Shown here: positions 1 through 64,000 of the stretch, in pieces
How the letters are laid out: every line of letters begins with the position of its first letter
How positions within the stretch are numbered: the first letter of the stretch is position 1
From: Scytonema millei VB511283
Lineage (GTDB): Bacteria; Cyanobacteriota; Cyanobacteriia; Cyanobacteriales; Chroococcidiopsidaceae
Direction of reading: 5' to 3'
Length of the DNA stretch: 64,000 nucleotides
Assembly (NCBI RefSeq): GCF_000817735.3
Contig: NZ_JTJC03000005.1
Span: 124,001-188,000, forward strand
The notes under the pieces: generated by a model
What the model saw: only the letters and a program-made list of their open reading frames with translations
What the model was told of the DNA's origin: nothing
The model's database searches: none
Position numbers and translations under genes: made by a program

Positions 1-1811
1 GTATCCTGGCTGGAGATCACCTCAAATCTGCTTCCGATCTGGGCGTACCCCTAATTGGCGTAGGATTGTTGTATCGTCAAGGCTATTTCCGGCAGCGACT
101 TAACCGCAGCGGTTGGCAGGAAGATTACTACATCGACAATGTTTTCCAGCAAATGCCGCTGGAATTGATGCTGAACGAGCGGGGAGAAGCCCTGACGATC
201 GAACTGCAAGTTAGACAGCGGATGGTCAAAATCCAAGTTTGGCGGGCGCAAGTGGGTAGGGTGAGTCTCTACTTACTGGATACAGACCGTGAAGACAACG
301 ACCCGATCGATCGCTGGCTCACAGGACACCTCTACGGGGGCAACCAAGACACGCGGATCGCCCAAGAGGTGGTTTTAGGTATTGGCGGAGTCAAGGCGCT
401 TACAGCCTTGGGAATTCAGCCCTCAATTCACCACTTGAACGAGGGACACGCTGCGTTTTGCACCCTAGAGATTGCTTGGCAAGAAATGGAGCGGACGGGC
501 AAACCTTTTTACGATGTGGAAGCGAGCGTACGCAATCGCTGCGTCTTTACCACTCATACCCCCGTACCCGCCGGACACGATGTCTTCTCGCCCGATTTGA
601 TGGACTCGCATTTTGCGCAATATTGGACGCAGTTGCGGCTGTCGCGAGAGCAGTTTTTAGCCTTGGGTGCGAAAAGACTGGGCGATCCTTGGGAGCCTTT
701 TGGCATGACTGTCTTAGCCCTGCGGATGTGTCGCGCTGCTAATGGGGTGAGCGAATTGCATGGCAGAGTTTCGCGGCAGATGTGGACTGCTTTGTATCCC
801 GATCGCCCCGAAGACCGCGTACCCATCGGTCACATCACCAACGGCGTTCACGCCCCAACGTGGACGGCTCCGTTGATGGCTGACCTTTACACTCAGTATT
901 TGGGTGCAGACTGGCAGACGCGGGCGATCGATCCGGCAATGTGGGCAGATGTCGATCGCATTCCCGATGCGGAATTATGGCAGCGACATCAAGTTTTGAA
1001 AGAGCGCTTGATTGCCTTTACCCGTTACAGAATCAAAAAAGCGAGAACGGATCGGGGTGAAGTTGGCGATCGGATTCATGCTGCCGATCTGTTGCTCGAT
1101 CCCAATGCTCTCACGATTGGTTTTGCCCGTCGCTTCTCCCAATACAAACGGGGTAATTTGTTGCTACGGGATGCAGAAAGAGCGTTGAAAATCTTTGGTA
1201 ATGCTCAACGTCCAGTGCAAATTGTCTTTGCTGGTAAAGCTCACCCCGCCGATGAGGAAGGCAAGCGGATCATCCAAAAATTGATGGAGTGGTGTCAGCA
1301 CTCAGCAATTCAGCATCGAGTGGCGTTTATTGAAGACTACGACATTTACGTAGCACAGAAGTTAGTGCAAGGCGTGGATGTTTGGTTGAATAATCCCCGT
1401 CGTCCCCTAGAGGCTTCCGGTACGAGCGGACAAAAAGTCTGTTTTAATGGCGGGATCAACTGTAGCGTCCTCGATGGTTGGTGGTGCGAGGGCTATCAAG
1501 TTGGGATGGATGGCAAGGGAATCAACGGTTGGGCGATCGGTGAAGATGCTCATACGAGCAATCAAGAGTTGCAGGATCGAATCGATTCTGAATCCCTCTA
1601 CAAGTTATTGGAAGAGGAGATCGCACCTCTATACTACGATCGCGACAACAACGGCATTCCGCACCGCTGGATTCAAATGATGAAGGCATCGATTAAGACG
1701 AACGCACCTCTGTTTAATACGGATCGGATGATCGCCGATTACGTGACGCGCATCTATGCTCCTGGCTGTTCGACAATCTCTACACCAAGTTTGGCTCAAG
1801 TGATTGTCTAA
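1..1811 (+). CDS. glgP: Alpha-glucan (glycogen) phosphorylase, 5' end outside window
   Basis: This is the 3' part of an alpha-glucan phosphorylase, which releases glucose-1-phosphate from glycogen or maltodextrins. The frame is already open at base 3 (ILAGDHLKSASDLGVPL), so the TTG at 66 is not the real start and the N-terminus, expected to carry DUF3417, is outside the window. About 600 residues are visible. HLNEGHAAF near base 430 and EASGTSGQKV near base 1410 are typical of GT35 enzymes of the DUF3417 type. The Lys encoded at 1434-1436 should bind pyridoxal phosphate (family knowledge). The C-terminus is intact. The gene converges with treY across a cluster of palindromic repeats. It opens a run of glycogen and trehalose genes, which supports a role in mobilising storage glucan. 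Confidence 0.93.
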   Translation, partial: ILAGDHLKSASDLGVPLIGVGLLYRQGYFRQRLNRSGWQEDYYIDNVFQQMPLELMLNERGEALTIELQVRQRMVKIQVWRAQVGRVSLYLLDTDREDNDPIDRWLTGHLYGGNQDTRIAQEVVLGIGGVKALTALGIQPSIHHLNEGHAAFCTLEIAWQEMERTGKPFYDVEASVRNRCVFTTHTPVPAGHDVFSPDLMDSHFAQYWTQLRLSREQFLALGAKRLGDPWEPFGMTVLALRMCRAANGVSELHGRVSRQMWTALYPDRPEDRVPIGHITNGVHAPTWTAPLMADLYTQYLGADWQTRAIDPAMWADVDRIPDAELWQRHQVLKERLIAFTRYRIKKARTDRGEVGDRIHAADLLLDPNALTIGFARRFSQYKRGNLLLRDAERALKIFGNAQRPVQIVFAGKAHPADEEGKRIIQKLMEWCQHSAIQHRVAFIEDYDIYVAQKLVQGVDVWLNNPRRPLEASGTSGQKVCFNGGINCSVLDGWWCEGYQVGMDGKGINGWAIGEDAHTSNQELQDRIDSESLYKLLEEEIAPLYYDRDNNGIPHRWIQMMKASIKTNAPLFNTDRMIADYVTRIYAPGCSTISTPSLAQVIV

Positions 1812-1816
1812 TTCGA

Positions 1817-1979
1817 TTGGAGATCCCCCAACCCCCTTCACAAGGGGGCTTTCTGTTGGAGATCCCCCAACCCCCTTCACAAGGGGGCTTTCTGTTGGAG
1901 ATCCCCAACCCCCTTCACAAGGGGGCTTTCTGTTGGGGGTTCATTTCCCCCCTTTTTAAGGGGGGCTAGGGGGGATCTA
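1817..1979. repeat. Three tandem copies of a CCCCCTT/AAGGGGG palindromic repeat
   Basis: Units of 38-39 bp begin at 1817, 1856 and 1894. Each contains GATCCCCCAACCCCC, then TTCACAAGGGGGCTTTCTG, and so forms a CCCCCTT/AAGGGGG hairpin. A degenerate CCCCCC/GGGGGG copy follows to 1979. The cluster lies between the convergent glgP and treY genes and could act as a bidirectional terminator. The same family recurs near 20985, 22445 and 41500. Confidence 0.85.
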
Positions 1980-2009
1980 GTCTTAAGGTTCTCCCCTAGA
2001 GAATGACAG

Positions 2010-4805
2010 TTATTTCTGTCCAATTAACAGCGCTACGGGAAACTCTTTCAACGTGTCAGCAACTAGCAACTTTCCATCAGTTTGAATATTTTGATGAGTC
2101 ATTGTATCCTCCCACTTTGAAGCTGTTTCGGCAGGTAGTTGGATATAGGTATCTTGCCAAACTTCGCCAAATGGATACTCACCTGGTTGAATTAAACTCG
2201 TTAAGAAACGAGGGGCGATCGCAATAGCTGTTGTATTTGCAAAACTGCGTGAGAAAGCCACGATATTTTCTTTGTACTTGCCGCTAATTTCTAGAGGTTG
2301 ATATTCTCCTTTTTGAAAAACATCTAGATATTTCGTTCTCGCTTTCAAGATTTGATGAGTTAGAAATAGCTTAATTCTGCCATCTTCTTTTGTAGCTAGA
2401 AGATCGGAAACTAGAGCAGAAATATCAGTACTAATTTTTTCTTTGATTTCCGACAAGTAAGAGTTTCTCTGCTCGAAATCAACTGGACGACGGTTATCGG
2501 GATCGACTAAGCTTAAATCCCATAGTTCCGTTCCTTGGTAAAAGTCGGGAACCCCAGGAGAAACTGATTTTAACAGAGTTTGAGACAGGGAATTAAAGAT
2601 ACCGTAGTAAGAAATCTTCTTTTGAAATGGGAGAAACTCTTTGAGAAATTGATTATTGCCTGAATTATTCAATACTGCTTCGACAAAACTAGTGCAAGCA
2701 TCTTCATAAGTCTGATTTTGCCGCAGCCAAGCAGTGTAGACTTTAGCTTCGCGAATTGCTTTCAGCATATATTCTTTGACGCGATCGCTAAAGCCATTTA
2801 TTTCACTCTCTAAGAATGGATATGCCCCTACTAAAGTTTGATAAAATGCATATTCATCGTTGCGATCGGGAAAAATTGAGTTTTTATGTTGCGTTTTATA
2901 AGAACGATTTAATTCCATCCAACTACTAACTTGTTGCTGCCATTCGTCAGGAATTTCTGACAGAACGTTAATTCTCGCCCTCACATCTTCACCCCGTTTG
3001 GTATCGTGGGTTGAAGTTGCACTCATAGCATGAGTCCATGTCTGATTTCGATGTTGGTTAAAACTATGAAACTCAGCTAAATCCATCCCAAAATGATCTG
3101 GTTCGCCACCTACTTCATTTAAAGAAAGCAAGCGGTAATAGACATATAAAGCTGTATCTTCTACCCCTTTTGCCATCAGCGGTCCCGTATATTGTTGCAT
3201 CCGCATGACAAAATATAACCACTGGTCTTTCTCAGCTTGCGTCAGAGTAGGTTCGTATTCTAATAATAGTAATTTCTCGATAAAATTCAACTCATTTTGT
3301 AATAGAGGTGTGCCATCTTTTGCCGCTTGAATGACTGCTTGAATATACTGTCGATCCTGCTCAGAAATTCCGGCAGCATTGATGTAAGTACAATAAATTG
3401 GAAAACGAGTTAAAACTTCTGCGATCGCACGTTTTAAGCCATTGAGAGTAAAATCATTACCATAACGATATCTACCCGCAATTTTCTTTAGCAAGACACT
3501 CAAGTTATCAATATCACCTGCTAGATTTTTATCGATAATTAAATGCTTTTTCTCAGTTACAACATCAGGAAAACTCGTAATAAATCCGGTTAAATTTCGA
3601 TAAATTTCGTCAAACTTATCTCGATTTGCTTTTTTACAAAAAAGTCCATTCACATAGTTTAGATAATCGTAGCCAGAAGTCCCCTCGATTTGCCAGTAAT
3701 TAGGTATGTCTTCCCCAATTTGCAAAATCTTTTCGACGGTGATATAAGTATCACCTACTTTTTCCCGCAGTCTTTCTAAGTATTGGGTTGGATCGTAAAG
3801 ACCATCGATATGATCGATTCTTAAACCTGTAAACTTGCCTTCGTTAACTAATTTTGCAATGAGTTCGTGAGTATTATTGAAGACTTTGAGTTCTTCTACT
3901 TTGACTGAGATTAATTCGTTAACTGTAAAAAATCTGCGATAATTAATTTCTTCCGCACCGACTTTCCAGTAGGAAAGTCGAAAGAACTGTTCTGAAAGTA
4001 ACTTGTCTAAAAGATTAAAACTTTCAGTATTTCCTGGTTCGCCGTTAAAAACCTTAATATTATCATCGATAAAAGCTTTTACTTCAGGATTGCCTTCATA
4101 CAGTTCCCAAAGCAAGCCTCTAACAAATTCTGTCTGATCTTGTCTTCTTTGTTTACCGACAACATCAGCAGAGATATTCTTAAGAATGTAGAGAATTGCC
4201 AGAAGTTTAACAAAATCTGGATGCCTTCTACCTAGAGTTCTAGCTAATTTACCTAAATTATAGGTCAAGAAAGTCGCATAGGATTCTAGTTTTAATGGCA
4301 AGCTTAGACTGTAATAGTTGACAGTCAAGCCGCTTTGTTCGTACTTAAGTTGAATTTCTCCATTCTCTAACGATTCTCCATAAAAATTTCCTAGCATCGG
4401 TGCTAAGATTGGTTCTTTGTTATCGGTGAAAGGAGCATTCCAAGCAATGTCAAAATATTCTACATAGGCTGAATCAGGTCCATTTTCTAAGACATCCATC
4501 AACCATACATTTTGACTGTCATAAGCCATATGGTTAGGGACGATATCTTGCAACCAACCTAATTGATGCTGTTGAATTTCGGCAATCAAAGCATCAAAAT
4601 CTGCTTCAGTTCCTAGTTCGGGATTGAGTTGAGTTGGATCGACAACATCGTAACCATGAGTACTACCCGTTCTAGCTTTAAATATCGGTGAAGCGTAGAG
4701 ATCGGAAACTCCCAAAGCTGCTAGATATGCGGTAATTTTTTTCGCATCTGCAAATTTAAATTCCGAGTTAAATTGAATCCGGTAAGTAGCTGTGGGAATG
4801 CGCAT
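2010..4805 (-). CDS. treY: Maltooligosyl trehalose synthase (TreY)
   Basis: TreY rearranges the reducing-end alpha-1,4 bond of maltooligosaccharides to alpha,alpha-1,1, making maltooligosyl trehalose for TreZ. I place the start at the ATG ending at 4805 (MRIPTATYRIQFN), giving 931 residues. The frame runs on to 4835, but the extra ten residues are encoded by repeat-like GAGTGAGGGGTGAGGG DNA. GH13 motifs are present: the N-terminal YRIQF strand, GLRIDHIDGL with the likely nucleophile Asp331, YITVEKIL with the acid/base Glu, and THDTKRGEDVRAR near residue 660. The length is usual for the family. It is the last gene of the leftward malQ-glgX-treZ-treY set; the 193-bp gap to treZ contains a GGCGGGTTT palindrome. 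It should act in the cytoplasm on glycogen-derived dextrins. Confidence 0.96.
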   Translation of the reverse strand: MRIPTATYRIQFNSEFKFADAKKITAYLAALGVSDLYASPIFKARTGSTHGYDVVDPTQLNPELGTEADFDALIAEIQQHQLGWLQDIVPNHMAYDSQNVWLMDVLENGPDSAYVEYFDIAWNAPFTDNKEPILAPMLGNFYGESLENGEIQLKYEQSGLTVNYYSLSLPLKLESYATFLTYNLGKLARTLGRRHPDFVKLLAILYILKNISADVVGKQRRQDQTEFVRGLLWELYEGNPEVKAFIDDNIKVFNGEPGNTESFNLLDKLLSEQFFRLSYWKVGAEEINYRRFFTVNELISVKVEELKVFNNTHELIAKLVNEGKFTGLRIDHIDGLYDPTQYLERLREKVGDTYITVEKILQIGEDIPNYWQIEGTSGYDYLNYVNGLFCKKANRDKFDEIYRNLTGFITSFPDVVTEKKHLIIDKNLAGDIDNLSVLLKKIAGRYRYGNDFTLNGLKRAIAEVLTRFPIYCTYINAAGISEQDRQYIQAVIQAAKDGTPLLQNELNFIEKLLLLEYEPTLTQAEKDQWLYFVMRMQQYTGPLMAKGVEDTALYVYYRLLSLNEVGGEPDHFGMDLAEFHSFNQHRNQTWTHAMSATSTHDTKRGEDVRARINVLSEIPDEWQQQVSSWMELNRSYKTQHKNSIFPDRNDEYAFYQTLVGAYPFLESEINGFSDRVKEYMLKAIREAKVYTAWLRQNQTYEDACTSFVEAVLNNSGNNQFLKEFLPFQKKISYYGIFNSLSQTLLKSVSPGVPDFYQGTELWDLSLVDPDNRRPVDFEQRNSYLSEIKEKISTDISALVSDLLATKEDGRIKLFLTHQILKARTKYLDVFQKGEYQPLEISGKYKENIVAFSRSFANTTAIAIAPRFLTSLIQPGEYPFGEVWQDTYIQLPAETASKWEDTMTHQNIQTDGKLLVADTLKEFPVALLIGQK

Positions 4806-4847
4806 GGAAGGAGTGAGGGGTGAGGGATGAGTCAAAAGTCAGAAGTT

Positions 4848-4910
4848 GTAGGGGCGGGTTCACCAGCATACTGCGTAACCAACAGAGATTTTAGGTAAAC
4901 CCGCCCGTAC
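4848..4910. repeat. GTAGGGGCGGGTT/AAACCCGCCC palindromic repeat
   Basis: This 63-bp element starts with GTAGGGGCGGGTT and ends with AAACCCGCCCGTAC, so its ends can pair. It lies between treZ and treY and belongs to the same family as the array beside the RAYT gene at 11.2-12.3 kb. Confidence 0.8.
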
Positions 4911-4998
4911 AGGGGTGAGGGTAAGTTAAAAGTTAGAAGTCAGAAGTCAAAAATTAGTTTCTGACTCATCACAAATAACAAATAACAAATAACCAAAT

Positions 4999-6846
4999 TT
5001 AGCTATTTTCGTAAAGTACAAAGTTGTACGATCGCAGTTTAATTTCTTCGCCTGATGTTAGCTTTTCTGCTGCAATTGTACCGGAACCTTGCCACTTTTC
5101 ATCGGCAGAATCGAGGATTTTTCGCCAATTAGATTGAGCAAATTCTGGTTTGAAACTAACATCATTTTGGTTGAAGTTCATCAGACACAGTATTTGGCTG
5201 TCGTCACTCCATCGCCGCCACCAAACGATCTTTTGTTGTTCGTCTGCGCCTGCTTCGATATTGTTTCTTTCTTTTTTAGTTAAAGCAGGAATAGTGTTAC
5301 GAAGTTGAATGAGATGTTGATACCAAGACCAGATGACTTTGTGTTTACCTTCTTGGCGTTTTTCCCAGTTCATTTTACATGCCAAGAAAGTTTTAGAAGA
5401 TTCTGGATCGGGTGGGTCTCCCACAGCATGAAAGGCAGCAAATTCTTGTTTTCTGCCCTCTCGTACTGCTTTAATTAAGTCTGGATCGGAGTGACTGACA
5501 AAGTAGGTAAAAGGTGCTTCTTCGGCGTATTCTTCGCCCATAAATAGGAGGGGAATATAAGGCGAAAGAATTACTGCACCAGCAGCAAGCTTGAGAGCAT
5601 CAAAAGGAATTAATTTTGATAGTCTTTCTCCTAAAAGTTGGTTGCCAATTTGGTCGTGATTTTGAATGCAGACGACAAATTGAGATAAATCAGTGCGATC
5701 GCTTGCTGAATTACCATGAAATCTCTGACGGTGGGGGGCATATTTCCAGTCGTAAACAAAGGTATCGCGATAAGCTTTTGCTAAGTCTTCGCATTTACCA
5801 AAGTCTTGATAATAGCCGTCACTATCGCCTGTTAATAATGCGTGTAAAGCATGGTGAAAATCATCGCTCCACTGCGCGTCAAGTTCGTATCCACCTACTT
5901 CTTGCGGACGAATAATTTTTGCATCATTTAAATCGCTTTCCGCAATTAAGTAATACTTTCTCCCTTGTTGTTCGGAAAATTCTCGAACTTTTTCGGCTAA
6001 TTCTGCTAAAAAGTGTTTTGCCCCCAGATCGTAAATTGCATGAACTGCATCTAATCGCAATCCGTCGATGTGAAATTCTCGCAGCCAATAAAGGGCATTT
6101 TCGAGAAAAAAGTGGCGCACATTGTGACTGTGGGCATCGTCAAAATTAATCGCGCTACCCCAAGGAGTACGGTAAGTTTGAGTAAAATAAGGCGCGAAAT
6201 TGCTAGTGTAATTACCTTCGGGTCCAAAGTGGTTGTAAACTACATCGAGAATTACCGAAATGCCTTGTTCGTGACAAGCTGCAACGAGTTGTTTTAACTC
6301 TTCAGGAGTCCCGTAAGAATTTTGGACGGCAAACGGGTAAACCCCATCGTAGCCCCAGTTACGATAAGCACAGCTACCATCTGGGGGAATATTGCCAGGA
6401 AATTGAGCGATCGGCATAATTTCGATCGCGTTGACTCCCAACTCTTTTAAGTCTGATAAACGGGGAATTATCGTGGTAAAAGTTCCCTCTGGAGTAAACG
6501 TACCGACATGTAATTCATAAATAATCATCGACTCTAGCGGTACGCCAGCCCAATCGCGATCGTCCCAAGTAAATTCATGGCTAATGACTTGAGAAGGCTT
6601 ATGTACGCCATGCGGTTGAAAATAGGAAGCAGGATCGGGGCGAGTTTCGCCGCCATTTATTTCCAAAAGATATTGCGTACCAGGGGGAATATTATCGGCA
6701 ACAACTTTCCAGTATTCCCCCTCCCGTTCCATCTGCAAAAAGCGATTTTCAGGGGACACAATTTGCACGCCAAGCGACTCGATATTCGGTCCCCAGACAA
6801 TAAATTCACAGCGATCGCCGCCCAAGTAGTTAGCACCAATTTTCAT
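4999..6846 (-). CDS. treZ: Maltooligosyl trehalose trehalohydrolase (TreZ)
   Basis: TreZ cleaves free trehalose from the maltooligosyl trehalose made by TreY. The protein has 615 residues, the normal length. An N-terminal CBM48/E-set region (FIVWGPN, residues 16-21) precedes the GH13 barrel. DGLRLDAVHAI holds the expected nucleophile Asp266, YLIAESDLND the acid/base Glu303, and QNHDQIGNQ the third acid Asp398. The start at MKIGANYLGG is well placed because the CBM48 domain begins directly after it. The upstream gap to glgX (99 bp) is filled with ATTTGTC and AGTGACT short repeats. The next gene in the direction of reading is treY, so the two-step TreY/TreZ pathway is complete. Confidence 0.96.
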   Translation of the reverse strand: MKIGANYLGGDRCEFIVWGPNIESLGVQIVSPENRFLQMEREGEYWKVVADNIPPGTQYLLEINGGETRPDPASYFQPHGVHKPSQVISHEFTWDDRDWAGVPLESMIIYELHVGTFTPEGTFTTIIPRLSDLKELGVNAIEIMPIAQFPGNIPPDGSCAYRNWGYDGVYPFAVQNSYGTPEELKQLVAACHEQGISVILDVVYNHFGPEGNYTSNFAPYFTQTYRTPWGSAINFDDAHSHNVRHFFLENALYWLREFHIDGLRLDAVHAIYDLGAKHFLAELAEKVREFSEQQGRKYYLIAESDLNDAKIIRPQEVGGYELDAQWSDDFHHALHALLTGDSDGYYQDFGKCEDLAKAYRDTFVYDWKYAPHRQRFHGNSASDRTDLSQFVVCIQNHDQIGNQLLGERLSKLIPFDALKLAAGAVILSPYIPLLFMGEEYAEEAPFTYFVSHSDPDLIKAVREGRKQEFAAFHAVGDPPDPESSKTFLACKMNWEKRQEGKHKVIWSWYQHLIQLRNTIPALTKKERNNIEAGADEQQKIVWWRRWSDDSQILCLMNFNQNDVSFKPEFAQSNWRKILDSADEKWQGSGTIAAEKLTSGEEIKLRSYNFVLYENS

Positions 6847-6945
6847 AATTTGTCATTTGTCATTTGTCATTTGTGAGTGACTGGTGGCTAGTGACTAGTG
6901 ACTAGACTCAATTCTAGTCACCAGCCACGAACCACTAGCCTCTGC
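6847..6945. repeat. Short tandem repeats (CATTTGT, CTAGTGA types)
   Basis: The treZ-glgX gap is mostly copies of CATTTGT and of GTGACTAGTGACTAG. These are heptameric-type tandem repeats of the kind known from many cyanobacteria. I see no promoter. Confidence 0.7.
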
Positions 6946-9075
6946 TTAAACCATTTGACGCAACAAAACGAGCGATCGCGCTGTGACTGGAACGGTGCGA
7001 TCGCCTGTATAGATGCGTTCTTCTTGGATAAAACGCGGTTCTTTGGTATCAATAACTAATGCCCACTGATTATCTTGCATTCCTTGTGGCAAGTTGAACT
7101 CAAGAGTTTCATAGTGGGCGTTGAAGAAGATGAGGAAGCTATCGTCGCTGATGCGTTGACCTTGCTTTCCTGGACTGGGAATCATGTTTCCATTCAAGAA
7201 CACGCCCATTGATTTTGCGTATCCTATTTCCCACTGTTCCTGATCCATCTCGCTACCGTCAGGATTGAACCACATGATATCGCTGACACCAGAACCGTGA
7301 ATCGCTTGACCTTGGAACCATTTACGGCGACGAAATACAGGGTGTTGGCGGCGGAAATAAATTAACTCGCGGGTAAAATCTAATAAATCTGTATTGCCCT
7401 GGACTAAATCCCAATTAAACCAAGAAATTTCGCTGTCTTGGCAGTAACCATTGTTGTTTCCATGCTGCGTCCGACCCATTTCGTCACCCCCAAGCATCAT
7501 GGGGATACCTTGGGACAGCATCAGGGTAACGAAGAAGTTCCGCCGCTGGCGTTCCCGTAACTGCAATACTTCTGGGTCGTCTGTCTCGCCTTCTGCGCCG
7601 CAGTTCCAAGACCGATTGTGGCTTTCACCGTCGCGACTTTCTTCGCCGTTGGCTTCGTTGTGTTTCTCGTTATAGCTGACGAGATCGTTGAGCGTAAAAC
7701 CATCGTGGGCGGTGATGAAGTTAATGCTAGCATTCGGTCGCCGCCCATTCTCTTGATAGTACAAGTCGGGGCTACCCGTCAGCCGATAAGCAAATTCTCC
7801 TAAAGTGCTGTCTACGCCACGCCAGAAATCTCGTGTCGTGTCGCGATACTTTCCGTTCCACTCCGACCAGAGAACGGGGAAGTTACCAACTTGATAACCA
7901 CCCGTACCGATGTCCCAAGGTTCAGCAATGAGTTTTACATCCGCGATCGTCGGATCTTGGTGGATAATGTCGAAAAATGCTGAGAGTCGATCCACTTCGT
8001 ACAGTTCTCTTGCCAAGGCTGAAGCAAGGTCAAAGCGGAAGCCATCGACGTGCATTTCTGTCACCCAATAGCGCAAGCTATCCATGATCAGCTTCAAAAC
8101 TTGGGCGTGGCGTACGTTGAGGGAGTTACCGCAACCGGTAAAGTCCATGTAGTATCGCGGATCGCCGTCTACCAATCGGTAATAATTGGCGTTGTCAATT
8201 CCCCGCATCGAGAGGGTAGGACCCATATGGTTGCCTTCCCCCGTGTGGTTGTACACTACGTCCAGAATGACTTCAATTCCAGCACGGTGCAGGGCTTTGA
8301 CCATTTCCTTAAACTCTGTCACCTGCTGCCCTAGAGTGCCACTAGAACTATACTCGGAGTGAGGTGCGAAATAATTGATCGAATCGTAGCCCCAGTAATT
8401 CCGCAATCCTTTATCAGCCAGATGTCCTGGGACAGAGAGGAAGTGATGTACGGGCATTAATTCAACTGCGGAAATTCCTAAACGCTGCAAATGCTCGATC
8501 GCGGCTGGGTGTGCCATTCCTGCATAAGTCCCGCGCAGTTCTTCAGGAATATCCGGGTGGAGTTTGGTAAAACCCTTGACGTGAGTTTCGTAAATAATCG
8601 TTTCGTTCCAAGGGGTACGTAGGAGTTTATCGTCTTCCCAGTCGAAGCTTTGATCGACAACGACTGATTTTGGCATCAACGCGGCGCTATCTAAATCGGA
8701 AAACGATAAATCGGCTTCTTCAGACTCCCAAGAGTAGCCGTATAATTCTGGACCATTGCCAACTTCTCCCGCGATCGCTTTTGTGTATGGATCGATCAGT
8801 AGCTTATTGGGGTTAAAGCGATGTCCTTCTTGGGGTGCGTAGGGTCCATGCACTCTATATCCATATCGTTGACCTGGACCTATACCTGGTATGTAGCCGT
8901 GCCAGACGAAATTACTGACTTCTGTTAGCTGTATGCGAGTTTCTTCATCATCGCGATCGAACAAGCATAATTCTACACCTGTGGCATTTTCCGAAAACAA
9001 GGTGAAGTTCGTGCCTTTGCCGTCCCAACAGGAACCCAAAGGATAGACATTACCTGGCCAAAGTGCAACATACAT
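6946..9075 (-). CDS. glgX: Glycogen debranching enzyme GlgX (isoamylase type)
   Basis: GlgX hydrolyses alpha-1,6 branch points and so supplies linear dextrins to phosphorylase, MalQ and TreY. The protein has 709 residues. An N-terminal CBM48 segment (YPLGSCWDGKGTNFTLFSE, residues 11-29) is followed by the GH13_11 barrel. The catalytic residues are visible: Asp349 in DGFRFDLAS, Glu385 in LIAEPWDIG and Asp458 in TAHDGFTLND. The long DSEISWFNWD segment near the C-terminus is typical of GlgX. It lies between malQ upstream and treZ downstream, and its place inside the tre set suggests that glycogen debranching is tied to trehalose formation here. Confidence 0.95.
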   Translation of the reverse strand: MYVALWPGNVYPLGSCWDGKGTNFTLFSENATGVELCLFDRDDEETRIQLTEVSNFVWHGYIPGIGPGQRYGYRVHGPYAPQEGHRFNPNKLLIDPYTKAIAGEVGNGPELYGYSWESEEADLSFSDLDSAALMPKSVVVDQSFDWEDDKLLRTPWNETIIYETHVKGFTKLHPDIPEELRGTYAGMAHPAAIEHLQRLGISAVELMPVHHFLSVPGHLADKGLRNYWGYDSINYFAPHSEYSSSGTLGQQVTEFKEMVKALHRAGIEVILDVVYNHTGEGNHMGPTLSMRGIDNANYYRLVDGDPRYYMDFTGCGNSLNVRHAQVLKLIMDSLRYWVTEMHVDGFRFDLASALARELYEVDRLSAFFDIIHQDPTIADVKLIAEPWDIGTGGYQVGNFPVLWSEWNGKYRDTTRDFWRGVDSTLGEFAYRLTGSPDLYYQENGRRPNASINFITAHDGFTLNDLVSYNEKHNEANGEESRDGESHNRSWNCGAEGETDDPEVLQLRERQRRNFFVTLMLSQGIPMMLGGDEMGRTQHGNNNGYCQDSEISWFNWDLVQGNTDLLDFTRELIYFRRQHPVFRRRKWFQGQAIHGSGVSDIMWFNPDGSEMDQEQWEIGYAKSMGVFLNGNMIPSPGKQGQRISDDSFLIFFNAHYETLEFNLPQGMQDNQWALVIDTKEPRFIQEERIYTGDRTVPVTARSLVLLRQMV

Positions 9076-9448
9076 AGGTTTGGCTGTGTGTCAAGTATTA
9101 AGTGGTGAATGGCGATCGTAGGAAATCTGACTAAAAAGCTTTTCCTACTTTTGGAAGAGTCTATCTCAACACAGTACCGATTCCAAATTTGCTTGGCTAT
9201 CTATCCTAAGCAGGAATCAGTTATCAGTGACCAGTTATCAGTTATCGGTGACTAGTGGCTGGTGGCTAGTGAAGAAAGGGTGTGGGGTGTAAAGATTTTA
9301 CATTTCTTTCTCCGCGGCTCTCCCTCAGCAACCTTGCGCTTCCTCAGATCCCTCAGCCTCCTCAGCTCCCATTCTTCGAGAAGGGCTTCGCCCTACAGCT
9401 CCCTCAGCTCCCTCAGCCCCCTCAGCTCTCTTCTCCCCGACTCCCCAG
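9076..9448. repeat. Gene-free 373 bp with short tandem repeats, malQ-glgX gap
   Basis: Near glgX this gap holds AT-rich sequence that could contain a promoter, though I cannot assign one. From about 9210 it is repeats: CAGTTATCAGTGACCAGTTATC-like units to 9250, then runs of CCCTCAGC and CCTCAGCTCC to about 9430. A small hairpin AGGGCTTCGCCCT sits near 9385. The gap argues against simple tight co-transcription of malQ and glgX. Confidence 0.7.
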
Positions 9449-10954
9449 TTAGCGGCTATAAATTTGCGTCATTTCCAACAGGCGATCGCATATTTGAGCT
9501 GTCAGCATTTGGGAACTTTCGTATCGCCAGCGCCAGTTGCCTGCATTTACGCTGGGATCGTTCATCCGGGCGCGATCGTCTAAGCCTAGAATGTCTTGTA
9601 AGGGTAGAATAGCTAAGTCTGCAACTGAGGCTAATGCTAATTGAATGAATTTCCAATTAATTTCTGTTATCTCTGCAACAGATTTATAACCTAAATATTT
9701 CGCAACAAATTGCTTTTCTTTGTCGCTAGCTTTGTTCCACCACCCAATCGCGGTATCGTTGTCGTGAGTGCCGGGATAAACGACGCTATTACGAACGTAG
9801 TTGTGAGGTAAATAGGCATTACTTGAGTCGTCTCCAAAGGCAAATTGCAGAATTCTCATGCCCGGAAATTGAAAGCGATCGCGCAATTCTTCGACTTCTG
9901 GGGTAATAATGCCTAAGTCTTCTGCCATAATTGGCAAACTTCCCAAAGCATTACCCAAAGTTTCAAAAAATTCTACTCCTGGGGCTTTAATCCACTCGCC
10001 ATTAATTGCAGTCTCTTCGCCTGCTGGGACTTGCCAGTATGCTTCAAAACCGCGAAAATGATCGACGCGGACGATATCGACATATTCTAAAGTGGCTTGA
10101 AAGCGTTGAATCCACCAAGCAAAGTTTGTTTGTTGCAATTTATCCCAGTTATAGACAGGATTTCCCCATAATTGTCCCGTAGCACTGAAATAATCTGGGG
10201 GAACGCCAGCGATATATGTAGGTTCAAAAGTTTGGGGATCTAATTTAAATATTTCTGGACTCGACCAGACATCAGAACTGTTGTGACAAACATAAATTGA
10301 AATATCACCCACAATTTGAATGTTTTTGTCGTTGGCGTATTTTCGTAGTTGTTTCCACTGCTCGAAAAATTTAAATTGAACGAATTTATGATAGTTAATA
10401 CTCTCCTTTAGAGAGTTTCTTGCTGCTTCTAGTGCTGCTGGTTCTCGGCGGGCGATCGCTCGTTCCCAATTATTCCAGCTTTTCCCTTCGTTGGCTTCTA
10501 ATAATGACATAAAAAGTACGTAGTCATCGAGCCAGTAAGATTGAGATTGACAAAATTGTGCGTATTCGGGGTTTTGATGAGTATTAGCTTGTTGAAAGTT
10601 TTCAAAAGCGATTTTAAGAAATTTAGTTTTATGCGGAATGACGCGATCGAAGTTGACTCGATTGAAATCCACATTTTCTAATGGACTTAGTTCTTCTTTC
10701 TTCAACAACCCTTCTTCTGCTAGCGTATCGAGACTAATTAATAACGGATTGCCAGCAAAAGTGCTGAAATTCATGATATACGGAGAATGCTCGTATCCCG
10801 TGGGTCCCAAAGGCAAAACTTGCCACAATTTTTGTCCGCTACTGGCGAGAAAATCGATAAATTCGTAAGCTGATTTTCCTAAATCGCCAATTCCATGTGG
10901 GCTGGGAAGACAGGTAGGATGCAATAAAACGCCGCTAGCACGTTGGAATGTCAT
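9449..10954 (-). CDS. malQ: 4-alpha-glucanotransferase (amylomaltase, MalQ)
   Basis: MalQ transfers alpha-1,4-glucan segments between chains (disproportionation) and so adjusts chain length for TreY and phosphorylase. The 501-residue protein has the short bacterial/plastid-type GH77 architecture. GVLLHPTCLPSPHGIGDLG (residues 8-26) is the usual N-terminus. DIVRVDHFRGF contains the nucleophile Asp298, IMAEDLG the acid/base Glu345, and GTHDND the third acid Asp398. The start at 10954 puts the first motif at the expected place, although no good ribosome binding site precedes it. It is the first gene of the leftward set. Upstream lies one 83-bp REP-like element and then the divergent RAYT gene. 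Confidence 0.96.
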   Translation of the reverse strand: MTFQRASGVLLHPTCLPSPHGIGDLGKSAYEFIDFLASSGQKLWQVLPLGPTGYEHSPYIMNFSTFAGNPLLISLDTLAEEGLLKKEELSPLENVDFNRVNFDRVIPHKTKFLKIAFENFQQANTHQNPEYAQFCQSQSYWLDDYVLFMSLLEANEGKSWNNWERAIARREPAALEAARNSLKESINYHKFVQFKFFEQWKQLRKYANDKNIQIVGDISIYVCHNSSDVWSSPEIFKLDPQTFEPTYIAGVPPDYFSATGQLWGNPVYNWDKLQQTNFAWWIQRFQATLEYVDIVRVDHFRGFEAYWQVPAGEETAINGEWIKAPGVEFFETLGNALGSLPIMAEDLGIITPEVEELRDRFQFPGMRILQFAFGDDSSNAYLPHNYVRNSVVYPGTHDNDTAIGWWNKASDKEKQFVAKYLGYKSVAEITEINWKFIQLALASVADLAILPLQDILGLDDRARMNDPSVNAGNWRWRYESSQMLTAQICDRLLEMTQIYSR

Positions 10955-11032
10955 AAGGATATTTGAGGTGAACCAGGATAGAAGATAGCGCGTTATTGTC
11001 GGTTTTTCATGCTGCTAGGGGTAGAAAATGAA

Positions 11033-11115
11033 GTAGGGGCGGGTTTAGCAGATATGTCAACCACCATCACTAAAAATCTTCATCCAAAACCCTCCCAATC
11101 GCACCATTCCAGGTA
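11033..11115. repeat. REP-like element, left copy flanking the RAYT gene
   Basis: This 83-bp element begins GTAGGGGCGGGTTTAGCA, contains TCATCCAAAACCC and ends CCAGGTA. A second 83-bp copy in the same orientation lies at 11927-12009 with about 14 mismatches by eye. The two copies bracket the RAYT gene. In this left copy the AAAACCC arm has decayed, since CTCCC replaces CGCCC. Confidence 0.85.
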
Positions 11116-11191
11116 CAGTTGGTAGTGCGATCGCCAGTAGCCTACACAATTGGGGAATTCTAATAGATGTAGATATTAGGTTTTTCCCCTT

Positions 11192-11930
11192 GTGAAATAC
11201 GATCCAACCAAACACAATCGCCAATCAATTCGGTTGCAGAATTATAATTATTCCACTGCTGGCGCTTACTTTATCACTATATGTACCCATCAACGAGAAT
11301 GCCTATTTGGAGAAAGTTCTGAGGGAGTTATCCAACTGAATCGATTGGGTAAAATTGCGCGATCGCACTGGATGAATTTACCGAAATATCATTTAAATCT
11401 GTATCTAGATGCCTTTGTGGTTATGCCAAATCATCTGCATGGAATTTTAATTCTTCACGTTGACAAGGCGGGTTTTGACCCAAACATCTGCTATTACAAC
11501 CGAAATTCTATCTGGCGATCGCTTTGACAGGGCGGGTTTCGATCGAACATCTGCTACTACAACCGAAATTCTATCTGGCGATCGCTTTGACAGGGCGGGT
11601 TTCGATCGAACATCTGCTATTACAACCGAAATTTTATCTGCTAAACCCGCCCCTACAGAAATACCGGGTGTAGAATCTACCTGGGAAAATAATCGAAATC
11701 ACGCCAAATATCACGCTTTGCCGGAAATTATTCGCGGATTCAAAACATTTTCTGCCCATCAAATCAATAAAATCCGACGAGTATCAAAAATCCCAGTTTG
11801 GCAACGCAATTATTACGAACATATTATCCGCAACGAAGAATCATTAGAGCGAATTCGCCAATATATTGACAACAATCCCAGGTCATGGTTTACGGATCGA
11901 TTGCACCCAGGCAATCCCAACCACCTGTAG
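11192..11930 (+). pseudogene. REP-associated tyrosine transposase (RAYT), frameshifted by internal repeats
   Basis: This is a Y1-family HUH transposase of the RAYT (IS200-related) type, whose relatives cut and join REP palindromes. The first frame (GTG at 11192 to 11527) has YSTAGAYFITICTHQR and the HUH motif MPNHLHGILI. The second frame (to 11930) has WQRNYYEHIIR with the expected catalytic Tyr, and IRQYIDNNPRSW. The shift falls inside three 63-64-bp repeats at 11462-11651: unit 1 has 64 bp, so one extra base moves the frame, and units 2 and 3 are read as 21-residue repeats (DRAGFDRTSATTTEILSG type). The stop TAG at 11928-11930 is part of the following repeat. Both halves of the active site survive, so programmed frameshifting or very recent inactivation are possible; a pseudogene is the simplest call. 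Confidence 0.8.
11462..11657. repeat. Three tandem 63-64 bp units inside the RAYT gene, ending in an AAACCCGCC arm
   Basis: Units start at 11462, 11526 and 11589 with GACAAGGCGGGTT or GACAGGGCGGGTT and continue with AACATCTGCT.ACAACCG. After the third unit comes GCTAAACCCGCCCCTAC. The block therefore reads as a REP element whose left arm and loop were triplicated. It sits between the HUH and Tyr motifs. Confidence 0.85.
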
Positions 11931-12009
11931 GGGCGGGTTTAGCAAATATGCCAACAACCTCAACCGAAAATTTTCATCCAAAACCCGCCCCACCGCGCCA
12001 TCCCAGGTA
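11927..12009. repeat. REP-like element, right copy flanking the RAYT gene
   Basis: This 83-bp copy matches 11033-11115 in orientation and length. Its arms are intact: GTAGGGGCGGGTTT and AAAACCCGCCCC. The first bases supply the stop codon of the RAYT frame. Confidence 0.85.
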
Positions 12010-12034
12010 GGGTTCGCATTTGGCACGATCGCAA

Positions 12035-12264
12035 GGGCAGGTTTGACAAATTGATTTTTGGTTGTGGGAACGAATTTACAGGCAAAACCCGCCCCTACAG
12101 GAATTTCATTGGTGGTTGGGCGGGTTTGACAAATTGATTTTTGGTTATGGTCGTGAATTCTCGTTAAAAACCCGCCCCTACAGAAATTTCCTTGGTGGTT
12201 GGGCGGGTTTGACAAATTGATTTTTGGTTGTGGGAACGAATTTACAGGCAAAACCCGCCCCTAC
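12035..12264. repeat. Three tandem 83-bp REP units (64-bp hairpin plus 19-bp spacer)
   Basis: The 64-bp hairpin elements lie at 12035-12098, 12118-12181 and 12201-12264, exactly 83 bp apart. Each begins GGGC(G/A)GGTTTGACAAATTG and ends AAACCCGCCCCTAC. The 19-bp spacers carry TTTC.TTGGTGGTT. They fill the RAYT-treS gap (11931-12371), which holds no other gene. Any treS promoter would lie in the last 100 bp; I cannot assign one. Confidence 0.88.
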
Positions 12265-12371
12265 AAGAAACTCATCCCTATGCCTAAACTTCCCTCTCTG
12301 GGTACTTGTGGAAATCGCGCTAGACTCAATAACTTGAAACAGTGGTTTTTGGGAATACAACTAGCGAGAAC

Positions 12372-15300
12372 ATGCAGTACGTATTAAAAGATGACCCCCT
12401 TTGGTTCAAAGATGCCATTATCTACGAAGTGCCAGTACGCGCCTTTGCCGATAGTAATGCTGATGGAATTGGTGATTTTCGGGGGCTAACGGAAAAACTC
12501 GATTACCTCCAAGACTTAGGCGTTACCGCAGTTTGGATACTACCATTCTTTCCCTCACCACTCAGAGATGATGGCTACGATATAGCCGATTATAAGAATG
12601 TTAATTCAATTTACGGTAATTTAGACGATTTTCGCGAATTTTTGAAAGCCGCCCACCAACGTGGCATTCGCGTCATTATAGAATTGATCGTCAACCATAC
12701 TTCCGACCAACACCCTTGGTTTCAAAGAGCGAGACGTGCGCCTAAAGACAGTCCAGAACGAGATTTTTACGTTTGGAGTGACACGCCAGAGAAATACCAA
12801 GAAGCACGGATTATCTTCCAAGATTTTGAAACTTCTAATTGGGCTTGGGACCCAGTGGCTAAAGCTTACTACTGGCATCGTTTCTACTCTCACCAGCCCG
12901 ATATTAACTACGATAATCCAGCCGTGCGAGAAGCCGTGTTTGACGTGCTTGATTTTTGGTTGGGTATGGGTGTTGATGGGCTGCGGATGGATGCCGTACC
13001 TTATCTCTACGAACGGCAGGGAACGAACTGCGAAAATTTAGATGAAACTCATGTTTTCTTGAAACAACTCCGCCAGCAGGTAGATGCCAAATTTCCCAAC
13101 CGAATGCTGCTAGCCGAGGCAAATCAATGGCCTGAAGATGCAGCAGAATATTACGGGAATGGAGATGAGTGTCACATGAACTTCCATTTTCCGCTAATGC
13201 CGCGCTTGTTCATGTCGCTGCGGATGGAAGATAGCTTCCCGATTTTTGATATTTTGCAACAAACGCCAACAATTCCCGATAACTGTCAGTGGGCGCTATT
13301 TCTGCGAAATCACGACGAACTGACACTAGAAATGGTGACAGATGAAGATCGCGATTATATGTATCGAGTCTACGCCCGCGATCCAGCAATGCGGTTGAAT
13401 TTGGGAATTCGTCGCCGTCTCGCACCCCTACTTGGAAACGATCGCCGTCAAATTGAATTACTCAACAGCCTGTTACTCTCTCTTCCAGGCACTCCCGTAC
13501 TTTACTACGGCGATGAGATCGGCATGGGAGATAACGTATATATAGGCGATCGCAATGGCGTGCGGACACCGATGCAGTGGAGTTCCGATCGCAATGCTGG
13601 TTTCAGCCGCGCTAATCCGCAAAAGTTATACTCGCCCGTGATTGTTGACTCGGAATATCACTACGCCGCCATCAACGTTGAAGCACAACGGGCTAATACC
13701 AATTCTCTCTGGTATTGGATGAAACGCTTAATTGCCACCCGCAAGCGTTTCCAAGCCTTCGGACGCGGTAGTTTTGAATTATTGCACCCAGATAACCGCA
13801 AAGTGCTTACCTTTACGCGCACTTATCAAGGCGAACATATTCTAGTGGTGGCAAATCTGTCTCGCTTCGTGCAAACAGTGGAACTGGATTTATCAGCTTT
13901 TAAAGGCACGACTCCAGTAGAAATTTTTGGTCGCACGGAGTTTCCAGCGATTGGCGATACTCCTTACTTCTTTAGCATTAGCCCTTATGCCTTTTATTGG
14001 TTGAGTCTAGTTGCCAAGCCGAGCGAAATCCAGCCTGCTAGACCCCAAGCAGAGTTACCGACATTAGTTGTCAATAGCAAATGGCAAAATATCTTTGTTC
14101 AGCGGGATTTAAGAGTCAGACTAGAAGCTATACTGCCAGAATATCTGTCTACGTGTTCTTGGTTCAATCCGAAAACGCGGATAATTCAAGCCGTACAAAT
14201 CGCCGAAGTTGTTGCCATCCCCTACAAAAATACCGAAGCCAGAGCCGTTTGGTTGCAGGTAGATTACGTGCAGGGCGATCCAGAAACTTACTTGATGCTG
14301 CTGGCTTATGCCGAGGGAGAACAAGCAACACAGACTTTAACAGATAACCGCAGTGCGATCGTTGCTAATTTGTTGGTGCAAGGGAAAGATAAATTCGGTG
14401 TATTATTTGAAGCCACCGCAGATAAAAGTTTTCTTGCCTCGCTGATTGAGGCGATCGCCTGTCAGCGGCAGTATAAAGGTATGGCAGGGGAACTGATGGC
14501 AACTGCTACCGATCTCTATCCTCAAACGAGCAACAACGGTAAAAAACCCCTAGAACCGACTGTATTGAAGCAAGAACAGGGCAAGACTTTTATTGTCTAC
14601 GAGGGATTGGGTGCTAACGGTGCTAACCCCAACAACCATCTCGTTCTCAAACTCTTCCGCCAGCAAGAAGAAGGGATTAACCCAGATCTCGAAATTCGGC
14701 GCTTTTTGGGCGAGAAAAAACGCTTGCAACACTTTGCCCCATTAGTAGGAGCGATCGAATATCACCGCCCGTCAACAACACCAGTCACGGTAGGGATATT
14801 GCAAGAATACATCCGCGATACCCGCAGTGGTTGGGAATATACCCTCGATAGCCTGCGGGACTACTTTGAGTTAGTCACAACACAACATGCAGAAATGACT
14901 GAGATCCCCATACCTGGGGGAAATCTTCTCGATATGGGGAGTCGGGAGTCGGGAGTTGTAGGGGCAGGTTTATCGAGCCTACTTGCAATAGAACAAAAAA
15001 TTCAGCAGTTAAACCTGCCCGTACAGGAGTCAGTAGAGGCGGGTTTAGAAACCCGCCCGTACGGAACTCAGGAAGAAGAGTTCGAGCCATTTTCTTTGGC
15101 GAATCGAACCATCGGTTCTTATCTAGACAGCGCTCAAATTTTGGGACAATCGACAGCAGAACTACACATCGCCCTTGCTGCTAATGGCGACAATTCTGGA
15201 TTTACTCCAGAACCATTCTCGACATTTTACCAACGTTCCATTTACCAACAAGCTCGCAATCTCGCCGGACAAGTTTTAATCGCGCTCAGACAACGTTTAA

Positions 15301-15872
15301 AAACGCTGACACCGCACGCCCAAGAATTAGCTCAAGATGTCCTGAATCGCCAAGAGCAAATCATGGAGCGCTTTGGGTTGATCCTCAACCAAAAAATTAC
15401 TGCTATGCGGACTCGCTGTCATGGCGATTATCATTTGGGACAAGTACTTTATACAGGTAAAGACTTCATCATCTCCGATTTTGAAGGAGAATCGGGACGC
15501 AGTTTAAGCGATCGCCGCATTAAACGCTCTCCTTTGCGCGATGTTGCCAATATGTTGCAGTCTTTCCATTACGCTGCTAACGTCGGGCTGCACAACGAAA
15601 TCGAAAGCGGGATGCTTCGTACAGAGAACTTACCCATCATGCAGCAGTGGGCGCAGTTTTGGTCTACCTGCGTCGGTGCGGCTTTCCTCAATTCATATCT
15701 CGCGATCGCTTCTCAAGACTCTTTCTTACCCAAAACCAAGACTGAGTTACAAGTTCTGCTGGATGCTTACCTCTTAGAAAAAGCAATCCACGGCTTGGGC
15801 TACGATCTCAATTCCCGTCTCGACTGGGTAGAGATTACCTTGGGGCGGATTTTGCAGCTGTTGGATACTTGA
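12372..15872 (+). CDS. treS: Trehalose synthase (maltose alpha-D-glucosyltransferase) fused to maltokinase
   Basis: The N-terminal GH13_16 part interconverts maltose and trehalose; the C-terminal part should phosphorylate maltose with ATP to maltose-1-phosphate, the donor of the GlgE pathway in other bacteria. I place the start at the ATG at 12372 (MQYVLKDDPLWFKDAIIYEV), giving 1166 residues; the frame extends ten codons further upstream. The catalytic residues are Asp207 in DGLRMDAVPY, Glu249 in LLAEANQW and Asp315 in RNHDEL. The kinase shows CHGDYHLGQV near residue 1018 and ISDFEGE near 1037. Residues about 855-900 (SRESGVVGAG to LETRPYGTQ) are encoded by GGGAGTC repeats and two REP-like palindromes and interrupt the kinase part without breaking the frame. 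No glgE is in the window. Confidence 0.95.
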   Translation: MQYVLKDDPLWFKDAIIYEVPVRAFADSNADGIGDFRGLTEKLDYLQDLGVTAVWILPFFPSPLRDDGYDIADYKNVNSIYGNLDDFREFLKAAHQRGIRVIIELIVNHTSDQHPWFQRARRAPKDSPERDFYVWSDTPEKYQEARIIFQDFETSNWAWDPVAKAYYWHRFYSHQPDINYDNPAVREAVFDVLDFWLGMGVDGLRMDAVPYLYERQGTNCENLDETHVFLKQLRQQVDAKFPNRMLLAEANQWPEDAAEYYGNGDECHMNFHFPLMPRLFMSLRMEDSFPIFDILQQTPTIPDNCQWALFLRNHDELTLEMVTDEDRDYMYRVYARDPAMRLNLGIRRRLAPLLGNDRRQIELLNSLLLSLPGTPVLYYGDEIGMGDNVYIGDRNGVRTPMQWSSDRNAGFSRANPQKLYSPVIVDSEYHYAAINVEAQRANTNSLWYWMKRLIATRKRFQAFGRGSFELLHPDNRKVLTFTRTYQGEHILVVANLSRFVQTVELDLSAFKGTTPVEIFGRTEFPAIGDTPYFFSISPYAFYWLSLVAKPSEIQPARPQAELPTLVVNSKWQNIFVQRDLRVRLEAILPEYLSTCSWFNPKTRIIQAVQIAEVVAIPYKNTEARAVWLQVDYVQGDPETYLMLLAYAEGEQATQTLTDNRSAIVANLLVQGKDKFGVLFEATADKSFLASLIEAIACQRQYKGMAGELMATATDLYPQTSNNGKKPLEPTVLKQEQGKTFIVYEGLGANGANPNNHLVLKLFRQQEEGINPDLEIRRFLGEKKRLQHFAPLVGAIEYHRPSTTPVTVGILQEYIRDTRSGWEYTLDSLRDYFELVTTQHAEMTEIPIPGGNLLDMGSRESGVVGAGLSSLLAIEQKIQQLNLPVQESVEAGLETRPYGTQEEEFEPFSLANRTIGSYLDSAQILGQSTAELHIALAANGDNSGFTPEPFSTFYQRSIYQQARNLAGQVLIALRQRLKTLTPHAQELAQDVLNRQEQIMERFGLILNQKITAMRTRCHGDYHLGQVLYTGKDFIISDFEGESGRSLSDRRIKRSPLRDVANMLQSFHYAANVGLHNEIESGMLRTENLPIMQQWAQFWSTCVGAAFLNSYLAIASQDSFLPKTKTELQVLLDAYLLEKAIHGLGYDLNSRLDWVEITLGRILQLLDT
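14938..15062. repeat. GGGAGTC tract and two REP-like palindromes inside treS
   Basis: A GGGAGTC heptamer tract (about 14938-14957) is followed by a 67-bp palindromic element (14958-15024, GTAGGGGCAGGTTT to AAACCTGCCCGTAC) and a 30-bp one (15033-15062, GTAGAGGCGGGTTT to AAACCCGCCCGTAC). In the first, both arms carry the same compensating change (GCAGG with CCTGC). The reading frame of treS stays open throughout. Confidence 0.88.
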
Positions 15873-16220
15873 GGTTTTTTCTAGCAATTCCTGTAGTAGG
15901 GGCGCACAGCTGTGCGCCCCTACTAGTTGCTGAATTATCCGCTCGATTTCCATTAGTGCATCTCTACTGCAAATAAAAATTGATAAAACTTGATATTAAT
16001 TTTTTAAAGAAAGACGCTTCACGCGGCTTTTGATAGATTTTTAATGTAAAATCATCGCAATCTCAGCCCTGCGGTCGTTGCTCGAAGAATAATCTTATCG
16101 GGCGATCGCAATCGATGACAGGAGCGTAAATGCTGCTACGACTACACTTAGGTGGCGATCGCTAACATCATACAAATACTAAGTATCACAACAAACAAGC
16201 TATAAAAATCTATAAGTTAT
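15873..16220. other. Gene-free 348 bp after treS with a perfect palindrome
   Basis: A perfect 32-bp palindrome spans 15894-15925 (core GGGGCGCACAGCTGTGCGCC), with partly paired flanks AGCAA and TTGCT outside it. No U-run follows, so it is a weak terminator candidate. The rest is AT-rich with HIP1 sites. GACGCTTCACGCGGC near 16012 is another short repeat-like piece. No gene was seen. Confidence 0.7.
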
Positions 16221-18587
16221 ATGAAACTAGCAAAGCCAGAAGATTTACAAGTTTTAGAGCGCATTCTACACCAACGCTTGCAAGCTGAGTTTTCGCAAGT
16301 CGATCGGCTGAAAGTCGGGTGCGCGATCGGCGATGACGGTGCTTTAGTGATTTTGAGCCAACACCCACCACAAGTCAATCTCGATACTGATAAAACTTTT
16401 ACTGCAATTGGGCAGGCTTTACAGTCTTTACGTCCTCAAGCAGTTCAGTCGGTCAGGGTTTATTTGAGAGAGGCGGGGCAAAAACAAATTTACGCTCAAC
16501 ACGATATCACTTTAGAACCAGTGGAGGTGGCTCCTGACTCTCAGGTGATGTTAAATGAGGCTCCCCCCATTATTTCAGAAACACCAGTATCTCCACCCGA
16601 GACAGAATCATCTCCGCCTGTGGTGCAGCCATTCTCAGGCGATCGCAGCATTGTAGATGAAACGCCAGCATCCCCAATTCCCACAGTAGAAGAGCCAGAA
16701 CCACCAACTAGCCCTGTTGTCCTTGAAACACCGCCTGCACCTTCTATTCCTGACTTAGAAGAGCCAGAACCACCAACTAGCCCTGTTGTCCTTGAAACAC
16801 CACCTGCAACTGCGACAGAACAGCCGCTAGCAACCAGTAACATCGATTTATTGACTAGCGATCGCACTCCGGCAGCACCAGCAGCACCAGAATTACCCCC
16901 TCCTACCGAAGCAGCAGAACCGCCAACAGAAGATGAGGCTGAAATTACTGCTCGCGATCTAACAACTGACGTGAAGATCGATCCCATATCCTCCCCACCA
17001 CTATCAAAGCCTCAAGTCGAGGAGCCTCAAATCAAAGAGGAGCGAGTAGAAGATACGCCTGTTGCCAATCGGCAAGATGTACCCATCGAAGCGTCAAGTT
17101 TAAACTTAGAAACTTCTTCACCAGAAGCACCAACTGAAACCTGGCGATCGCTACCTTTCGAGCAACGGTTAGAAACAGTTGCTAAGCCTGAACCAGCAAC
17201 TCAAGCAGAATCAACAACAGACTCCAATACAAACACCAATACAGCTACACTTCCCTACCCTGTATTACCTTTACAGCGATTGCCCAAAGCAGCTAAGACA
17301 AAAATCCCTCGGGCGGCGCTAATTGCTGGAGGTGGAGTCGCAATTGTAGCATTCTTTAGCAGTGCCTATGTCTTATCTAGCCCCTGTACGATTGGTAGGT
17401 GTCAGCAGCTCGCAACAGCAAAGCAGTTATATCAAGAGTCAAATCGAATCGTCCAAGGAGCCAAGCAGCGATCGGAATTAATTGATGCTGAAAAACAACT
17501 GCAAGATGCAAACAACCTGCTCAAACAAATTCCACCCTGGTCGAGCCGCCACCAGGAAGCACAAAATTTTTCCAGCACGATCGCCAATCGAGCCACTAAT
17601 GTAGATCGAGTGCTGGCGGCGTTGGAAGAAGGCGATACAGCAGCAAACAAGCTGAAACAACCCATCCGCTCCTTGGAAGACTGGCGTGCCATCCAAGCTT
17701 TGTGGCAAAGAGCGATCGCCTCTTTATCTGCGGTTCCTAAAGATAGCGATTTATATCCCTTAGCACAGAAGAAAACAACTGAGTACCGAGGCAGCTTGCA
17801 AGCTGTAGAGCAGAAAATGCAAGCGGAGCAACAAGCATTTCAAAAATTCCCTCAAGCGCAAAGTTCAGCGCAAGCAGCACAGCAACAGCAACTGACGGCG
17901 CGATCTTTACAGGCTTGGCAAGTCGTTCGTACCAATTGGCAAAACGCGGTAGACAATCTTAGCGCGATTCCGCAGTCGAGTACGACTTATCAACAAGCAC
18001 AGCAACTACTCGCACAATATCGCCCTCAACTGCAAGCAGCTAGCGATCGCGTTGCCAAAGAAACAATATCCACCAAAGCATTTTCCCAAGCAGTCAACTC
18101 AGCCGAACTTGCCGAACGGCAAGAACAACAAAATCAGTTTGCTACAGCTCAAACCAACTGGAGACAGGCTTTAATCTCCGCTCAACAGATTCCCAGTGGA
18201 ACTCAGTACTACGACAGAGCGCGATCGCTAATTAATACTTATACCGCGAAGCTCGAACAAGCTAACAGCAGCCTGCAAGGCGCTAATCTCACCCAAAAAG
18301 TTCGCGCCGACCTCGATCGCGCTTGCTCCGGTAGAATTCGAGTATGTAGATACAAATTAGATAACAAACAAATCTTCGTCCAGTTAACTTCCAGCTACGA
18401 ACAAGCTGTCGAGAAAACATTTATCAACGCCAGACTCAGGGGTGATTCAAAAGCCCAATCTGATATCGCTACTCAATATCGCACCCTCAAGCAAGTTCTC
18501 GAAAGCATTAGCAACACGACCCGCCTACCCTTACAAATTTATGCCTCTGATGGCGGGCAAATGCATTTTTATAAGCCGAAGGAGTAA
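16221..18587 (+). CDS. Unknown cyanobacterial protein: N-terminal domain, Pro-rich linker, one TM, coiled C-terminal region
   Basis: I do not recognise a named function. The 788-residue protein has four parts. Residues 1-100 form a compact alpha/beta-looking domain (RILHQRLQAEF, VGCAIGDDGALVIL, RVYLREAG). Residues about 105-345 are acidic and Pro-rich, with a 23-residue tandem duplication (EEPEPPTSPVVLETPP, coded from 16689 and 16758). Residues about 365-385 (ALIAGGGVAIVAFFSSAYVL) form a single membrane segment followed by two Cys (SPCTIGRC). Residues 400-700 are rich in Gln, Ala and Leu, with repeated W..A...L..IP units (NWQNAVDNLSAIP, NWRQALISAQQIP) suggesting helical repeats. The N-terminal part is likely cytoplasmic and the C-terminal part beyond the membrane; this topology is inference. 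The neighbours give no clue. Confidence 0.85.
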   Translation: MKLAKPEDLQVLERILHQRLQAEFSQVDRLKVGCAIGDDGALVILSQHPPQVNLDTDKTFTAIGQALQSLRPQAVQSVRVYLREAGQKQIYAQHDITLEPVEVAPDSQVMLNEAPPIISETPVSPPETESSPPVVQPFSGDRSIVDETPASPIPTVEEPEPPTSPVVLETPPAPSIPDLEEPEPPTSPVVLETPPATATEQPLATSNIDLLTSDRTPAAPAAPELPPPTEAAEPPTEDEAEITARDLTTDVKIDPISSPPLSKPQVEEPQIKEERVEDTPVANRQDVPIEASSLNLETSSPEAPTETWRSLPFEQRLETVAKPEPATQAESTTDSNTNTNTATLPYPVLPLQRLPKAAKTKIPRAALIAGGGVAIVAFFSSAYVLSSPCTIGRCQQLATAKQLYQESNRIVQGAKQRSELIDAEKQLQDANNLLKQIPPWSSRHQEAQNFSSTIANRATNVDRVLAALEEGDTAANKLKQPIRSLEDWRAIQALWQRAIASLSAVPKDSDLYPLAQKKTTEYRGSLQAVEQKMQAEQQAFQKFPQAQSSAQAAQQQQLTARSLQAWQVVRTNWQNAVDNLSAIPQSSTTYQQAQQLLAQYRPQLQAASDRVAKETISTKAFSQAVNSAELAERQEQQNQFATAQTNWRQALISAQQIPSGTQYYDRARSLINTYTAKLEQANSSLQGANLTQKVRADLDRACSGRIRVCRYKLDNKQIFVQLTSSYEQAVEKTFINARLRGDSKAQSDIATQYRTLKQVLESISNTTRLPLQIYASDGGQMHFYKPKE

Positions 18588-18815
18588 TCAGTTGTCAGTT
18601 ATCAGTTATCAGTTATCAGTTATCAGTGAAGAAACGGTGTAGGGTGTAGTGAGTGGCTGGTGGCTAGTGGCTAGTAAATAGGGTGTGGGGTGTAGTGAAT
18701 TGTTAACTGGTCACTGGTCACTGGTCACTGGTTACTGGTTACTGCTCCCGACTCCCGGCTCTTGTACGGGCGGGTTTGGAAACCCGCCCCTACCGACTCC
18801 CTAATTCTTCCCGAT
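18588..18815. repeat. Short tandem repeats and a 30-bp REP-like palindrome
   Basis: AGTTATC heptamers follow the stop codon at 18590-18625. GTGGCTAGTGG and CACTGGT units occupy about 18650-18745. A minimal GTACGGGCGGGTTTGG/AAACCCGCCCCTAC palindrome lies at 18764-18793. The region separates two convergent genes. Confidence 0.8.
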
Positions 18816-19592
18816 TCACCGAACCAGCTGCGCGGCGGAATTAAAAAACTGACGACATAGCCCTTGGGTAACGAGAATTGCTGTGGCTAAGTTAGTGAAG
18901 GCAAGCATGAACATGACTAAAATTTGGTAGGATGCGGCATCGAGAGGATTCACGCCGCTGAGAATTTGTCCTGTAATGATGCCTGGAAGGGTGACAATGC
19001 CAATCACCATCATCTGATTTAGGATTGGAATTAACCCAGCCCGAATCGCATCTTTCCGGTACTGAGCTACAGCTTGTTGGGGTGTCGCACCTAAACTTAA
19101 ATGAGTCTCAATCTCTAGCTGGCTGGCATTAATTGTACTGACAAGACGCTCCCCCGCGATCGCTGCCCCATTAATCGCGTTTCCTAAAATAATTCCCGCT
19201 AAAGGAATGATATATTGCGGTTCGTACCACTTCTGCGGTTGAACGATCAGCAGGTTGACATAGCTCAAAGTAAAAGCCGTGCTGACAAATATTGAAACCC
19301 AAACTAGCGGTAGCAATTGGGGAATCTTTTTGCCAATCCGGTTGCGAGACACCACAGCCGCAATTGTCAGCATCACCAGCACCACCGCTAGCACTGCCCA
19401 AGGGTTATCTATCCGAAAAATAATATCTAAAATCGCTCCCACAACGAACAGCTGCAAGATCGTTCTTACCGTCGCGATCGCCAAACTCCACTCTAAGCCC
19501 AAACGCTGCCCAGCCGATAACCCTATTGCGATCGCCATCAGCGCCACAGCCAGAACAAAATCCACTAAATCGAGTCTAATTAAAGTGTCCAT
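18816..19592 (-). CDS. FetB/YbbM-type ABC transporter permease (UPF0014)
   Basis: This is an integral membrane protein of the FetB (YbbM, UPF0014) family; in E. coli FetA/FetB has been linked to iron export. The start at 19592 (MDTLIRLDLVDFVLAV) gives 258 residues, the usual length, while the frame to 19655 adds repeat-encoded residues. About six or seven hydrophobic segments are visible. The family signature region PLAGIILGNAINGAAIAGER lies near the middle, followed by LSLGATPQQA, the likely contact site for the ATPase. No ATPase gene of the FetA type is next to it, so the partner must be elsewhere. Substrate assignment from the family alone is weak. Confidence 0.85.
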   Translation of the reverse strand: MDTLIRLDLVDFVLAVALMAIAIGLSAGQRLGLEWSLAIATVRTILQLFVVGAILDIIFRIDNPWAVLAVVLVMLTIAAVVSRNRIGKKIPQLLPLVWVSIFVSTAFTLSYVNLLIVQPQKWYEPQYIIPLAGIILGNAINGAAIAGERLVSTINASQLEIETHLSLGATPQQAVAQYRKDAIRAGLIPILNQMMVIGIVTLPGIITGQILSGVNPLDAASYQILVMFMLAFTNLATAILVTQGLCRQFFNSAAQLVR

Positions 19593-19741
19593 AGTGAGGA
19601 GTGGGGAGTGAGGAGTGAGGGAGAAGAGAGCTGAGGGAGAAAAATCAACTGTCAACTGTCAGCCGTCAACTAACAACTAACAACCAATTTGCCATTTTCT
19701 TGCGATACAACTTCTGATTTGATTAACTAATAGAAAAACTT

Positions 19742-20971
19742 ATGGTTCAAAGCGTGACTCAATCTACTCGCGTTCCTATCTTAAATCTGGCGCAGCAATA
19801 TACGGATCTTGCAACTGAAATTAATGATGTTGTTTTCAAAGTACTTGCCTCTGGCGGTTATGTAGGTGGGGCAAATGTTGCTAACTTTGAGCAAGAATTT
19901 GCCACATATACAAATGTATCTGAATGCGTCGCCTGTAATTCCGGTACAGATGCACTGCTGCTAGCATTGCGGGCGTTAGGTGTAGGGGCTGGGGATGAGG
20001 TGATTACCACGCCCTTTTCTTTTTTTGCTACCACTGAGACGATTAGTGCTGTCGGTGCTAAGCCAATTTTTGTAGATATTGACGCACCAACATTTAATCT
20101 TGACGTGACTCAAGTAGAGTCAGCAATTACAGCTAAAACTAAAGCTATTATTCCGGTTCATTTGTACGGACAGCCAGTTGATATGACTGCGCTAATGGCG
20201 ATCGCCCAAACCCATAATCTTGCTGTCATTGAAGACTGCGCCCAAGCAACAGGAGCATTGTGGGCGGGACAAAAAGTCGGTAGCATCGGTCATGTCGGTT
20301 GTTTTAGTTTCTACCCTACAAAGAATTTAGGTGCTTGTGGCGATGGCGGTGCGGTGACGACGAACGATCCAGAAATTGCGGCAAAGATGCGAATGCTACG
20401 CAATCATGGCGAGAAAAATCGTTACTATCACGAAGATATTGGCTTGAACAGCCGTCTGGACGCTATACAAGCAGCGATTTTGCGAGTCAAGTTACGTTAT
20501 TTAGATACTTGGAACGAACAACGACGGGCGATCGCTTCTCGCTATCAAGAATATCTCGCTCAAGTTCCAGGTGTTGTCCTTCCCCAAGAATTACCAGGTG
20601 GCGAAGGTGTTTGGAACCAATACACAATTCGCCTTCAGCGGGGTGAGGAGCGAGGAGCGTTAGCGAAGCGGGACGAAGTTCGGAGCGAGGGAAATCTATA
20701 TAGAGATGAGGTACGTCAACGCCTACAAGCAAAAGGTGTAGGTTCGATGGTTTACTATCCTTTGCCTTTACACTTGCAACCCGTGTATCAAAATTTAGGC
20801 TACCAGCAAGGGCAATTTCCGATCTCGGAGCAGGCTTCTGATGAAGTCTTATCCCTGCCTATCTTCCCCGAACTTTCTCCTGAAGCACAAGCACAAGTCG
20901 TTTATTGTCTCAAGGATTGTTTAAGTGAGTCGGGAGTCGGGAGTCGGGAGTCGGGAGTCGGGAAATTTTAA
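19742..20971 (+). CDS. DegT/DnrJ/EryC1-family PLP aminotransferase
   Basis: Enzymes of this family transaminate keto-sugars, usually for surface glycans or other nucleotide-sugar products; the exact substrate cannot be told here. In 409 residues the fold I aminotransferase motifs are clear: [16 protein letters not shown] (residues 61-76), [11 protein letters not shown] (162-172), and [15 protein letters not shown] with the PLP Lys194. Two segments look repeat-derived. The first, near 20640-20700 ([18 protein letters not shown]), is coded by GCGTTAGCGAAGCGGG-type DNA. The second is the tail [15 protein letters not shown], coded by five GGGAGTC heptamers. No sugar-biosynthesis neighbours are present, and the gene appears to stand alone. 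Confidence 0.93.
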
Positions 20972-21052
20972 TCCACAGGTTCCCCTTTTTAAAGGAAACG
21001 TAGGATTTAGGGGGTTCTGCCCAGTCCCCCTTTGTAAGGGGGATTTAGGGAG
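20925..21052. repeat. GGGAGTC heptamers, then a CCCCCTTT/AAGGGGG palindrome
   Basis: GTCGGGA heptamers at 20930-20965 overlap the end of the aminotransferase gene and encode its last residues. At 20985-21052 TTTAGGGGGTTCTG and AGTCCCCCTTTGTAAGGGGG form another member of the CCCCC/GGGGG family, between two convergent genes. Confidence 0.75.
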
Positions 21053-21054
21053 AT

Positions 21055-21810
21055 CTATCCTTGAGTTCTTAAAACGGGACGGTTAACAGTGGCAAGAGAT
21101 TCAACCAAACTACGAACGGCTGCAATCATAGCCACTTCGCTATTGAGTTGGTTAATTGCCGAACCTACACCCACACCAGCCGCACCAGATGCGATCGCCA
21201 TTGGCGCGGTTACGTTAGAAATACCGGAAGCACACAAAACTGGTACGGATACGGCGCGGGAGATTTCGTAGGCAGCGGCGAGGGTAGGTGCAGCTTTCTC
21301 AACCAAACCCAACGTACCAGAATGAACGGGACTGCTGCTCGTACCACCTTCAGTTTGGATAATATCAGCTCCAGCTTTTACAAGCTCCTCAGCTAGCTGC
21401 ACTTGGCGATCGAGTTCTAAAATGTGGGGAACTGTAACGGAAAGGGTAATTTCAGGCAAGAGCGATCGCGTAATTTCTGTTAAAGCAAGTACTTCCTCTG
21501 CTTCAAATCTACGTCCTTGAGCGTAGAAGCTATCGAAGTTACCAATTTCAATCAGATCTGCACCAGCTGCTACACAGGTGACAAATTTTTCTGGATCGAC
21601 TGCCGATACACAAATTGGCAAATTTGTCAATTCTTTTACCATTTGCACTAGCTCGACATCAGCAGCAATATCAACAAAAGTAGCACCACCGCGATCGGCT
21701 GCATTGACTGTTGCGGCTACGCTTTGGCGATCGAGGTTATTCAAACCGCTAATAATTTTCAGCGCTCGTCCTTGGGCAAAGGCTTGGTGGAGTAGAGGAT
21801 GCATGGTCAT
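21055..21810 (-). CDS. DUF561 family protein (TIM-barrel type)
   Basis: This is a conserved cyanobacterial and plastid-lineage protein of unknown function (DUF561), which resembles the TIM-barrel flavoproteins of the nitronate monooxygenase/IMP dehydrogenase type. I place the start at the ATG ending at 21810 (MTMHPLLHQAFAQGRALKII), preceded by a GAGAG-type ribosome binding site. This gives 251 residues; the frame extends upstream to 21885. Visible segments are ISGLNNLDRQSVAATV, GADLIEIGNFD, ADIIQTEGG and VLCASGISN with ASGAAGVGVGSAIN near the end, as in a phosphate-binding loop. No substrate can be proposed. Confidence 0.88.
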   Translation of the reverse strand: MTMHPLLHQAFAQGRALKIISGLNNLDRQSVAATVNAADRGGATFVDIAADVELVQMVKELTNLPICVSAVDPEKFVTCVAAGADLIEIGNFDSFYAQGRRFEAEEVLALTEITRSLLPEITLSVTVPHILELDRQVQLAEELVKAGADIIQTEGGTSSSPVHSGTLGLVEKAAPTLAAAYEISRAVSVPVLCASGISNVTAPMAIASGAAGVGVGSAINQLNSEVAMIAAVRSLVESLATVNRPVLRTQG

Positions 21811-21968
21811 GATTTCTCTCTTGTGTCCTGTAAAGGAATATTGTGACACTCTCGGAGGTTTGAAGCTAGTATTAGCTCGCGCCAAGATGAGAACACTCTC
21901 GTCTTGTCTCCCAAGTTCTCCTTGTCCCCCTTGTCTTCCTTATCTTCCCGATCTCCACTCCCCCTGAA

Positions 21969-22265
21969 TTACCGCTGGGCGCTCCGCGAAAGAGCAGTTA
22001 CGCGCCGCACATCAGAAAATACTCCTTCCCCATGTAGTTCGTACATTGTCGGTTTCACTTCAACTTTTAGCAACCGAGATGTGTTGACGCAAATAGTTTG
22101 TTCTGGCAAGTGTAGCAAGCACCAAGGTTTGTCCAGATGTTTCAAAATCCGCTGCTGGATTTCTTGAGGAGTCAGAGCATTATCTTCGTGCAAAACCACA
22201 TTGAAGGCTTCTATTTGACCGTTAGTGTAGAAAAACGTGATTTGTAGCATATTGTGGTCGTTCAT
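21969..22265 (-). CDS. Small conserved cyanobacterial protein, function unknown
   Basis: This is a 98-residue soluble protein with no signal peptide or membrane segment. The start at 22265 (MNDHNMLQITFFYTNG) follows AGAGGTAATTCC, a plausible ribosome binding site about 11 bases upstream; Met6 is an alternative. The body (LTPQEIQQRILKHLDKPWCL, then LLKVEVKPTMYELHG) looks like a compact alpha/beta fold and not an overlapping-frame artefact. It is read in the same direction as the DUF561 gene downstream. I do not recognise a characterised family. Confidence 0.7.
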   Translation of the reverse strand: MNDHNMLQITFFYTNGQIEAFNVVLHEDNALTPQEIQQRILKHLDKPWCLLHLPEQTICVNTSRLLKVEVKPTMYELHGEGVFSDVRRVTALSRSAQR

Positions 22266-22776
22266 CGCTAGGAATTACCTCTCTTGCTTGGTTTTCAAGT
22301 AGCTTTTGCCTTAACTCTCCCAAATCCAGCATTCTGTCAAGGCTAGTATTGTATTACCCAAAATTCAGTTGTCAGTTATCAGTTGTCAGTGACTAGTGGC
22401 TAGTGGCTAGTCAATACTTCTTGGTTAGGCTGCATAGCTCTTGAAGATCCCCCAACCCCCTTAACAAGGGGGCTTTAAGTCCCCTTGGTTAGGCTGCATA
22501 GCTCTTGAAGATCCCCCAATCCCCTTAAAAAGGGGGCTTTAAGTTCCCCCCTTAACAAGGGGGGCTAGGGGGGAGCGAATCTTAACTGAGATGTATTGGG
22601 TGGCTAGTGGCTTGACTCAATTCTTGTCACCAGTCACGAGCCACTAGCCACTGTCAATTACCAACTACCAATCCATACACAAATTTCTAGTCTTCTTCTA
22701 TACAAACTTCACCATTTTGCGATTGAGTCGTGATATCTTGTTGAGCATCTGCAAAATAAAATCATCCTTAGGTTAG
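22266..22776. repeat. Gene-free 511 bp with a tandem 54-bp repeat and heptamers
   Basis: CAGTTATCAGTTGTCAGTG and GTGGCTAGTGGCTAG tracts occupy about 22367-22415. A 54-bp unit beginning CTTGGTTAGGCTGCATAGC is repeated at 22430 and 22484 and contains GATCCCCCAA and CCCCTTAACAAGGGGGC. A further CCCCCC/GGGGGG arm pair runs to 22573. After more GTGGCTAGTGG-type repeats the last 120 bp are ordinary AT-rich sequence, probably holding the promoter of the TPR gene. Confidence 0.75.
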
Positions 22777-23916
22777 ATGCCAAGAGCTATGAAGTGGAAT
22801 CTCAGTTTGGAGGCAGAATTTTTTTATCAACAGGGATTGCGTCGCAATAAAGCCGAACAATACGCAGAAGCTCTACTGAGCTTGGATATAGCTGTGGAAT
22901 ACAAGCCAGATTTCGCTGATGCTTGGTCGCAGCGAGGTATAGCCCTGGGTAGTTTAAACCGCCATGAAGAGGCGATCGCTAGTTTCGATCGCGCTGTTAC
23001 CCTGCGTCCAGATGCTAGCTGGGTTTGGCACAATCGCGGGATTGCCCTGGGTAAGCTGGGTCGTTATATTGAAGCTCTCAATAGTTTCGATCGCGCCTTA
23101 GAATTTAATCCCGATGCGGCGACAATTTGGCACAACCGAGGGATTACTCTGATCGATCTTGGTTGCTACGAAAAAGCTGTTATCAACTTTGAAAAAACAA
23201 TCCAGCTACGACCAGATGCTTACTGGGCATGGTACAACCGAGGTACGGCACTGGGACATCTCAAGCAATTTGCAGCAGCAGTTGATAGCTTCGATCGCGC
23301 CCTAGAGTTCCAACCTGACGATCTCTTGACTTGGAACAATCGCGGCATCACTCTAAGCGACTGGGGTGAATATACCAAAGCAGTCGCTAGCTTCGATCGC
23401 GCTTTGGCAATCGATCCAGAATATAGCAAGGCTTGGTACAACAAGGGGGTAGCGCTGCGAAAATTAGGAGATTTCCCAGCAGCAATCATCTGTTTCGATC
23501 GCACTATTGAGTTGGAGCCTAATGATTTTTGGGCATGGTATAACAGGGGGCTATCTCTAGCACAAATTGGTGAAAAAGAAGCAGCGATCGCCAGCTACAA
23601 ACATGCTCTGAGCATTCAACCTCAAGACATGGCAGTTTGGTACGATTGTGGTTTGGCATTGTATGAATTGTGCCGTTACCAAGAAGCGATCGCTATTTAC
23701 ACCAAAGCTTTAGAAGTCCAGCCTCATACACCTATATTTTGGTACAATATTGCCTGCTGTTATGCTTTGCAATCGCAAGCCGAACAAGCAATTACTAGCT
23801 TACAACAGGCAATTCAAATCAGTCCAGATAAGTATCGTACTCTTGCCAAGAATAGCTCGGTCTTTCATACCATTTCTCAAGACAAAAGATTTCAAAGTTT
23901 GATTTCTGAGTCATAA
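22777..23916 (+). CDS. Tetratricopeptide repeat (TPR) protein
   Basis: The 379-residue protein is nearly all TPR units, about ten of 34 residues (for example AWSQRGIALGSLNRHEEAIASFDRAV and its relatives). Such proteins are scaffolds for protein-protein contacts; the partner is unknown. The start at 22777 gives a short leader MPRAMKWNLSLEAEFFYQQG before the first repeat; Met5 is an alternative start. There is no signal peptide, so a cytoplasmic place is likely. The DNA repeats TTCGATCGCGC in most units, a HIP1-like word. A strong terminator follows 60 bp after the stop. It is followed by the pilin genes but separated from them by the terminator, so a separate unit is likely. Confidence 0.92.
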   Translation: MPRAMKWNLSLEAEFFYQQGLRRNKAEQYAEALLSLDIAVEYKPDFADAWSQRGIALGSLNRHEEAIASFDRAVTLRPDASWVWHNRGIALGKLGRYIEALNSFDRALEFNPDAATIWHNRGITLIDLGCYEKAVINFEKTIQLRPDAYWAWYNRGTALGHLKQFAAAVDSFDRALEFQPDDLLTWNNRGITLSDWGEYTKAVASFDRALAIDPEYSKAWYNKGVALRKLGDFPAAIICFDRTIELEPNDFWAWYNRGLSLAQIGEKEAAIASYKHALSIQPQDMAVWYDCGLALYELCRYQEAIAIYTKALEVQPHTPIFWYNIACCYALQSQAEQAITSLQQAIQISPDKYRTLAKNSSVFHTISQDKRFQSLISES

Positions 23917-23977
23917 GTAGATGTATAAAATCAGAGTATTTTTACTTTAAAAGTTCTGTCAGTCATATAAACTTTCT

Positions 23978-24004
23978 TAGCCAGCAACAACTGGCTATTT
24001 TTTT
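23978..24004 (+). terminator. Rho-independent terminator of the TPR gene
   Basis: A perfect 7-bp stem TAGCCAG/CTGGCTA with the loop CAACAA is followed by seven T residues. It lies 60 bp after the stop of the TPR gene on the same strand. Confidence 0.9.
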
Positions 24005-24216
24005 GTTACATATAGCGATTCTTATTATGGTATACATTCGTAGGAGCGCATAGCTGTGCGCCCCTACAGATCTTTATCTCAGCCAATTGAAAAAGGCTAG
24101 AACACAGACGTACAGCGTTACCTCTCTCTAGAATTATACGCGCTTTATAATTTCGCTAAAACTTTCAGAATTTTCTCAGTAAAACCACATAAATTTGTTT
24201 GTGAAATCTTCAGCAT
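24005..24216. other. Gene-free stretch with a 28-bp palindrome
   Basis: At 24040-24067 lies GTAGGAGCGCATAGCTGTGC followed by GCCCCTAC, a near-perfect copy of the palindrome at 15896-15923. The rest is AT-rich and shows no gene. With the terminator before it and the promoter-like element after it, the whole gap 23917-24297 is 381 bp. Confidence 0.7.
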
Positions 24217-24268
24217 AATTACCGCGATCGTGCGGCAAGAAATTAATTGATTTCAGGGCAAACTAGAT
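24217..24268 (+). promoter_or_regulatory. Promoter-like element, copy 1, upstream of the PilX-like gene
   Basis: The element is ATTACCG, then a 14-bp dyad CCGC-GATCGT-GCGG (24221-24234) overlapping CGGCAA, then 18 bp, then GGGCAAACTAGAT (24256-24268). The same words in the same order occur at 25853-25903. The arrangement resembles a -35/-10 pair for an alternative (SigB/SigF/SigJ-like) sigma factor. The factor is inference. The 3' end is 30 bp before the TTG start at 24298. Confidence 0.6.
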
Positions 24269-24297
24269 CTTAAGTTTAACGAAAACTAGGAAAAACT

Positions 24298-25737
24298 TTG
24301 TCAACACAAACCTTTCTAATCAAACTTCTGGCACGAAAACAATCTCAAGAGCGAGGATTTACTATAGTACTTGCTCTTAGTATGGGTTTAATCTTAATGG
24401 CAATTGCGACTACCCTAATTTTTCGTGCTTCTCGTAACGAAGCGATCGCTTCTACCCGCACTCAGACTGGCGATAGTTTAGCTGTTGCTGAAGGAGGTAT
24501 TGCTAGAATTATAGCTCTCATGACTAAACCAGAAAACGCAGTTTTACTAACTCGAAATTACGATCCAATCGACCCAAAAACGGGAAAAAATTATCTGGGA
24601 GCCGATGGCATTCCTAAAACGAGCGACGATACCACAACTGCTATTAATGAATGGATAACTCCGATTACTTTTCCTTGTCTACCGTCAGTATCTCCTAATG
24701 TAACTGCACTAACCAGTTCTAACAGTATTGGTAACGGTCAATTTCAGTTGCTGGCATATCGTTACGATAGTTTAAAGCAAACAGGAACTTTCCTCATATC
24801 GGGTCAAAACGATAATTCTATCGCTTATCTTGCAGTTACAGTAGCAATTAGTGCAACAATTCAAAATTTTCCTGGCGCTATTAGCACTCATACTACTATC
24901 GATCCGGATCGCATTGAAATACAAGCACGCAAAATTGTAGGTAAGAATGCTAATATTTACTTCGATCCTGTGACCGCTTTCGATAATTCTAATCTCAGTG
25001 GATATGCCATAAAAGGTGGTGCAAATAGATCTCAATATCTCGCTGCTATCGGTTCGGCATTAGATACCACAGATACTAGTATTGATGGCACGATTTTCGC
25101 TTGTAAACTGCAACTTAACTTTCCATTCACTGCACAAGGTACGGATTTAGGACAAATTACAGAGGCAAGCTTTCCAACTGTTACACCACCTGCAATACCT
25201 ACACTCCTTCTAACTGGTGCTAGCGGACAAATTACGCATTATCAAACTAATAAAATTGATATCACTGATAAAATAATTGATGTTGATACAACTGCTGGTC
25301 CAGTTTATCTTTATGTGAAAGGTTCGTATTCAGGTAAAGAAGGATTTCATTTGCGAGGAAATTCTAAAATTCGTAATATTCGCACTGATGGACAACTACC
25401 CAGAGTTGGAGATTTACGAATTATTATTGTCTACAGTGGTTTGGGAACGCCGCAGTCTGCCTATCTTTACAATACTGCTTGTATTCAGAATGCTTTTCTT
25501 TACAATCGAGATGCAGATTTTAAATTAGAAACTTCAGGGGACGGTTGTGAGAGTCCTGGGAATAGTAATTTTGATGGAGTGGTGTGGGCTGAAGATATTC
25601 AAAATACTGATGTAAGTCTTGCTGGGATTAATGTACCGGATAACCTTCTCAGTTTATCAGACTTAGCTAATAGTTTTAACTTATATACTATTAATAAAAT
25701 TGGCTCGATCCAAAAGTGGCAGCGATATAAGTTGTAG
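24298..25737 (+). CDS. PilX/GspK-like minor pilin, first of the minor-pilin set
   Basis: This is a 479-residue pilin-like protein. Its N-terminus has the prepilin form: basic residues, then G before FTIVLALSMGLILMAIATT. The fifth residue after the cleavage site is Leu and not Glu, as is known for PilX/GspK tip subunits. The following helix (ASRNEAIASTRTQTGDSLAVAEGG) fits the PilX N-terminal family. The rest is a large Ser/Thr-rich extracellular-type domain. I accept the TTG start at 24298 because AGGA lies a few bases upstream and no ATG precedes the signal. It should be processed by prepilin peptidase and placed at the pilus tip. Hps (hormogonium polysaccharide) pseudopilins are a close alternative. 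Confidence 0.82.
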   Translation: MSTQTFLIKLLARKQSQERGFTIVLALSMGLILMAIATTLIFRASRNEAIASTRTQTGDSLAVAEGGIARIIALMTKPENAVLLTRNYDPIDPKTGKNYLGADGIPKTSDDTTTAINEWITPITFPCLPSVSPNVTALTSSNSIGNGQFQLLAYRYDSLKQTGTFLISGQNDNSIAYLAVTVAISATIQNFPGAISTHTTIDPDRIEIQARKIVGKNANIYFDPVTAFDNSNLSGYAIKGGANRSQYLAAIGSALDTTDTSIDGTIFACKLQLNFPFTAQGTDLGQITEASFPTVTPPAIPTLLLTGASGQITHYQTNKIDITDKIIDVDTTAGPVYLYVKGSYSGKEGFHLRGNSKIRNIRTDGQLPRVGDLRIIIVYSGLGTPQSAYLYNTACIQNAFLYNRDADFKLETSGDGCESPGNSNFDGVVWAEDIQNTDVSLAGINVPDNLLSLSDLANSFNLYTINKIGSIQKWQRYKL

Positions 25738-25852
25738 AGTTGTAAAGCTTTACCTTTTTAAAACTTTGTTTTTGAGCCATTGAGATCGCCTCAATTTCAC
25801 TCATTCACTTCACCGTAAATTCACTGAAAAACCAGCAACAATATTTATTAAG
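25738..25852. other. Intergenic sequence before the second pilin promoter
   Basis: This is AT-rich DNA between the PilX-like gene and the next promoter-like element. GAGATCGCCTC near 25781 is a short near-palindrome. No clear terminator with a T-run was seen, so readthrough into the next pilin genes remains possible. With the following element and leader the whole gap (25738-26067) is 330 bp. Confidence 0.5.
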
Positions 25853-25903
25853 ATTACCGTAATTCTACGGCAATAAGTCAGTATAAAACAGGGCAAACTA
25901 GAT
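25853..25903 (+). promoter_or_regulatory. Promoter-like element, copy 2, upstream of the PilV-FimT-PilW genes
   Basis: ATTACCG overlaps a 14-bp dyad CCGTA-ATTC-TACGG (25857-25870). CGGCAA is followed after 17 bp by GGGCAAACTAGAT (25891-25903). Compared with copy 1 the outer words are unchanged while the inner dyad bases change on both arms. A leader of about 165 bases then precedes the ATG at 26068. Confidence 0.6.
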
Positions 25904-26067
25904 TTAATTTTTAGGTTTTCTAATAGACAAAACATCATTTTTATTCTACCAACACAGAATTTTTATGAGGAGAATTGTTTTTTACATACAGTTAGTGCAA
26001 TAGCTCATTACTAATCGCATCATACTATCAAATAAATTAGCAGCGATTCAATTATAAAACTTTCAAC

Positions 26068-26604
26068 ATGGCGCGGTCGATGCATCTACAGAAATTGCCA
26101 CTACAAGATAAAGGATTTACTCTTTTTGAGGTATTGGTATCCATACTTATAGTTAGTATCTTTCTTTCTGTGGCAATGCAAGCGCTTTTATTTGCGATTA
26201 TTTTTAAAGTGCGCGCCGAACAGCGTAACGAAGCAGTCACTTGGATTCAGAAGGATTTAGAATTCGTAAAAAATCAAGCTAAAGAATACGAAATTAATAC
26301 TTTTCCTTATTCCAATAGATGTAATGCAACTACTTCTGCTGACGGCTTTGCTGCGGGATTACTGCATAGTATACTTGGCACACCAATGTCACCACCTCCA
26401 TCAGCACCATCTACCACAACATCTGTTTCTAAAACTTTAGCAGGAAAAAGTTTCACGCTGACTCGAACTGCTATTTATGATACTCCTACTTGTGCTTATA
26501 AATTACTTCAACTAACTTATAATGTCACGCCAGCAGACAATAGTTCCCCTATTGCAACGCTTTCAACTGAGGTAATTCCTGATGCGTCGCTTAAGTGTCC
26601 GTAA
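26068..26604 (+). CDS. PilV-like minor pilin
   Basis: The 178-residue protein starts MARSMHLQKLPLQDKG and has the class III/type IV prepilin cleavage signal before FTLFEVLVSILIVSIFLS; Glu is at position 5 after cleavage. A Cys pair in the body (NRCNATTSADG, TPTCAYKLL) and a C-terminal Cys are typical of small pilins held by disulfides. The stop overlaps the start of the FimT-like gene by 23 bp, so co-translation is likely. It is predicted to be a minor subunit of a type IV pilus or a related secretion pseudopilus, cleaved by PilD. Confidence 0.85.
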   Translation: MARSMHLQKLPLQDKGFTLFEVLVSILIVSIFLSVAMQALLFAIIFKVRAEQRNEAVTWIQKDLEFVKNQAKEYEINTFPYSNRCNATTSADGFAAGLLHSILGTPMSPPPSAPSTTTSVSKTLAGKSFTLTRTAIYDTPTCAYKLLQLTYNVTPADNSSPIATLSTEVIPDASLKCP

Positions 26605-27163
26605 AAATAATCAAAACAAAGGTTTCTCTTTAATAGAAATATTAATAATAGTTGTCATTATTGGCATTCTAGCCGCGATCGCAGTTCCTAGCTTTGCTGG
26701 TTCTTTGGATCGCGTCAAATTGAATCAAGCGGTAGTTGAAGTCAGAGGAATTTTGCAAGAAGCCCAAAGACAAGCTATTCGTAAAAGTCAACCTTGCGAT
26801 GTCATGTTGACGTTATCGACTACACCAATACAAATTACTGCGAATTGTGGTGTTACGGGCGATCGCAATTTATCACAGCGAGTTCAACTAATCACAAATA
26901 TTAGTCAAATAACGGGTAATCCCATCAAAATTACTTTCGGAATTTTAGGAACAGCAGAATTTACAGTTATCACTTCTACTAACCCTCCTCCTCCAGTTGA
27001 TTCTAGTGGAAAATTGATCTTTTCTGTTGCCCACAGCTCCATTCGCGATAAAAAATGTCTGGCTATATCTAATACTTTAGGATTGACAAGATCTGGTGAA
27101 TACACTGGTAATTCTACCACGGCAAATCAAATTACTGACAATGGTATGTGTACTGCATCCTAA
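26582..27163 (+). CDS. FimT/GspH-like minor pilin
   Basis: In 193 residues, the leader MRRLSVRKNNQNKG is followed by FSLIEILIIVVIIGILAAIA, a standard prepilin N-terminus with Glu at position 5. VPSFAGSLDRVKLNQAVVEV and ILQEAQRQAIRKSQ match the GspH/FimT family helix. Its start lies inside the PilV-like gene (23-bp overlap). The PilW-like gene begins two bases after its stop, if the ATG at 27166 is used. In other bacteria FimT/FimU joins PilV, PilW and PilX in the complex that starts pilus assembly. Confidence 0.87.
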   Translation: MRRLSVRKNNQNKGFSLIEILIIVVIIGILAAIAVPSFAGSLDRVKLNQAVVEVRGILQEAQRQAIRKSQPCDVMLTLSTTPIQITANCGVTGDRNLSQRVQLITNISQITGNPIKITFGILGTAEFTVITSTNPPPPVDSSGKLIFSVAHSSIRDKKCLAISNTLGLTRSGEYTGNSTTANQITDNGMCTAS

Positions 27164-27165
27164 TT

Positions 27166-28206
27166 ATGAGTTATATGAAAAAATATTTTGCTCGAATTTA
27201 TCATCGGTTTCATATTTCTCAGCATTCTAGAGGATTTACGCTCGTAGAGTTACTAATTGCAGTCTTAATTAGTACGATGGTAATTATCATTGCTGGATTT
27301 GCTCTCGTCACAATTGCATCTTTTGATAATAAAGCAGAAGCCAGAACCGAAAGGCAAATCGATCTCAATCGTGCGTTCGATTTCATGAGTCATGAAATTA
27401 GAATGGCAAGTAGAATTAATCGGCTTGAAACTGAAGTCGCCGATAACTCTACTACAACTTTGGAAAAAATTGTAGAAGACGCTGGGATTAAAACAAAATT
27501 AGGTAGTTATGGCACAATTGCTTTATATCTAGAAATTCCTACTACTAATATTCCTCCTTCTTGTCCTCCCTCAACTGCTTCTTACACAGTTCCCGCTGAT
27601 TATCAAACAGGGTATGACAAAGTAGTTTACGATATTCGCCCTACAACTGGAAGTTGGTTAAGTCCGAGAGTCATCGCACGTTACGGACGCATACCAAATG
27701 TAGATGGTTCAATCGATCCTTGCAAAAACCCTATTGCTAGCGATATTTTAGTTGACTCTATTTCCGATACAAACATCAACCCAACTTGCGCCGTCAAGTT
27801 TGGTGCTGGCGGTTTTTATGCTTGCGTTGACGGTAGCTTAGTGGATTTGTTCTTGCGTGGTGCAGTTAGTGGTACAGAAAATCAAGATGTCACGGGTAGG
27901 GCATTTTCTCGCCTCAGCAGCTACAGTACGGAACTCGCACCCGTGCTATCCGGTAGCAAGTCAGGAACAACCGAGATGAATTTGACTTGGACTTGGAGTG
28001 GTACGGGTAATCCGACTTACAAAGTCTATCGCACCGTGGATGGGGCAGCTACAGAAGTTTATAGCGGCTCTGTTTCTAGCTTAAATAGCAATAGTCTCAC
28101 TGCCAGCCTTCGCCCTAGCTCTGGTAAACAAAACTGCTATACAGTGAGAGCAACTATCGGTTCGTATACCAGTGCGCCAAGCAATGCAAGGTGTGAAGAT
28201 TTCTAA
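27166..28206 (+). CDS. PilW-like minor pilin with C-terminal FN3-like domain
   Basis: The 346-residue protein has a prepilin signal before FTLVELLIAVLISTMVIIIA (Glu5 present) and a PilW-type helix (RQIDLNRAFDFMSHEIRMAS). I prefer the ATG at 27166, two bases after the preceding stop; the frame also opens at 27148. The last 90 residues (from about 258) differ: LAPVLSGSKSGTTEMNLTW, then YKVYRTVDG and CYTVRAT, ending SAPSNARCEDF, which look like a fibronectin type III domain with the usual Tyr and Trp positions. Such a domain could bind a surface glycan or another protein at the pilus tip; that role is inference. It is the last gene of the pilin set. Confidence 0.84.
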   Translation: MSYMKKYFARIYHRFHISQHSRGFTLVELLIAVLISTMVIIIAGFALVTIASFDNKAEARTERQIDLNRAFDFMSHEIRMASRINRLETEVADNSTTTLEKIVEDAGIKTKLGSYGTIALYLEIPTTNIPPSCPPSTASYTVPADYQTGYDKVVYDIRPTTGSWLSPRVIARYGRIPNVDGSIDPCKNPIASDILVDSISDTNINPTCAVKFGAGGFYACVDGSLVDLFLRGAVSGTENQDVTGRAFSRLSSYSTELAPVLSGSKSGTTEMNLTWTWSGTGNPTYKVYRTVDGAATEVYSGSVSSLNSNSLTASLRPSSGKQNCYTVRATIGSYTSAPSNARCEDF

Positions 28207-28459
28207 GACACCAGGCAAATAAGATGCACGGTAATTTAGTTATCAAATCGATCGCGAGCCAGCGTAGAGAAATTGCTTTCGCAAGTCCTATGCGACCGAC
28301 CTATTTTGTCATAAAATTATCTTTTAATTAGAAAATTAAGAACTACAGAGATCGCGAGCGCTGAGGAAGCGGGACAATTCAAAATTCACGCATTCAAAAT
28401 TTACCACCCCTACACCCCACACCCTTTCTTCACTGATAACTGATAACTGATAACTGTTT

Positions 28460-29314
28460 ATGCGATCGCAATGGGAATGTTTGCTACAAAACTTAGGTGA
28501 ATGGCAGGGTTCGTTTACTCGATTCTCACCCCAAGCTGAGTTTATAGAAGATACGCCTACTGTCGTATCATTAGCTGGATTAAACGATAACAAAACCATT
28601 CGTCAAGTTGTCCGTTTCCTACCACCCAATCGTCCCGTAGAAGAGAAAGTATTTGAATACAGTTCTCTGGGTAAGGGAGTTCTGTTTTTTGAAAATGGGG
28701 CATTTTCTCAAGGTTCGATTCAACTCAGTCCGGTTGCAGAATTTGGCGCAGAACTTGGTTTAATTCATGGCGATCGCCGCTTGCGCTTAGTGCAACTTTT
28801 TACACCGAATGGACAGTTGGATAAAATCACGCTGATTCGCGAATATCTTGCTGGTACGACGACTCCAGAACGTCCACCTTTACAAGTTGATGACTTAGTA
28901 GGTGAATGGCAAGGAGAAGCAGTCACAATTTATCCTGACTGGCGATCGCCCGATACCTATCCTACGCAATTGCAAATCGAGCGCCTGGGTAGCGATCGCC
29001 TCACACAACAGTTGACTATTTACTCTACGCCAGAAAACCCTTATCAAATTAGTTCCACGGGCAAAATTGCCGGATCGTTACTCTACTTCGAGGGAAATTT
29101 TCCAGCCAATCCTCAAATGAGTCCCCAGATTAATCAAGTTATGCTACTACCAGATGGCGCTTCTGCCACCTGTCCTCAACAAGTGCAGTTAAGACAAGCC
29201 TTTTTTCTCGAAGTGGGTTGGCTAGTACAGCCAAATCTCCGACAAAGACTGATAAGACGTTACAACGACAAGGGTGAATGGACTAGCCTTACTTTGGTTA
29301 CTGAAAGGAAGTGA
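28460..29314 (+). CDS. DUF3598 family protein
   Basis: This is a 284-residue cyanobacterial protein of the DUF3598 family, which I recall as having a lipocalin-like (calycin) barrel fold and no proven function. The N-terminal WECLLQNLGEWQGSFTRFSP and the second-half LVGEWQGEAVTIYPDW show the duplicated GEWQG motif of the family. There is no signal peptide or membrane segment. The start ATG at 28460 directly follows a GATAACT tandem repeat, so the promoter must lie further upstream or within the repeats. Small-molecule binding is possible from the fold, but no ligand can be named. Confidence 0.85.
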   Translation: MRSQWECLLQNLGEWQGSFTRFSPQAEFIEDTPTVVSLAGLNDNKTIRQVVRFLPPNRPVEEKVFEYSSLGKGVLFFENGAFSQGSIQLSPVAEFGAELGLIHGDRRLRLVQLFTPNGQLDKITLIREYLAGTTTPERPPLQVDDLVGEWQGEAVTIYPDWRSPDTYPTQLQIERLGSDRLTQQLTIYSTPENPYQISSTGKIAGSLLYFEGNFPANPQMSPQINQVMLLPDGASATCPQQVQLRQAFFLEVGWLVQPNLRQRLIRRYNDKGEWTSLTLVTERK

Positions 29315-29384
29315 GTGATGCGTGAAGAAGGGGTGTAGGGTGTAGAGAATTTTGAATGCGTGAATGCGTGAATTGTTTTGCTCC

Positions 29385-29450
29385 CTCAGCTCCCGATCGC
29401 TCCCTCAGCTCCCTACTCCCTGCTCCCTACTCCCTGCTCCCTAATAACTG
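29385..29450. repeat. CTCCCTACTCCCTG-type tandem repeats
   Basis: Short units of CTCCCTCAGCTCC and CTCCCTACTCCCTG follow one another between the DUF3598 and signal peptidase genes. They are of the same kind as the tracts near 46905, 48620 and 54915. Confidence 0.7.
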
Positions 29451-29517
29451 ATGTACGTAAAATTACTGAAAAATTCATTGATATCTATCTAATTATAGTA
29501 GCGATCGCTTAGTGTTT

Positions 29518-30138
29518 ATGGTAGAAATACGTAATATATTTGTTAAAATAATTACTAAATTTATGCCCGTACAAAGCTTTCGAGTCAGTAAATCGCAAAA
29601 TCCTTGGGCTGAGGGTTCTAGGTTACTCGGAATAACATTGCTAATTGGATTTGGCATTCGGATAACTGCGGAGCAGTGTTACTTAATCCCTTCTACTTCC
29701 ATGAAGCCGACTTTACAGATTGACGATCGCCTCTTCGTAGACAAAATTAGCTACCACATCGGCAATCCTCAGCGAGGAGATATCATCGTGTTTACACCTC
29801 CAGAAGCAGTGATTCAGGAAGAACATTCTCGCGATGCCTATGTGAAGCGAGTTATTGGATTACCAGGAGAGAAAGTAGAGGTGAACAACGGGATCGTATA
29901 TATCAACGACCAACCATTAATAGAACATTACATTGCCGAGCCACCGGAATACATTTTAGCAGCAGCGATCGTGCCACCCAATTCTTACCTGGTACTAGGA
30001 GATAATCGCAATCGCAGCTATGACAGCCATGCTTGGGGTTTTATCAGTCGCGATCGCATTATTGGTAAGGCAGCAGTGCGTTTTTGGCCTCCCTACCGCG
30101 TGGGTAGTTTGTATGCTGAAACCGCCAGCAGTAATTAG
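29518..30138 (+). CDS. lepB: Signal peptidase I (S26)
   Basis: This enzyme removes signal peptides from exported proteins at the outer face of the plasma or thylakoid membrane. The N-terminal membrane anchor is LLGITLLIGFGIRITAEQCY. YLIPSTSMKPTL carries the catalytic Ser (about residue 61 from the ATG at 29518) and DAYVKRVIGLPGE the general-base Lys (about residue 110). VLGDNRNRSYDSHAWGF is the conserved box E. The start is uncertain between GTG 29512, ATG 29518 and ATG 29563. The length of about 206 is usual. It stands alone between a DUF3598 gene and a convergent porin. Confidence 0.94.
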   Translation: MVEIRNIFVKIITKFMPVQSFRVSKSQNPWAEGSRLLGITLLIGFGIRITAEQCYLIPSTSMKPTLQIDDRLFVDKISYHIGNPQRGDIIVFTPPEAVIQEEHSRDAYVKRVIGLPGEKVEVNNGIVYINDQPLIEHYIAEPPEYILAAAIVPPNSYLVLGDNRNRSYDSHAWGFISRDRIIGKAAVRFWPPYRVGSLYAETASSN

Positions 30139-30239
30139 ATAAAGTCTGCTTTCGGTTGAGTAGATAGATAATTCCCCTCAAATCGCAATCGAGAAATGAG
30201 GGGAATTTACAACCACCAACTAACAACCAACACCAACAA

Positions 30240-31850
30240 CTAAAATTCAAACGTTGTCCTCAACGTACCGACAACAATATCGCTATTGTCGCTATCGTGA
30301 CCTGGAGCAGTTAGCCAAATTACGCCCGGTGCAACCGAGATATTATCAGTCAGTTGATATCGATAGGAAGCTTCAACGTGCAACCCAGTGTCGGGATCTC
30401 TTCTTCTTTCTACACCGTCGCCGTCAGCAACAGTAAAACCACTCGTACCCGTTAGCTTAGGTTCCACCGCCACAATAATATTGAGTAGGTTTCCTTCCTT
30501 GCCCAAATCGGGAAAACTGAGGGACAGAGCATAGTTCCACACGTCAGCATCACCCAATCCAAGGACGATCGCCTTACTCAATCCTGCCCATCCACCAATT
30601 CTAATTCCAGGGGTGATGTCAAATTGTGCTTCTACACCGTAATGATTGCCTACTACCGATCGCGTGCTGCCATCAGCATCTGTGACTTCTACCAGCGATC
30701 TGATACTACCTTGTTCTGTCGTGTTTAAGGCTTCATCATACGTATGAAGATAGGCAAAAGCAACCTTAAATCTGTCAGTTCCGTACTCTAATCGCCCGAG
30801 AAAGCTGTTGCTACCGTTAAATAAACCGTTACCAGGGGAAGGATCTTCAGCATTACCAGCTTGATAGCCAAGTCCCAGTTTTAAAGCTTCAGTTATCGAG
30901 AACTCTGTAATTATCCCTGCATTCTGTCCCCCTGCATTATAGATGGGATTGAAGCTGAGATTACCAATTGCACCTACATTCGTGTCGGTAATCAGGTTAT
31001 CGACAATATCAAAAACGTCGTCGTATTCTCCAGAGTTAGCTAGCAGCCACACTCTTAGATTATCGCCAACTTGAAAACTGTAGTTGAGGTTATCTATGAC
31101 AACATCGTTTCCAGTATCTGTAGCATATGCTATCTGTCCTTCATTCGTAATGTTGCCTACATAATCAAAGGCACTAAAGTTACCTGCTTGCAAGCGAACT
31201 TGCAGTTGATCTGTACCAGTAAAACTAGACAGGAAATTGAACCGCATTCTCGTTTGTAAGACTGTGTTGTCCTCCACGTCATCGCCAAAAGTATCGCTAG
31301 CCGCCATAATGACTTGAGCGCTCAAGTTGGTTGTGGTAGAAAATTGATTCGCTTCCAGTTCGGCGGTGGTTGCTTCTAAGGCATCGACTCGACCGCGCAA
31401 AGTTGCAAGTTCCGTACCAAACTCCTCTTGCAACCGTTGTAAAGTTGCCAGGTCTTCTTTGTTGACCATATCAGCAGAAGCGGTCGCAATCAGTTCGTTG
31501 ACTCGATCTAAACAAGCGTTTAACCCTGCGGCAAATTCATAACGAGTTAAAGCGCGATTACCGCGATAAGTTCCATCGGGGTATCCAGCAATGCAACCAT
31601 ACCGTTCTACCAAAGATTGCAATGCCTGAAATGCCCAATCTGTAGGCTGCACGTCTGATAATTGGGAAACTGAAGTCACTTGAGCTAGCTGTGGCGATCG
31701 CTCTCCTGTTGTTAGTGTCTCAACGCTGGTTGTTGAAGTCACGGGAGTCACTGAACTTATATCTCCCGCGATCGCTGAGTTTAAATATAAAGAATTGGCA
31801 GCAATAATTGCTAGAGAAACGAAAAATGAATCTCTAAGAAGTTGTTTCAT
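30240..31850 (-). CDS. SLH-domain OprB-type porin (cyanobacterial 'iron uptake porin' family)
   Basis: This is an outer-membrane beta-barrel. The start at 31850 (MKQLLRDSFFVSLAIIAANS) has a GAGG ribosome site and gives 536 residues with a signal peptide. Next comes an SLH domain (DVQPTDWAFQALQSLVERYG, then GNRALTRYEFAAGLNACLDR), a coiled coil (LATLQRLQEEFGTELATLRGR), and then about 330 residues of alternating barrel strands ending in TLRTTFEF, with the terminal Phe needed for outer-membrane insertion. Such porins are the main outer-membrane proteins of cyanobacteria; the SLH part is thought to bind the cell wall. Iron as the substrate is only a database naming habit. Confidence 0.93.
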   Translation of the reverse strand: MKQLLRDSFFVSLAIIAANSLYLNSAIAGDISSVTPVTSTTSVETLTTGERSPQLAQVTSVSQLSDVQPTDWAFQALQSLVERYGCIAGYPDGTYRGNRALTRYEFAAGLNACLDRVNELIATASADMVNKEDLATLQRLQEEFGTELATLRGRVDALEATTAELEANQFSTTTNLSAQVIMAASDTFGDDVEDNTVLQTRMRFNFLSSFTGTDQLQVRLQAGNFSAFDYVGNITNEGQIAYATDTGNDVVIDNLNYSFQVGDNLRVWLLANSGEYDDVFDIVDNLITDTNVGAIGNLSFNPIYNAGGQNAGIITEFSITEALKLGLGYQAGNAEDPSPGNGLFNGSNSFLGRLEYGTDRFKVAFAYLHTYDEALNTTEQGSIRSLVEVTDADGSTRSVVGNHYGVEAQFDITPGIRIGGWAGLSKAIVLGLGDADVWNYALSLSFPDLGKEGNLLNIIVAVEPKLTGTSGFTVADGDGVERRRDPDTGLHVEASYRYQLTDNISVAPGVIWLTAPGHDSDNSDIVVGTLRTTFEF

Positions 31851-32317
31851 TAGTATATACCTCACACCTTTTCTAATATTTACCGAGAATGGCAAAGAAA
31901 AAAAGTTACATGGATTACGATATTTTCCCAAACTCAAAAAACTGTTTTAGTTGAAGATGGCAGTTGCTGATTTCGTCGAATTCTACAACTCTTTTGGCTC
32001 AAACTTTTGAACTCATTCCTAAGATAGATGTTCAAAAATCAGTCGAGAATATCTTTTGGGTTCGTTGAGCGGCGAAGTGATTCTGTCTTTTTATAAGTGT
32101 TTAAATGTTATCAACAAATAACTTGTGTAAAAAATGATTTGGAGTAGCAAAGATAACAATATTTTGAACGCTACGACTGTATTATAAAATCCACAAAATA
32201 TGGGTTTCAGTTGCGGTGTTAGCTATAGCTATCGCCATATTTTTGTAGTCGCGTGCAGGGTTTTATCAAGAGTAAACAATTCCAGTCTGGTAACTGCCAC
32301 CTGCACCAAACAAGAAG
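31851..32317. other. Gene-free 467 bp between two leftward genes
   Basis: The first 250 bases are the likely leader and promoter region of the porin gene and are AT-rich. I see no repeat family here and no convincing dyad. The open frame on the plus strand from 32253 runs into the antisense of the flavoprotein gene and looks like chance. Confidence 0.5.
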
Positions 32318-33505
32318 CTACAAAGCAGACACGATCCTTTCACTCGCCATTCTCGCACCTGATAAGTTTCTAGCAGTTGGTCCTACTTGTAATGCCGCTA
32401 AACCGCCCATCATGTATAATTCGCATCCCGACCAGCGCAAGCAGGGATCGAGAACGGGTAAGCCTCTAGCTACAGGTAGAGGAAAGACATCGAGAATATC
32501 TGTTAGCAAAGGTTCCGCAGTCACGTCAAGTTTCGTCCCTGTTGCAACCCAAATGCGATCGCATTCATTCTCTTCCCCATTGTGGCAATGCACTAACCAA
32601 CTATTCCCTTGCCATACTGCTTTGACGACTTGGCATTGTTCTTGAATTTGCAAGCGATCGCACCGCATGAGCCGCCGCAACTGTAGCATCATTGCTGGTG
32701 TGAGGGAACCCCCATTTCTAGCTTGCTGAATTAAATACCAACGCTTTTCCCAGTCTGGTTCTGCCCAAAAATCTTTGAGATATTTCGGTCCCAGCCACCC
32801 TGGTTCGGCATCAAATAATTTCTCTTGTAAGTTGCGCCTTGCCATCAACACGACTCTAGCACCACGGGCGATCGCGCCTACAGCCAAATGTCCGCTAGTT
32901 AATCCGCCACCAACAATTAATATCCGTTCTCCAGCTAAGTGTAATTTTCGCAAGTCCACCTGCTGTGAGTGACATAACCGTTCTGGCGGATAAGGAGACT
33001 GAATTTGACTCACCCACTCAGGTATGTGAATTTGACTGCTACCCTTTGCAAATACTACTCTACGGGCAACAACCGCGCGATCGTTTGCTAACCACAAGCG
33101 AAACCGAGGACGCAACCGATGCTGTAAAGGCTCGATCCGCAAAACCTTAGCGTGACAAACTGGTGGTAACTCCAAACGGCGAATTAAATCGGCACAAAAA
33201 TCTTGAAATAGCTGCGTTCCTGGTAGATCGTACGGGGCAAATAATTCTTGGGGACGAGATTCGGCAAACTTCCGCAAGGCGTAAGGGTTGGGATCGGGAT
33301 GATGGACGGCAGGAGAACGTAAATGAGGAATCTCGAAAGCCGCAAATTGTTGCTGCCACTGCTGCAACCACATGCCACTCGGATCGAAAACAGCAAACCT
33401 CTGTCGCAGCTTGTTCCGCTTTTGTAGCAAGTAGGCGACAAACGTGAGGGCGTGGGGACCAGCGCCAATGATGGCAATATCGGTATTAGAGGCTTCTACG
33501 GACAT
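32318..33505 (-). CDS. FAD/NAD(P)-dependent oxidoreductase (monooxygenase-like), probably Fur-regulated
   Basis: The 395-residue protein has two dinucleotide-binding folds: IIGAGPHALTFVAYLL (residues 12-27) for FAD and ILIVGGGLTSGHLAVGA (about 196-212) for NAD(P)H. A GXWLQQW-like piece, FDPSGMWLQQWQQQF, follows the first, as in flavin monooxygenases and in ornithine/lysine hydroxylases. IWVATGTKLDV near residue 340 is the usual ATG motif. The substrate is unknown. A close Fur-box match 34 bp upstream of the start points to iron control, which would suit a role in siderophore or haem handling; no NRPS or siderophore gene is nearby. The frame and length look intact. Confidence 0.85.
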   Translation of the reverse strand: MSVEASNTDIAIIGAGPHALTFVAYLLQKRNKLRQRFAVFDPSGMWLQQWQQQFAAFEIPHLRSPAVHHPDPNPYALRKFAESRPQELFAPYDLPGTQLFQDFCADLIRRLELPPVCHAKVLRIEPLQHRLRPRFRLWLANDRAVVARRVVFAKGSSQIHIPEWVSQIQSPYPPERLCHSQQVDLRKLHLAGERILIVGGGLTSGHLAVGAIARGARVVLMARRNLQEKLFDAEPGWLGPKYLKDFWAEPDWEKRWYLIQQARNGGSLTPAMMLQLRRLMRCDRLQIQEQCQVVKAVWQGNSWLVHCHNGEENECDRIWVATGTKLDVTAEPLLTDILDVFPLPVARGLPVLDPCLRWSGCELYMMGGLAALQVGPTARNLSGARMASERIVSAL

Positions 33506-33534
33506 AACAATCGTGCTAGATTAAGCAGTACTTT

Positions 33535-33553
33535 AAAATGATAATCATTCTCG
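33535..33553 (-). promoter_or_regulatory. Fur-box candidate upstream of the flavoprotein gene
   Basis: AATGATAATCATT (33537-33549) is palindromic apart from its central base. Read as a 7-1-7 box, TGATAATCATTCTCG matches TGATAATnATTATCA at 12 of 14 positions. It lies about 30-50 bp upstream of the ATG at 33505, where it could overlap the promoter. Confidence 0.7.
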
Positions 33554-33707
33554 CACATGCTAACACCAGTAATCAAAAGTCAAAACTGAGCAGACAGGAG
33601 ACAACAGAGAGCAGAGGAGACTAGGAGCAGAGGAGAAATTACTAGTCACTGATAACTGATAACTGATAACTGAGAGTAAATTGGTAGGATGCTTTATCTA
33701 TCTCCCT

Positions 33708-35015
33708 ATGATTCCTGCCAGAAGAGTTTATTTGTTGCTGTTATTGGGAATAGCAGTCGCACCTCTATTAGCCACAATTTGGAACGTACCGCGCAGTATC
33801 TTGGTAATGCTGCTTTTTGATACTGTGATTTTAGGACTGACGATCGCCGACAGCTTATTAGTACGCCGTCATCGCATCCAAGTCGAGCGATCGCTACCCG
33901 CTAGACTTTCCATCGGACGGGATAATCTGGTGGTTGTGACAGTGCGATCGCTTAAAAAATCAGCTCAAATTCAAATTTACGATTATTACCCGATGCAGTT
34001 TGCTGTTTCTGCCAATACGCTGACTGCTGCTCTTGCATCTAACAGCACGACGGACTTAACTTATACAATTCACCCCAACCAACGGGGAGAATTTGGCTGG
34101 GGAGATCTGCAAGTGAGACAATTGGGTGCTTGGGGATTAGGTTGGGATAATTGGAAGATTCCTCAAAGTCAGAAAGTGAAAGTTTATCCTGATTTAGTAG
34201 GGTTGCGATCGCTCTCGATTCGTTTGACACTACAATCGGCTGGTTCGATCCGCAAGCTGCGCCAACGGGGAATCGGCACGGAATTTGCCGAGTTGAAAGA
34301 TTATAGTACGGGTGATGATTTGCGGTTGATTGACTGGAAAGCTACGGCTCGTCGCAACCGTCCTTTGGTGCGAGTTTTGGAGCCAGAACACGAACAAACC
34401 CTGATTATTCTATTGGATAGAGGACGCTTGATGACGGCTCAAGTATCAGGGTTAAAGCGGTTTGATTGGGGTTTAAACGCAACTTTGGCTTTAGCACTAG
34501 CGGGAATTCATCGCGGCGATCGCGTGGGTGTGGGAGTATTTGATAAACAAATGCAGACTTGGATACCACCAGAACGAGGGCAAAATCAATTAAATAAACT
34601 GATCGATCGCCTGACACCAATTCAACCCGTATTACTCGAATCTGACTACATCAGTGCTGTAACGAGTATTGTCAAGCAACAAGCTCGCAGAGCTTTAGTA
34701 GTATTAATTACAGATATTGTTGATATTACCGCTTCTGCCGAATTATTGGCAGCATTGGGCAGACTCACACCCCGTTATTTACCTTTTTGCGTTACATTGC
34801 GCGATCGCCAAGTGGATCGGTTAGCTAATACTTCTACAGATGAAGTTAATCCGACTTATGCCCGTGCTGTGGCTTTGGATTTATTATCTCAGCGTCAAGT
34901 TGCCTTTGCTGGGTTGAAACAAAAAGGCGTTTTGGTATTGGATGCACCAGCCGATTTAATTTCCGAACAGTTGGTAGAGCGATATTTGCAGCTCAAGGCG
35001 AGGAATCAATTGTAA
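33708..35015 (+). CDS. DUF58 domain membrane protein
   Basis: The 435-residue protein begins MIPARRVYLLLLLGIAVAPL; the frame also opens at a TTG at 33681. Two N-terminal membrane segments are followed by a beta-rich region and then the DUF58 core: GEFAELKDYSTGDDLRLIDW-like sequence (TEFAELKDYSTGDD, IDWKATARRNRPLVR) and a vWA-like part (LIILLDRGRLM, LALALAGIHRGDRVGVGVF). DUF58 proteins usually go with a MoxR ATPase and transglutaminase-like proteins; neither is next to this gene. The role is unknown. It is not linked to its leftward neighbour (divergent). Confidence 0.87.
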   Translation: MIPARRVYLLLLLGIAVAPLLATIWNVPRSILVMLLFDTVILGLTIADSLLVRRHRIQVERSLPARLSIGRDNLVVVTVRSLKKSAQIQIYDYYPMQFAVSANTLTAALASNSTTDLTYTIHPNQRGEFGWGDLQVRQLGAWGLGWDNWKIPQSQKVKVYPDLVGLRSLSIRLTLQSAGSIRKLRQRGIGTEFAELKDYSTGDDLRLIDWKATARRNRPLVRVLEPEHEQTLIILLDRGRLMTAQVSGLKRFDWGLNATLALALAGIHRGDRVGVGVFDKQMQTWIPPERGQNQLNKLIDRLTPIQPVLLESDYISAVTSIVKQQARRALVVLITDIVDITASAELLAALGRLTPRYLPFCVTLRDRQVDRLANTSTDEVNPTYARAVALDLLSQRQVAFAGLKQKGVLVLDAPADLISEQLVERYLQLKARNQL

Positions 35016-35232
35016 TGGGTAGTTGGTGATTGGTAGTTGGTAGTTGGTAAGAATAAGGTAGCCTAGTCATGACACATTTTTTGACTTTTAACTTTTGACT
35101 TGTCGTAGAATACTCACACTTTGAGCGGAACGTAAGATATATCAAACAGCGATCGCCAATGGTTATAGCAGCGACAATATTACAGGTGTGGCTCAACTGT
35201 TCGTGTGATTAGTTGAGCCAAATTGTTATGTT

Positions 35233-36306
35233 TTAATCTCGCGGCAACAATTGCCGCAATTCTTGTGGTAGAAAGCGATCGCAGAAATGCTCGATCGCTC
35301 TGCTATGGCGTTGGTATAAAACACCCAAGTATATAATCGATATTCCCAAAACAGTGAGTGCAAAAGGAAATAGTAAGGCATCTTTAAACACTGTATAAGC
35401 GAGATGACCTAAATACCCAAAAACACCCATAGCGCCAAAAACCATAAAAACTTTGCGTTTCAATAACACCGATAGTAAAATTAATCCCAGATTAATTAAA
35501 CAATAAATAAATTTTTGCCACTCATTGCTATTGCCCATCAAAGTCATACCAAACCAGAAGGCAAGTAAGCCAAATAGATACAGCCAAAAGGCAAAATCTC
35601 CATCTCGTCTGCGCGTGCGAAGATCGATTAAATAGGCGACAACAATACATGCAATTCCAAACCATAGAGAAACCAAAAGTCTTTGTTCCCAAGTAAAATC
35701 ATTTTTACCAAATAGCAATGGCGTTAAATCCATTGACATGAAATATAGTGAAAAAGCAATAGGCGCAGTCAAAAATGGAAATCTAACAAACTTGAGTGCA
35801 ATTAAACCTGCAATAACAGTTCCCAATTCCATCAAAAACCAACTGCCTTTAATCCAAACATAGTAATTTCGATATACACCTGGATCGCCTTGAATCCAAA
35901 ATCCCATCCATCTTTGCAGTCCATAAATTGCTAGAGGAGTCATGCAAACTGCGATCGCAAATAGCAATCCCCCAGGAATTTTCATATTTTGGTGAAAGTA
36001 CAAAGTTTTGCCCGCCATAACGAAGCAAAATGTATAAATACTAGCTAATAGAAACATTCCACCGCCACCAAATGATTCCCATGCTAAATTCATAAACCAA
36101 CTCATGGCAGAGATGACAACCAAAGCCCCAAAATAGAAAGCTACGTTGGCAAAATTAAATTGGGGGCGATCGCCGCTCCGGTGAGATAATGCTTGCCATA
36201 GCGCGTCTGCTTGCGCCTCAGTAATTAAGCCTTGGGAAGCTGCCCAAGACAAATCTTCTTTGTAAATTTTCATACTCGAAACCATAGGAGCATTTAACTC
36301 CATCAT
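35233..36306 (-). CDS. DUF2157 multi-pass membrane protein
   Basis: In about 357 residues an N-terminal soluble stretch (EDLSWAASQGLITEAQADAL, typical of DUF2157) is followed by about eight to ten hydrophobic helices (for example NVAFYFGALVVISAMSWFMN). The function of the family is unknown. The start could be any of several Met codons (36306, 36303, 36285 or 36273); the one at 36273 (MKIYKEDLSW) is closest to the conserved region. It is read alone, with a convergent DUF58 gene on its 3' side. Confidence 0.85.
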   Translation of the reverse strand: MMELNAPMVSSMKIYKEDLSWAASQGLITEAQADALWQALSHRSGDRPQFNFANVAFYFGALVVISAMSWFMNLAWESFGGGGMFLLASIYTFCFVMAGKTLYFHQNMKIPGGLLFAIAVCMTPLAIYGLQRWMGFWIQGDPGVYRNYYVWIKGSWFLMELGTVIAGLIALKFVRFPFLTAPIAFSLYFMSMDLTPLLFGKNDFTWEQRLLVSLWFGIACIVVAYLIDLRTRRRDGDFAFWLYLFGLLAFWFGMTLMGNSNEWQKFIYCLINLGLILLSVLLKRKVFMVFGAMGVFGYLGHLAYTVFKDALLFPFALTVLGISIIYLGVLYQRHSRAIEHFCDRFLPQELRQLLPRD

Positions 36307-36406
36307 GAAAGTCAGTTTCGAGAAAATGTACGGTTATTGTGCCACTATCGAAGGTGCTTATTTTTACATTTAAATTTGCGCGGTACGTTTTTTAACGCTT
36401 AATTTT

Positions 36407-36434
36407 GTAGGGTACGTTAAATAACACACCCTAC
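36407..36434. repeat. GTAGGGT/ACCCTAC palindromic repeat
   Basis: A 28-bp element GTAGGGTACGTTAAATAAC then ACACCCTAC, with pairing ends. TACGTTTTTTAACG just beside it looks like part of the same repeat. It supplies the stop codon of the truncated dioxygenase-like gene. Confidence 0.75.
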
Positions 36435-36760
36435 CAGCTTAACCCTGGAAATAATGGCACTTCTTCCCTGTGATATTTCGCTAAATAATCTTTAAAAGAC
36501 GTGCCACCAGTTCCGACTTCTACATCTGTATCTAATGCCTTTGATAAAGCATCTAAAACCCGTTCCATGTCAATAATCATCTGATGGAAAGCAAGTTCGC
36601 AGATTTGATGTATGGAAATAAACAAATCTTCATCTTTTGAAGCAGTTAGAGTTTTTTTACAGCTAATTAGCGCCTCAATGTTGTGATAATTCCAATAATG
36701 ATTTTTGCTGACATCCAAATTAGGATCGAGGGGAGGTAGAGGTTGATAAGATTCAGACAT
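36431..36760 (-). pseudogene. Truncated tryptophan 2,3-dioxygenase-like gene (N-terminal part)
   Basis: The 109 residues look like the N-terminus of a tryptophan 2,3-dioxygenase family protein: HYWNYHNIEALISCKK, then LFISIHQICELAFHQMIIDM, which parallels the helix HQ..EL.F.Q of that family. Full-length members are about three times longer and use later residues for haem binding, so this product should not be active. The frame ends LFPGLSW with a TAG that is the first part of the GTAGGGT palindrome, so the break coincides with the repeat. No continuation was found beyond it. A genuine short protein of the family cannot be excluded. Confidence 0.6.
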
Positions 36761-36842
36761 AGTAGTACAAACGTTACACTTAACGCCTATACATTATATT
36801 GACAAGAATTGCGATCGCACGATAGGAATTGTGGGGCGATCG

Positions 36843-36877
36843 CCAAATCCTCCATTTGGAGGTCAACAAATGTTGAC
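36843..36877. promoter_or_regulatory. Overlapping dyads between divergent genes
   Basis: CCAAAT-CCTCC-ATTTGG (36843-36859 region) and CCTCC-ATTT-GGAGG use overlapping bases, so only one can form. A second dyad GTCAACA-AA-TGTTGAC (36862-36877) follows directly. It lies between the truncated dioxygenase-like gene and the plus-strand small gene at 36979. It may be an operator or a switch-like leader. Confidence 0.4.
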
Positions 36878-36978
36878 TTATAGTAGTAATCTGAAAAATA
36901 TAGACTGTTAGTATTACGGTCATAGCCAAAGTGGTCATACCCAAAGTTAACTGAATGCTGCTTTGAGAGGTTAATAGT

Positions 36979-37302
36979 ATGGATAGATTGCAGCAACTGC
37001 TTCGGAACTCATTCATTCGCCTAGAAGGATTACTGTATCAAATATTTGGATTTTTTCGCAAAATCTGGGGTTTCTTTTATCAACGCTTACTTATTTTGCT
37101 ACAAGTGCTAGGATTCTCAAACTCTAGTTATTTTGTTGAATCCGATCGCCAAAATAATATAGAATCGGCAGAAGATCGGCAAATAACTGAAGTCAAATCA
37201 GAAAAAATCGAACCCAGCTTCACGCCTAATAGTCGTCGTCCCGATCCGCAGATGGAATATTACCGCAAACTGGCTGGGCAAGTAAATCCGACGAAAAAAT
37301 AG
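36979..37302 (+). CDS. Small conserved-type protein with amphipathic N-terminus
   Basis: The 107-residue protein has an N-terminal half rich in aromatic and hydrophobic residues (LLYQIFGFFRKIWGFFYQRL) that could lie on or in a membrane. Its C-terminal half is charged and probably disordered, ending with DPQMEYYRKLAGQ. The ATG at 36979 follows GAGAGGTTAATAGT, with a fair AGAGG ribosome site. I do not recognise the family. The base composition is like that of its neighbours and the frame is not a shadow of another gene. Confidence 0.65.
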   Translation: MDRLQQLLRNSFIRLEGLLYQIFGFFRKIWGFFYQRLLILLQVLGFSNSSYFVESDRQNNIESAEDRQITEVKSEKIEPSFTPNSRRPDPQMEYYRKLAGQVNPTKK

Positions 37303-37304
37303 GA

Positions 37305-37415
37305 GTTAGGGGTTAGTGAAAGGAAAAGGGGGACAAGGGGGATAAGGGAACAATTCTAGTCACCAGCCACCAGTCACTAGTCACTGATAACTGATAACTG
37401 ACAACTGATAACTGA
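37305..37415. repeat. Heptameric short repeats upstream of the M14 peptidase gene
   Basis: GGGGGACAAGGGGGATAAGG, CACCAGCCACCAGTCACTAG and GATAACTGATAACTGACAAC tracts follow one another up to the start codon. The ribosome binding site of the next gene must lie within them (AACTGAAAA), and it looks weak. Confidence 0.75.
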
Positions 37416-37418
37416 AAA

Positions 37419-39110
37419 ATGCCAGAAGTCCGATTCGATAAGTACTATCGCTATGCAGACTTGACCGAGATTGTAGGCGCATACGCCCGAGAATTTCCGC
37501 ACCTGGTACGCCTGCAAAGCATTGGTAAAAGCTACGAAGGCAGAGACATTTGGCTGTTGACAGTTACCAATTTCGCGACGGGTGACGATCCAGATAAGCC
37601 TGCTTTGTGGGTAGATGGTAATATCCATGCCACCGAACTTGCGCCTTCAAGTGCCTGCCTGTATTTACTGCAAGCGTTGGTGACTGGCTACGGCACTCAA
37701 CCTGATATTACCCGTTGCTTGGACACTCGCGTATTTTATATCTGTCCCCGCGTCAATCCTGATGGCGCTGAGTTGGCGTTAGCAGATCGACCAAAGTTTA
37801 TCCGTTCTAGCACTCGTCCTTATCCTCACCAGGGAGAACGAGACGAAGGATTAGTCATGACAGATATGGACGGAGATGGTCGAATTCTACAAATGAGAAT
37901 ACCAGATCCGAATGGTGCTTGGAAAGTTTGCCCAACTGAACCGCGTTTATTAATTCCACGGGAACCAATAGAAACAGGCGGACAATATTACCGCATCCTC
38001 CCAGAGGGAGAAATTGAAAACTACAACGGCATCCAGATTGACATTCCACCACCGAAAGAAGGACTCGACTTAAACCGCAATTTTCCGAGTGGATGGCGAC
38101 AAGAACAAGAGCAAATGGGAGCTGGACCCTATCCTGCCTCAGAAGCAGAAGTGCGATCGCTAGTTGATTTTATTACCAGTCATCCTAATATTACAGGGGC
38201 GATCGCCTTTCATACTTTTAGTGGTGTTATCCTGCGCCCGTACAGCCATCAGAGCGATGACGAGTTACCCACCAAAGATTTGCGCGTTTACCAACGCATC
38301 GGCAATCAAGCCACCGAACTAACTCAATACCCTGCTGTCTCGGTCTTTCACGAATTTCGCTACGATCCCAAAGACTTTATTACAGGTGCATTTGACGATT
38401 GGGCTTACGAACACCAAGGAGTATTTGCCTGGACGGTAGAAATTTGGAGTCCGCAGCGTCAAGCCGGAATTAAAGAGTATAAACTTATCGACTGGTATAG
38501 AGAACACCCTTTTGAAGATGACTTAACCATGCTGCGTTGGAGCGATGAAGTTCTGGGTGGTAAAGGTTATGTCGATTGGTATCCCTTCAACCATCCCCAA
38601 CTCGGTGAAGTCGAACTAGGAGGCTGGGATGCAATGTATGCCTGGTCAAATCCTCCCCCCCAGTTTTTGGAAAAAGAGCTGGCGCGTTTTCCCGAGTGGT
38701 TGGTATGGCACTTGTTAATCTCACCTCAGTTGGAAATCTATGAGGCGAGTATCAGTCACTTAGGCGGTTCTAACTACCGCATCCGCTTTGCCGTTCAAAA
38801 TACAGGTTGGCTACCTACCTACGTTACGGAAAGAGCAATGGATAAAAAACTGGTACGGGGTTGTCTATGTGAAATCGAGCTACCAGAAGGGGCAAAATTG
38901 GTAACAGGTAAATTGCGAGAAGATGTAGGACAACTCGAAGGACGCGCCTACCAACCTTCTGCACCCCTGAGAAGACAAGCCGATTCTACAAGCGATCGCG
39001 CTTTGGTTGAATGGGTAGTATACGCGCCTGACGATGGCACAGTATTCAAATTAACTGCTCGTCACGATCGCGCCGGAGTCGTCCGTACTCAGTTAACAGT
39101 TGACAGTTAA
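37419..39110 (+). CDS. M14 family zinc carboxypeptidase-like peptidase
   Basis: The 563-residue protein has an M14 catalytic domain: GNIHATE with the zinc ligands His70 and Glu73, FYICPRVNPDGAE, LDLNRNFPSGW, AIAFHTFSGV with the third ligand His265, and WTVEIWSPQ with the likely general base Glu341. The last 120 residues form an extra beta-rich domain (NYRIRFAVQNTGWLPTYVTE). No signal peptide is visible, so a cytoplasmic enzyme is likely. The substrate is unknown. An ATG directly after heptameric repeats is an unusual start context. The last codons (LTVDS) also run into a GTTAACAGT repeat. Confidence 0.92.
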   Translation: MPEVRFDKYYRYADLTEIVGAYAREFPHLVRLQSIGKSYEGRDIWLLTVTNFATGDDPDKPALWVDGNIHATELAPSSACLYLLQALVTGYGTQPDITRCLDTRVFYICPRVNPDGAELALADRPKFIRSSTRPYPHQGERDEGLVMTDMDGDGRILQMRIPDPNGAWKVCPTEPRLLIPREPIETGGQYYRILPEGEIENYNGIQIDIPPPKEGLDLNRNFPSGWRQEQEQMGAGPYPASEAEVRSLVDFITSHPNITGAIAFHTFSGVILRPYSHQSDDELPTKDLRVYQRIGNQATELTQYPAVSVFHEFRYDPKDFITGAFDDWAYEHQGVFAWTVEIWSPQRQAGIKEYKLIDWYREHPFEDDLTMLRWSDEVLGGKGYVDWYPFNHPQLGEVELGGWDAMYAWSNPPPQFLEKELARFPEWLVWHLLISPQLEIYEASISHLGGSNYRIRFAVQNTGWLPTYVTERAMDKKLVRGCLCEIELPEGAKLVTGKLREDVGQLEGRAYQPSAPLRRQADSTSDRALVEWVVYAPDDGTVFKLTARHDRAGVVRTQLTVDS

Positions 39111-39267
39111 CAGTTATCAGTGACCAGTTAATTCTGACTTACGACTTACGACTTACAACTTACGACTTACCGATAACTCTCCCATATTCTGTTCTTAAAG
39201 TCATGACGGTATGCTCCGATTATTCCTATCTTGCAGCGTAGGATTACAGCTCTAGAGGATAAAAAAT

Positions 39268-41472
39268 ATGGGGTTAAAATTTCCGTTCAGTTTCAGTCTG
39301 GCTTCACTCAAACGTTTTATCCCAATTGTTATTGTTACTTTCGGATTAACTTTTATATTTCACTTCTTTGCTGCAACTCCAGCTGTTAACAAACCTCATC
39401 CCAAAATCGTCCTGATTTCCCTAGATGGCGCGACACCACCGTTGCTCGATCGCTACTTTGCAACTGGTGTATTAGATAAACATAAGGGATTGGGACTGTT
39501 GCAAAGTCAAGGACTTGTTGCCAAACAAAATCAAACTATCACCCCGTCTCTAACTGCGCCAGCCCATATTGCGATCGGGACTGGTTCTACAGCTGCTCGT
39601 AACAATATTAATGCTAATAGCTTTCACCTCGTCGCCAGTCCTTTCAAACAAAATATCAGCGGTTTTGCGGCTCCAATTGGCGGCTACTCGGTAGGAATTG
39701 ATGGACCCTTAGATGACCATACCCAAACTGCTGAATCTCTCTGGATTGCGCTGCGGAACAACGGTAAGAAAGTCGTTGCGGCTACCTTTCCCGGTGCAGA
39801 TGGACTCGATATCAAAATTCCTGGTTTAACAGACAGCCCAATTGTCCAATCAGCTAGCGATCGCACGGTAGATTACACTGTACCGTATGGTGCGTTTGGC
39901 GGCGTAGGAGCTAGGGGCTTTAGCTTCACAGCAGCAGATTTTAGCGACGCTGCTAGCGAAATTATTCAGCAACTCACAACCGCAGGTAAAACATCTTTTA
40001 GTCCCGTGAAAGTCACGACTCTCGAAACCATTCCTGCAAGCGGTTCGGGTAGCTTGACTGGTGGCGGCGGTCCCTACAACCTGCAAGTAGCGGCGATCGA
40101 TACGAGCAACGATAAAGCGGTTAACTACGATACTTTAATTATTTTTGATGCCGATCGCGGTATCCAACCTAGAGCATCTCAACCCCCTGCTACTGGTTCC
40201 GCGTACCTCAAGGCTAGCGATCGCACCTCCAGTTTATTTTACTTTGAAGGCAGTACAAATAAAGTTGGTACGAGTTTCTATGTAACTCAACTCACCCCCG
40301 ACCTTTCCCAGGTGCGGTTAGCGCGTTATTCTGCTAACTATATTCCTCGCAATCCAGCAGTTTTGGCGGATGTGGACGATGCAAACGATCGTGTTGGGTT
40401 CTGGGTTCCTCAGCCTGACTTCCGCATCCCCGAACGAATCAGTCCAGGCTTTGATGATTTTCCCGATTTAGAACTAGAAGCCATTTATCAAGATCAAGTT
40501 CATACTTTTGTAGATTACCAGACGCGGATTGCTTTGCGGGCGATCGCCCAAAATCCCGATGCGGATCTTGTCTTGACATATATCGAACAACCTGATGGTT
40601 CGGGACACCAATTTCTGATTACCGATCCTCGCCAAGCTACTGATTTTCGCAATCCAAACTCGATTGGGAATAATCAAGACCGAGAAAAAATTGAGCGATA
40701 TCAAAAGTATCTGCGATCGGCTTATCAAGAAGCAAATACAGCCGTGCAGCGAATTATTGAGGCTGTTGGAACAAATAAGCGCGGTAGACCGAATAGTAAT
40801 GTTATCGTAGTTTCCGACCACGGTTTTGCCCCGTTCCACACCGCAGTTAGCCTCAACAACTACCTCAGCAGCTTGGGCTTTGATAATACAAAAGTACGAG
40901 CAATTACCTCGGGTCCAGCGGTCAACATTTACATCAATTTGCAGGGACGAGAACCGGATGGCACTGTGAGTCAAGCAGAATATGTCACGCTGCAACAACA
41001 GTTGGTTGATGCGCTATCCAAATTTACCGATACTAATCCAAACTATACTGCGGGGAACGGATCTGTAGCGATCTTCGATAAGATTTACGCTCGTCCCATA
41101 CCTAGCGATCCGAGCGATCGCAACTTTGGCTTAGATACAAGTGAGTTTATCGGTCAAGACAGTGGAGATGTTTTTGCAATTATGCAGCTGGGGTACAATT
41201 TTGACGGCACTCAAACCCCAGCAGTACAACGTTTGGGCGATCCGACTTCAGAGACTCCATTGCTATCAGTCCCCAACTTCTACGGCGTTCATGGCTACGA
41301 TCCAGAATTACCAGAGATGAGCGCAATTTTTTATGCTGCTGGATCGGATATTGGTGCTGGGACAATTCAGCGAGTGCGTAATATCGATATTGCCCCTACG
41401 ATCCTGCGAATTTTGGGCGTGCAACCAGCGCCTACTGTGGAAGGCAATCCGGTCAATCTAGGTCGGGCGTAA
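39268..41472 (+). CDS. Alkaline-phosphatase-superfamily phosphodiesterase (nucleotide pyrophosphatase type), exported
   Basis: In 734 residues, an N-terminal signal/anchor (FIPIVIVTFGLTFIFHFFAA) is followed by the type I phosphodiesterase fold. ISLDGATPPLLDRYF has the first metal Asp, ITPSLTAPAHIAIGTGS the nucleophilic Thr, VVSDHGFAPFH the second Asp-His pair, and YGVHGYDPELPEMSAIF the last metal His. The ATG at 39268 follows AGAGGATAAAAAAT, a good ribosome site. It probably acts in the periplasm on phosphodiesters or phosphate-containing glycolipids; the natural substrate is not clear. The gene is monocistronic as far as I can see and ends before a CCCCC/GGGGG repeat. Confidence 0.9.
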   Translation: MGLKFPFSFSLASLKRFIPIVIVTFGLTFIFHFFAATPAVNKPHPKIVLISLDGATPPLLDRYFATGVLDKHKGLGLLQSQGLVAKQNQTITPSLTAPAHIAIGTGSTAARNNINANSFHLVASPFKQNISGFAAPIGGYSVGIDGPLDDHTQTAESLWIALRNNGKKVVAATFPGADGLDIKIPGLTDSPIVQSASDRTVDYTVPYGAFGGVGARGFSFTAADFSDAASEIIQQLTTAGKTSFSPVKVTTLETIPASGSGSLTGGGGPYNLQVAAIDTSNDKAVNYDTLIIFDADRGIQPRASQPPATGSAYLKASDRTSSLFYFEGSTNKVGTSFYVTQLTPDLSQVRLARYSANYIPRNPAVLADVDDANDRVGFWVPQPDFRIPERISPGFDDFPDLELEAIYQDQVHTFVDYQTRIALRAIAQNPDADLVLTYIEQPDGSGHQFLITDPRQATDFRNPNSIGNNQDREKIERYQKYLRSAYQEANTAVQRIIEAVGTNKRGRPNSNVIVVSDHGFAPFHTAVSLNNYLSSLGFDNTKVRAITSGPAVNIYINLQGREPDGTVSQAEYVTLQQQLVDALSKFTDTNPNYTAGNGSVAIFDKIYARPIPSDPSDRNFGLDTSEFIGQDSGDVFAIMQLGYNFDGTQTPAVQRLGDPTSETPLLSVPNFYGVHGYDPELPEMSAIFYAAGSDIGAGTIQRVRNIDIAPTILRILGVQPAPTVEGNPVNLGRA

Positions 41473-41815
41473 GACTTGCGCCGCCAATCCCAACCCCCGC
41501 CAAATTGGGGCATTTATTTCCCCCTTTTGAAGGGGGGTTAGGGGGGATCTTACGCTTAACCAAAAAGTATTGGGTTAGGGGGGATCTCTCTTGTCGCAGT
41601 CAAACAATAAATAACCTTCGTTAAAAATTGCGATCGCTCCAGACCCGCCAAAACATTAAGAATATCTTAAGAATAAAAATAAATTCCAGAAATATGCTGC
41701 TATGCTTATTCGCTAATTATTCAGCAGTAGATCGTTCTACAACTCAATCCTAGACAGAATTCTGTCAATGTGAATCCAAAAACTAACTGAATTACGACCT
41801 AACAGAGGAAAGTCA
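41473..41815. other. Intergenic region with a CCCCCTTTT/AAGGGGG palindrome
   Basis: At 41500-41586 lie CAACCCCCGCCAAATTGGGG and CCCCCTTTTGAAGGGGGG, members of the repeat family seen at 1.8 and 22.4 kb, followed by a repeated TTAGGGGGGATCT. The rest is AT-rich sequence without a gene. Confidence 0.6.
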
Positions 41816-41944
41816 ATGCCAGATAGCGTTTCTCTAGTGGATGGCATATTTATCGGTTACATATTTGCCAATTGCATATTTCTCGATCGCTCACAGCTAA
41901 TTTACTTATATTCGCAAAATTCACTCAAGTTCCGAAATTTATAA
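41816..41944 (+). CDS. Possible 42-residue small protein
   Basis: ATG at 41816 is preceded by AGAGGAAAGTCA, one of the best ribosome sites in the window. The frame runs 42 codons to the TAA at 41942-41944. It reads MPDSVSLVDGIFIGYIFANC, then IFLDRSQLIYLYSQNSLKF, so it has a moderately hydrophobic middle. The repeated GCATATTT near 41842 and 41868 is unusual for coding DNA. It may also be a leader or a relic. I know of no family. Confidence 0.35.
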   Translation: MPDSVSLVDGIFIGYIFANCIFLDRSQLIYLYSQNSLKFRNL

Positions 41945-42063
41945 GTAAGTGTGATGTATCGATTTACCTAAGTGCGATCGCAACTTTGACGACAGTTAAC
42001 CACAGTTTAGATCGCTAAAATTCTGAATGTTTTTGCCGTTTACTTAATCCATGAGGAGTTTTT
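41945..42063. other. Leader of the 84-residue protein gene
   Basis: This is AT-rich DNA with a GTGCGATCGC word. ATGAGGAGTTTTT ends at the start codon and gives a very good GAGGAG ribosome site. No other element was seen. Confidence 0.5.
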
Positions 42064-42318
42064 ATGTCTAGACGTATGTGCTGGTTATCTCAAGCCCAAC
42101 AGGGAGAAAAAATCTTACACTTACAACTCTCGCCCGACGAGCCTTGGAAGCCATATACTGCTTTTCGCCAATTCGCCGTACCAGACTATCCGATTCCAGG
42201 TGGTTCTAAAGGTTGGGCAACCTACCAAAAGTTATTAAAAGCAGGTTGGACTTTGGTGCATAGCTCCCGCGCTCAAGAATTTACCGTTAAGGATGCCAGC
42301 ATCGTCAACAACTCATAA
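42064..42318 (+). CDS. Small cyanobacterial protein, function unknown
   Basis: This is an 84-residue soluble protein with a strong ribosome site (GAGGAG). The sequence (MSRRMCWLSQAQQG, LSPDEPWKPYTAFRQFAVPD, GGSKGWATYQKLLKAGWTLV) looks like a compact folded protein with many aromatic residues. The end GWTLVHSSRAQEFT resembles a small-protein motif common in cyanobacteria, but I cannot name it. It is convergent with ychF. Confidence 0.7.
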   Translation: MSRRMCWLSQAQQGEKILHLQLSPDEPWKPYTAFRQFAVPDYPIPGGSKGWATYQKLLKAGWTLVHSSRAQEFTVKDASIVNNS

Positions 42319-42383
42319 CTCCTAAAAGGATTTTGTCAGAGGAGTTAGGAGTCATTCTATACTCCTGTCTCCTTCTAAAAACA

Positions 42384-43475
42384 CTACACGTTAAACCGAA
42401 ACAGCATCACGTCCCCTTCCTTGACGATGTATTCTTTTCCTTCACTACGGACTAAGCCTTTCTCTTTAGCGCCATTCATCGAGCCATTGGCTACTAAGTC
42501 GTCGTAAGCCACCGTTTCAGCGCGAATAAAACCTCGCTCAAAATCAGAGTGAATGACTCCAGCAGCTTGCGGTGCTACCATTCCGGCGGTAATTGTCCAA
42601 GCGCGAGTTTCTTTTGGACCCGTAGTAAAGTAGGTACGCAAACCGAGTAATTCGTAGGTAGCGCGAATTAAAGATTTTAACCCGCCTTCTTCTACCCCTA
42701 ATGTGGCAAGAAATTCGGCTCGTTCTTCTTCTGGGATTTCGACTAATTCCGATTCTACTTGTGCTGAAACTATAACCACCTGTGCTTTATCAGAGGCTGC
42801 AAACTGCCTGACTTGTTCCACCCATTGGTTTCCAGTTGACAGATCGTCCTCCGATACGTTTGCGGCATAAATAACTGGTTTAGCTGTGAGCAATCCCAAC
42901 CCTTTAATTAAGACAGCTTCTTCATCAGTTAGACTGACTTGACGGGCTGGTCTACCTAGATTGATAGCTTCTGTCAATTTATCTAACACAGTCAATTCAA
43001 GCTGAGCTTCTTTGCTGGTTCGAGCTAGCTTGCGGGCGCGATCGCTTCTGCGTTCGATTTGGGCTAAATCTGCTAAACCCAGTTCTAAATTAATCACCTC
43101 AATATCTCGTACCGGATCGACAGAACCAGCGACGTGAATGATATCGTCATTCTCAAAACAACGCACGACATGAACGATCGCATCAACTTCGCGGATGTGG
43201 GAAAGAAATTGATTGCCTAGTCCTTCTCCCTGACTTGCACCTTTGACCAAACCCGCAATATCGACAAACTCAACCCGCGTAGGCACGATTTGCGCGGAGT
43301 TAGAAATTTCGGCAAGCACCTTTAGTCGTTCATCTGGTACGGCAACCACGCCCACATTTGGTTCAATCGTACAAAAAGGAAAATTAGCCGCCTCCGCTTT
43401 GGCATTGGCAACTAAAGCATTAAACAATGTAGATTTGCCGACATTAGGCAGTCCGACAATTCCGGCTCTGAGCAT
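42384..43475 (-). CDS. ychF: Redox-regulated ATPase YchF (OBG family)
   Basis: YchF is a P-loop NTPase of the OBG group that prefers ATP and is linked to ribosomes and stress response in other bacteria. The 363 residues are the normal length. GLPNVGKSTLFNAL (residues 8-21) is the Walker A/G1 loop. VDIAGLVKGASQGEGLGNQF is the G3 region typical of YchF. The C-terminal TGS-like domain ends KGLVRSEGKEYIVKEGDVM. The NAKAEAANFPFCTIEPN switch region is complete. The start at 43475 places the P-loop correctly. It is a stand-alone gene. Confidence 0.97.
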   Translation of the reverse strand: MLRAGIVGLPNVGKSTLFNALVANAKAEAANFPFCTIEPNVGVVAVPDERLKVLAEISNSAQIVPTRVEFVDIAGLVKGASQGEGLGNQFLSHIREVDAIVHVVRCFENDDIIHVAGSVDPVRDIEVINLELGLADLAQIERRSDRARKLARTSKEAQLELTVLDKLTEAINLGRPARQVSLTDEEAVLIKGLGLLTAKPVIYAANVSEDDLSTGNQWVEQVRQFAASDKAQVVIVSAQVESELVEIPEEERAEFLATLGVEEGGLKSLIRATYELLGLRTYFTTGPKETRAWTITAGMVAPQAAGVIHSDFERGFIRAETVAYDDLVANGSMNGAKEKGLVRSEGKEYIVKEGDVMLFRFNV

Positions 43476-43617
43476 GGCTGTGTAACGATCGCTAATTCCT
43501 TTGTCAGGATAACAAAATCTCAGAGGAATATATGAAACCGAATTTCACAAAATTCACGGAGGTTTTTACTACAGCTGAATCCTATCCTGAAAAAACTATC
43601 TAGGTTAATGTAGGTCA

Positions 43618-43968
43618 ATGTTTGTGTTTCAGAATCGGACTTCTACTTTATTTATTGCTGCTAGCTTATACTTCTCAGTTATTGGTGCGATCGCTACAGT
43701 CGCCAGAGCCGATATCCGCGATTTTACGCTACACAATGAAACCAGTGTCAATATTCAGGAACTACATATATCTAACTCTGGTGCTGATAAGTGGGGGGCA
43801 AATCTTCTAGATAAAGATGTCCTGCTTCCAGATGAAGCGGCTGACATAGTTTTTGAAGACGACTCCGCCTCATGCCTTTACGACATCCGAGCTATGACTA
43901 ATGATGGTGAAATAGACAAGCGCCAAGTTAATCTTTGCGAAACTGTAGATTTCTCGATCGCAGAATAG
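43618..43968 (+). CDS. Small secreted protein, function unknown
   Basis: The 116-residue protein has a signal peptide (LFIAASLYFSVIGAIATVARA, cleavage likely after ARA). The mature part IRDFTLHNETSVNIQELHIS has a beta-rich look. Two Cys (ASCLYDIRA and VNLCETVDF) may form a disulfide in the periplasm. I know similar short exported proteins in cyanobacteria but no function. The start ATG has AGGTCA upstream. A Gly/Pro-coding low-complexity tract follows directly. Confidence 0.7.
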   Translation: MFVFQNRTSTLFIAASLYFSVIGAIATVARADIRDFTLHNETSVNIQELHISNSGADKWGANLLDKDVLLPDEAADIVFEDDSASCLYDIRAMTNDGEIDKRQVNLCETVDFSIAE

Positions 43969-43978
43969 CATTTGCTGC

Positions 43979-44182
43979 CTACACCGGTTCGGGAATTGGT
44001 TGCGGAATTGGTGCGGGTACGGGTTGGGGGATTGGTGCGGGTACTGGTTCCGGTACTGGCGATGGAATTGGCTGCGGTGCTGGACTCGGTACTGGTTCTG
44101 GTGCTGGTGAGGGCGTTGGTTCTGGAGTCGGTAGGGGACTCGGTGTCGGATCGGGAATTTGTGGATCGGGAATATAAATCAT
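43979..44182 (-). CDS. Low-complexity Pro-repeat frame (possible small protein)
   Basis: The DNA at 43980-44170 is a degenerate repeat of GGTACTGGTTCTGGTGCTGG-like units. On the minus strand it reads as 67 residues of P.P.P repeats (TPSPAPEPVPSPAPQP); on the plus strand it reads as Gly-rich. The start (MIYIPDPQIPDPTPSP) has ACCTATG before it but no clear ribosome site. It could be a small Pro-rich peptide or a non-coding minisatellite. Rows of PEP and PAP would suit a cell-wall linker without an attached domain. Confidence 0.25.
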   Translation of the reverse strand: MIYIPDPQIPDPTPSPLPTPEPTPSPAPEPVPSPAPQPIPSPVPEPVPAPIPQPVPAPIPQPIPEPV

Positions 44183-44374
44183 AGGTAGATGAGATTAAAT
44201 GCATTACTCATCTAAGCTAAAAAGCGATCGCCACTTCTGACATCTCCCGAAATGCCTACACTTAGATACTGAAAAAACTAGGCAACTTGCTTAGATGGCA
44301 TTCACATAAATTGCCTAGTTATTCATCTTCCCTCAGACATTATTTAGATCTCCATTTGTGGAAAATCAGAAAGA
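44183..44374. other. Intergenic region with a terminator
   Basis: This is the remainder of the gap between the Pro-repeat tract and the WGxxGxxG gene. It contains the terminator at 44271-44320 and a HIP1 site at 44224. No gene was seen. Confidence 0.5.
44271..44320 (-). terminator. Rho-independent terminator of the WGxxGxxG gene
   Basis: The perfect 10-bp stem AACTAGGCAA/TTGCCTAGTT (44276-44285 with 44311-44320) has a 25-base loop. On the minus strand it is followed by TTTTTTC. It lies 55 bp after the stop of the WGxxGxxG gene. Confidence 0.75.
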
Positions 44375-44665
44375 TTATTCTCTATAAGTCGTGCTACCTA
44401 CAGTTCGATCGGGGTCGCGATATGCTGTAGGTTCTTTTCTCTTTCTTCCAGCTAGACCGAGTAATCCAGCTAGACCGAGTAAGCCAAGCCAACCCCAGTT
44501 ACTATCATCATTGCGATCGTCTACGTCATCGTCAACAACTGTAGGTTGAGTCGTTGTTGTTCCAGCGTCTGGGGTGGTAGTGGTTTGTGCAGATACAGGT
44601 AGTGCTGTCAAGCTGAAGGCGAGAACTCCAGCACCAATTATTTTAGAAAGAGCAGCAATTTTCAT
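44375..44665 (-). CDS. WGxxGxxG-type small membrane-anchored protein
   Basis: The start at 44665 (MKIAALSKIIGAGVLAFSLT) gives 96 residues with a signal peptide ending near VSAQ. The mature part is a Thr/Asp-rich stretch (DAGTTTTQPTVVDDDVDDRN) and then SNWGWLGLLGLAGLLGLAGR with basic residues RKRKE after it, the layout of WGxxGxxG-CTERM proteins. The C-terminal hydrophobic block and basic tail would act as a sorting or anchoring signal. The function is unknown. A terminator follows. Confidence 0.8.
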   Translation of the reverse strand: MKIAALSKIIGAGVLAFSLTALPVSAQTTTTPDAGTTTTQPTVVDDDVDDRNDDSNWGWLGLLGLAGLLGLAGRKRKEPTAYRDPDRTVGSTTYRE

Positions 44666-44840
44666 GGTTAAGTTTTCTGGTTGAATTGTTATGCTGCCTA
44701 CTAATCTATTCAGTAGCAATCTAAACTAAATCGCTCTTAAGCCAGAAAACTCATTTGTTGGTAGATCTAGCTAGAGAAATAGAAAAAATACTTCTCTTAA
44801 CCAAATTTAACTTTTGGCTTGTAGTTAAATTAACTTCTTA

Positions 44841-45305
44841 TTAGTAGTTTTTCATCGCCCTTTGTATCTCTCTTTGGTCTTGACGACGCTTTAAATCTTC
44901 CCGCTTGTCATGGAGTTTTTTCCCTTTAGCAAGTCCAATACTAATTTTGACTAAGCCGCGTTTGAGATACAGTTTTAGCGGCACTAATGTCAAGCCCTGT
45001 TGTTCTACCTTACCAATCAGCTTGCGAATTTCCTGCCGATGCAGTAGGAGTTTACGAGTGCGGCGAGGGTCGTGATTAAAATATTGACTGCTGCTAGTAT
45101 AGGGTGAGATATGAACGTTAATTAGCCATGCCTCTCCGTTACGAATAAGAGCATAGCCATCTTGCAGGTTGACTTTACCTGCACGGATTGACTTGACTTC
45201 TGTACCCATGAGTTGCAGTCCTGCCTCATAGGTTTCGAGGATATCGTACAAAAAGCGGGCTTTGCGATTGTCGCTCAATACCTTATAACCGTCGTTGTCG
45301 CTCAT
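44841..45305 (-). CDS. smpB: SsrA-binding protein SmpB
   Basis: SmpB binds tmRNA and brings it to stalled ribosomes for trans-translation. The 154 residues match the family length. NRKARFLYDILETYEAGLQL, GTEVKSIRAGKVNLQDGYA and the C-terminal KLYLKRGLVKISIGLAKGKK followed by HDKREDLKRR are all diagnostic. The start at MSDNDGYKVL is well placed. The tmRNA gene itself was not seen in the window. Confidence 0.97.
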   Translation of the reverse strand: MSDNDGYKVLSDNRKARFLYDILETYEAGLQLMGTEVKSIRAGKVNLQDGYALIRNGEAWLINVHISPYTSSSQYFNHDPRRTRKLLLHRQEIRKLIGKVEQQGLTLVPLKLYLKRGLVKISIGLAKGKKLHDKREDLKRRQDQREIQRAMKNY

Positions 45306-45686
45306 TGAAGTTTTCTTGCAGTATTCTCGTGCTGCTCTAAAGTACTAAAGTAAGGGGAAAATAGATTATCGACTATTTGCTAAAAGATTTACATCTACCT
45401 TGCTAAAAGTTAAGGTATGCTGGCTATTGCGAACTTATCACGTTTCTCGCTATCTTGCCATGCTAAATCGCTAGATTATTTTAGGGACTTTAACCCGTCA
45501 GACATACTTCTAAAATCCCTGCCTCCTATCTCCTACTGTGGCGATCGCGATGACAATTTTCTATCAAGAGTTGGAATTACTTGCATGGATATGTTTCGGT
45601 AGGATAAATAAATCCTCGGTTAATACTGTCAAAGTAGAGCCAGAAACTGCAAAATCTTTACTCAGCGTAGTAACTCCATATTATTC
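45306..45686. other. Gene-free 381 bp between smpB and a response regulator
   Basis: This is the divergent intergenic region and must hold the promoters of smpB and the response regulator gene. It is AT-rich with one HIP1-like site. A 61-codon frame at 45417 is present but has no good start context or recognisable sequence. No repeat was seen. Confidence 0.5.
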
Positions 45687-46343
45687 ATGCCTCTGACTAT
45701 TCTTGTTGTTGATGACGATCCTGGGACTCGTCTGGCTATCAGTGATTATCTTGAGATGGCTGGTTACTCAGTCATTACGGCTGCTGATGGGCAACAAGGC
45801 TTGGATATGGTCGAGACTTATCGCCCTCATTTGATGGTGACAGATATTGTGATGCCCCGCATGAATGGATATCAGTTGGTACGAAGTGTCAGACAACACC
45901 CTTCATTTCGACTGCTGCCAGTCATTTTCTTAACAGAACGTAACAAAACTGAAGAACGAATTCAAGGCTATCAGTCAGGAGCAGATCTTTACCTACCTAA
46001 ACCGTTTGAGTTACAAGAACTAGGAGCGGCAATTCGCAATTTGTTGGAGCGATCGCAAATGATCCAATCAGAGTATCGCCTATCCCAGGAAGAAGGCTTG
46101 CGTCCCCAGACAACCGCAACGGCGATCGTCGAAAAACTTGATTTTCCCTTCCACCTCACCCAACGCGAGCAGGAGGTGTTAGTCATGTTAACTCACGGTC
46201 TTTCCAACGCTCAAATTGGCAGCCAGCTCCACCTTAGCCCCCGCACGGTAGAAAAATACGTCAGCAATCTCCTGCGCAAAACAGAAACCAACAACCGAGC
46301 CGAACTCGTCGGTTATGCGATGAAACATCGATTGGTTGAATAG
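45687..46343 (+). CDS. NarL/LuxR-type response regulator (possibly Ycf29-like)
   Basis: The 218-residue two-domain regulator has a receiver domain with the acidic pocket VVDDDPG and the phosphorylation site Asp53 (MVTDIVMPRMNG), with Lys105 in YLPKPF. An HTH-LuxR output domain follows: LTQREQEVLVMLTHGLSNAQ, then LHLSPRTVEKYVSNLLRK. The cognate kinase is not adjacent. The domain order and size match the plastid/cyanobacterial Ycf29 group, but I cannot prove that without a tree. The target genes are unknown. Confidence 0.92.
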   Translation: MPLTILVVDDDPGTRLAISDYLEMAGYSVITAADGQQGLDMVETYRPHLMVTDIVMPRMNGYQLVRSVRQHPSFRLLPVIFLTERNKTEERIQGYQSGADLYLPKPFELQELGAAIRNLLERSQMIQSEYRLSQEEGLRPQTTATAIVEKLDFPFHLTQREQEVLVMLTHGLSNAQIGSQLHLSPRTVEKYVSNLLRKTETNNRAELVGYAMKHRLVE

Positions 46344-46344
46344 T

Positions 46345-46410
46345 CATTTGTCATTTGTGAACGCCTAGTGTTTTAACTTACGACTTACGACTTACGACTT
46401 ACGACTTCTT
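46345..46410. repeat. CATTTGT and ACTTACG heptamers
   Basis: TCATTTGTCATTTGTG is followed by ACTTACGACTTACGACTTAC in the gap between two convergent genes. The same units recur elsewhere in the window. Confidence 0.7.
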
Positions 46411-46899
46411 CTACTCACTGTCTGCAATTTCCTGTTTGACGCGATCGAGCAGTCCGTTACAAGCATCGAGAAGGAGGTCAATCACCTGGTTAAATCCCTC
46501 TGCACCACCGTAGTAGGGGTCAGGCACTTCTTTCATGGTATGCTCGGTGCAAAAGTCACAGATCAAATGCACTTTATCGCGGTATTTGCCACTGAAATCC
46601 AGTGCCAGAATGTCGTAGTAATTTTCTCGATCCATTGCCAAAATCAGATCGAATTCCGCCAAATCCGATTTTTGCAACTGGCGCGCTCGACCGCATAAGT
46701 GAATTCCCAGCCGATTAGCTGCTGCAAACGTCATGCGACGGTCTGGCGGACTGCCAACATGATAGCCACCCGTACCAGCAGAATCACAAACGACGCGATC
46801 GCTCAACTGATGGCGATCGATCGAATGGTTCATAATATTTTCCGCCGCTGGAGAACGGCAGATATTACCCAGGCAGACAAAAAGTAACTTGTAAACCAT
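46411..46899 (-). CDS. Low-molecular-weight protein-tyrosine phosphatase
   Basis: In 162 residues, FVCLGNICRSPAAE (residues 7-20) is the P-loop, with the nucleophile Cys9 and Arg15. VPDPYYGG gives the general acid Asp127. Such enzymes remove phosphate from tyrosine, often as part of surface polysaccharide control in bacteria; the target here is unknown. It may be read together with the ebfC, murB and murC genes, which share its strand, but repeats separate them. Confidence 0.95.
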   Translation of the reverse strand: MVYKLLFVCLGNICRSPAAENIMNHSIDRHQLSDRVVCDSAGTGGYHVGSPPDRRMTFAAANRLGIHLCGRARQLQKSDLAEFDLILAMDRENYYDILALDFSGKYRDKVHLICDFCTEHTMKEVPDPYYGGAEGFNQVIDLLLDACNGLLDRVKQEIADSE

Positions 46900-46904
46900 A
46901 ACAA

Positions 46905-46945
46905 GGGAGTAGGGAGTAGGGAGTAGGGAGTAGGGAGTAGGGAGT
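46905..46945. repeat. GGGAGTA heptamer tract
   Basis: About six copies of GGGAGTA follow one another upstream of the phosphatase gene. Confidence 0.9.
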
Positions 46946-46975
46946 AGGGAGGTCTAATGACAAATCCGAATTTAC

Positions 46976-47008
<33 letters not shown>

Positions 47009-47012
47009 TTTT

Positions 47013-47363
47013 TTACATTCCTGGCAATTCCAAGCCACTAGTTAACTCTTCCATCCGTTCCCGCATGGTAGCAGTAGATTTGTTATAAGCATCTTTCATT
47101 GCTGCCAGTACGAGATCGGAGAGGACATCTGCACCTTCTTGCAATGCTTCTGGAGCCACTTCTACCCGTCGGGGTTCTTGGTTACCGCTGAGAGACACTT
47201 TGACCATACCTCCGCCAGCTTCGCCCTGGATCTCCATCATCTCCAATTCTTCTTGGAGCTTTTTCGCACCTTCTTGCACCTGCTGCGCTTTCTTGAAGGC
47301 ATCTGCGAGTTCCTTCATTTTGCCCAGACCGAAGCCAAATCCTTTTCCTTGTCCTTGTGTCAT
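47013..47363 (-). CDS. ebfC: YbaB/EbfC family nucleoid-associated protein
   Basis: EbfC proteins are small dimeric DNA-binding proteins thought to shape the nucleoid. The 116 residues include the typical [20 protein letters not shown], then [20 protein letters not shown], and [14 protein letters not shown]. It lies between murB upstream and the phosphatase gene downstream, as in many cyanobacteria (general impression). A basic, Gly-rich N-terminus ([12 protein letters not shown]) is common in the group. Confidence 0.95.
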
Positions 47364-47469
47364 AGCTAGTTGAGTCGATTTAATCGAAGTTCCATTAAAT
47401 TATAGATGCGCCGAGAATCGATAAAGGGCAAAGGTAATTTGCATTCACAATTCGCAATTCGCAATTAAT

Positions 47470-47503
47470 GTTGACAGTTGACAGTTAACTGTCAACTGTC
47501 AAC
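47470..47503. repeat. Perfect 34-bp palindrome from GTTGACA heptamers
   Basis: GTTGACAGTTGACAGTT meets its exact complement AACTGTCAACTGTCAAC. It is built from heptameric tandem repeats in opposite orientations and lies between murB and ebfC. It could form a strong hairpin in the transcript after murB, but no T-run follows it. Confidence 0.85.
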
Positions 47504-47541
47504 TGTCAACCACCAAGATCCACTATCCATTTCTATACAGA

Positions 47542-48498
47542 TTAAAATTCTCCAATTGTTTTCACTTCTGGTTCTAGCAGTAGCGACCAACGTTGTTCTA
47601 CTTGATGCTGGACGTAACGAATTAGCTGCCAGATATCGTTAGCTTTTGCACCACCACAGTTGAGAATGAAGTTAGCATGGCGCTGTGCGACCTGGGCTGC
47701 ACCAATTTGATAGCCCTTCAAGCCTGACTGCTCGATCAACCAACCAGCGGTGTAGGGTAGGGGGTTACGGAACACGCTACCACAGCTAGGTAAATGATAG
47801 GGCTGGGTACGCCGCCTTTGCTCTAGGTGTTCGGTGGTGGTTGCTAGCACTTGTTGTGGATCTGCGCCTGGTTGCAGCTGAAAGATAGCTTGAGTGACGA
47901 GACGCTGACTGCCTTGCAAAATTGAGGTGCGATAGCTGTAACTTAGTTGGTCTGGGGTGAGGGTTTCTAGCTGCCCAGAGGGAGATAAAACTTGGGCGCT
48001 GACTAAAATATCGGCAACGCAGCTTTTGTGCGCTCCTGCATTCATCACCACAGCACCGCCGACACTACCAGGAATTCCAACAGCCCACTCCAGCCCTTGC
48101 CAGCCTAATTCTGCTACTTGCCACGCTATACGAGGTAAAGGTTCCCCTGCGGCTACGGTCAATTGTCCTGTTCCCAGATCGAAGCGGCTGTAACGCAAAT
48201 GACGAGTCCCAATGACCAAACCAGGCAGACCGCGATCGCTAACTAATAAATTAGAACCTGCTCCAATCAGCGTCACCGCTAGCCCTTCTGAGCGCGACCA
48301 CTCCAAACTAGCTTGCAATTCTGCTAGATTTTGAGGTGCTACATACCATTGGGCTGGTCCTCCAACCCGAAAGGATGTGAGACTAGCCAGCGGGACTTGA
48401 GATTTAATCGCGCATTTTGTTCCAGGCAAGTATATTATCTGGCGATCGCCAGCAGTTTCTGGAATCGGAATTGGATTGGGGTGTTGGGAGGAGGTCAT
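47542..48498 (-). CDS. murB: UDP-N-acetylenolpyruvoylglucosamine reductase (MurB)
   Basis: MurB reduces UDP-GlcNAc-enolpyruvate to UDP-MurNAc with NADPH and FAD in peptidoglycan synthesis. The 318 residues include [14 protein letters not shown], the FAD-binding [36 protein letters not shown], and SCGSVFRNP with the catalytic Ser. [13 protein letters not shown] ends the protein with the conserved Glu. It is read after murC, from which it is separated by 170 bp of heptameric repeats. Confidence 0.97.
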
Positions 48499-48539
48499 AA
48501 TGGTGTTGCGAGCGGGAATGAGGTGTGGGATGGGGGGAC

Positions 48540-48660
48540 AAGGAAAACAAGGGAGACAAGGGAGACAAGGGAGAAGTCGGAGTTCGGAAGTCGAAATTCG
48601 GAATTAATATAAACTCTCTGCTCTCTCTTCCCTGTTTCCTGCTCCCTGCTCCCTGCTCCC
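48540..48660. repeat. GGGAGACAA and CTCCCTG tandem repeats, murC-murB gap
   Basis: GACAAGGGAGACAAGGGAGA and CCTGCTCCCTGCTCCCTGC tracts occupy most of the gap. Confidence 0.85.
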
Positions 48661-48669
48661 TGATGACTG

Positions 48670-50166
48670 TCAACCGTTAGCCTTGATTTTTTCAATTGCA
48701 TTGGGAATAATTTGATTCAAGTTCCCTGCACCTAAAAATAAAGCCGTGTCTCCAGAGCGCAAATTCTCTACTAAAAACTCCTCGACAGCAGCAAGTGTAG
48801 GTAAATACGTGACTTGAGGATGATGGGTTGCAACTAGTGCTGCTAGTCTTTCGCCGTCAATCTGCCCTGAATTAGGTTCGCCGGCGCTATAGATATCCGT
48901 GAGAACGACGGCATCGGCATGACTAAAAGATTTGGCGAAGTCTGACAAAAAAGTCAGGGTACGGCTGTAGCGATGAGGCTGAAAGATCGCCACAACTCTA
49001 GTTTGGGGTTTAGCTTGCAACTTTGCAGCCGCCAAGGTTGCCTGAAGTTCGCTGGGATGGTGGGCGTAGTCGTCGATGAATTGGATGTCATTGACGACAC
49101 CACGCAATTCAAATCTACGCCTAGCGCCTTCAAAGGTGGTTAGACTATCGGCGATCGCCGCAAATTCTACTCCCAGCAGCCGACCGACGGCGATCGCGGC
49201 TAAGGCATTACTGAGATTGTGTTGTCCTAGCAATGGCAAACGCAACTGCCCTAACTCTTTTCCTCGCTCCCATACCGTGGCGATCGTACCATCAGCACCG
49301 TAAATCACGTTGGATACCGTGTAGTCTGCTGCCAACTCTGGATTGAGGCTGTAGCTAATTGTCGGTTGCAGGCGATCGCGGACTGTTGGGCAATCTATGC
49401 AACCTACGACCTGCTGGCACTGTTGCGCAAAAGTTTGAAAAGTCTTGACTACCTGCTCTAGAGATTTGTAGTGGTCGGGGTGGTCGAGTTCGATGTTAGT
49501 GACTACGCCAATTTGACAAGCCAATTTGACTAAAGAGCCATCCGATTCATCCGCTTCTGCCACTAGATACTGACTGTTACCGAGCCTCGCGTTCCCCTCC
49601 CATGCTTTGACCTCTCCGCCAACGATAATGGTAGGGTCGAGACCAGCTTTGAGTAACATGTACCCGATCGCGCTGCTGGTGGTTGTTTTACCGTGAGTTC
49701 CGGCTACGGCAATGCTGTAACGCTCTTGAATCAGTGCTGCCAACAAATCGGAACGGTGAAAGATCGGACAACCTAAATCCAGCGCTGCTTGATACTCTAA
49801 GTTACCTGCATGAATTGCCGTCGAACAGATAACTTGTGGTAACTCGGCAATTTTGCTGTTGGCGATCGCTTGACTAGCTCGTCTTGATGACTTTACAAAT
49901 ACAGGCGCATTATTACCGCTCACTGCTAAAGCTTGGAAGCTGGCATCGGTCTGGGAGCGAAAAAACTCTAGATTGGATGCATCTTGGCAACTAAAAATAT
50001 GCGTTCCTAAGGCTGCTAATTTCTCGGTGATATGGCTCTCGCGGATATCGGAGCCAGAAACAGGTAAACGACGCTTGGCTAAGATATAAGCAAGAGCTGA
50101 CATTCCAATGCCACCAATACCGATGAAATGGAATGGTTTACCACTTAAATCAACATAATTAGTCAT
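48670..50166 (-). CDS. murC: UDP-N-acetylmuramate--L-alanine ligase (MurC)
   Basis: MurC adds L-Ala to UDP-MurNAc with ATP. The start at 50166 (MTNYVDLSGKPFHFIGIGG) gives 498 residues; the frame upstream to 50205 is less likely coding. HFIGIGGIGMSALA (residues 13-26) is the N-terminal nucleotide-binding loop, AGTHGKTTTSS (155-165) the ATP P-loop, and DDYAHHPSEL the C-terminal motif. Residues about 70-108 (FFRSQTDASFQALAVSGNNA onwards) seem longer than I expect for cyanobacterial MurC and may be an insertion; this is a memory-based remark. murB follows. Confidence 0.96.
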   Translation of the reverse strand: MTNYVDLSGKPFHFIGIGGIGMSALAYILAKRRLPVSGSDIRESHITEKLAALGTHIFSCQDASNLEFFRSQTDASFQALAVSGNNAPVFVKSSRRASQAIANSKIAELPQVICSTAIHAGNLEYQAALDLGCPIFHRSDLLAALIQERYSIAVAGTHGKTTTSSAIGYMLLKAGLDPTIIVGGEVKAWEGNARLGNSQYLVAEADESDGSLVKLACQIGVVTNIELDHPDHYKSLEQVVKTFQTFAQQCQQVVGCIDCPTVRDRLQPTISYSLNPELAADYTVSNVIYGADGTIATVWERGKELGQLRLPLLGQHNLSNALAAIAVGRLLGVEFAAIADSLTTFEGARRRFELRGVVNDIQFIDDYAHHPSELQATLAAAKLQAKPQTRVVAIFQPHRYSRTLTFLSDFAKSFSHADAVVLTDIYSAGEPNSGQIDGERLAALVATHHPQVTYLPTLAAVEEFLVENLRSGDTALFLGAGNLNQIIPNAIEKIKANG

Positions 50167-50641
50167 TTTTACTCCTCGCACCTCACCCCAGAGTCCAGTA
50201 TACAAATGTCACGCGATATCATATCAGGAAATAAATTTTACGGATGGCTCGACTGTTTAAGTTTTTTATATCTGACATCAATTCGCTCTGTCCTCCCCAG
50301 GCGATCTTTATTTACAGGAATTTACGTACTTAGCTAATAGAGTTTAATTTTTATTTTGAGAAAGTATTTTTCTTGGCAAAGATTTTAGTTTTTTTCTGAA
50401 AAAAATGCACCCAAATGCTAAATGTCATCGGGTGCAGTATAACTAAGTACTGATTAAAGCGCGATCGCAAATGACAAGACCAAGTGGTGATGAAAAGAAT
50501 ACACTCTTCAAGACTCCCCTGCTACGCGGCTCCGATCGCGAGGTTCCCTACGCCCTTGTCCCCCTTGTCCCCCTTGTCTCCCTTGTCTCCCTTGTCTTCT
50601 TTTTCCCTTCCCTCACTCCTCACTCCTCACTCCTCGCTTCC
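50167..50641. other. Gene-free 475 bp between folE and murC
   Basis: It contains the folE terminator at 50399-50436, a HIP1 site, and CCCTTGTCCCCCTTGTC and CTCACTCCTCACTCCTC tandem repeats at about 50555-50640. The first 150 bp beside murC are likely its leader and promoter. No gene was seen. Confidence 0.6.
50399..50436 (-). terminator. Rho-independent terminator after folE
   Basis: The 7-bp stem TGCACCC/GGGTGCA (50406-50412 with 50430-50436) has a 17-base loop. On the minus strand it is followed by TTTTTTTC. It lies about 200 bp after the folE stop, beyond the repeats, and before murC. Confidence 0.75.
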
Positions 50642-51367
50642 TTAAAAGAAAGCTGGTTGATGGCGAATCAAGTTGAAAAACTCTTCGCGGGTTTTTTGCT
50701 CGTCTTGGAATACGCCGAGCATGGCACTCGTGACAGTCCAAGAACCAGGTTTTTGCACCCCACGCATCACCATACACATATGGGTTGCTTCCATGACTAC
50801 TGCTACGCCTTGAGGTTCTAAAATTTCCTGTACCGCTTCAGCGATTTGGCGCGTCAGTCGTTCTTGTACTTGCAAACGGCGGGAGTACATTTCGACAATT
50901 CGAGCTAGCTTGCTCAGACCCACAACTTTTTGATTGGGAATATAGGCGAGGTGAGCTTTACCCATAAAGGGCAGCATATGATGCTCGCACAAGCTGAAGA
51001 AGTTGATATCGCGCACGAGTACCATCTCGTTGTGTCCTTCATCGAAAATGGCTCCGTTGACGAGTTCTTCTAAAGATTGACTGTATCCACTCGTGAGAAA
51101 CCGCATGGCTTCCGCAACACGCTTAGGGGTTTTCAACAAACCTTCTCGCTCTGGATCTTCGCCTACACCGATTAAGAGGGCGCGGACAGCCTCCATCATC
51201 GATTCGTGGGCTTCTGCTTCAGTAGGAGTCTGTAAATTTGGTTTTTGACCGTTGTGGGTGTTGCGGTCTGGTCGGGATTGAATCGCCTCCACCAGATCGG
51301 AATTTAGAGGAGACGATTGAAAGCGATTGGTAGAACCATTAGAACCGTTAGAAGCAGCAATAGTCAT
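50642..51367 (-). CDS. folE: GTP cyclohydrolase I (FolE)
   Basis: FolE converts GTP to dihydroneopterin triphosphate, the first step of folate and pterin synthesis. In 241 residues the N-terminal 50 are variable and the rest is the homodecameric enzyme: [12 protein letters not shown], then [20 protein letters not shown] with the zinc ligands Cys127 and a His of the EHH, and [18 protein letters not shown] with the second Cys. The C-terminus TREEFFNLI is typical. It is preceded by CATTGGT heptamers and followed by repeats and a terminator. Confidence 0.97.
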
Positions 51368-51394
51368 GGTGTATGTCTCAGATAAAGTTTAACA

Positions 51395-51440
51395 ATGGTT
51401 ATTGGTCATTAGTCATTGGTCATTGGTCATTGGTAAGAGG
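51395..51440. repeat. CATTGGT heptamers
   Basis: GGTTATTGGTCATTAGTCATTGG and further CATTGGT units lie upstream of folE. The same unit occurs near 63860. Confidence 0.7.
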
Positions 51441-51524
51441 CGAGAACATTATGTGGAGTTTCTTACTTACGACTTAATTCAGTAGCATTCATTTACAAAT
51501 GACGAATGATGAATGAGGAATGAC

Positions 51525-52250
51525 TTATAGAGCGCCACCACCAGGCATGAGAGTTAATTCAGCGATCGCGGCTGGTGCTGGTAGTAAAGCTGTATGTACG
51601 ATCGACTGTGCGACAATTTCTGGTGTCAGCATGGCATTACGGTCAAAGTTATGCTGAACTGTTTCGCTGTCCCAAAGTTCTGTATTCACAGCACCAGGAC
51701 AGATGGTGGTGACGCGAATACCGCGAGCGCTTTCCTCTGCTGCTAGGGTCTTGGATAAGGCAATCAAACCAGCTTTGCTGACGGAATAAGCTCCCCAGTT
51801 GGGGAAAGGAGTTTGTCCGGCGATGGAAGCAACGTTAATAATTGTACCGGAGCCGCGCTGGTGCATTGTGGGTAATACTGCCAAGATGCAGCCAAACACG
51901 CTGGTTAGGTTTAAATCTATCACTTTTTGCCAGTCAGACAGAGGCGTAGCACTCAAAGCGCCCGTGTAGCCCATACCCGCACTATTGACCAAAATATCTA
52001 TAGCTCCACAATCGGCAGCGATCGCAGCCATCTTCTCCGGCACGACATGAACTTGGGCAAGATCCACGGCATAAGTTTTTGCTTCTACGCCTGTCTGCCT
52101 TGCTGCACTTGCAACTGCCTCTAACTTGTCTAGCGAACGACCAACTAGAGCTAAGTTTACTCCCGTCTTTGCAAAGGCGAGGGCTGTTGCTTTACCGATT
52201 CCACTACTCGCACCTGTAATCAGGGCGCGTTTTCCCGTTGTCAATGTCAT
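51525..52250 (-). CDS. SDR family oxidoreductase
   Basis: The 241-residue classical short-chain dehydrogenase has ITGASSGIGKATALAFAK as the cofactor loop, LVNSAGMGYTG, INVASIAGQTPFPNWGAYSV with the catalytic Ser, and YSVSKAG with the catalytic Tyr and Lys. CPGAVNTELWD follows as usual. I place the start at the ATG ending at 52250 (MTLTTGKRALITG), with GGAG just upstream; a TTG frame to 52259 exists. The substrate is unknown. It lies beside accA and the alkane genes on the same strand, so a role in fatty-acid metabolism is possible but not shown. Confidence 0.92.
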   Translation of the reverse strand: MTLTTGKRALITGASSGIGKATALAFAKTGVNLALVGRSLDKLEAVASAARQTGVEAKTYAVDLAQVHVVPEKMAAIAADCGAIDILVNSAGMGYTGALSATPLSDWQKVIDLNLTSVFGCILAVLPTMHQRGSGTIINVASIAGQTPFPNWGAYSVSKAGLIALSKTLAAEESARGIRVTTICPGAVNTELWDSETVQHNFDRNAMLTPEIVAQSIVHTALLPAPAAIAELTLMPGGGAL

Positions 52251-52645
52251 AAACTCCAACTTAATCGCACCACAAATTGCATGGCTGTTTTACTCATGTC
52301 AATCTCTGACCCCCGACTGATGCAATGACCTCAAGATTCAATTTATACTCTCGATCTATACCTTCTTGTCTCAAACGATTGAGCAGATTATTAATTCTTT
52401 ATTCGTATTGGCTATAGCCATTCAATCGCGGATTTAATATATAAATCTCATAAAGGAGTTGGATATAATCTAGAGATTGCCGATCGATAGGCGATCGCCA
52501 ACCATAAGTGTAGACATTGCTGCTACCTGTTTTCTACGTTGCTTTGCCTTGCTCAGCACGAGACAAAAATGAGAGGCTGTAAAAAATCTTTACACCCCTT
52601 GTTGATTATACCACCATCTTTTCCGTCTTCATCTTCTGACAAAAC
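52251..52645. other. Gene-free 395 bp between accA and the SDR gene
   Basis: This is ordinary AT-rich DNA with GCGATCGCC and CGATCGATAGGCGATCG HIP1-like words near 52485. It is too long for a tight operon, so the SDR gene probably has its own promoter here. No hairpin with a T-run was seen. Confidence 0.5.
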
Positions 52646-53626
52646 TTAGGACTCAAATTCGGTAAAAACACCAATCTGACGGAATTTTTGATACCGTAGT
52701 TGACGGCGCTGTTGGCTAGTAAGCTGAGTTAATTCTTCTAAATGTTGTAGCAAAGCTTGCTTGAGAGCGATCGCGGCTTTGAGAGGGTCGGAGTGAGCGC
52801 CGCCAATTGGCTCTGGTAAGATTTGGTCAACAATACCTAAATTTTGTAAATCGATTGCTGTCATTTTTAATGCCACAGCAGCTTGAGCGGCTTTACTTGC
52901 ATCTCGCCAAACAATTGCAGCACAAGCCTCCGGGGTGATGACAGTATAAACTGCATGTTCAAACATGAGCAGGCGTTCGCCGACACCAATACCCAAAGCC
53001 CCACCAGAAAAAGCTTCACCGATCGCGGTACAAATAATCGGTACGTCTAAGCTAAACATTTCGCGTAAATTATAGGCGATCGCTTCCCCAATTCCTTGTT
53101 CTTCAGCTGCGACTGTGGGTAAAGCCCCTGGAGTATCGATAAAAGTTAAGATTGGCATTCCAAAGCGGTTGGCGTGTTCCATCAACCGCATTGCTTTGCG
53201 ATAGCCACCCGGGGAAGCCATCCCAAAATTACGGGCAATATTATCTTTCGTATCGCGTCCTTTCTGATTGCCTAAGATGACGACTGGTCGCCCTGCAAGA
53301 CGCGCTACGCCACCAACTATAGCAGAATCATCGCCGCCACGGCGATCGCCGTGTAACTCCATCCATTCGTCGCTAATAGCTTGAATGTAATCCAAGGTAC
53401 TAGGACGACGGGGATGCCTTGCCAGTTGTAATTTTTGCGACGGAGATAAACTATTAAAAATCTCCTGGCGCAATTGGCGGGCGCGGGCTTCTAGTCGGCG
53501 AATCTCTTCCGACACGTCAACGCCATTTTCTGTTGCTAGCTCTCGAATTTGGTCGATGCGCGACTCCAAATCGACTAGTGGCTTTTCAAAATCTAACAGG
53601 AGAGTTTTGCGTTCGGTTGTTGCCAT
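52646..53626 (-). CDS. accA: Acetyl-CoA carboxylase carboxyltransferase subunit alpha
   Basis: AccA, with AccD, transfers CO2 from biotin to acetyl-CoA, giving malonyl-CoA for fatty acids. The 326 residues begin with [20 protein letters not shown] and contain [39 protein letters not shown]-like [20 protein letters not shown] and [20 protein letters not shown]. The length is normal. It follows aar and ado on the same strand, a neighbourhood I recall from many alkane-producing cyanobacteria. Confidence 0.97.
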
Positions 53627-53639
53627 CTCGGAGTAAGTA

Positions 53640-53770
53640 GTGAGTAGCGAGGGGTGAGGAGTGGTGAGTCAGTTGTCAGTTATCAGTTATCGGTGACCAG
53701 TTAATTTTGACTTCTGACTTCTGTTTTCTGACTCCTCAGTTTTGACTTTTGACTTTTAACTTTTAACTTT
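53640..53770. repeat. Short tandem repeats, aar-accA gap
   Basis: GTCAGTTATCAGTTATC and units such as TTTTGACTTTTGACTTTTAAC fill the gap between aar and accA. Confidence 0.75.
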
Positions 53771-53789
53771 TGACTTACTCTTGAATCCT

Positions 53790-54827
53790 TTAAACTGGTA
53801 AATTCTCAAACAGTAGAGGGCGAAAGCCATGTTTGCGAGACATTTGACCAATTTGATCCATCTTGGTCACAGTAATTTGGTTGCGTCCCCAAGAAAAGTT
53901 AGTGTAGACTTTTTCAAATTCCAGCAACATTGATTCGGCAAAGCAGGCAAACAACTGACGGGCTGGTACATCCATGAAGTTAACAATCTTCATAATCTTC
54001 CAGTCGATATCCAAAGAATGCTCGACAATGCCACCGTTGAGGATGTAAACTCCTGGGTGCTGAATTTTCGTTGCCAAATTTTTAGGATAACCACCATCAA
54101 TCATCAAACACGGTTGTTTTAACATCTGGGTATCGATTTCAATTCCCTTGGGCATACTTGCCACCCAGACGACGATATCTGCTTGTGGTAGGGCAGTTTC
54201 CAAATCTAAGATTTTACCCCGCCCTAACTCTGCCTGTAATGTTTGTAGGCGCTCTTGATTGCGGGCAATGAGTAATAAATCTGCTACGTCGGTACGAGCA
54301 TTTAACCAGCGACAAACTGCACTACCAATGTCACCGCTAGCGCCGCAAACGGCAACAGTAGCTCGATTGAGGTCAATTCCCAACTGCCTTGCTGCTTGCT
54401 CCACCTGCTGACAGATAATGTACGCAGTATGAGTGTTCCCCGTAGTGAACTGCTCGAATTTCAGTTGCACGTTACGGACTTGTTTGATCTGCTGCAAGTT
54501 AAAGTTTTCAAAAATAATCGAAGAAAAGCCGCCCAAAGCTGTAATGTCAATCCCATGCTTTTGAGCGTGCGCCATTGCGTTGATGATTTTTCGCGTTGCG
54601 GCTTTAATCCGTCGCGTGGCAAGCATTTCTGGCAGAAAGCAAGATTCGACATACTTGCCCTCGATTTGCTGTCCAGTGACGCTAGTAACTTTGATATCAT
54701 CGACTATCTGTGGTGGTGCGCTGCACCAAAAATCAAGTCCTTGATCGGCATATTCGGGGTAGCCCAATTCTTTTGCTACCGATTGTGCGTGTTCCAGACT
54801 GTTTAAGTGACCGATTAGACCAAACAT
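53790..54827 (-). CDS. aar: Long-chain acyl-[acyl-carrier-protein] reductase (AAR)
   Basis: AAR reduces fatty acyl-ACP to the fatty aldehyde that ADO converts to an alkane. The 345 residues begin [20 protein letters not shown], diagnostic for the family. [13 protein letters not shown] and [18 protein letters not shown] (the NADPH loop, about 168-185) are present, followed by [18 protein letters not shown] upstream of it. [17 protein letters not shown] lies in the second half. It is read directly after ado (173-bp gap with GGGAGTAGGG repeats), so the pair is the standard cyanobacterial alkane pathway. Confidence 0.97.
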
Positions 54828-54914
54828 GTATTACGGATGTCAAACTGGTAGCTCTGACAAAGCAGAGCGGGTGGATGAGAATTTTTGTATCTTTAATCTT
54901 AAAAATACTACATA

Positions 54915-54955
54915 AAGGGAGCAGGGAGCAGGGAGTAGGGAGTAGGGAACAAGCA
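54915..54955. repeat. GGGAGCA/GGGAGTA heptamers in the ado-aar gap
   Basis: Copies of AGGGAGCAGGGAGTAGGGAG lie between the two alkane genes. Confidence 0.85.
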
Positions 54956-55000
54956 ATTCTCGCTACTAGCGACTTCCTACTCTAGTCCCTAACCCCTATG

Positions 55001-55696
55001 TCAAACAGCTTGTAGTCCGTAGGCGGATAGACGCATGATGTCACGGTTGGAGAAGCCAATATTGGCAAGAGTTTCAACGTATTGGATCATGAAGTCTTCC
55101 ACCAAAGCATCTTTTTCCATGCCTAAAACCCGAGCATCATCCTCGACTTTATTCAGCATTTGCCAGACAATCGGGAGATTTTGGCGATTGGCTGCTTCTA
55201 GTTCGGCTTTGGACTGTTCAAAGTTGTCTTTCAGCCAAACTTCGCCGAAATTGAGGTGAGTATACTCGTCTTTGACAACGCCCTCAGTAATTTTACGAGC
55301 GAAGTCATCGGCACAGGGGATGTAGATGTTGTAAGCCGCGATCGCAAAACACTCAATAATCAGCGATTGAATTAGCAAGCACGTTACGACTTGTCCTGCG
55401 GCTGCTGCTTGTTGAAAGTTTTGATGCAGCCCAGAAAAGAACTCCCGAGCAAATTGCATATCTGGTGTAACTTGGAGATTGCGCCCGCAGGCTTCAAACC
55501 CTTTTTTGTGGCGGTTCTCCATTTTGGATAGGCGAATCAGCTCGTCCTTGAATTCCGGTAGCATTTCAGCCAAACGAATATAGTTTTCGTAGGCTTCTTG
55601 TTCCCCTTCGATCACGATCGCGTTAATGCGACTGTATGCGTCCTTGTAGGTTTCGCTGTGGAAATCGATTTCGGAGGTGGCAGCAACTTGCTGCAT
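55001..55696 (-). CDS. ado: Aldehyde-deformylating oxygenase (ADO)
   Basis: ADO turns fatty aldehydes into alkanes one carbon shorter, plus formate, using a di-iron centre, O2 and reductant. In 231 residues the di-iron ligands stand at the positions known for the family: Glu32, Glu60, His63, Glu115, Glu144 and His147. Surrounding motifs are [47 protein letters not shown] and [13 protein letters not shown]. It is the first gene of the ado-aar pair. The products would be C15-C17 hydrocarbons in membranes (family knowledge). Confidence 0.98.
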
Positions 55697-55854
55697 AGTC
55701 GTTCACTCCTATTGGCGTAAATCAGATTTGTCGATTGCGGTTGACTCTTTAGCTCTATGCATCAGCGTCAACAATAATTAAAATTAAACCTAACAAATCC
55801 CAAGGGGATCTGTTATCTATTGCAGCAAAATAGAGTTCATTTGGGAGAATATCA

Positions 55855-55878
55855 CCTCTAGGTATAAAAGCATAGAGG
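55855..55878 (+). other. Small hairpin upstream of the ABC permease gene
   Basis: CCTCTA...TAGAGG forms a 6-bp stem with a 12-base loop (GGTATAAAAGCA). It lies about 30 bp before the GTG start. Its role is unknown; it may be chance. Confidence 0.3.
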
Positions 55879-55907
55879 AAAACGGACAATTCATACTTCA
55901 GAAAGAT

Positions 55908-56732
55908 GTGAATGCTAAACATAGGAATCTCTCCATACCATCCTTTAGCCTTGTCGTGCTGGTACTAGGAGCGGTAATTGTCTTGCTCCCACTAGGAATT
56001 GTCTTCCTCACATCCTTTGCACCGCCTGGGTCAACACCTGAGTTGTTACCGCGATCGGGATGGACTTTAATAAACTACCAACAAGCATGGCAGCGAGCTA
56101 ATTTCTTGCTAGCGTTTGCTAATTCCACGCTGGTAGCTCTAGCCGTGACTGGAATTCAAATCGCGACCTCAGCTTTAGCGGGTTATGCCTTGGCAAGATT
56201 GAAGTTTCGAGGACAACAAGCATTACTACTAATTATTTTGGCAACTTTAGTCATTCCATTTCAGCTATTAGTTATTCCTATCTTTCTCGTCCTCAAATGG
56301 GGACATTTAATTAATACCTACGGAGCATTAATTCTACCTACAGCTGTAAATGGTTTTGGAATTTTCTTACTCAGGCAGTATTTTCAAACTATTCCTATAG
56401 AGTTAGAAGAAGCAGCAGCGATCGATGGGGCGAACCGCTTGCAAATCTTATGGCGGGTGATGTTGCCTTTATCTCGTCCGGCTTTGGTAACATTATTTTT
56501 GTTTACATTTATCGGTGAATGGAACGATTTATTTAAACCGCTTGTCTTCACCACGCGCCCAGAATTACGGACAGTTCAATTAGCACTAGCTGAGTTTCAA
56601 GAACAATTTACTAATAACTGGTCTTTACTGATGGCAGCAGTCGCGATCGCTACCTTGCCAGTCATATTAATATTTCTGATTGGACAGAAACAATTTATTC
56701 AGGGAATCGCTTCGACAGGAATCAAAAATTAA
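55908..56732 (+). CDS. Carbohydrate ABC transporter permease (MalG type)
   Basis: This is a 274-residue inner-membrane protein with six hydrophobic segments (for example SLVVLVLGAVIVLLPLGIVF). The EAA loop EEAAAIDGANRLQILWRVML fits the MalG/UgpE family and contacts the ATPase. The GTG start at 55908 has AGAAAG upstream. The sugar-binding protein, the second permease and the ATPase are not next to it, so it may share components encoded elsewhere. The substrate is unknown; its presence in a genome rich in trehalose and glycogen genes is suggestive only. Confidence 0.92.
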   Translation: MNAKHRNLSIPSFSLVVLVLGAVIVLLPLGIVFLTSFAPPGSTPELLPRSGWTLINYQQAWQRANFLLAFANSTLVALAVTGIQIATSALAGYALARLKFRGQQALLLIILATLVIPFQLLVIPIFLVLKWGHLINTYGALILPTAVNGFGIFLLRQYFQTIPIELEEAAAIDGANRLQILWRVMLPLSRPALVTLFLFTFIGEWNDLFKPLVFTTRPELRTVQLALAEFQEQFTNNWSLLMAAVAIATLPVILIFLIGQKQFIQGIASTGIKN

Positions 56733-56767
56733 TCTAGAGACGTTACAAGTAACGTCTCTATAAAAAA

Positions 56768-57799
56768 TTACTCTTCGCTAATTTGTAAGCGGATCGTGCG
56801 TTCGTTATCTCCACCTAAACTGACTTCCATCACTTCACCACCGAGAGGTTCGAGACAACTCAAAAGCGATCGCAAGTGGGGAGTACTCGCCCCCGTGTCT
56901 ACATACAAGCGATCGGCTAAACTACCGATCCGCTTCCAAGTACCGTAAAGTTTAGCTATGGTTTGTTCTAACTGCGATGCCTGATTTACCAAGTCAGCCG
57001 CGACGTTAATACAGCCTACTCGAATTGCTTCCTGAATCGCCCGTTCTAAGTCTACATCGTCATTATTTAGGGCTTGGACGGTCGTAGCAGCATTAATATA
57101 TTTGGACAAGTACTTTGCTTCCGTCGTCACTTCTTTAATCGTATCTATGTCAGGATTTGCTGCAATTTCCCGCTGTAACTCTTTTTGGTGAGACTCCGGT
57201 AGTTTCTCCATTTCTTTCACCAGAGGCGCAAGATAGCGGGGTGGAAGCGCGTTTTCTGAAGCTTTCACTTTAACTGGTTCGGGGAGGAGTTCGGACGACA
57301 TCGCCATCCACTCATCCGATAGCTGACGCACTTCACGACGGGTAATGCGATCGCCTCGTTTCGCTGCATCGGTAACTAATTGTTGAATTTCCGGTTCCGC
57401 CTTTGCAGTTTCGATAAACGCTCGTTTACTAAAGCATCTCACGGCATTGGGGTCTAAATCCCCTTGTTCTACTAGCGTATCGGCACTGTTAGCTAACTCG
57501 ATTAAGGAGTATGCTTGACTTTTACTAATTTCCCGCGCTTTCAGCCAATTGAGAAAGCCGCTACCACGGGCATCTCCTTGTTTTTTCTCGCGATCGCGCA
57601 CCGCCCTTAAAATTCTGCCCCGCCAGATTTCTGTCTGTAGATCGAAGCGATCGCAAACTAGCCATGCATTATCTAGCTGCTGCTGAAAATCATGTTCCGA
57701 AATTTCTTCGTCTTCAGGATCGGGCAGTTCAAAATTGAGATCGATTGACTCTGCTAGGACAGCAGCTAGGTCGTCAGTAGAAGCGGAGGATTGCAACAT
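56768..57799 (-). CDS. Unknown protein with KorB/ParB-like helical middle region
   Basis: I do not recognise a named family for these 343 residues. The N-terminal 50 residues are acidic (FELPDPEDEEISEHDF). The middle has WRGRILRAVRDREKKQGDAR, then FLNWLKAREISKSQAYSLIE, which looks like a helix-turn-helix-type region, then VRCFSKRAFIETAK and ITRREVRQLSDEW, as in ParB/KorB helical domains. The C-terminal third (INAATTVQALNNDDVDLERA onwards, ending EVSLGGDNERTIRLQISEE) may be a dimer domain. DNA binding is inference. No parA, repA or phage gene is near. It is soluble with normal codon use. Confidence 0.75.
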   Translation of the reverse strand: MLQSSASTDDLAAVLAESIDLNFELPDPEDEEISEHDFQQQLDNAWLVCDRFDLQTEIWRGRILRAVRDREKKQGDARGSGFLNWLKAREISKSQAYSLIELANSADTLVEQGDLDPNAVRCFSKRAFIETAKAEPEIQQLVTDAAKRGDRITRREVRQLSDEWMAMSSELLPEPVKVKASENALPPRYLAPLVKEMEKLPESHQKELQREIAANPDIDTIKEVTTEAKYLSKYINAATTVQALNNDDVDLERAIQEAIRVGCINVAADLVNQASQLEQTIAKLYGTWKRIGSLADRLYVDTGASTPHLRSLLSCLEPLGGEVMEVSLGGDNERTIRLQISEE

Positions 57800-57897
57800 G
57801 AGAAGGCGAACGATCTGGTCACAGACCGTTTATTATTGCACGACCAGCCGAGCATGAATAGCTCGTACTTTTCCCCTTTCCTGCCATCTGCGTCGCG

Positions 57898-58107
57898 CTA
57901 ACTGTTGAAAGGCAAATCGGGGCAACGAAACCAGTTTCGATCTACCCACTCAGCTTTAAACTTGCCTCTCGTCAACTTTTCTACCAAATTCGGAGTGTGG
58001 GGACCTGGCAAAATATTAACCCCCATTCTACTTTTTGCCTTATAAGCAGGTATAATCGAAAACATTATTAATATAGTAGCGATCGCTACTTGTTGTTTCT
58101 TGAGCAT
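57898..58107 (-). CDS. Small hypothetical protein with signal-like N-terminus
   Basis: The start at the ATG ending at 58107 gives 69 residues (MLKKQQVAIATILIMFSIIP); a TTG frame runs to 58119. The N-terminus could be a signal or membrane segment. The rest (LPGPHTPNLVEKLTRGKFKA, then VDRNWFRCPDLPF) has no recognisable match. No clear ribosome site was seen. It may be a real small protein. Confidence 0.35.
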   Translation of the reverse strand: MLKKQQVAIATILIMFSIIPAYKAKSRMGVNILPGPHTPNLVEKLTRGKFKAEWVDRNWFRCPDLPFNS

Positions 58108-58673
58108 AGAATTTGACAATATCTATTACTTTATTAAGTTAAGTATACAGTTAAATCAATTTTTTTAAGTATAAATAGTAACTACCGTATAAGTTTTTCA
58201 CTTAGGTAGTCGGCAATATCCATAGGAGGAAACACCTATAGAGACGATGAAGCCTCGCATAGAGTTCCTTCAATTGGACTCTATCTAATTCCAGAAAAAT
58301 AGCTATGTTGCCTATAAGCACTGCAATATCTAAGAAAGCGACGAAGAGACACTGCTTTGCTTCTTTTTGCTCAACAGAAAAAACTTACCTACCCTTTGCG
58401 CCTACTTTGCGAGAACGCTGCGCGTATGCGTCTATGGGTGACATTATCCTCTTCACACGAACTCTACCAACTAGGCGATGTGCCTAGAGCTGAGATTAGA
58501 GAGAATCAAAACCAGGAATTTAGAAAATTGCGATCGCAGCTACTTAACCTACATTAGTAAGCGATCGCTCTAAAACATCGAGCCGAAAAATAGTATGCTT
58601 CGATCTGGTAGTTGCCAGCGTCACCTAGACTAAAGGCAGCACGTTCACTTGACTGTCATAGGAGGATAGGCTA
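58108..58673. other. Gene-free 566 bp upstream of mgtE
   Basis: This gap contains the Yfr2-like RNA candidate (58215-58290), AT-rich promoter-like DNA before it, and several HIP1-like sites near 58530-58565. Two overlapping 60- to 66-codon frames at 58305-58557 carry no recognisable sequence. The last 50 bp hold the mgtE ribosome site. I see no known Mg2+ riboswitch consensus. Confidence 0.5.
58215..58290 (+). ncRNA. Yfr2/Cyano-1-like small RNA candidate
   Basis: The first hairpin is ATAGG-AGGAAACA-CCTAT (58222-58239), with the loop AGGAAACA that I recall as the conserved feature of the Yfr2 family. GAGACGATGAAGCCTC follows, and then a second hairpin ATAGAGT-T-CC/GGACTCTAT (58259-58284) with one bulged U. 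A TATAAG near 58188 could be its -10 box. No T-run follows the last hairpin. Yfr2 RNAs are small regulatory RNAs widespread in cyanobacteria. Confidence 0.55.
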
Positions 58674-60074
58674 TTGACCGATCGTAACAACCCATCCTCG
58701 ACCCTGCAAAACTTCTCGCGTAAAGAATTACGCAACCTCGTACGCACTCAACTGCTAGCCCTACTGGAACAGGGAGACTTACAGGGAGCTAAAGCCATTT
58801 TGGTTCCGGTACAGCCTGCTGATATTGCCGAAGCCATTGAAGGCTTACCCGAACCAATGCAAGTACTTGCCTTTCGCTTGCTTTCTAAAGGCGAGGCGAT
58901 CGAAGTTTACGAATATCTCGACCATAGCGTACAAGAAGCACTCGTTCAAGAATTCAAGCGCCAAGATGTGATCGATATTGTGGATAAAATGTCGCCAGAC
59001 GATCGCGCCCGCTTATTCGACGAACTACCCGCTAAAATTGTCAATCGCTTGCTAGAACAACTCAGCCCTTCCGAACGGCAAGCCACCGCCCTGTTATTAG
59101 GATACGAAACGGGAACAGCAGGGCGGATCATGACCCCAGAGTTAATCTCTCTGAAAGAGGGAATGACCGTCACGCAAGCCCTGGAACGCATTCGCTATTT
59201 AGCTAAAAATACAGAAACTATTTACTACCTTTATGTCACCGATGCAGCGAGAAGGCTGACGGGAACCTTATCTTTACGTGATTTAGTCACTGCCGATCCG
59301 CAAGAAACGATTGGCGAAATTATGACCCGCGATGCTATCTGCGTGCATACAGATACCGATCAAGAAGAAGTCGCTAGATTAATTCAGCGTTACGACTTTC
59401 TCGCCGTTCCAGTCGTCGATCGCGAACAGCGACTTGTAGGCATCGTTACTGTAGATGACGTAATTGATATTATTCAGCAGGAAACTACCGAGGATATCTA
59501 CGCTTTAGGTGGAGGCGTGCAATCTGGGGGCGATGGTTATTTTCAGAGTAATTTATTCTCCGTTGCCCGCAAGCGAGTTGTTTGGTTATTCGTCTTACTC
59601 ATTACAAATACCGTTACAGGCACAATTATTAAAGCTGAAGAAGAGATTTTACAAAAAGTTGTCACCCTAGCGGCGTTTATTCCCTTACTCACTGGTACTG
59701 GTGGTAACGTAGGGGCGCAGTCTTCAACTGTCGTCATTCGCGGGATGAATACCGATGAAATTAGGGCGTTAGGACCAGCACAAGTCATTATTAGAGAGGC
59801 ACTAGCTGGATTGTTACTCGGTTCCATGTTGGGAACGGTCGCCACGATTTGGGCTTTTTTCTTACAGGGAAACTTATCGGTAGCGATCGCCGTAGGAGCC
59901 AGTCTTGTAGCAATTTCTGTTTTGGCTTCTGTTTCCGGTTCTGCACTACCATTTTTATTTCGCTTACTAGGCTTAGATCCGGCTTTGATGTCAGCGCCGT
60001 TTATTACAACCGCAGTTGACGTACTGGGAGTTTTAATTTATTTCAACTTGGCAAGAGTCATTTTACGGGTCTAA
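58674..60074 (+). CDS. mgtE: Magnesium transporter MgtE
   Basis: MgtE is a Mg2+ channel or transporter gated by cytoplasmic Mg2+. The 466 residues have the standard layout: an MgtE N domain (LVPVQPADIAEAIEGLPEPM, MSPDDRARLFDELPA), two CBS domains (GRIMTPELISLKEGMTVTQA, and EIMTRDAICVHTDTDQEEVA) and five C-terminal membrane segments with PLLTGTGGNVGAQSSTVVIR, the conserved pore region. I accept the TTG start at 58674 because AGGAGG lies eight bases upstream and the family N-terminus fits. The upstream leader carries the Yfr2-like RNA. Confidence 0.95.
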   Translation: MTDRNNPSSTLQNFSRKELRNLVRTQLLALLEQGDLQGAKAILVPVQPADIAEAIEGLPEPMQVLAFRLLSKGEAIEVYEYLDHSVQEALVQEFKRQDVIDIVDKMSPDDRARLFDELPAKIVNRLLEQLSPSERQATALLLGYETGTAGRIMTPELISLKEGMTVTQALERIRYLAKNTETIYYLYVTDAARRLTGTLSLRDLVTADPQETIGEIMTRDAICVHTDTDQEEVARLIQRYDFLAVPVVDREQRLVGIVTVDDVIDIIQQETTEDIYALGGGVQSGGDGYFQSNLFSVARKRVVWLFVLLITNTVTGTIIKAEEEILQKVVTLAAFIPLLTGTGGNVGAQSSTVVIRGMNTDEIRALGPAQVIIREALAGLLLGSMLGTVATIWAFFLQGNLSVAIAVGASLVAISVLASVSGSALPFLFRLLGLDPALMSAPFITTAVDVLGVLIYFNLARVILRV

Positions 60075-60097
60075 AATTCCCAGTTTCTAATCCCCGC

Positions 60098-60355
60098 TCA
60101 CAGTTCCGAAGCACTATCGGGTGCAACAATTTCCCCTTTACCCATTTGAAGGATCATCTCATCATCGGTAATGAGTTCGCTCAGTTCCTTCACTTGTAAA
60201 TTCATACTCTCGCAGGCTCGCTTGAGCGCTTGTGAAAAACCATTTAAATCTTCACCAAAACCGCACTGACGGGCAGCAGTTTCAATTCCCTGCTTAGCGT
60301 TTGCTCTCGCACAGTCAACTAATTCAGTACCTTGCAGTGGTGTAGGTGATGCCAT
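60098..60355 (-). CDS. Small conserved-type soluble protein, function unknown
   Basis: The 85-residue protein (MASPTPLQGTELVDCARANA, then ALKRACESMNLQVKELSELI, ending KGEIVAPDSASEL) is mainly helical with three Cys in the first two thirds (CARA, QCGFGED, RACES). There is no signal peptide. I recall similar short proteins in cyanobacteria but no function. It is convergent with mgtE, 23 bp apart. Confidence 0.65.
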   Translation of the reverse strand: MASPTPLQGTELVDCARANAKQGIETAARQCGFGEDLNGFSQALKRACESMNLQVKELSELITDDEMILQMGKGEIVAPDSASEL

Positions 60356-60427
60356 ATTTTAATTACTACTGTCTCGGTATTTTTTGTTAGAGTAGCAAAT
60401 CTGTGGATATGGCTGCATCTTTCCTAA

Positions 60428-60510
60428 GTCAGTTATCAGTGACTAGTGGCTGGTGACTAGTGACTAGAGTTGCTCCCTCTGCTCCTCTGCTCTCTTCCCT
60501 GACTTCTGAC
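60428..60510. repeat. Short tandem repeats
   Basis: CAGTTATCAGTGACTAGTGG, GGTGACTAGTGACTAG and CTCTGCTCCTCTGCTC tracts lie between the M20 peptidase gene and the next small gene. Confidence 0.7.
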
Positions 60511-60515
60511 TTCTC

Positions 60516-61688
60516 CTATTGCCAATACTTCACCGCAGCGTAGGCAAGGGTGACGACACCAGTAACGATCGCGGCTTCGTTAACTTCAAATTGAGGATGG
60601 TGCAGGGGATAGTTGGTGCGATCTTCGTATCCTACCCCTAAGCGAAACATAGCACCAGGAGCGTGTTCGAGATAGCGTGAAAAGTCTTCTGCACCAAGGG
60701 AGGGTTCGGTTAAAACTAAAACGCGATCGCTTCCCCAAGCCTCTTCTGCGGCTGTTTGTAAAATTTGGGATAGACCAATATTATTTTGCACCCCTGGTAC
60801 TCCTGGGCGATAGCTCATTTCGTATTGCGCTCCGTAGGAGTGGCAAATATTCGCGACGATTTTTTCGATCCACCCAGGTAGATTAGTCCGGGTTTCGGGA
60901 TGGAGCGATCGCACGCTGCCAAGTAATTTTACTTGGTCGGCAATGACGTTTGGCGCTCTACCACCTGTAATCTGTCCGATGCTTAGTACCACTGGACGCA
61001 ACGGGTTTTGCGTGCGGCTGATGGCTTGTTGCAGGGTGGTAATGACTTGCGCGGCGATCCAAATAGCATCGATCGCTTCGTGGGGTCGCGCCCCATGCCC
61101 CGATTCACCGATAATAGTAATTTCTAACTCGTCTGCTGCTGCTGTTAGCGCCCCATAGCGGATACCTACCTTTCCGGCGGGAATGGAAGGGAAGACGTGT
61201 ACGGATAGAATTGCCGAGACATTTTCCATCACCCCGTCAGCAATCATCCAGCTGGCTCCTTGAGCAGTTTCCTCTGCTGGCTGGAACAACAGCCGCACGT
61301 TACCTGGTAACTGGGATGCTAGTTCGGAAAGAACCATAGCAGTTCCAAGTCCTACGGTGGTGTGGACATCGTGTCCACAGGCGTGCATCACACCTGTCGC
61401 TCTGGAAGTAAATTCTAATCCCGTGCGTTCGTTAATGGGTAGTGCATCCATGTCGGTACGAATTGCCAATAAGCGGCGATCGCTACCATGTCCCTGTACT
61501 TCTCCTACTACACCAGTTTTACCAACCGCCTCTCTTACATGAACTCCACTAGACGAAAGGACACCAGCAACATAAGCAGATGTGTGATACTCTTGACCGC
61601 TTAATTCTGGGTGACTGTGGAGATGGCGGCGAATTTCAATTAAACGCGGCGCTAACTTTAGGGCTATGTCTTTTATTTGGGTAAGCAT
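60516..61688 (-). CDS. M20 family amidohydrolase/metallopeptidase
   Basis: The 390-residue M20D-type enzyme is close to IAA-amino-acid hydrolases and N-acyl-amino-acid amidohydrolases. Motifs are IRRHLHSHPELSGQEYHTS, GVMHACGHDVHTTVGLG with metal-binding Cys and His, LFQPAEETAQGASWMI with the catalytic Glu, and GESGHGARPHEAIDAI of the dimer domain. TEPSLGAEDFSRYLE near the end is also typical. The substrate is unknown. It stands alone and has no signal peptide. Confidence 0.94.
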   Translation of the reverse strand: MLTQIKDIALKLAPRLIEIRRHLHSHPELSGQEYHTSAYVAGVLSSSGVHVREAVGKTGVVGEVQGHGSDRRLLAIRTDMDALPINERTGLEFTSRATGVMHACGHDVHTTVGLGTAMVLSELASQLPGNVRLLFQPAEETAQGASWMIADGVMENVSAILSVHVFPSIPAGKVGIRYGALTAAADELEITIIGESGHGARPHEAIDAIWIAAQVITTLQQAISRTQNPLRPVVLSIGQITGGRAPNVIADQVKLLGSVRSLHPETRTNLPGWIEKIVANICHSYGAQYEMSYRPGVPGVQNNIGLSQILQTAAEEAWGSDRVLVLTEPSLGAEDFSRYLEHAPGAMFRLGVGYEDRTNYPLHHPQFEVNEAAIVTGVVTLAYAAVKYWQ

Positions 61689-61882
61689 TGACTATTTATA
61701 TATATAATCAACTTTCCCCCATCATAAATAAGATAAGACGAGCAGTTCGTGACTACTTGAGCAGATATATACGGATTCGACAGTCAAATTGTGTCTGAGA
61801 GGAAATATTATGTGACGATCTGCTGACATGCCTTGACGCATTGCGATCGCACTTTGATTTATCGATCGATAGATGAATAGGT

Positions 61883-62329
61883 TTACTGCACGCCTGGGCA
61901 ATAGTACTGTGTAGCTAGTTTATTGACGATTTCCGAATTGACCTCATCTGCTTTTGCTTCATGATCTTCCGATTGAGCTTCTTGAATTTCCTCTAGGGAA
62001 ATTCCGGCTTCTAAGTCGTTACAGACACCTTTTGCGGCTGCGATATTAGTTTCTGGAGATTGCTGAATATTAGCGATCAAATTATCGCGCACGTCAGCGT
62101 GCGTCATGGCTTGCTGTTTGTAAGCTTCGATAAATGCTTTGTCTAGAGCTGCAATTGTCGATTTTGTGGCTTTTTCAGCACATAGGGATTGAGATAAGTC
62201 CAGCACGTCCCCCGCACCAGTGGTAACGAAGCAGAGGTAGTCTGGTTCGGAGGCAAAAGCTTGGAATTGGAAACCAGAAACTAGAACAATAGCAGCAGCA
62301 GCGATAGTTGCATTGAAGCGGAAGTTCAT
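61883..62329 (-). CDS. Secreted DUF732-like protein
   Basis: The start at 62329 (MNFRFNATIAAAAIVLVSGF) gives 148 residues; the frame to 62368 is less likely. The signal peptide ends near FASE. In the mature part AAAKGVCNDLEAGISLEEIQ and VNKLATQYYCPGVQ fit the DUF732 pattern of a central C..L..G and a terminal YCP, though the family is best known from actinobacteria. A further Cys pair (YLCFVTTG, SLCAEKAT) may form disulfides. The function is unknown. Confidence 0.75.
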   Translation of the reverse strand: MNFRFNATIAAAAIVLVSGFQFQAFASEPDYLCFVTTGAGDVLDLSQSLCAEKATKSTIAALDKAFIEAYKQQAMTHADVRDNLIANIQQSPETNIAAAKGVCNDLEAGISLEEIQEAQSEDHEAKADEVNSEIVNKLATQYYCPGVQ

Positions 62330-62974
62330 AACGTCACCGAGGTAGATTTCTATATTTGTTATGCCCAACCTTAGTGACGATCTAACAGAATTATAAAAAA
62401 AATCTTAATTTTTTTCGTGCTTTTCTTAAGATTTACCCAAACCCTTGCTCAGACTAGGTTTCTCAAACTGAAGATTTTCTAAAAAGATCCTTAAGAAAAT
62501 TTCGAGCTTGCTAAATCTGGATTCCAGCAACAGGAAGCAAGTTCGGCTATCTTTTCTGCCTTGAGATAGAAAAATATCAAATACCGAGAATGTACGGTAT
62601 CGTATCTCATTTCAGATTTGATTTAGTTTTAAAGTAGGTTTTAACATAGCGGATCGATCCGTAAAGCTACTGGACTTTAGCGGCGATCGCTAAATCTACA
62701 TAAACTTTATATAGAGAGCCTAAATGATTTGTGAATCTGGGATATTGCTGGTTGACGGTTAACGGTTAACGGTTAACAGTTGACAGTTAACCGTCAACCA
62801 CCACAACGATCGGTTCATGACTCAAATAGAATCGCTATATGTACATCAACTTAAAACCCGAGCTATATCGGCATAGGATAGCGCAATATAGCAAGTTATG
62901 CCTCATTTTCTAGATCGAGAAGCACAGGTAGGGACACACAGCTATATGCCCCTCACATGTTCTGTATCACTAGG
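62330..62974. other. Gene-free 645 bp between rbfA and the DUF732-like gene
   Basis: The part next to the DUF732-like gene is AT-rich, with TTCTTAAGATTT and AATCTTAA words. Repeats follow at 62748-62797 (GGTTGACGGTTAACGGTTAA type) and a degenerate GTAGGG...CCCCTCAC palindrome at 62928-62955. ATTTAGTTTTAAAG and the rest show no gene. It contains no recognisable tRNA. Confidence 0.6.
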
Positions 62975-63394
62975 TTACGCTTCATCCTCGGCGGAGATTT
63001 CGATTTCATCTTCCTTGTAGTCTGGCTCTAGATTGGCGGGGCGATCTTGATTGAGCCGATTAATCAGCGACAGCACTCTCGTCCCTCTTTCAATCGAACG
63101 ATCTTCGTGAAATACAACTTCTGGAGTGCGGCGGAGACGGATTCTTTGCCCTAACTCTCGGCGAACGTACCCTGTGGCTGACTTTAAACCTGCCATAGTT
63201 TGCTCTCTAGCATCGTCTGAACCGTATATTGATACGTAGATCTTGGCGTGTTGTAGATCGCCGGATACGTCTACATCGGTAACGCTAACCATACCTACAC
63301 CGACTCGATCGTCTTTGATGCCATTTAATAGCATCTGACTTACCTCGCGTTTGATTAATTCAGCAACGCGATCCACACGGCGACTTGTAGCCAT
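62975..63394 (-). CDS. rbfA: Ribosome-binding factor A (RbfA)
   Basis: RbfA helps 16S rRNA maturation and 30S assembly. The 139 residues include [40 protein letters not shown] and [20 protein letters not shown], all family signatures. The C-terminal tail is acidic ([15 protein letters not shown]). It is read after the DUF751/ycf33 gene, a pairing I recall from other cyanobacteria. Confidence 0.97.
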
Positions 63395-63585
63395 AACAAT
63401 AACCCTTCCTCATACTTGAATCAAATCAGTAGAGCCAACTGCAATGGTTCTACCCAACTTTTCTAGTCTATTAGCTATTGCAAGAAGGCAGCAGGCAGAA
63501 GACAGAAGGTTATAATACTGATTCCATTGACTTTACAAGCTGGCGATCGGCTGTACGGTTGTTTTCGCCATATTTCATGATTTTA

Positions 63586-63792
63586 TTAAGATGGGCTTAA
63601 ACCTAGCATGGCGCGGAGGGTAAACAGGACGAACAAAGATAATCCAACGAACATACCAACGATCGCGATCGCCGTTGTGGGACGCTTAAATAGGGGAGTC
63701 AACGGAGATATGGCGTTTAAGAAAATCCCCAAGACAATCGTAACAAAGTAGCGGGGGTAGCGAGAGACGTTTTCCCAGAAGCCATCAAACAT
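63586..63792 (-). CDS. ycf33: DUF751/Ycf33 membrane protein
   Basis: The 68-residue protein (MFDGFWENVSRYPRYFVTIV, then LGIFLNAISPLTPLFKRPTT) has two membrane segments, the second being AIAIVGMFVGLSLFVLFTLR. The family occurs in cyanobacteria and algal plastids and has no proven function. The size and motifs match. rbfA follows on the same strand after 191 bp. Confidence 0.88.
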   Translation of the reverse strand: MFDGFWENVSRYPRYFVTIVLGIFLNAISPLTPLFKRPTTAIAIVGMFVGLSLFVLFTLRAMLGLSPS

Positions 63793-63849
63793 TTGATTTA
63801 TAAGCCTTGTCTAGCTGTTAAATTTTTTTTCACTTGAATTACGTTTATT

Positions 63850-64000
63850 CTATAGCAATTTGTTATTGGTCATTGGTCATTGGTCATTAGTGGTTGACGG
63901 TAAACGCTGCGCTACACGCACGTGTTGACGGTTGACGGTTGACGGTTGACGGTTGACGGTTGACTGATAACTGATAACTGATAACTGATAACTGATAACT
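63850..64000. repeat. Heptameric tandem repeats at the window end
   Basis: CATTGGT units (about 63863-63888) are followed by GGTTGACGGTTGACGG (TGACGGT heptamers, 63924-63962) and TGATAACTGATAACTG (AACTGAT heptamers, 63963-64000). GCTGCGCTACACGCACGTG near 63905 is a different short repeat-like piece. The window ends inside the tract. Confidence 0.9.

Follow-up and report, generated by a model that had tools for sequence, protein, structure and literature searches.

The window analysed here is a 64-kb stretch of DNA (C5:124001-188000 of genome G000, which comprises 5.97 Mb in 17 contigs), and the locus of interest lies in it between a 4-alpha-glucanotransferase gene (9449-10954, minus strand) and an alpha-amylase/maltokinase-type gene (12342-15872, plus strand). 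Two direct REP-like copies of 88 nt, 894 nt apart on the plus strand and 82% identical in a repeat search of the window (the original prediction had put this at ~83%), bracket a RAYT gene. The upstream copy (11033-11120) has its GTAG foot at 11033-11036, an intact left arm and a degenerate right arm (AAAACCCTCCC), and the downstream copy (11927-12014) has both arms intact. GTAGGGGCGGGTTT opens both copies, and the likeness between them extends past the element ends. Because their feet are degenerate, the window's own copies were missed by a stricter palindrome finder.

The gene is divided into an N-terminal half (11192-11527, plus strand, GTG start) with the HUH motif NHLH at 11429-11440, and a C-terminal half (11460-11930, plus strand, another frame) with WQRNYYEHIIR at 11799-11831 and the tyrosine motif YIDNNP at 11862-11879; the TAG in the GTAG foot of the downstream copy serves as the stop codon of this half. 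The two halves match the NCBIfam family REP_Tyr_transpos (NF047646) with E-values of 1.3e-7 and 1.6e-9 (31.6 and 37.8 bits, against a curated cut-off of 80). The frame is lost within the first of three tandem 63-bp internal copies of the element (11466-11528, 11529-11591 and 11592-11654, plus strand), which occupy the linker between the HUH and tyrosine motifs; the sole internal copy having both arms (11594-11656) lies on the minus strand, with its GTAG foot on that strand. Three further long elements form a downstream array (12035-12275, minus strand) with an 83-bp period and CTAC, the minus-strand GTAG, at their right ends. The original prediction had described the flanks and both RAYT motifs correctly, but had overlooked the frameshift that splits the motifs, the internal copies and the downstream array.

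Because NHLH and the tyrosine motif fall in different frames, we regard the window RAYT as broken, although the shift by 1 nt may stem from faulty assembly. A programmed frameshift that would rescue the gene was rejected by reasoning from the letters, as the heptamer CCCAAAC would shift in the wrong direction. The locus was likewise rejected as an IS200/IS605 element, as its tyrosine motif is YIDNNP rather than YxxxQ and the genome holds no near-identical second copy.

The genus is represented in our collection by three genomes, G000 (the window), G186 and G148. At the syntenic site of G186, where the surrounding DNA is 91-96% identical, the RAYT is intact at 206 codons, with the HUH motif and single catalytic tyrosine in one frame where the window gene has them in two. 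It carries one in-frame internal element, reading ...RAGFDRTSATTTEILSAKPAPTEIPG..., at the same site as the window's three copies. Therefore, on a comparison of the letters by eye, the window gene would have decayed by internal tandem growth and a 1-nt shift in the first copy. A structure prediction for the G186 protein (mean pLDDT 72; linker residues 94-117 below 50 and predicted disordered) finds its best match in 4er8, a solved RAYT with its REP hairpin (E 1.8e-5, TM 0.52 by target), and sequence similarity to 4er8 is weak (E 0.12). A motif alignment to 4er8 places in WQRNYYEHIIR counterparts of W94, Q95, E100, H101 and R104, which the available part of Quentin et al. 2018 (PMC6006769) links to GTAG reading in the E. 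coli enzyme.

Further copies of the element lie elsewhere in the window, where 12 of the 17 GGCGGGTTT/AAACCCGCC 9-mers fall within 11038-12259. A dispersed long element, GTAGGGGCGGGTTC...AAACCCGCCCGTAC (4848-4910, plus strand), stands between two ORFs, and a window scan placed a dispersed short element, GTACGGGCGGGTTTGGAAACCCGCCCCTAC, at 18764-18793 on the minus strand. Inside the maltokinase-type ORF, a long element of the GGCAGGTTT variant (14958-15024, plus strand) is followed by a short element with a 2-nt spacer (15033-15062, plus strand). Together these two GG elements cover 105 nt (35 codons) with the ORF unbroken, in a stretch common to G186 (96% identical block), and in a PDB comparison the element region sits in an unaligned stretch of the protein; judged from its letters, 14958-15062 is likely an in-frame REP insertion. 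Across G000 the strict element, defined as GGGCGGGTTT-N20..50-AAACCCGCCC, occurs 156 times in 5.97 Mb against 0 for the reversed pattern that served as control, and tandem clusters are found elsewhere in the genome too. A side observation of this kind comes from another genome, where 14 GG elements form a tandem array with a period of ~208 bp (G200:C1:4229456-4232214) and the RAYT match lies a long way from the array (C1:6061692).

One RAYT clade and its palindrome

The genus holds other RAYTs with other palindromes. G148 has a related GG-type RAYT at another site, with GGCGGGTTC/T palindromes on either side of it and within it. The intact RAYT L025 (G000) is accompanied in both flanks and internally by GTAGGGGCGCACAGCTGTGCGCCCCTAC or a form of it with one base changed; L026 (G000), a RAYT remnant, has a GAGACGTTG-type palindrome alongside; and L096, a G148 RAYT whose neighbour is of the same kind as that of L026, has GAGACGTTG-type palindromes in both flanks and internally. 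RAYT paralogs within the genus thus go with palindromes other than GG (arm types GCACAGCTGTGC and GACGTTGCAACGTC), giving three RAYT-palindrome pairs in one genus, and all three palindrome types are also found elsewhere in the 64-kb window. Exact and variant copies of the L025 palindrome lie at 15896-15923 and 24040-24067, and a GAGACGTT-type palindrome at 56734-56761 resembles those beside L026 and L096. A separate repeat, the octamer GCGATCGC, known as HIP1, has 106 copies in the window against ~0.6 expected from base composition.

For the survey of the order we searched with the window's own N-terminal half (91 aa), because NF047646 favours other RAYT types: its best matches were such types, with the GG motif at 0 of 30 loci. 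The query matched 159 of 291 order genomes at 1e-8, and a plasmid search gave 3 distant records. The 136 RAYT loci examined (3 from G000, the 29 best matches elsewhere, 4 supplied by the genus search and 100 further listed matches) were scored as GG-flanked where GGCGGGTTT or AAACCCGCC occurred within 500 nt of the RAYT; the motif stood on both sides of 26, on one side of 14 and on neither side of 96. On a tree of 131 RAYTs, built with flank data unused and with five loci left out for missing halves or a linker longer than 400 nt, the 40 GG-flanked loci form a single clade (bootstrap 93, SH-aLRT 96). The expectation that other RAYTs would have the same flanks is thereby borne out for 40 of the 136 loci, as one clade of the 131. 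The GG trait requires 1 change on this tree against a shuffled mean of 34.5 (0 of 500 shuffles as low), and 94% of 200 bootstrap trees likewise need a single change.

The 40 loci fall into 26 context groups without common coding DNA (tblastx of masked fetched flanks, whose shortness may hide some common sites), and therefore common neighbouring DNA fails to explain the one-clade pattern. The 37 genomes with a GG RAYT hold 18 additional RAYT loci classed by absence of the motif, for which only tree position counts as evidence, and 15 of the 15 placeable ones lie outside the GG clade. The GG motif is present at 0 of the eight IS200-like loci of G000. Among element-poor genomes (no more than 13 strict copies together with a GG-flanked RAYT; 12 of 13 such genomes used, judged from listed positions), 4 of 12 have a strict element 500 nt or less from the RAYT, where 0.02 was expected (Poisson P 6e-9). 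Since relatives of the broken gene have the same palindrome, the enzyme family probably recognises it; the original prediction that this palindrome family is the likely RAYT substrate gains support from the tree and the flanks.

Palindromes inside the genes tend to match those in the flanks. A finder for 13-nt arms, which also called some false arms (GAAG and TTAG types, retained in the 62- and 40-locus tests below), reported an internal palindrome in 41 of 131 order loci and, among the matches listed, 61 of 80 cross-phylum loci. Internal and flanking arms differ by a mean of 1.31 bases against 3.99 when permuted (62 loci with both, among the matches listed), and after collapsing at 60% identity they are identical in 27 of 40 loci (permuted 7%, maximum 20% in 5000). 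The GG 9-mer itself is found in the linker of 6 of the 40 GG order loci and is absent from 34; therefore, the internal copy is unnecessary.

A profile scan of genome contigs extended the comparison to at least 80 cross-phylum loci. In a 211-row tree made by a quick method from the order loci and the matches listed, the enclosing clade numbers 66 (SH-aLRT 97), and 60 of its 66 loci, among the matches listed, have the exact 9-mer within 500 nt, that of L268 standing outside a palindrome. The members without it comprise L300, with one base changed, and five with further variants, such as GTAGGCGCGGGTTTCAAACCCGCGCCTAC in L281. Outside the clade the 9-mer occurs at 5 of 145 loci, in palindromes at L284 and L303, in an imperfect palindrome at L295 and alone at L290 and L319. 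Tree labels in the clade include Chloroflexota, Planctomycetota, Pseudomonadota, Bacteroidota and Thermodesulfobacteriota, and record titles add Gemmatimonadota and Glassbacteria; any single non-cyanobacterial placement may be a mis-binned contig, because most are metagenome bins. A nearby clade of 12, among the matches listed, contains Nitrospirota, Myxococcota, Planctomycetota, Chloroflexota and cyanobacteria among others, with GTAGGGGCGGTTC arms as the internal copy in 6 of 12 and GATTC, GTTTC, GGGTC or GCGTC arms in others, and therefore the agreement between arm and clade looks looser there.

Arms, interior and foot of the element

Within the clade of 66, the 46 cyanobacterial loci (40 order-survey loci and, among the matches listed, 6 scan loci) form one subclade (99). 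Of its 40 order loci, 38 have the long form and 0 the short form in the fetched DNA, and the 6 scan loci are labelled long. The non-cyanobacterial members mostly have GTAGGGGCGGGTTT-N-AAACCCGCCCCTAC, in which these arms enclose 1-2 nt. Within the order the short GG form is rare, being found in 16 of 291 genomes, among them all three of the genus (12, 19 and 25 copies). In the non-cyanobacterial genomes sampled, 7 of 15 with a GG-short RAYT contain the exact short form, as do 1 of 5 with variant arms and 4 of 7 with other types; these counts separate RAYT types poorly, perhaps because only one RAYT per genome is known.

Because the strict pattern itself fixes the arms, conservation was retested on 140 windows chosen by their left arm only. 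At up to 3 mismatches, the right arm was present in 119 of 140 (2 of 140 when shuffled), and the interior measured 34-41 nt in 93, 1-2 nt in 23 and another length in 3. Pairwise identity was 0.34 in the interior against 0.80 in the right arm, and a faint inner symmetry places TT and AA ten bases inward of each arm. A conserved folded interior was rejected, the signal being weak only (z -0.52; 48 own-genome elements, 41 after near-duplicate removal), and among 67 non-redundant elements folding is barely above shuffled (z -0.36).

Exactly one exact GTAG foot marks 128 of the 145 elements from the order, 20 of the 22 from G000 itself, 9 of the 12 from the genus and 3 of 3 other long elements, in a sample of RAYT-adjacent loci, 15 own loci and the window rather than of whole genomes. 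A double-foot REP (GT[AG]G at both ends) was rejected as the label for the genome's own element, as GTAG/GTAG occurs in 0 of 22 long elements, 8 of which have GTAG/GTAC; of the 145 elements from the order, 5 have GTAG at both ends and a further 37 are GTAG/GTGG, so that the double-foot form is the minority. As a separate observation, the palindromes called at L069, L072, L108 and L115 (internal) and in the flank of L105 begin with GAAGCATT, lack GTAG and measure 57-59 nt; the first four loci are possibly a subclade with a different foot.

These structural data bear on the possibility that the palindromes are regulatory RNA hairpins, acting as attenuators or translation blocks of RAYT expression, with dispersal secondary. 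A hairpin could act at the places that copies occupy, namely just ahead of the start codon, within the reading frame and at its stop, and the available part of Di Nocera et al. 2013 (PMC3733652) suggests down-regulation of RAYTs by REP hairpins. However, hundreds of copies lie elsewhere in several genomes, the mostly single-sided GTAG foot answers a need of a nuclease rather than of a hairpin, and the interior folds barely better than shuffled sequence. We consider this explanation unlikely, though it fares best among the alternatives to recognition by the RAYT.

Copy number, mobilisation and mechanism

Strict elements occur in 93 of 291 order genomes, with 0 in all by the reversed-pattern control. 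They are present in 37 of 37 GG-RAYT genomes (median 28) and in 16 of 66 genomes whose typed RAYTs were all of other types (Mann-Whitney P 3e-13; counts include copies at the RAYT itself), and 40 of the 188 untyped genomes hold them. A profile built from 15 proteins was run against all 36 genomes that have at least 5 strict copies but lack a typed GG RAYT, and it matched at 1e-15 in 17. A full motif-bearing gene was found only in G141, and a C-terminal remnant (L222) beside the motif in G215, so that a GG-flanked RAYT was not found in 34 of the 36 by this search. Three of the four richest genomes are among those without a detected GG RAYT (G257, G165 and G178, with 518, 335 and 288 strict copies), as is the single-contig genome G033 with 23 copies. 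Fragmented assemblies may explain some of the missing GG RAYTs, as repeats would break draft assemblies right at RAYT loci, but not G033 and hardly G032 (~90 contigs). RAYT loss leaving elements behind would fit, by analogy, the Pseudomonas model in the available text of Nunvar et al. 2013 (PMC3686654).

The check named in the original prediction, whether abundance follows this RAYT type, came out mixed, holding for the 37 GG-RAYT genomes and failing for three of the four richest ones. The prediction's further suggestion that the RAYT could explain the spread of the element survives in part, copy number partly following the RAYT, whereas the window copy is broken and therefore cannot drive present-day spread. 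Another nuclease, or an unrelated RAYT subclass, might mobilise the element where the GG RAYT is absent, the GG RAYT only sharing its sequence. The high copy numbers of G257, G165 and G178 favour this, but in the fetched DNA of 11 such genomes the GG motif was found at 0 of 30 RAYT-like loci (of 73 matches in all), and we hold it to be a shade less likely than a regulatory role. Less likely again is that the whole REPtron moves as a unit bracketed by direct copies, in the manner of an insertion sequence: the 26 context groups of GG RAYTs and the likeness of the 5-prime and 3-prime copies beyond the element speak for it, but no genus genome holds a near-identical second REPtron copy, whereas the genome's own IS200-like genes comprise two sets of same-scoring copies. 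That the palindrome is merely common and adjoins RAYTs by chance or a common intergenic site preference, as its 156 strict copies and tandem clusters might suggest, is hardly credible given the one-clade pattern, the elements at RAYTs of element-poor genomes, the 0 of 8 in the IS200 control and the 15 motif-free RAYTs outside the clade.

We therefore favour, with a probability of about 0.85, reading the window locus as a decayed REPtron, in which a subclass 2.4-type HUH/tyrosine RAYT lies among its cognate GTAG-footed REP hairpins. Such a REP would have GGGCGGGTTT/AAACCCGCCC as its arms, which in cyanobacteria enclose an interior of 34-41 nt. According to the available account of published assays (PMC8266576), RAYTs cut single-stranded REPs beside the hairpin, and GTAG matters for binding or cut choice, with stem and loop roles varying by group. 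It is plausible that the RAYT recognises the GTAG foot and the GGGCGGGTTT arm stem on a single DNA strand, cleaves there and disperses copies, with the interior contributing little beyond a spacer in sequence and the rest of the hairpin being filler. A REP in or beside the gene would be the nearest target for newly made protein, as is proposed for REPs in the flanks in the available text of PMC3686654. Since its own RAYT broke, the G000 family may be a relic or may be mobilised from elsewhere.

More tentatively, at slightly under even odds, we propose that the clade sets a near-fixed arm password across phyla, that the interior is free and was expanded once in cyanobacteria from 1-2 to 34-41 nt, its length being kept and its sequence not, and that the copy in the linker of many of these genes keeps enzyme and substrate together through horizontal transfer, such a gene bringing along the key that it recognises.

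Relation to known REP systems and meaning

The locus fits a known class, the REPtrons of TnpA-REP subclass 2.4 (RAYT group 4), for which the available part of Quentin et al. 2018 (PMC6006769) gives NH[IFV]H, WQ and YIxNNP motifs and ~194 aa. By sequence motifs, WQ and YIDNNP match and the G186 protein has 206 aa; one HUH residue is off the published motif, being L where I, F or V is published, and other clade members have I, V, F or L there. Cyanobacterial abundance, GTAG-footed long REPs in the flanks and an in-frame REP between HUH and Y, as in G186, are further likenesses to that published description, and GT[AG]G-footed REPs in flanks, repeated genome-wide, are both features seen here. Compared with the same text, the window differs in its broken gene with three internal copies, its 34-41-nt interior, its mostly single exact GTAG foot and in arms tied to the protein clade across phyla.

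The GTAG-tagged families in the available part of PMC3733652 resemble the element in their GTAG foot, 6-13-bp stems, dimers and clusters, REPs inside genes and repeat-specific REPtrons. The loops described there are mostly very short, with 9-15 nt in GTAG-15 and up to 27 in one Bradyrhizobium type, in contrast to 34-41 here; the element may be identical with one of the cyanobacterial families GTAG-12, -15 and -16. The Pseudomonas and Stenotrophomonas system of PMC3686654, in its available text, shares the dependence of REP abundance on a cognate RAYT, RAYT loss, pseudogenes and REPs without their RAYT, but concerns two bacterial groups, whereas here one arm sequence is kept across phyla. With IS200/IS605 the locus shares a predicted HUH-Y1 fold and, probably, hairpin binding, but it has RAYT motifs and free-standing palindromes, and the genome's eight own IS200-like loci are motif-free. 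A literature search by element letters, covering running text rather than figures and supplements, found none with GGGGCGGGTTT among the matches listed. The long-loop element and its cross-phylum arms look new, although the element may already have been published.

These findings bear on the way in which RAYTs acquire specificity for a single REP and on how this preference shifts. The match between protein and palindrome across phyla is unusually clean, and the subclass offers many natural pairs on one scaffold, whose arms differ at few positions after a mostly common GTAGGGGC, with GGGTTT, GCACAGC, GAACG, GGTTCG and others following it. These natural pairs would give a direct route to the recognition code, via exchange of arms or HUH domains. 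The long loop, with its length kept but hardly its sequence, is unusual for a REP and raises the question of what the enzyme measures.
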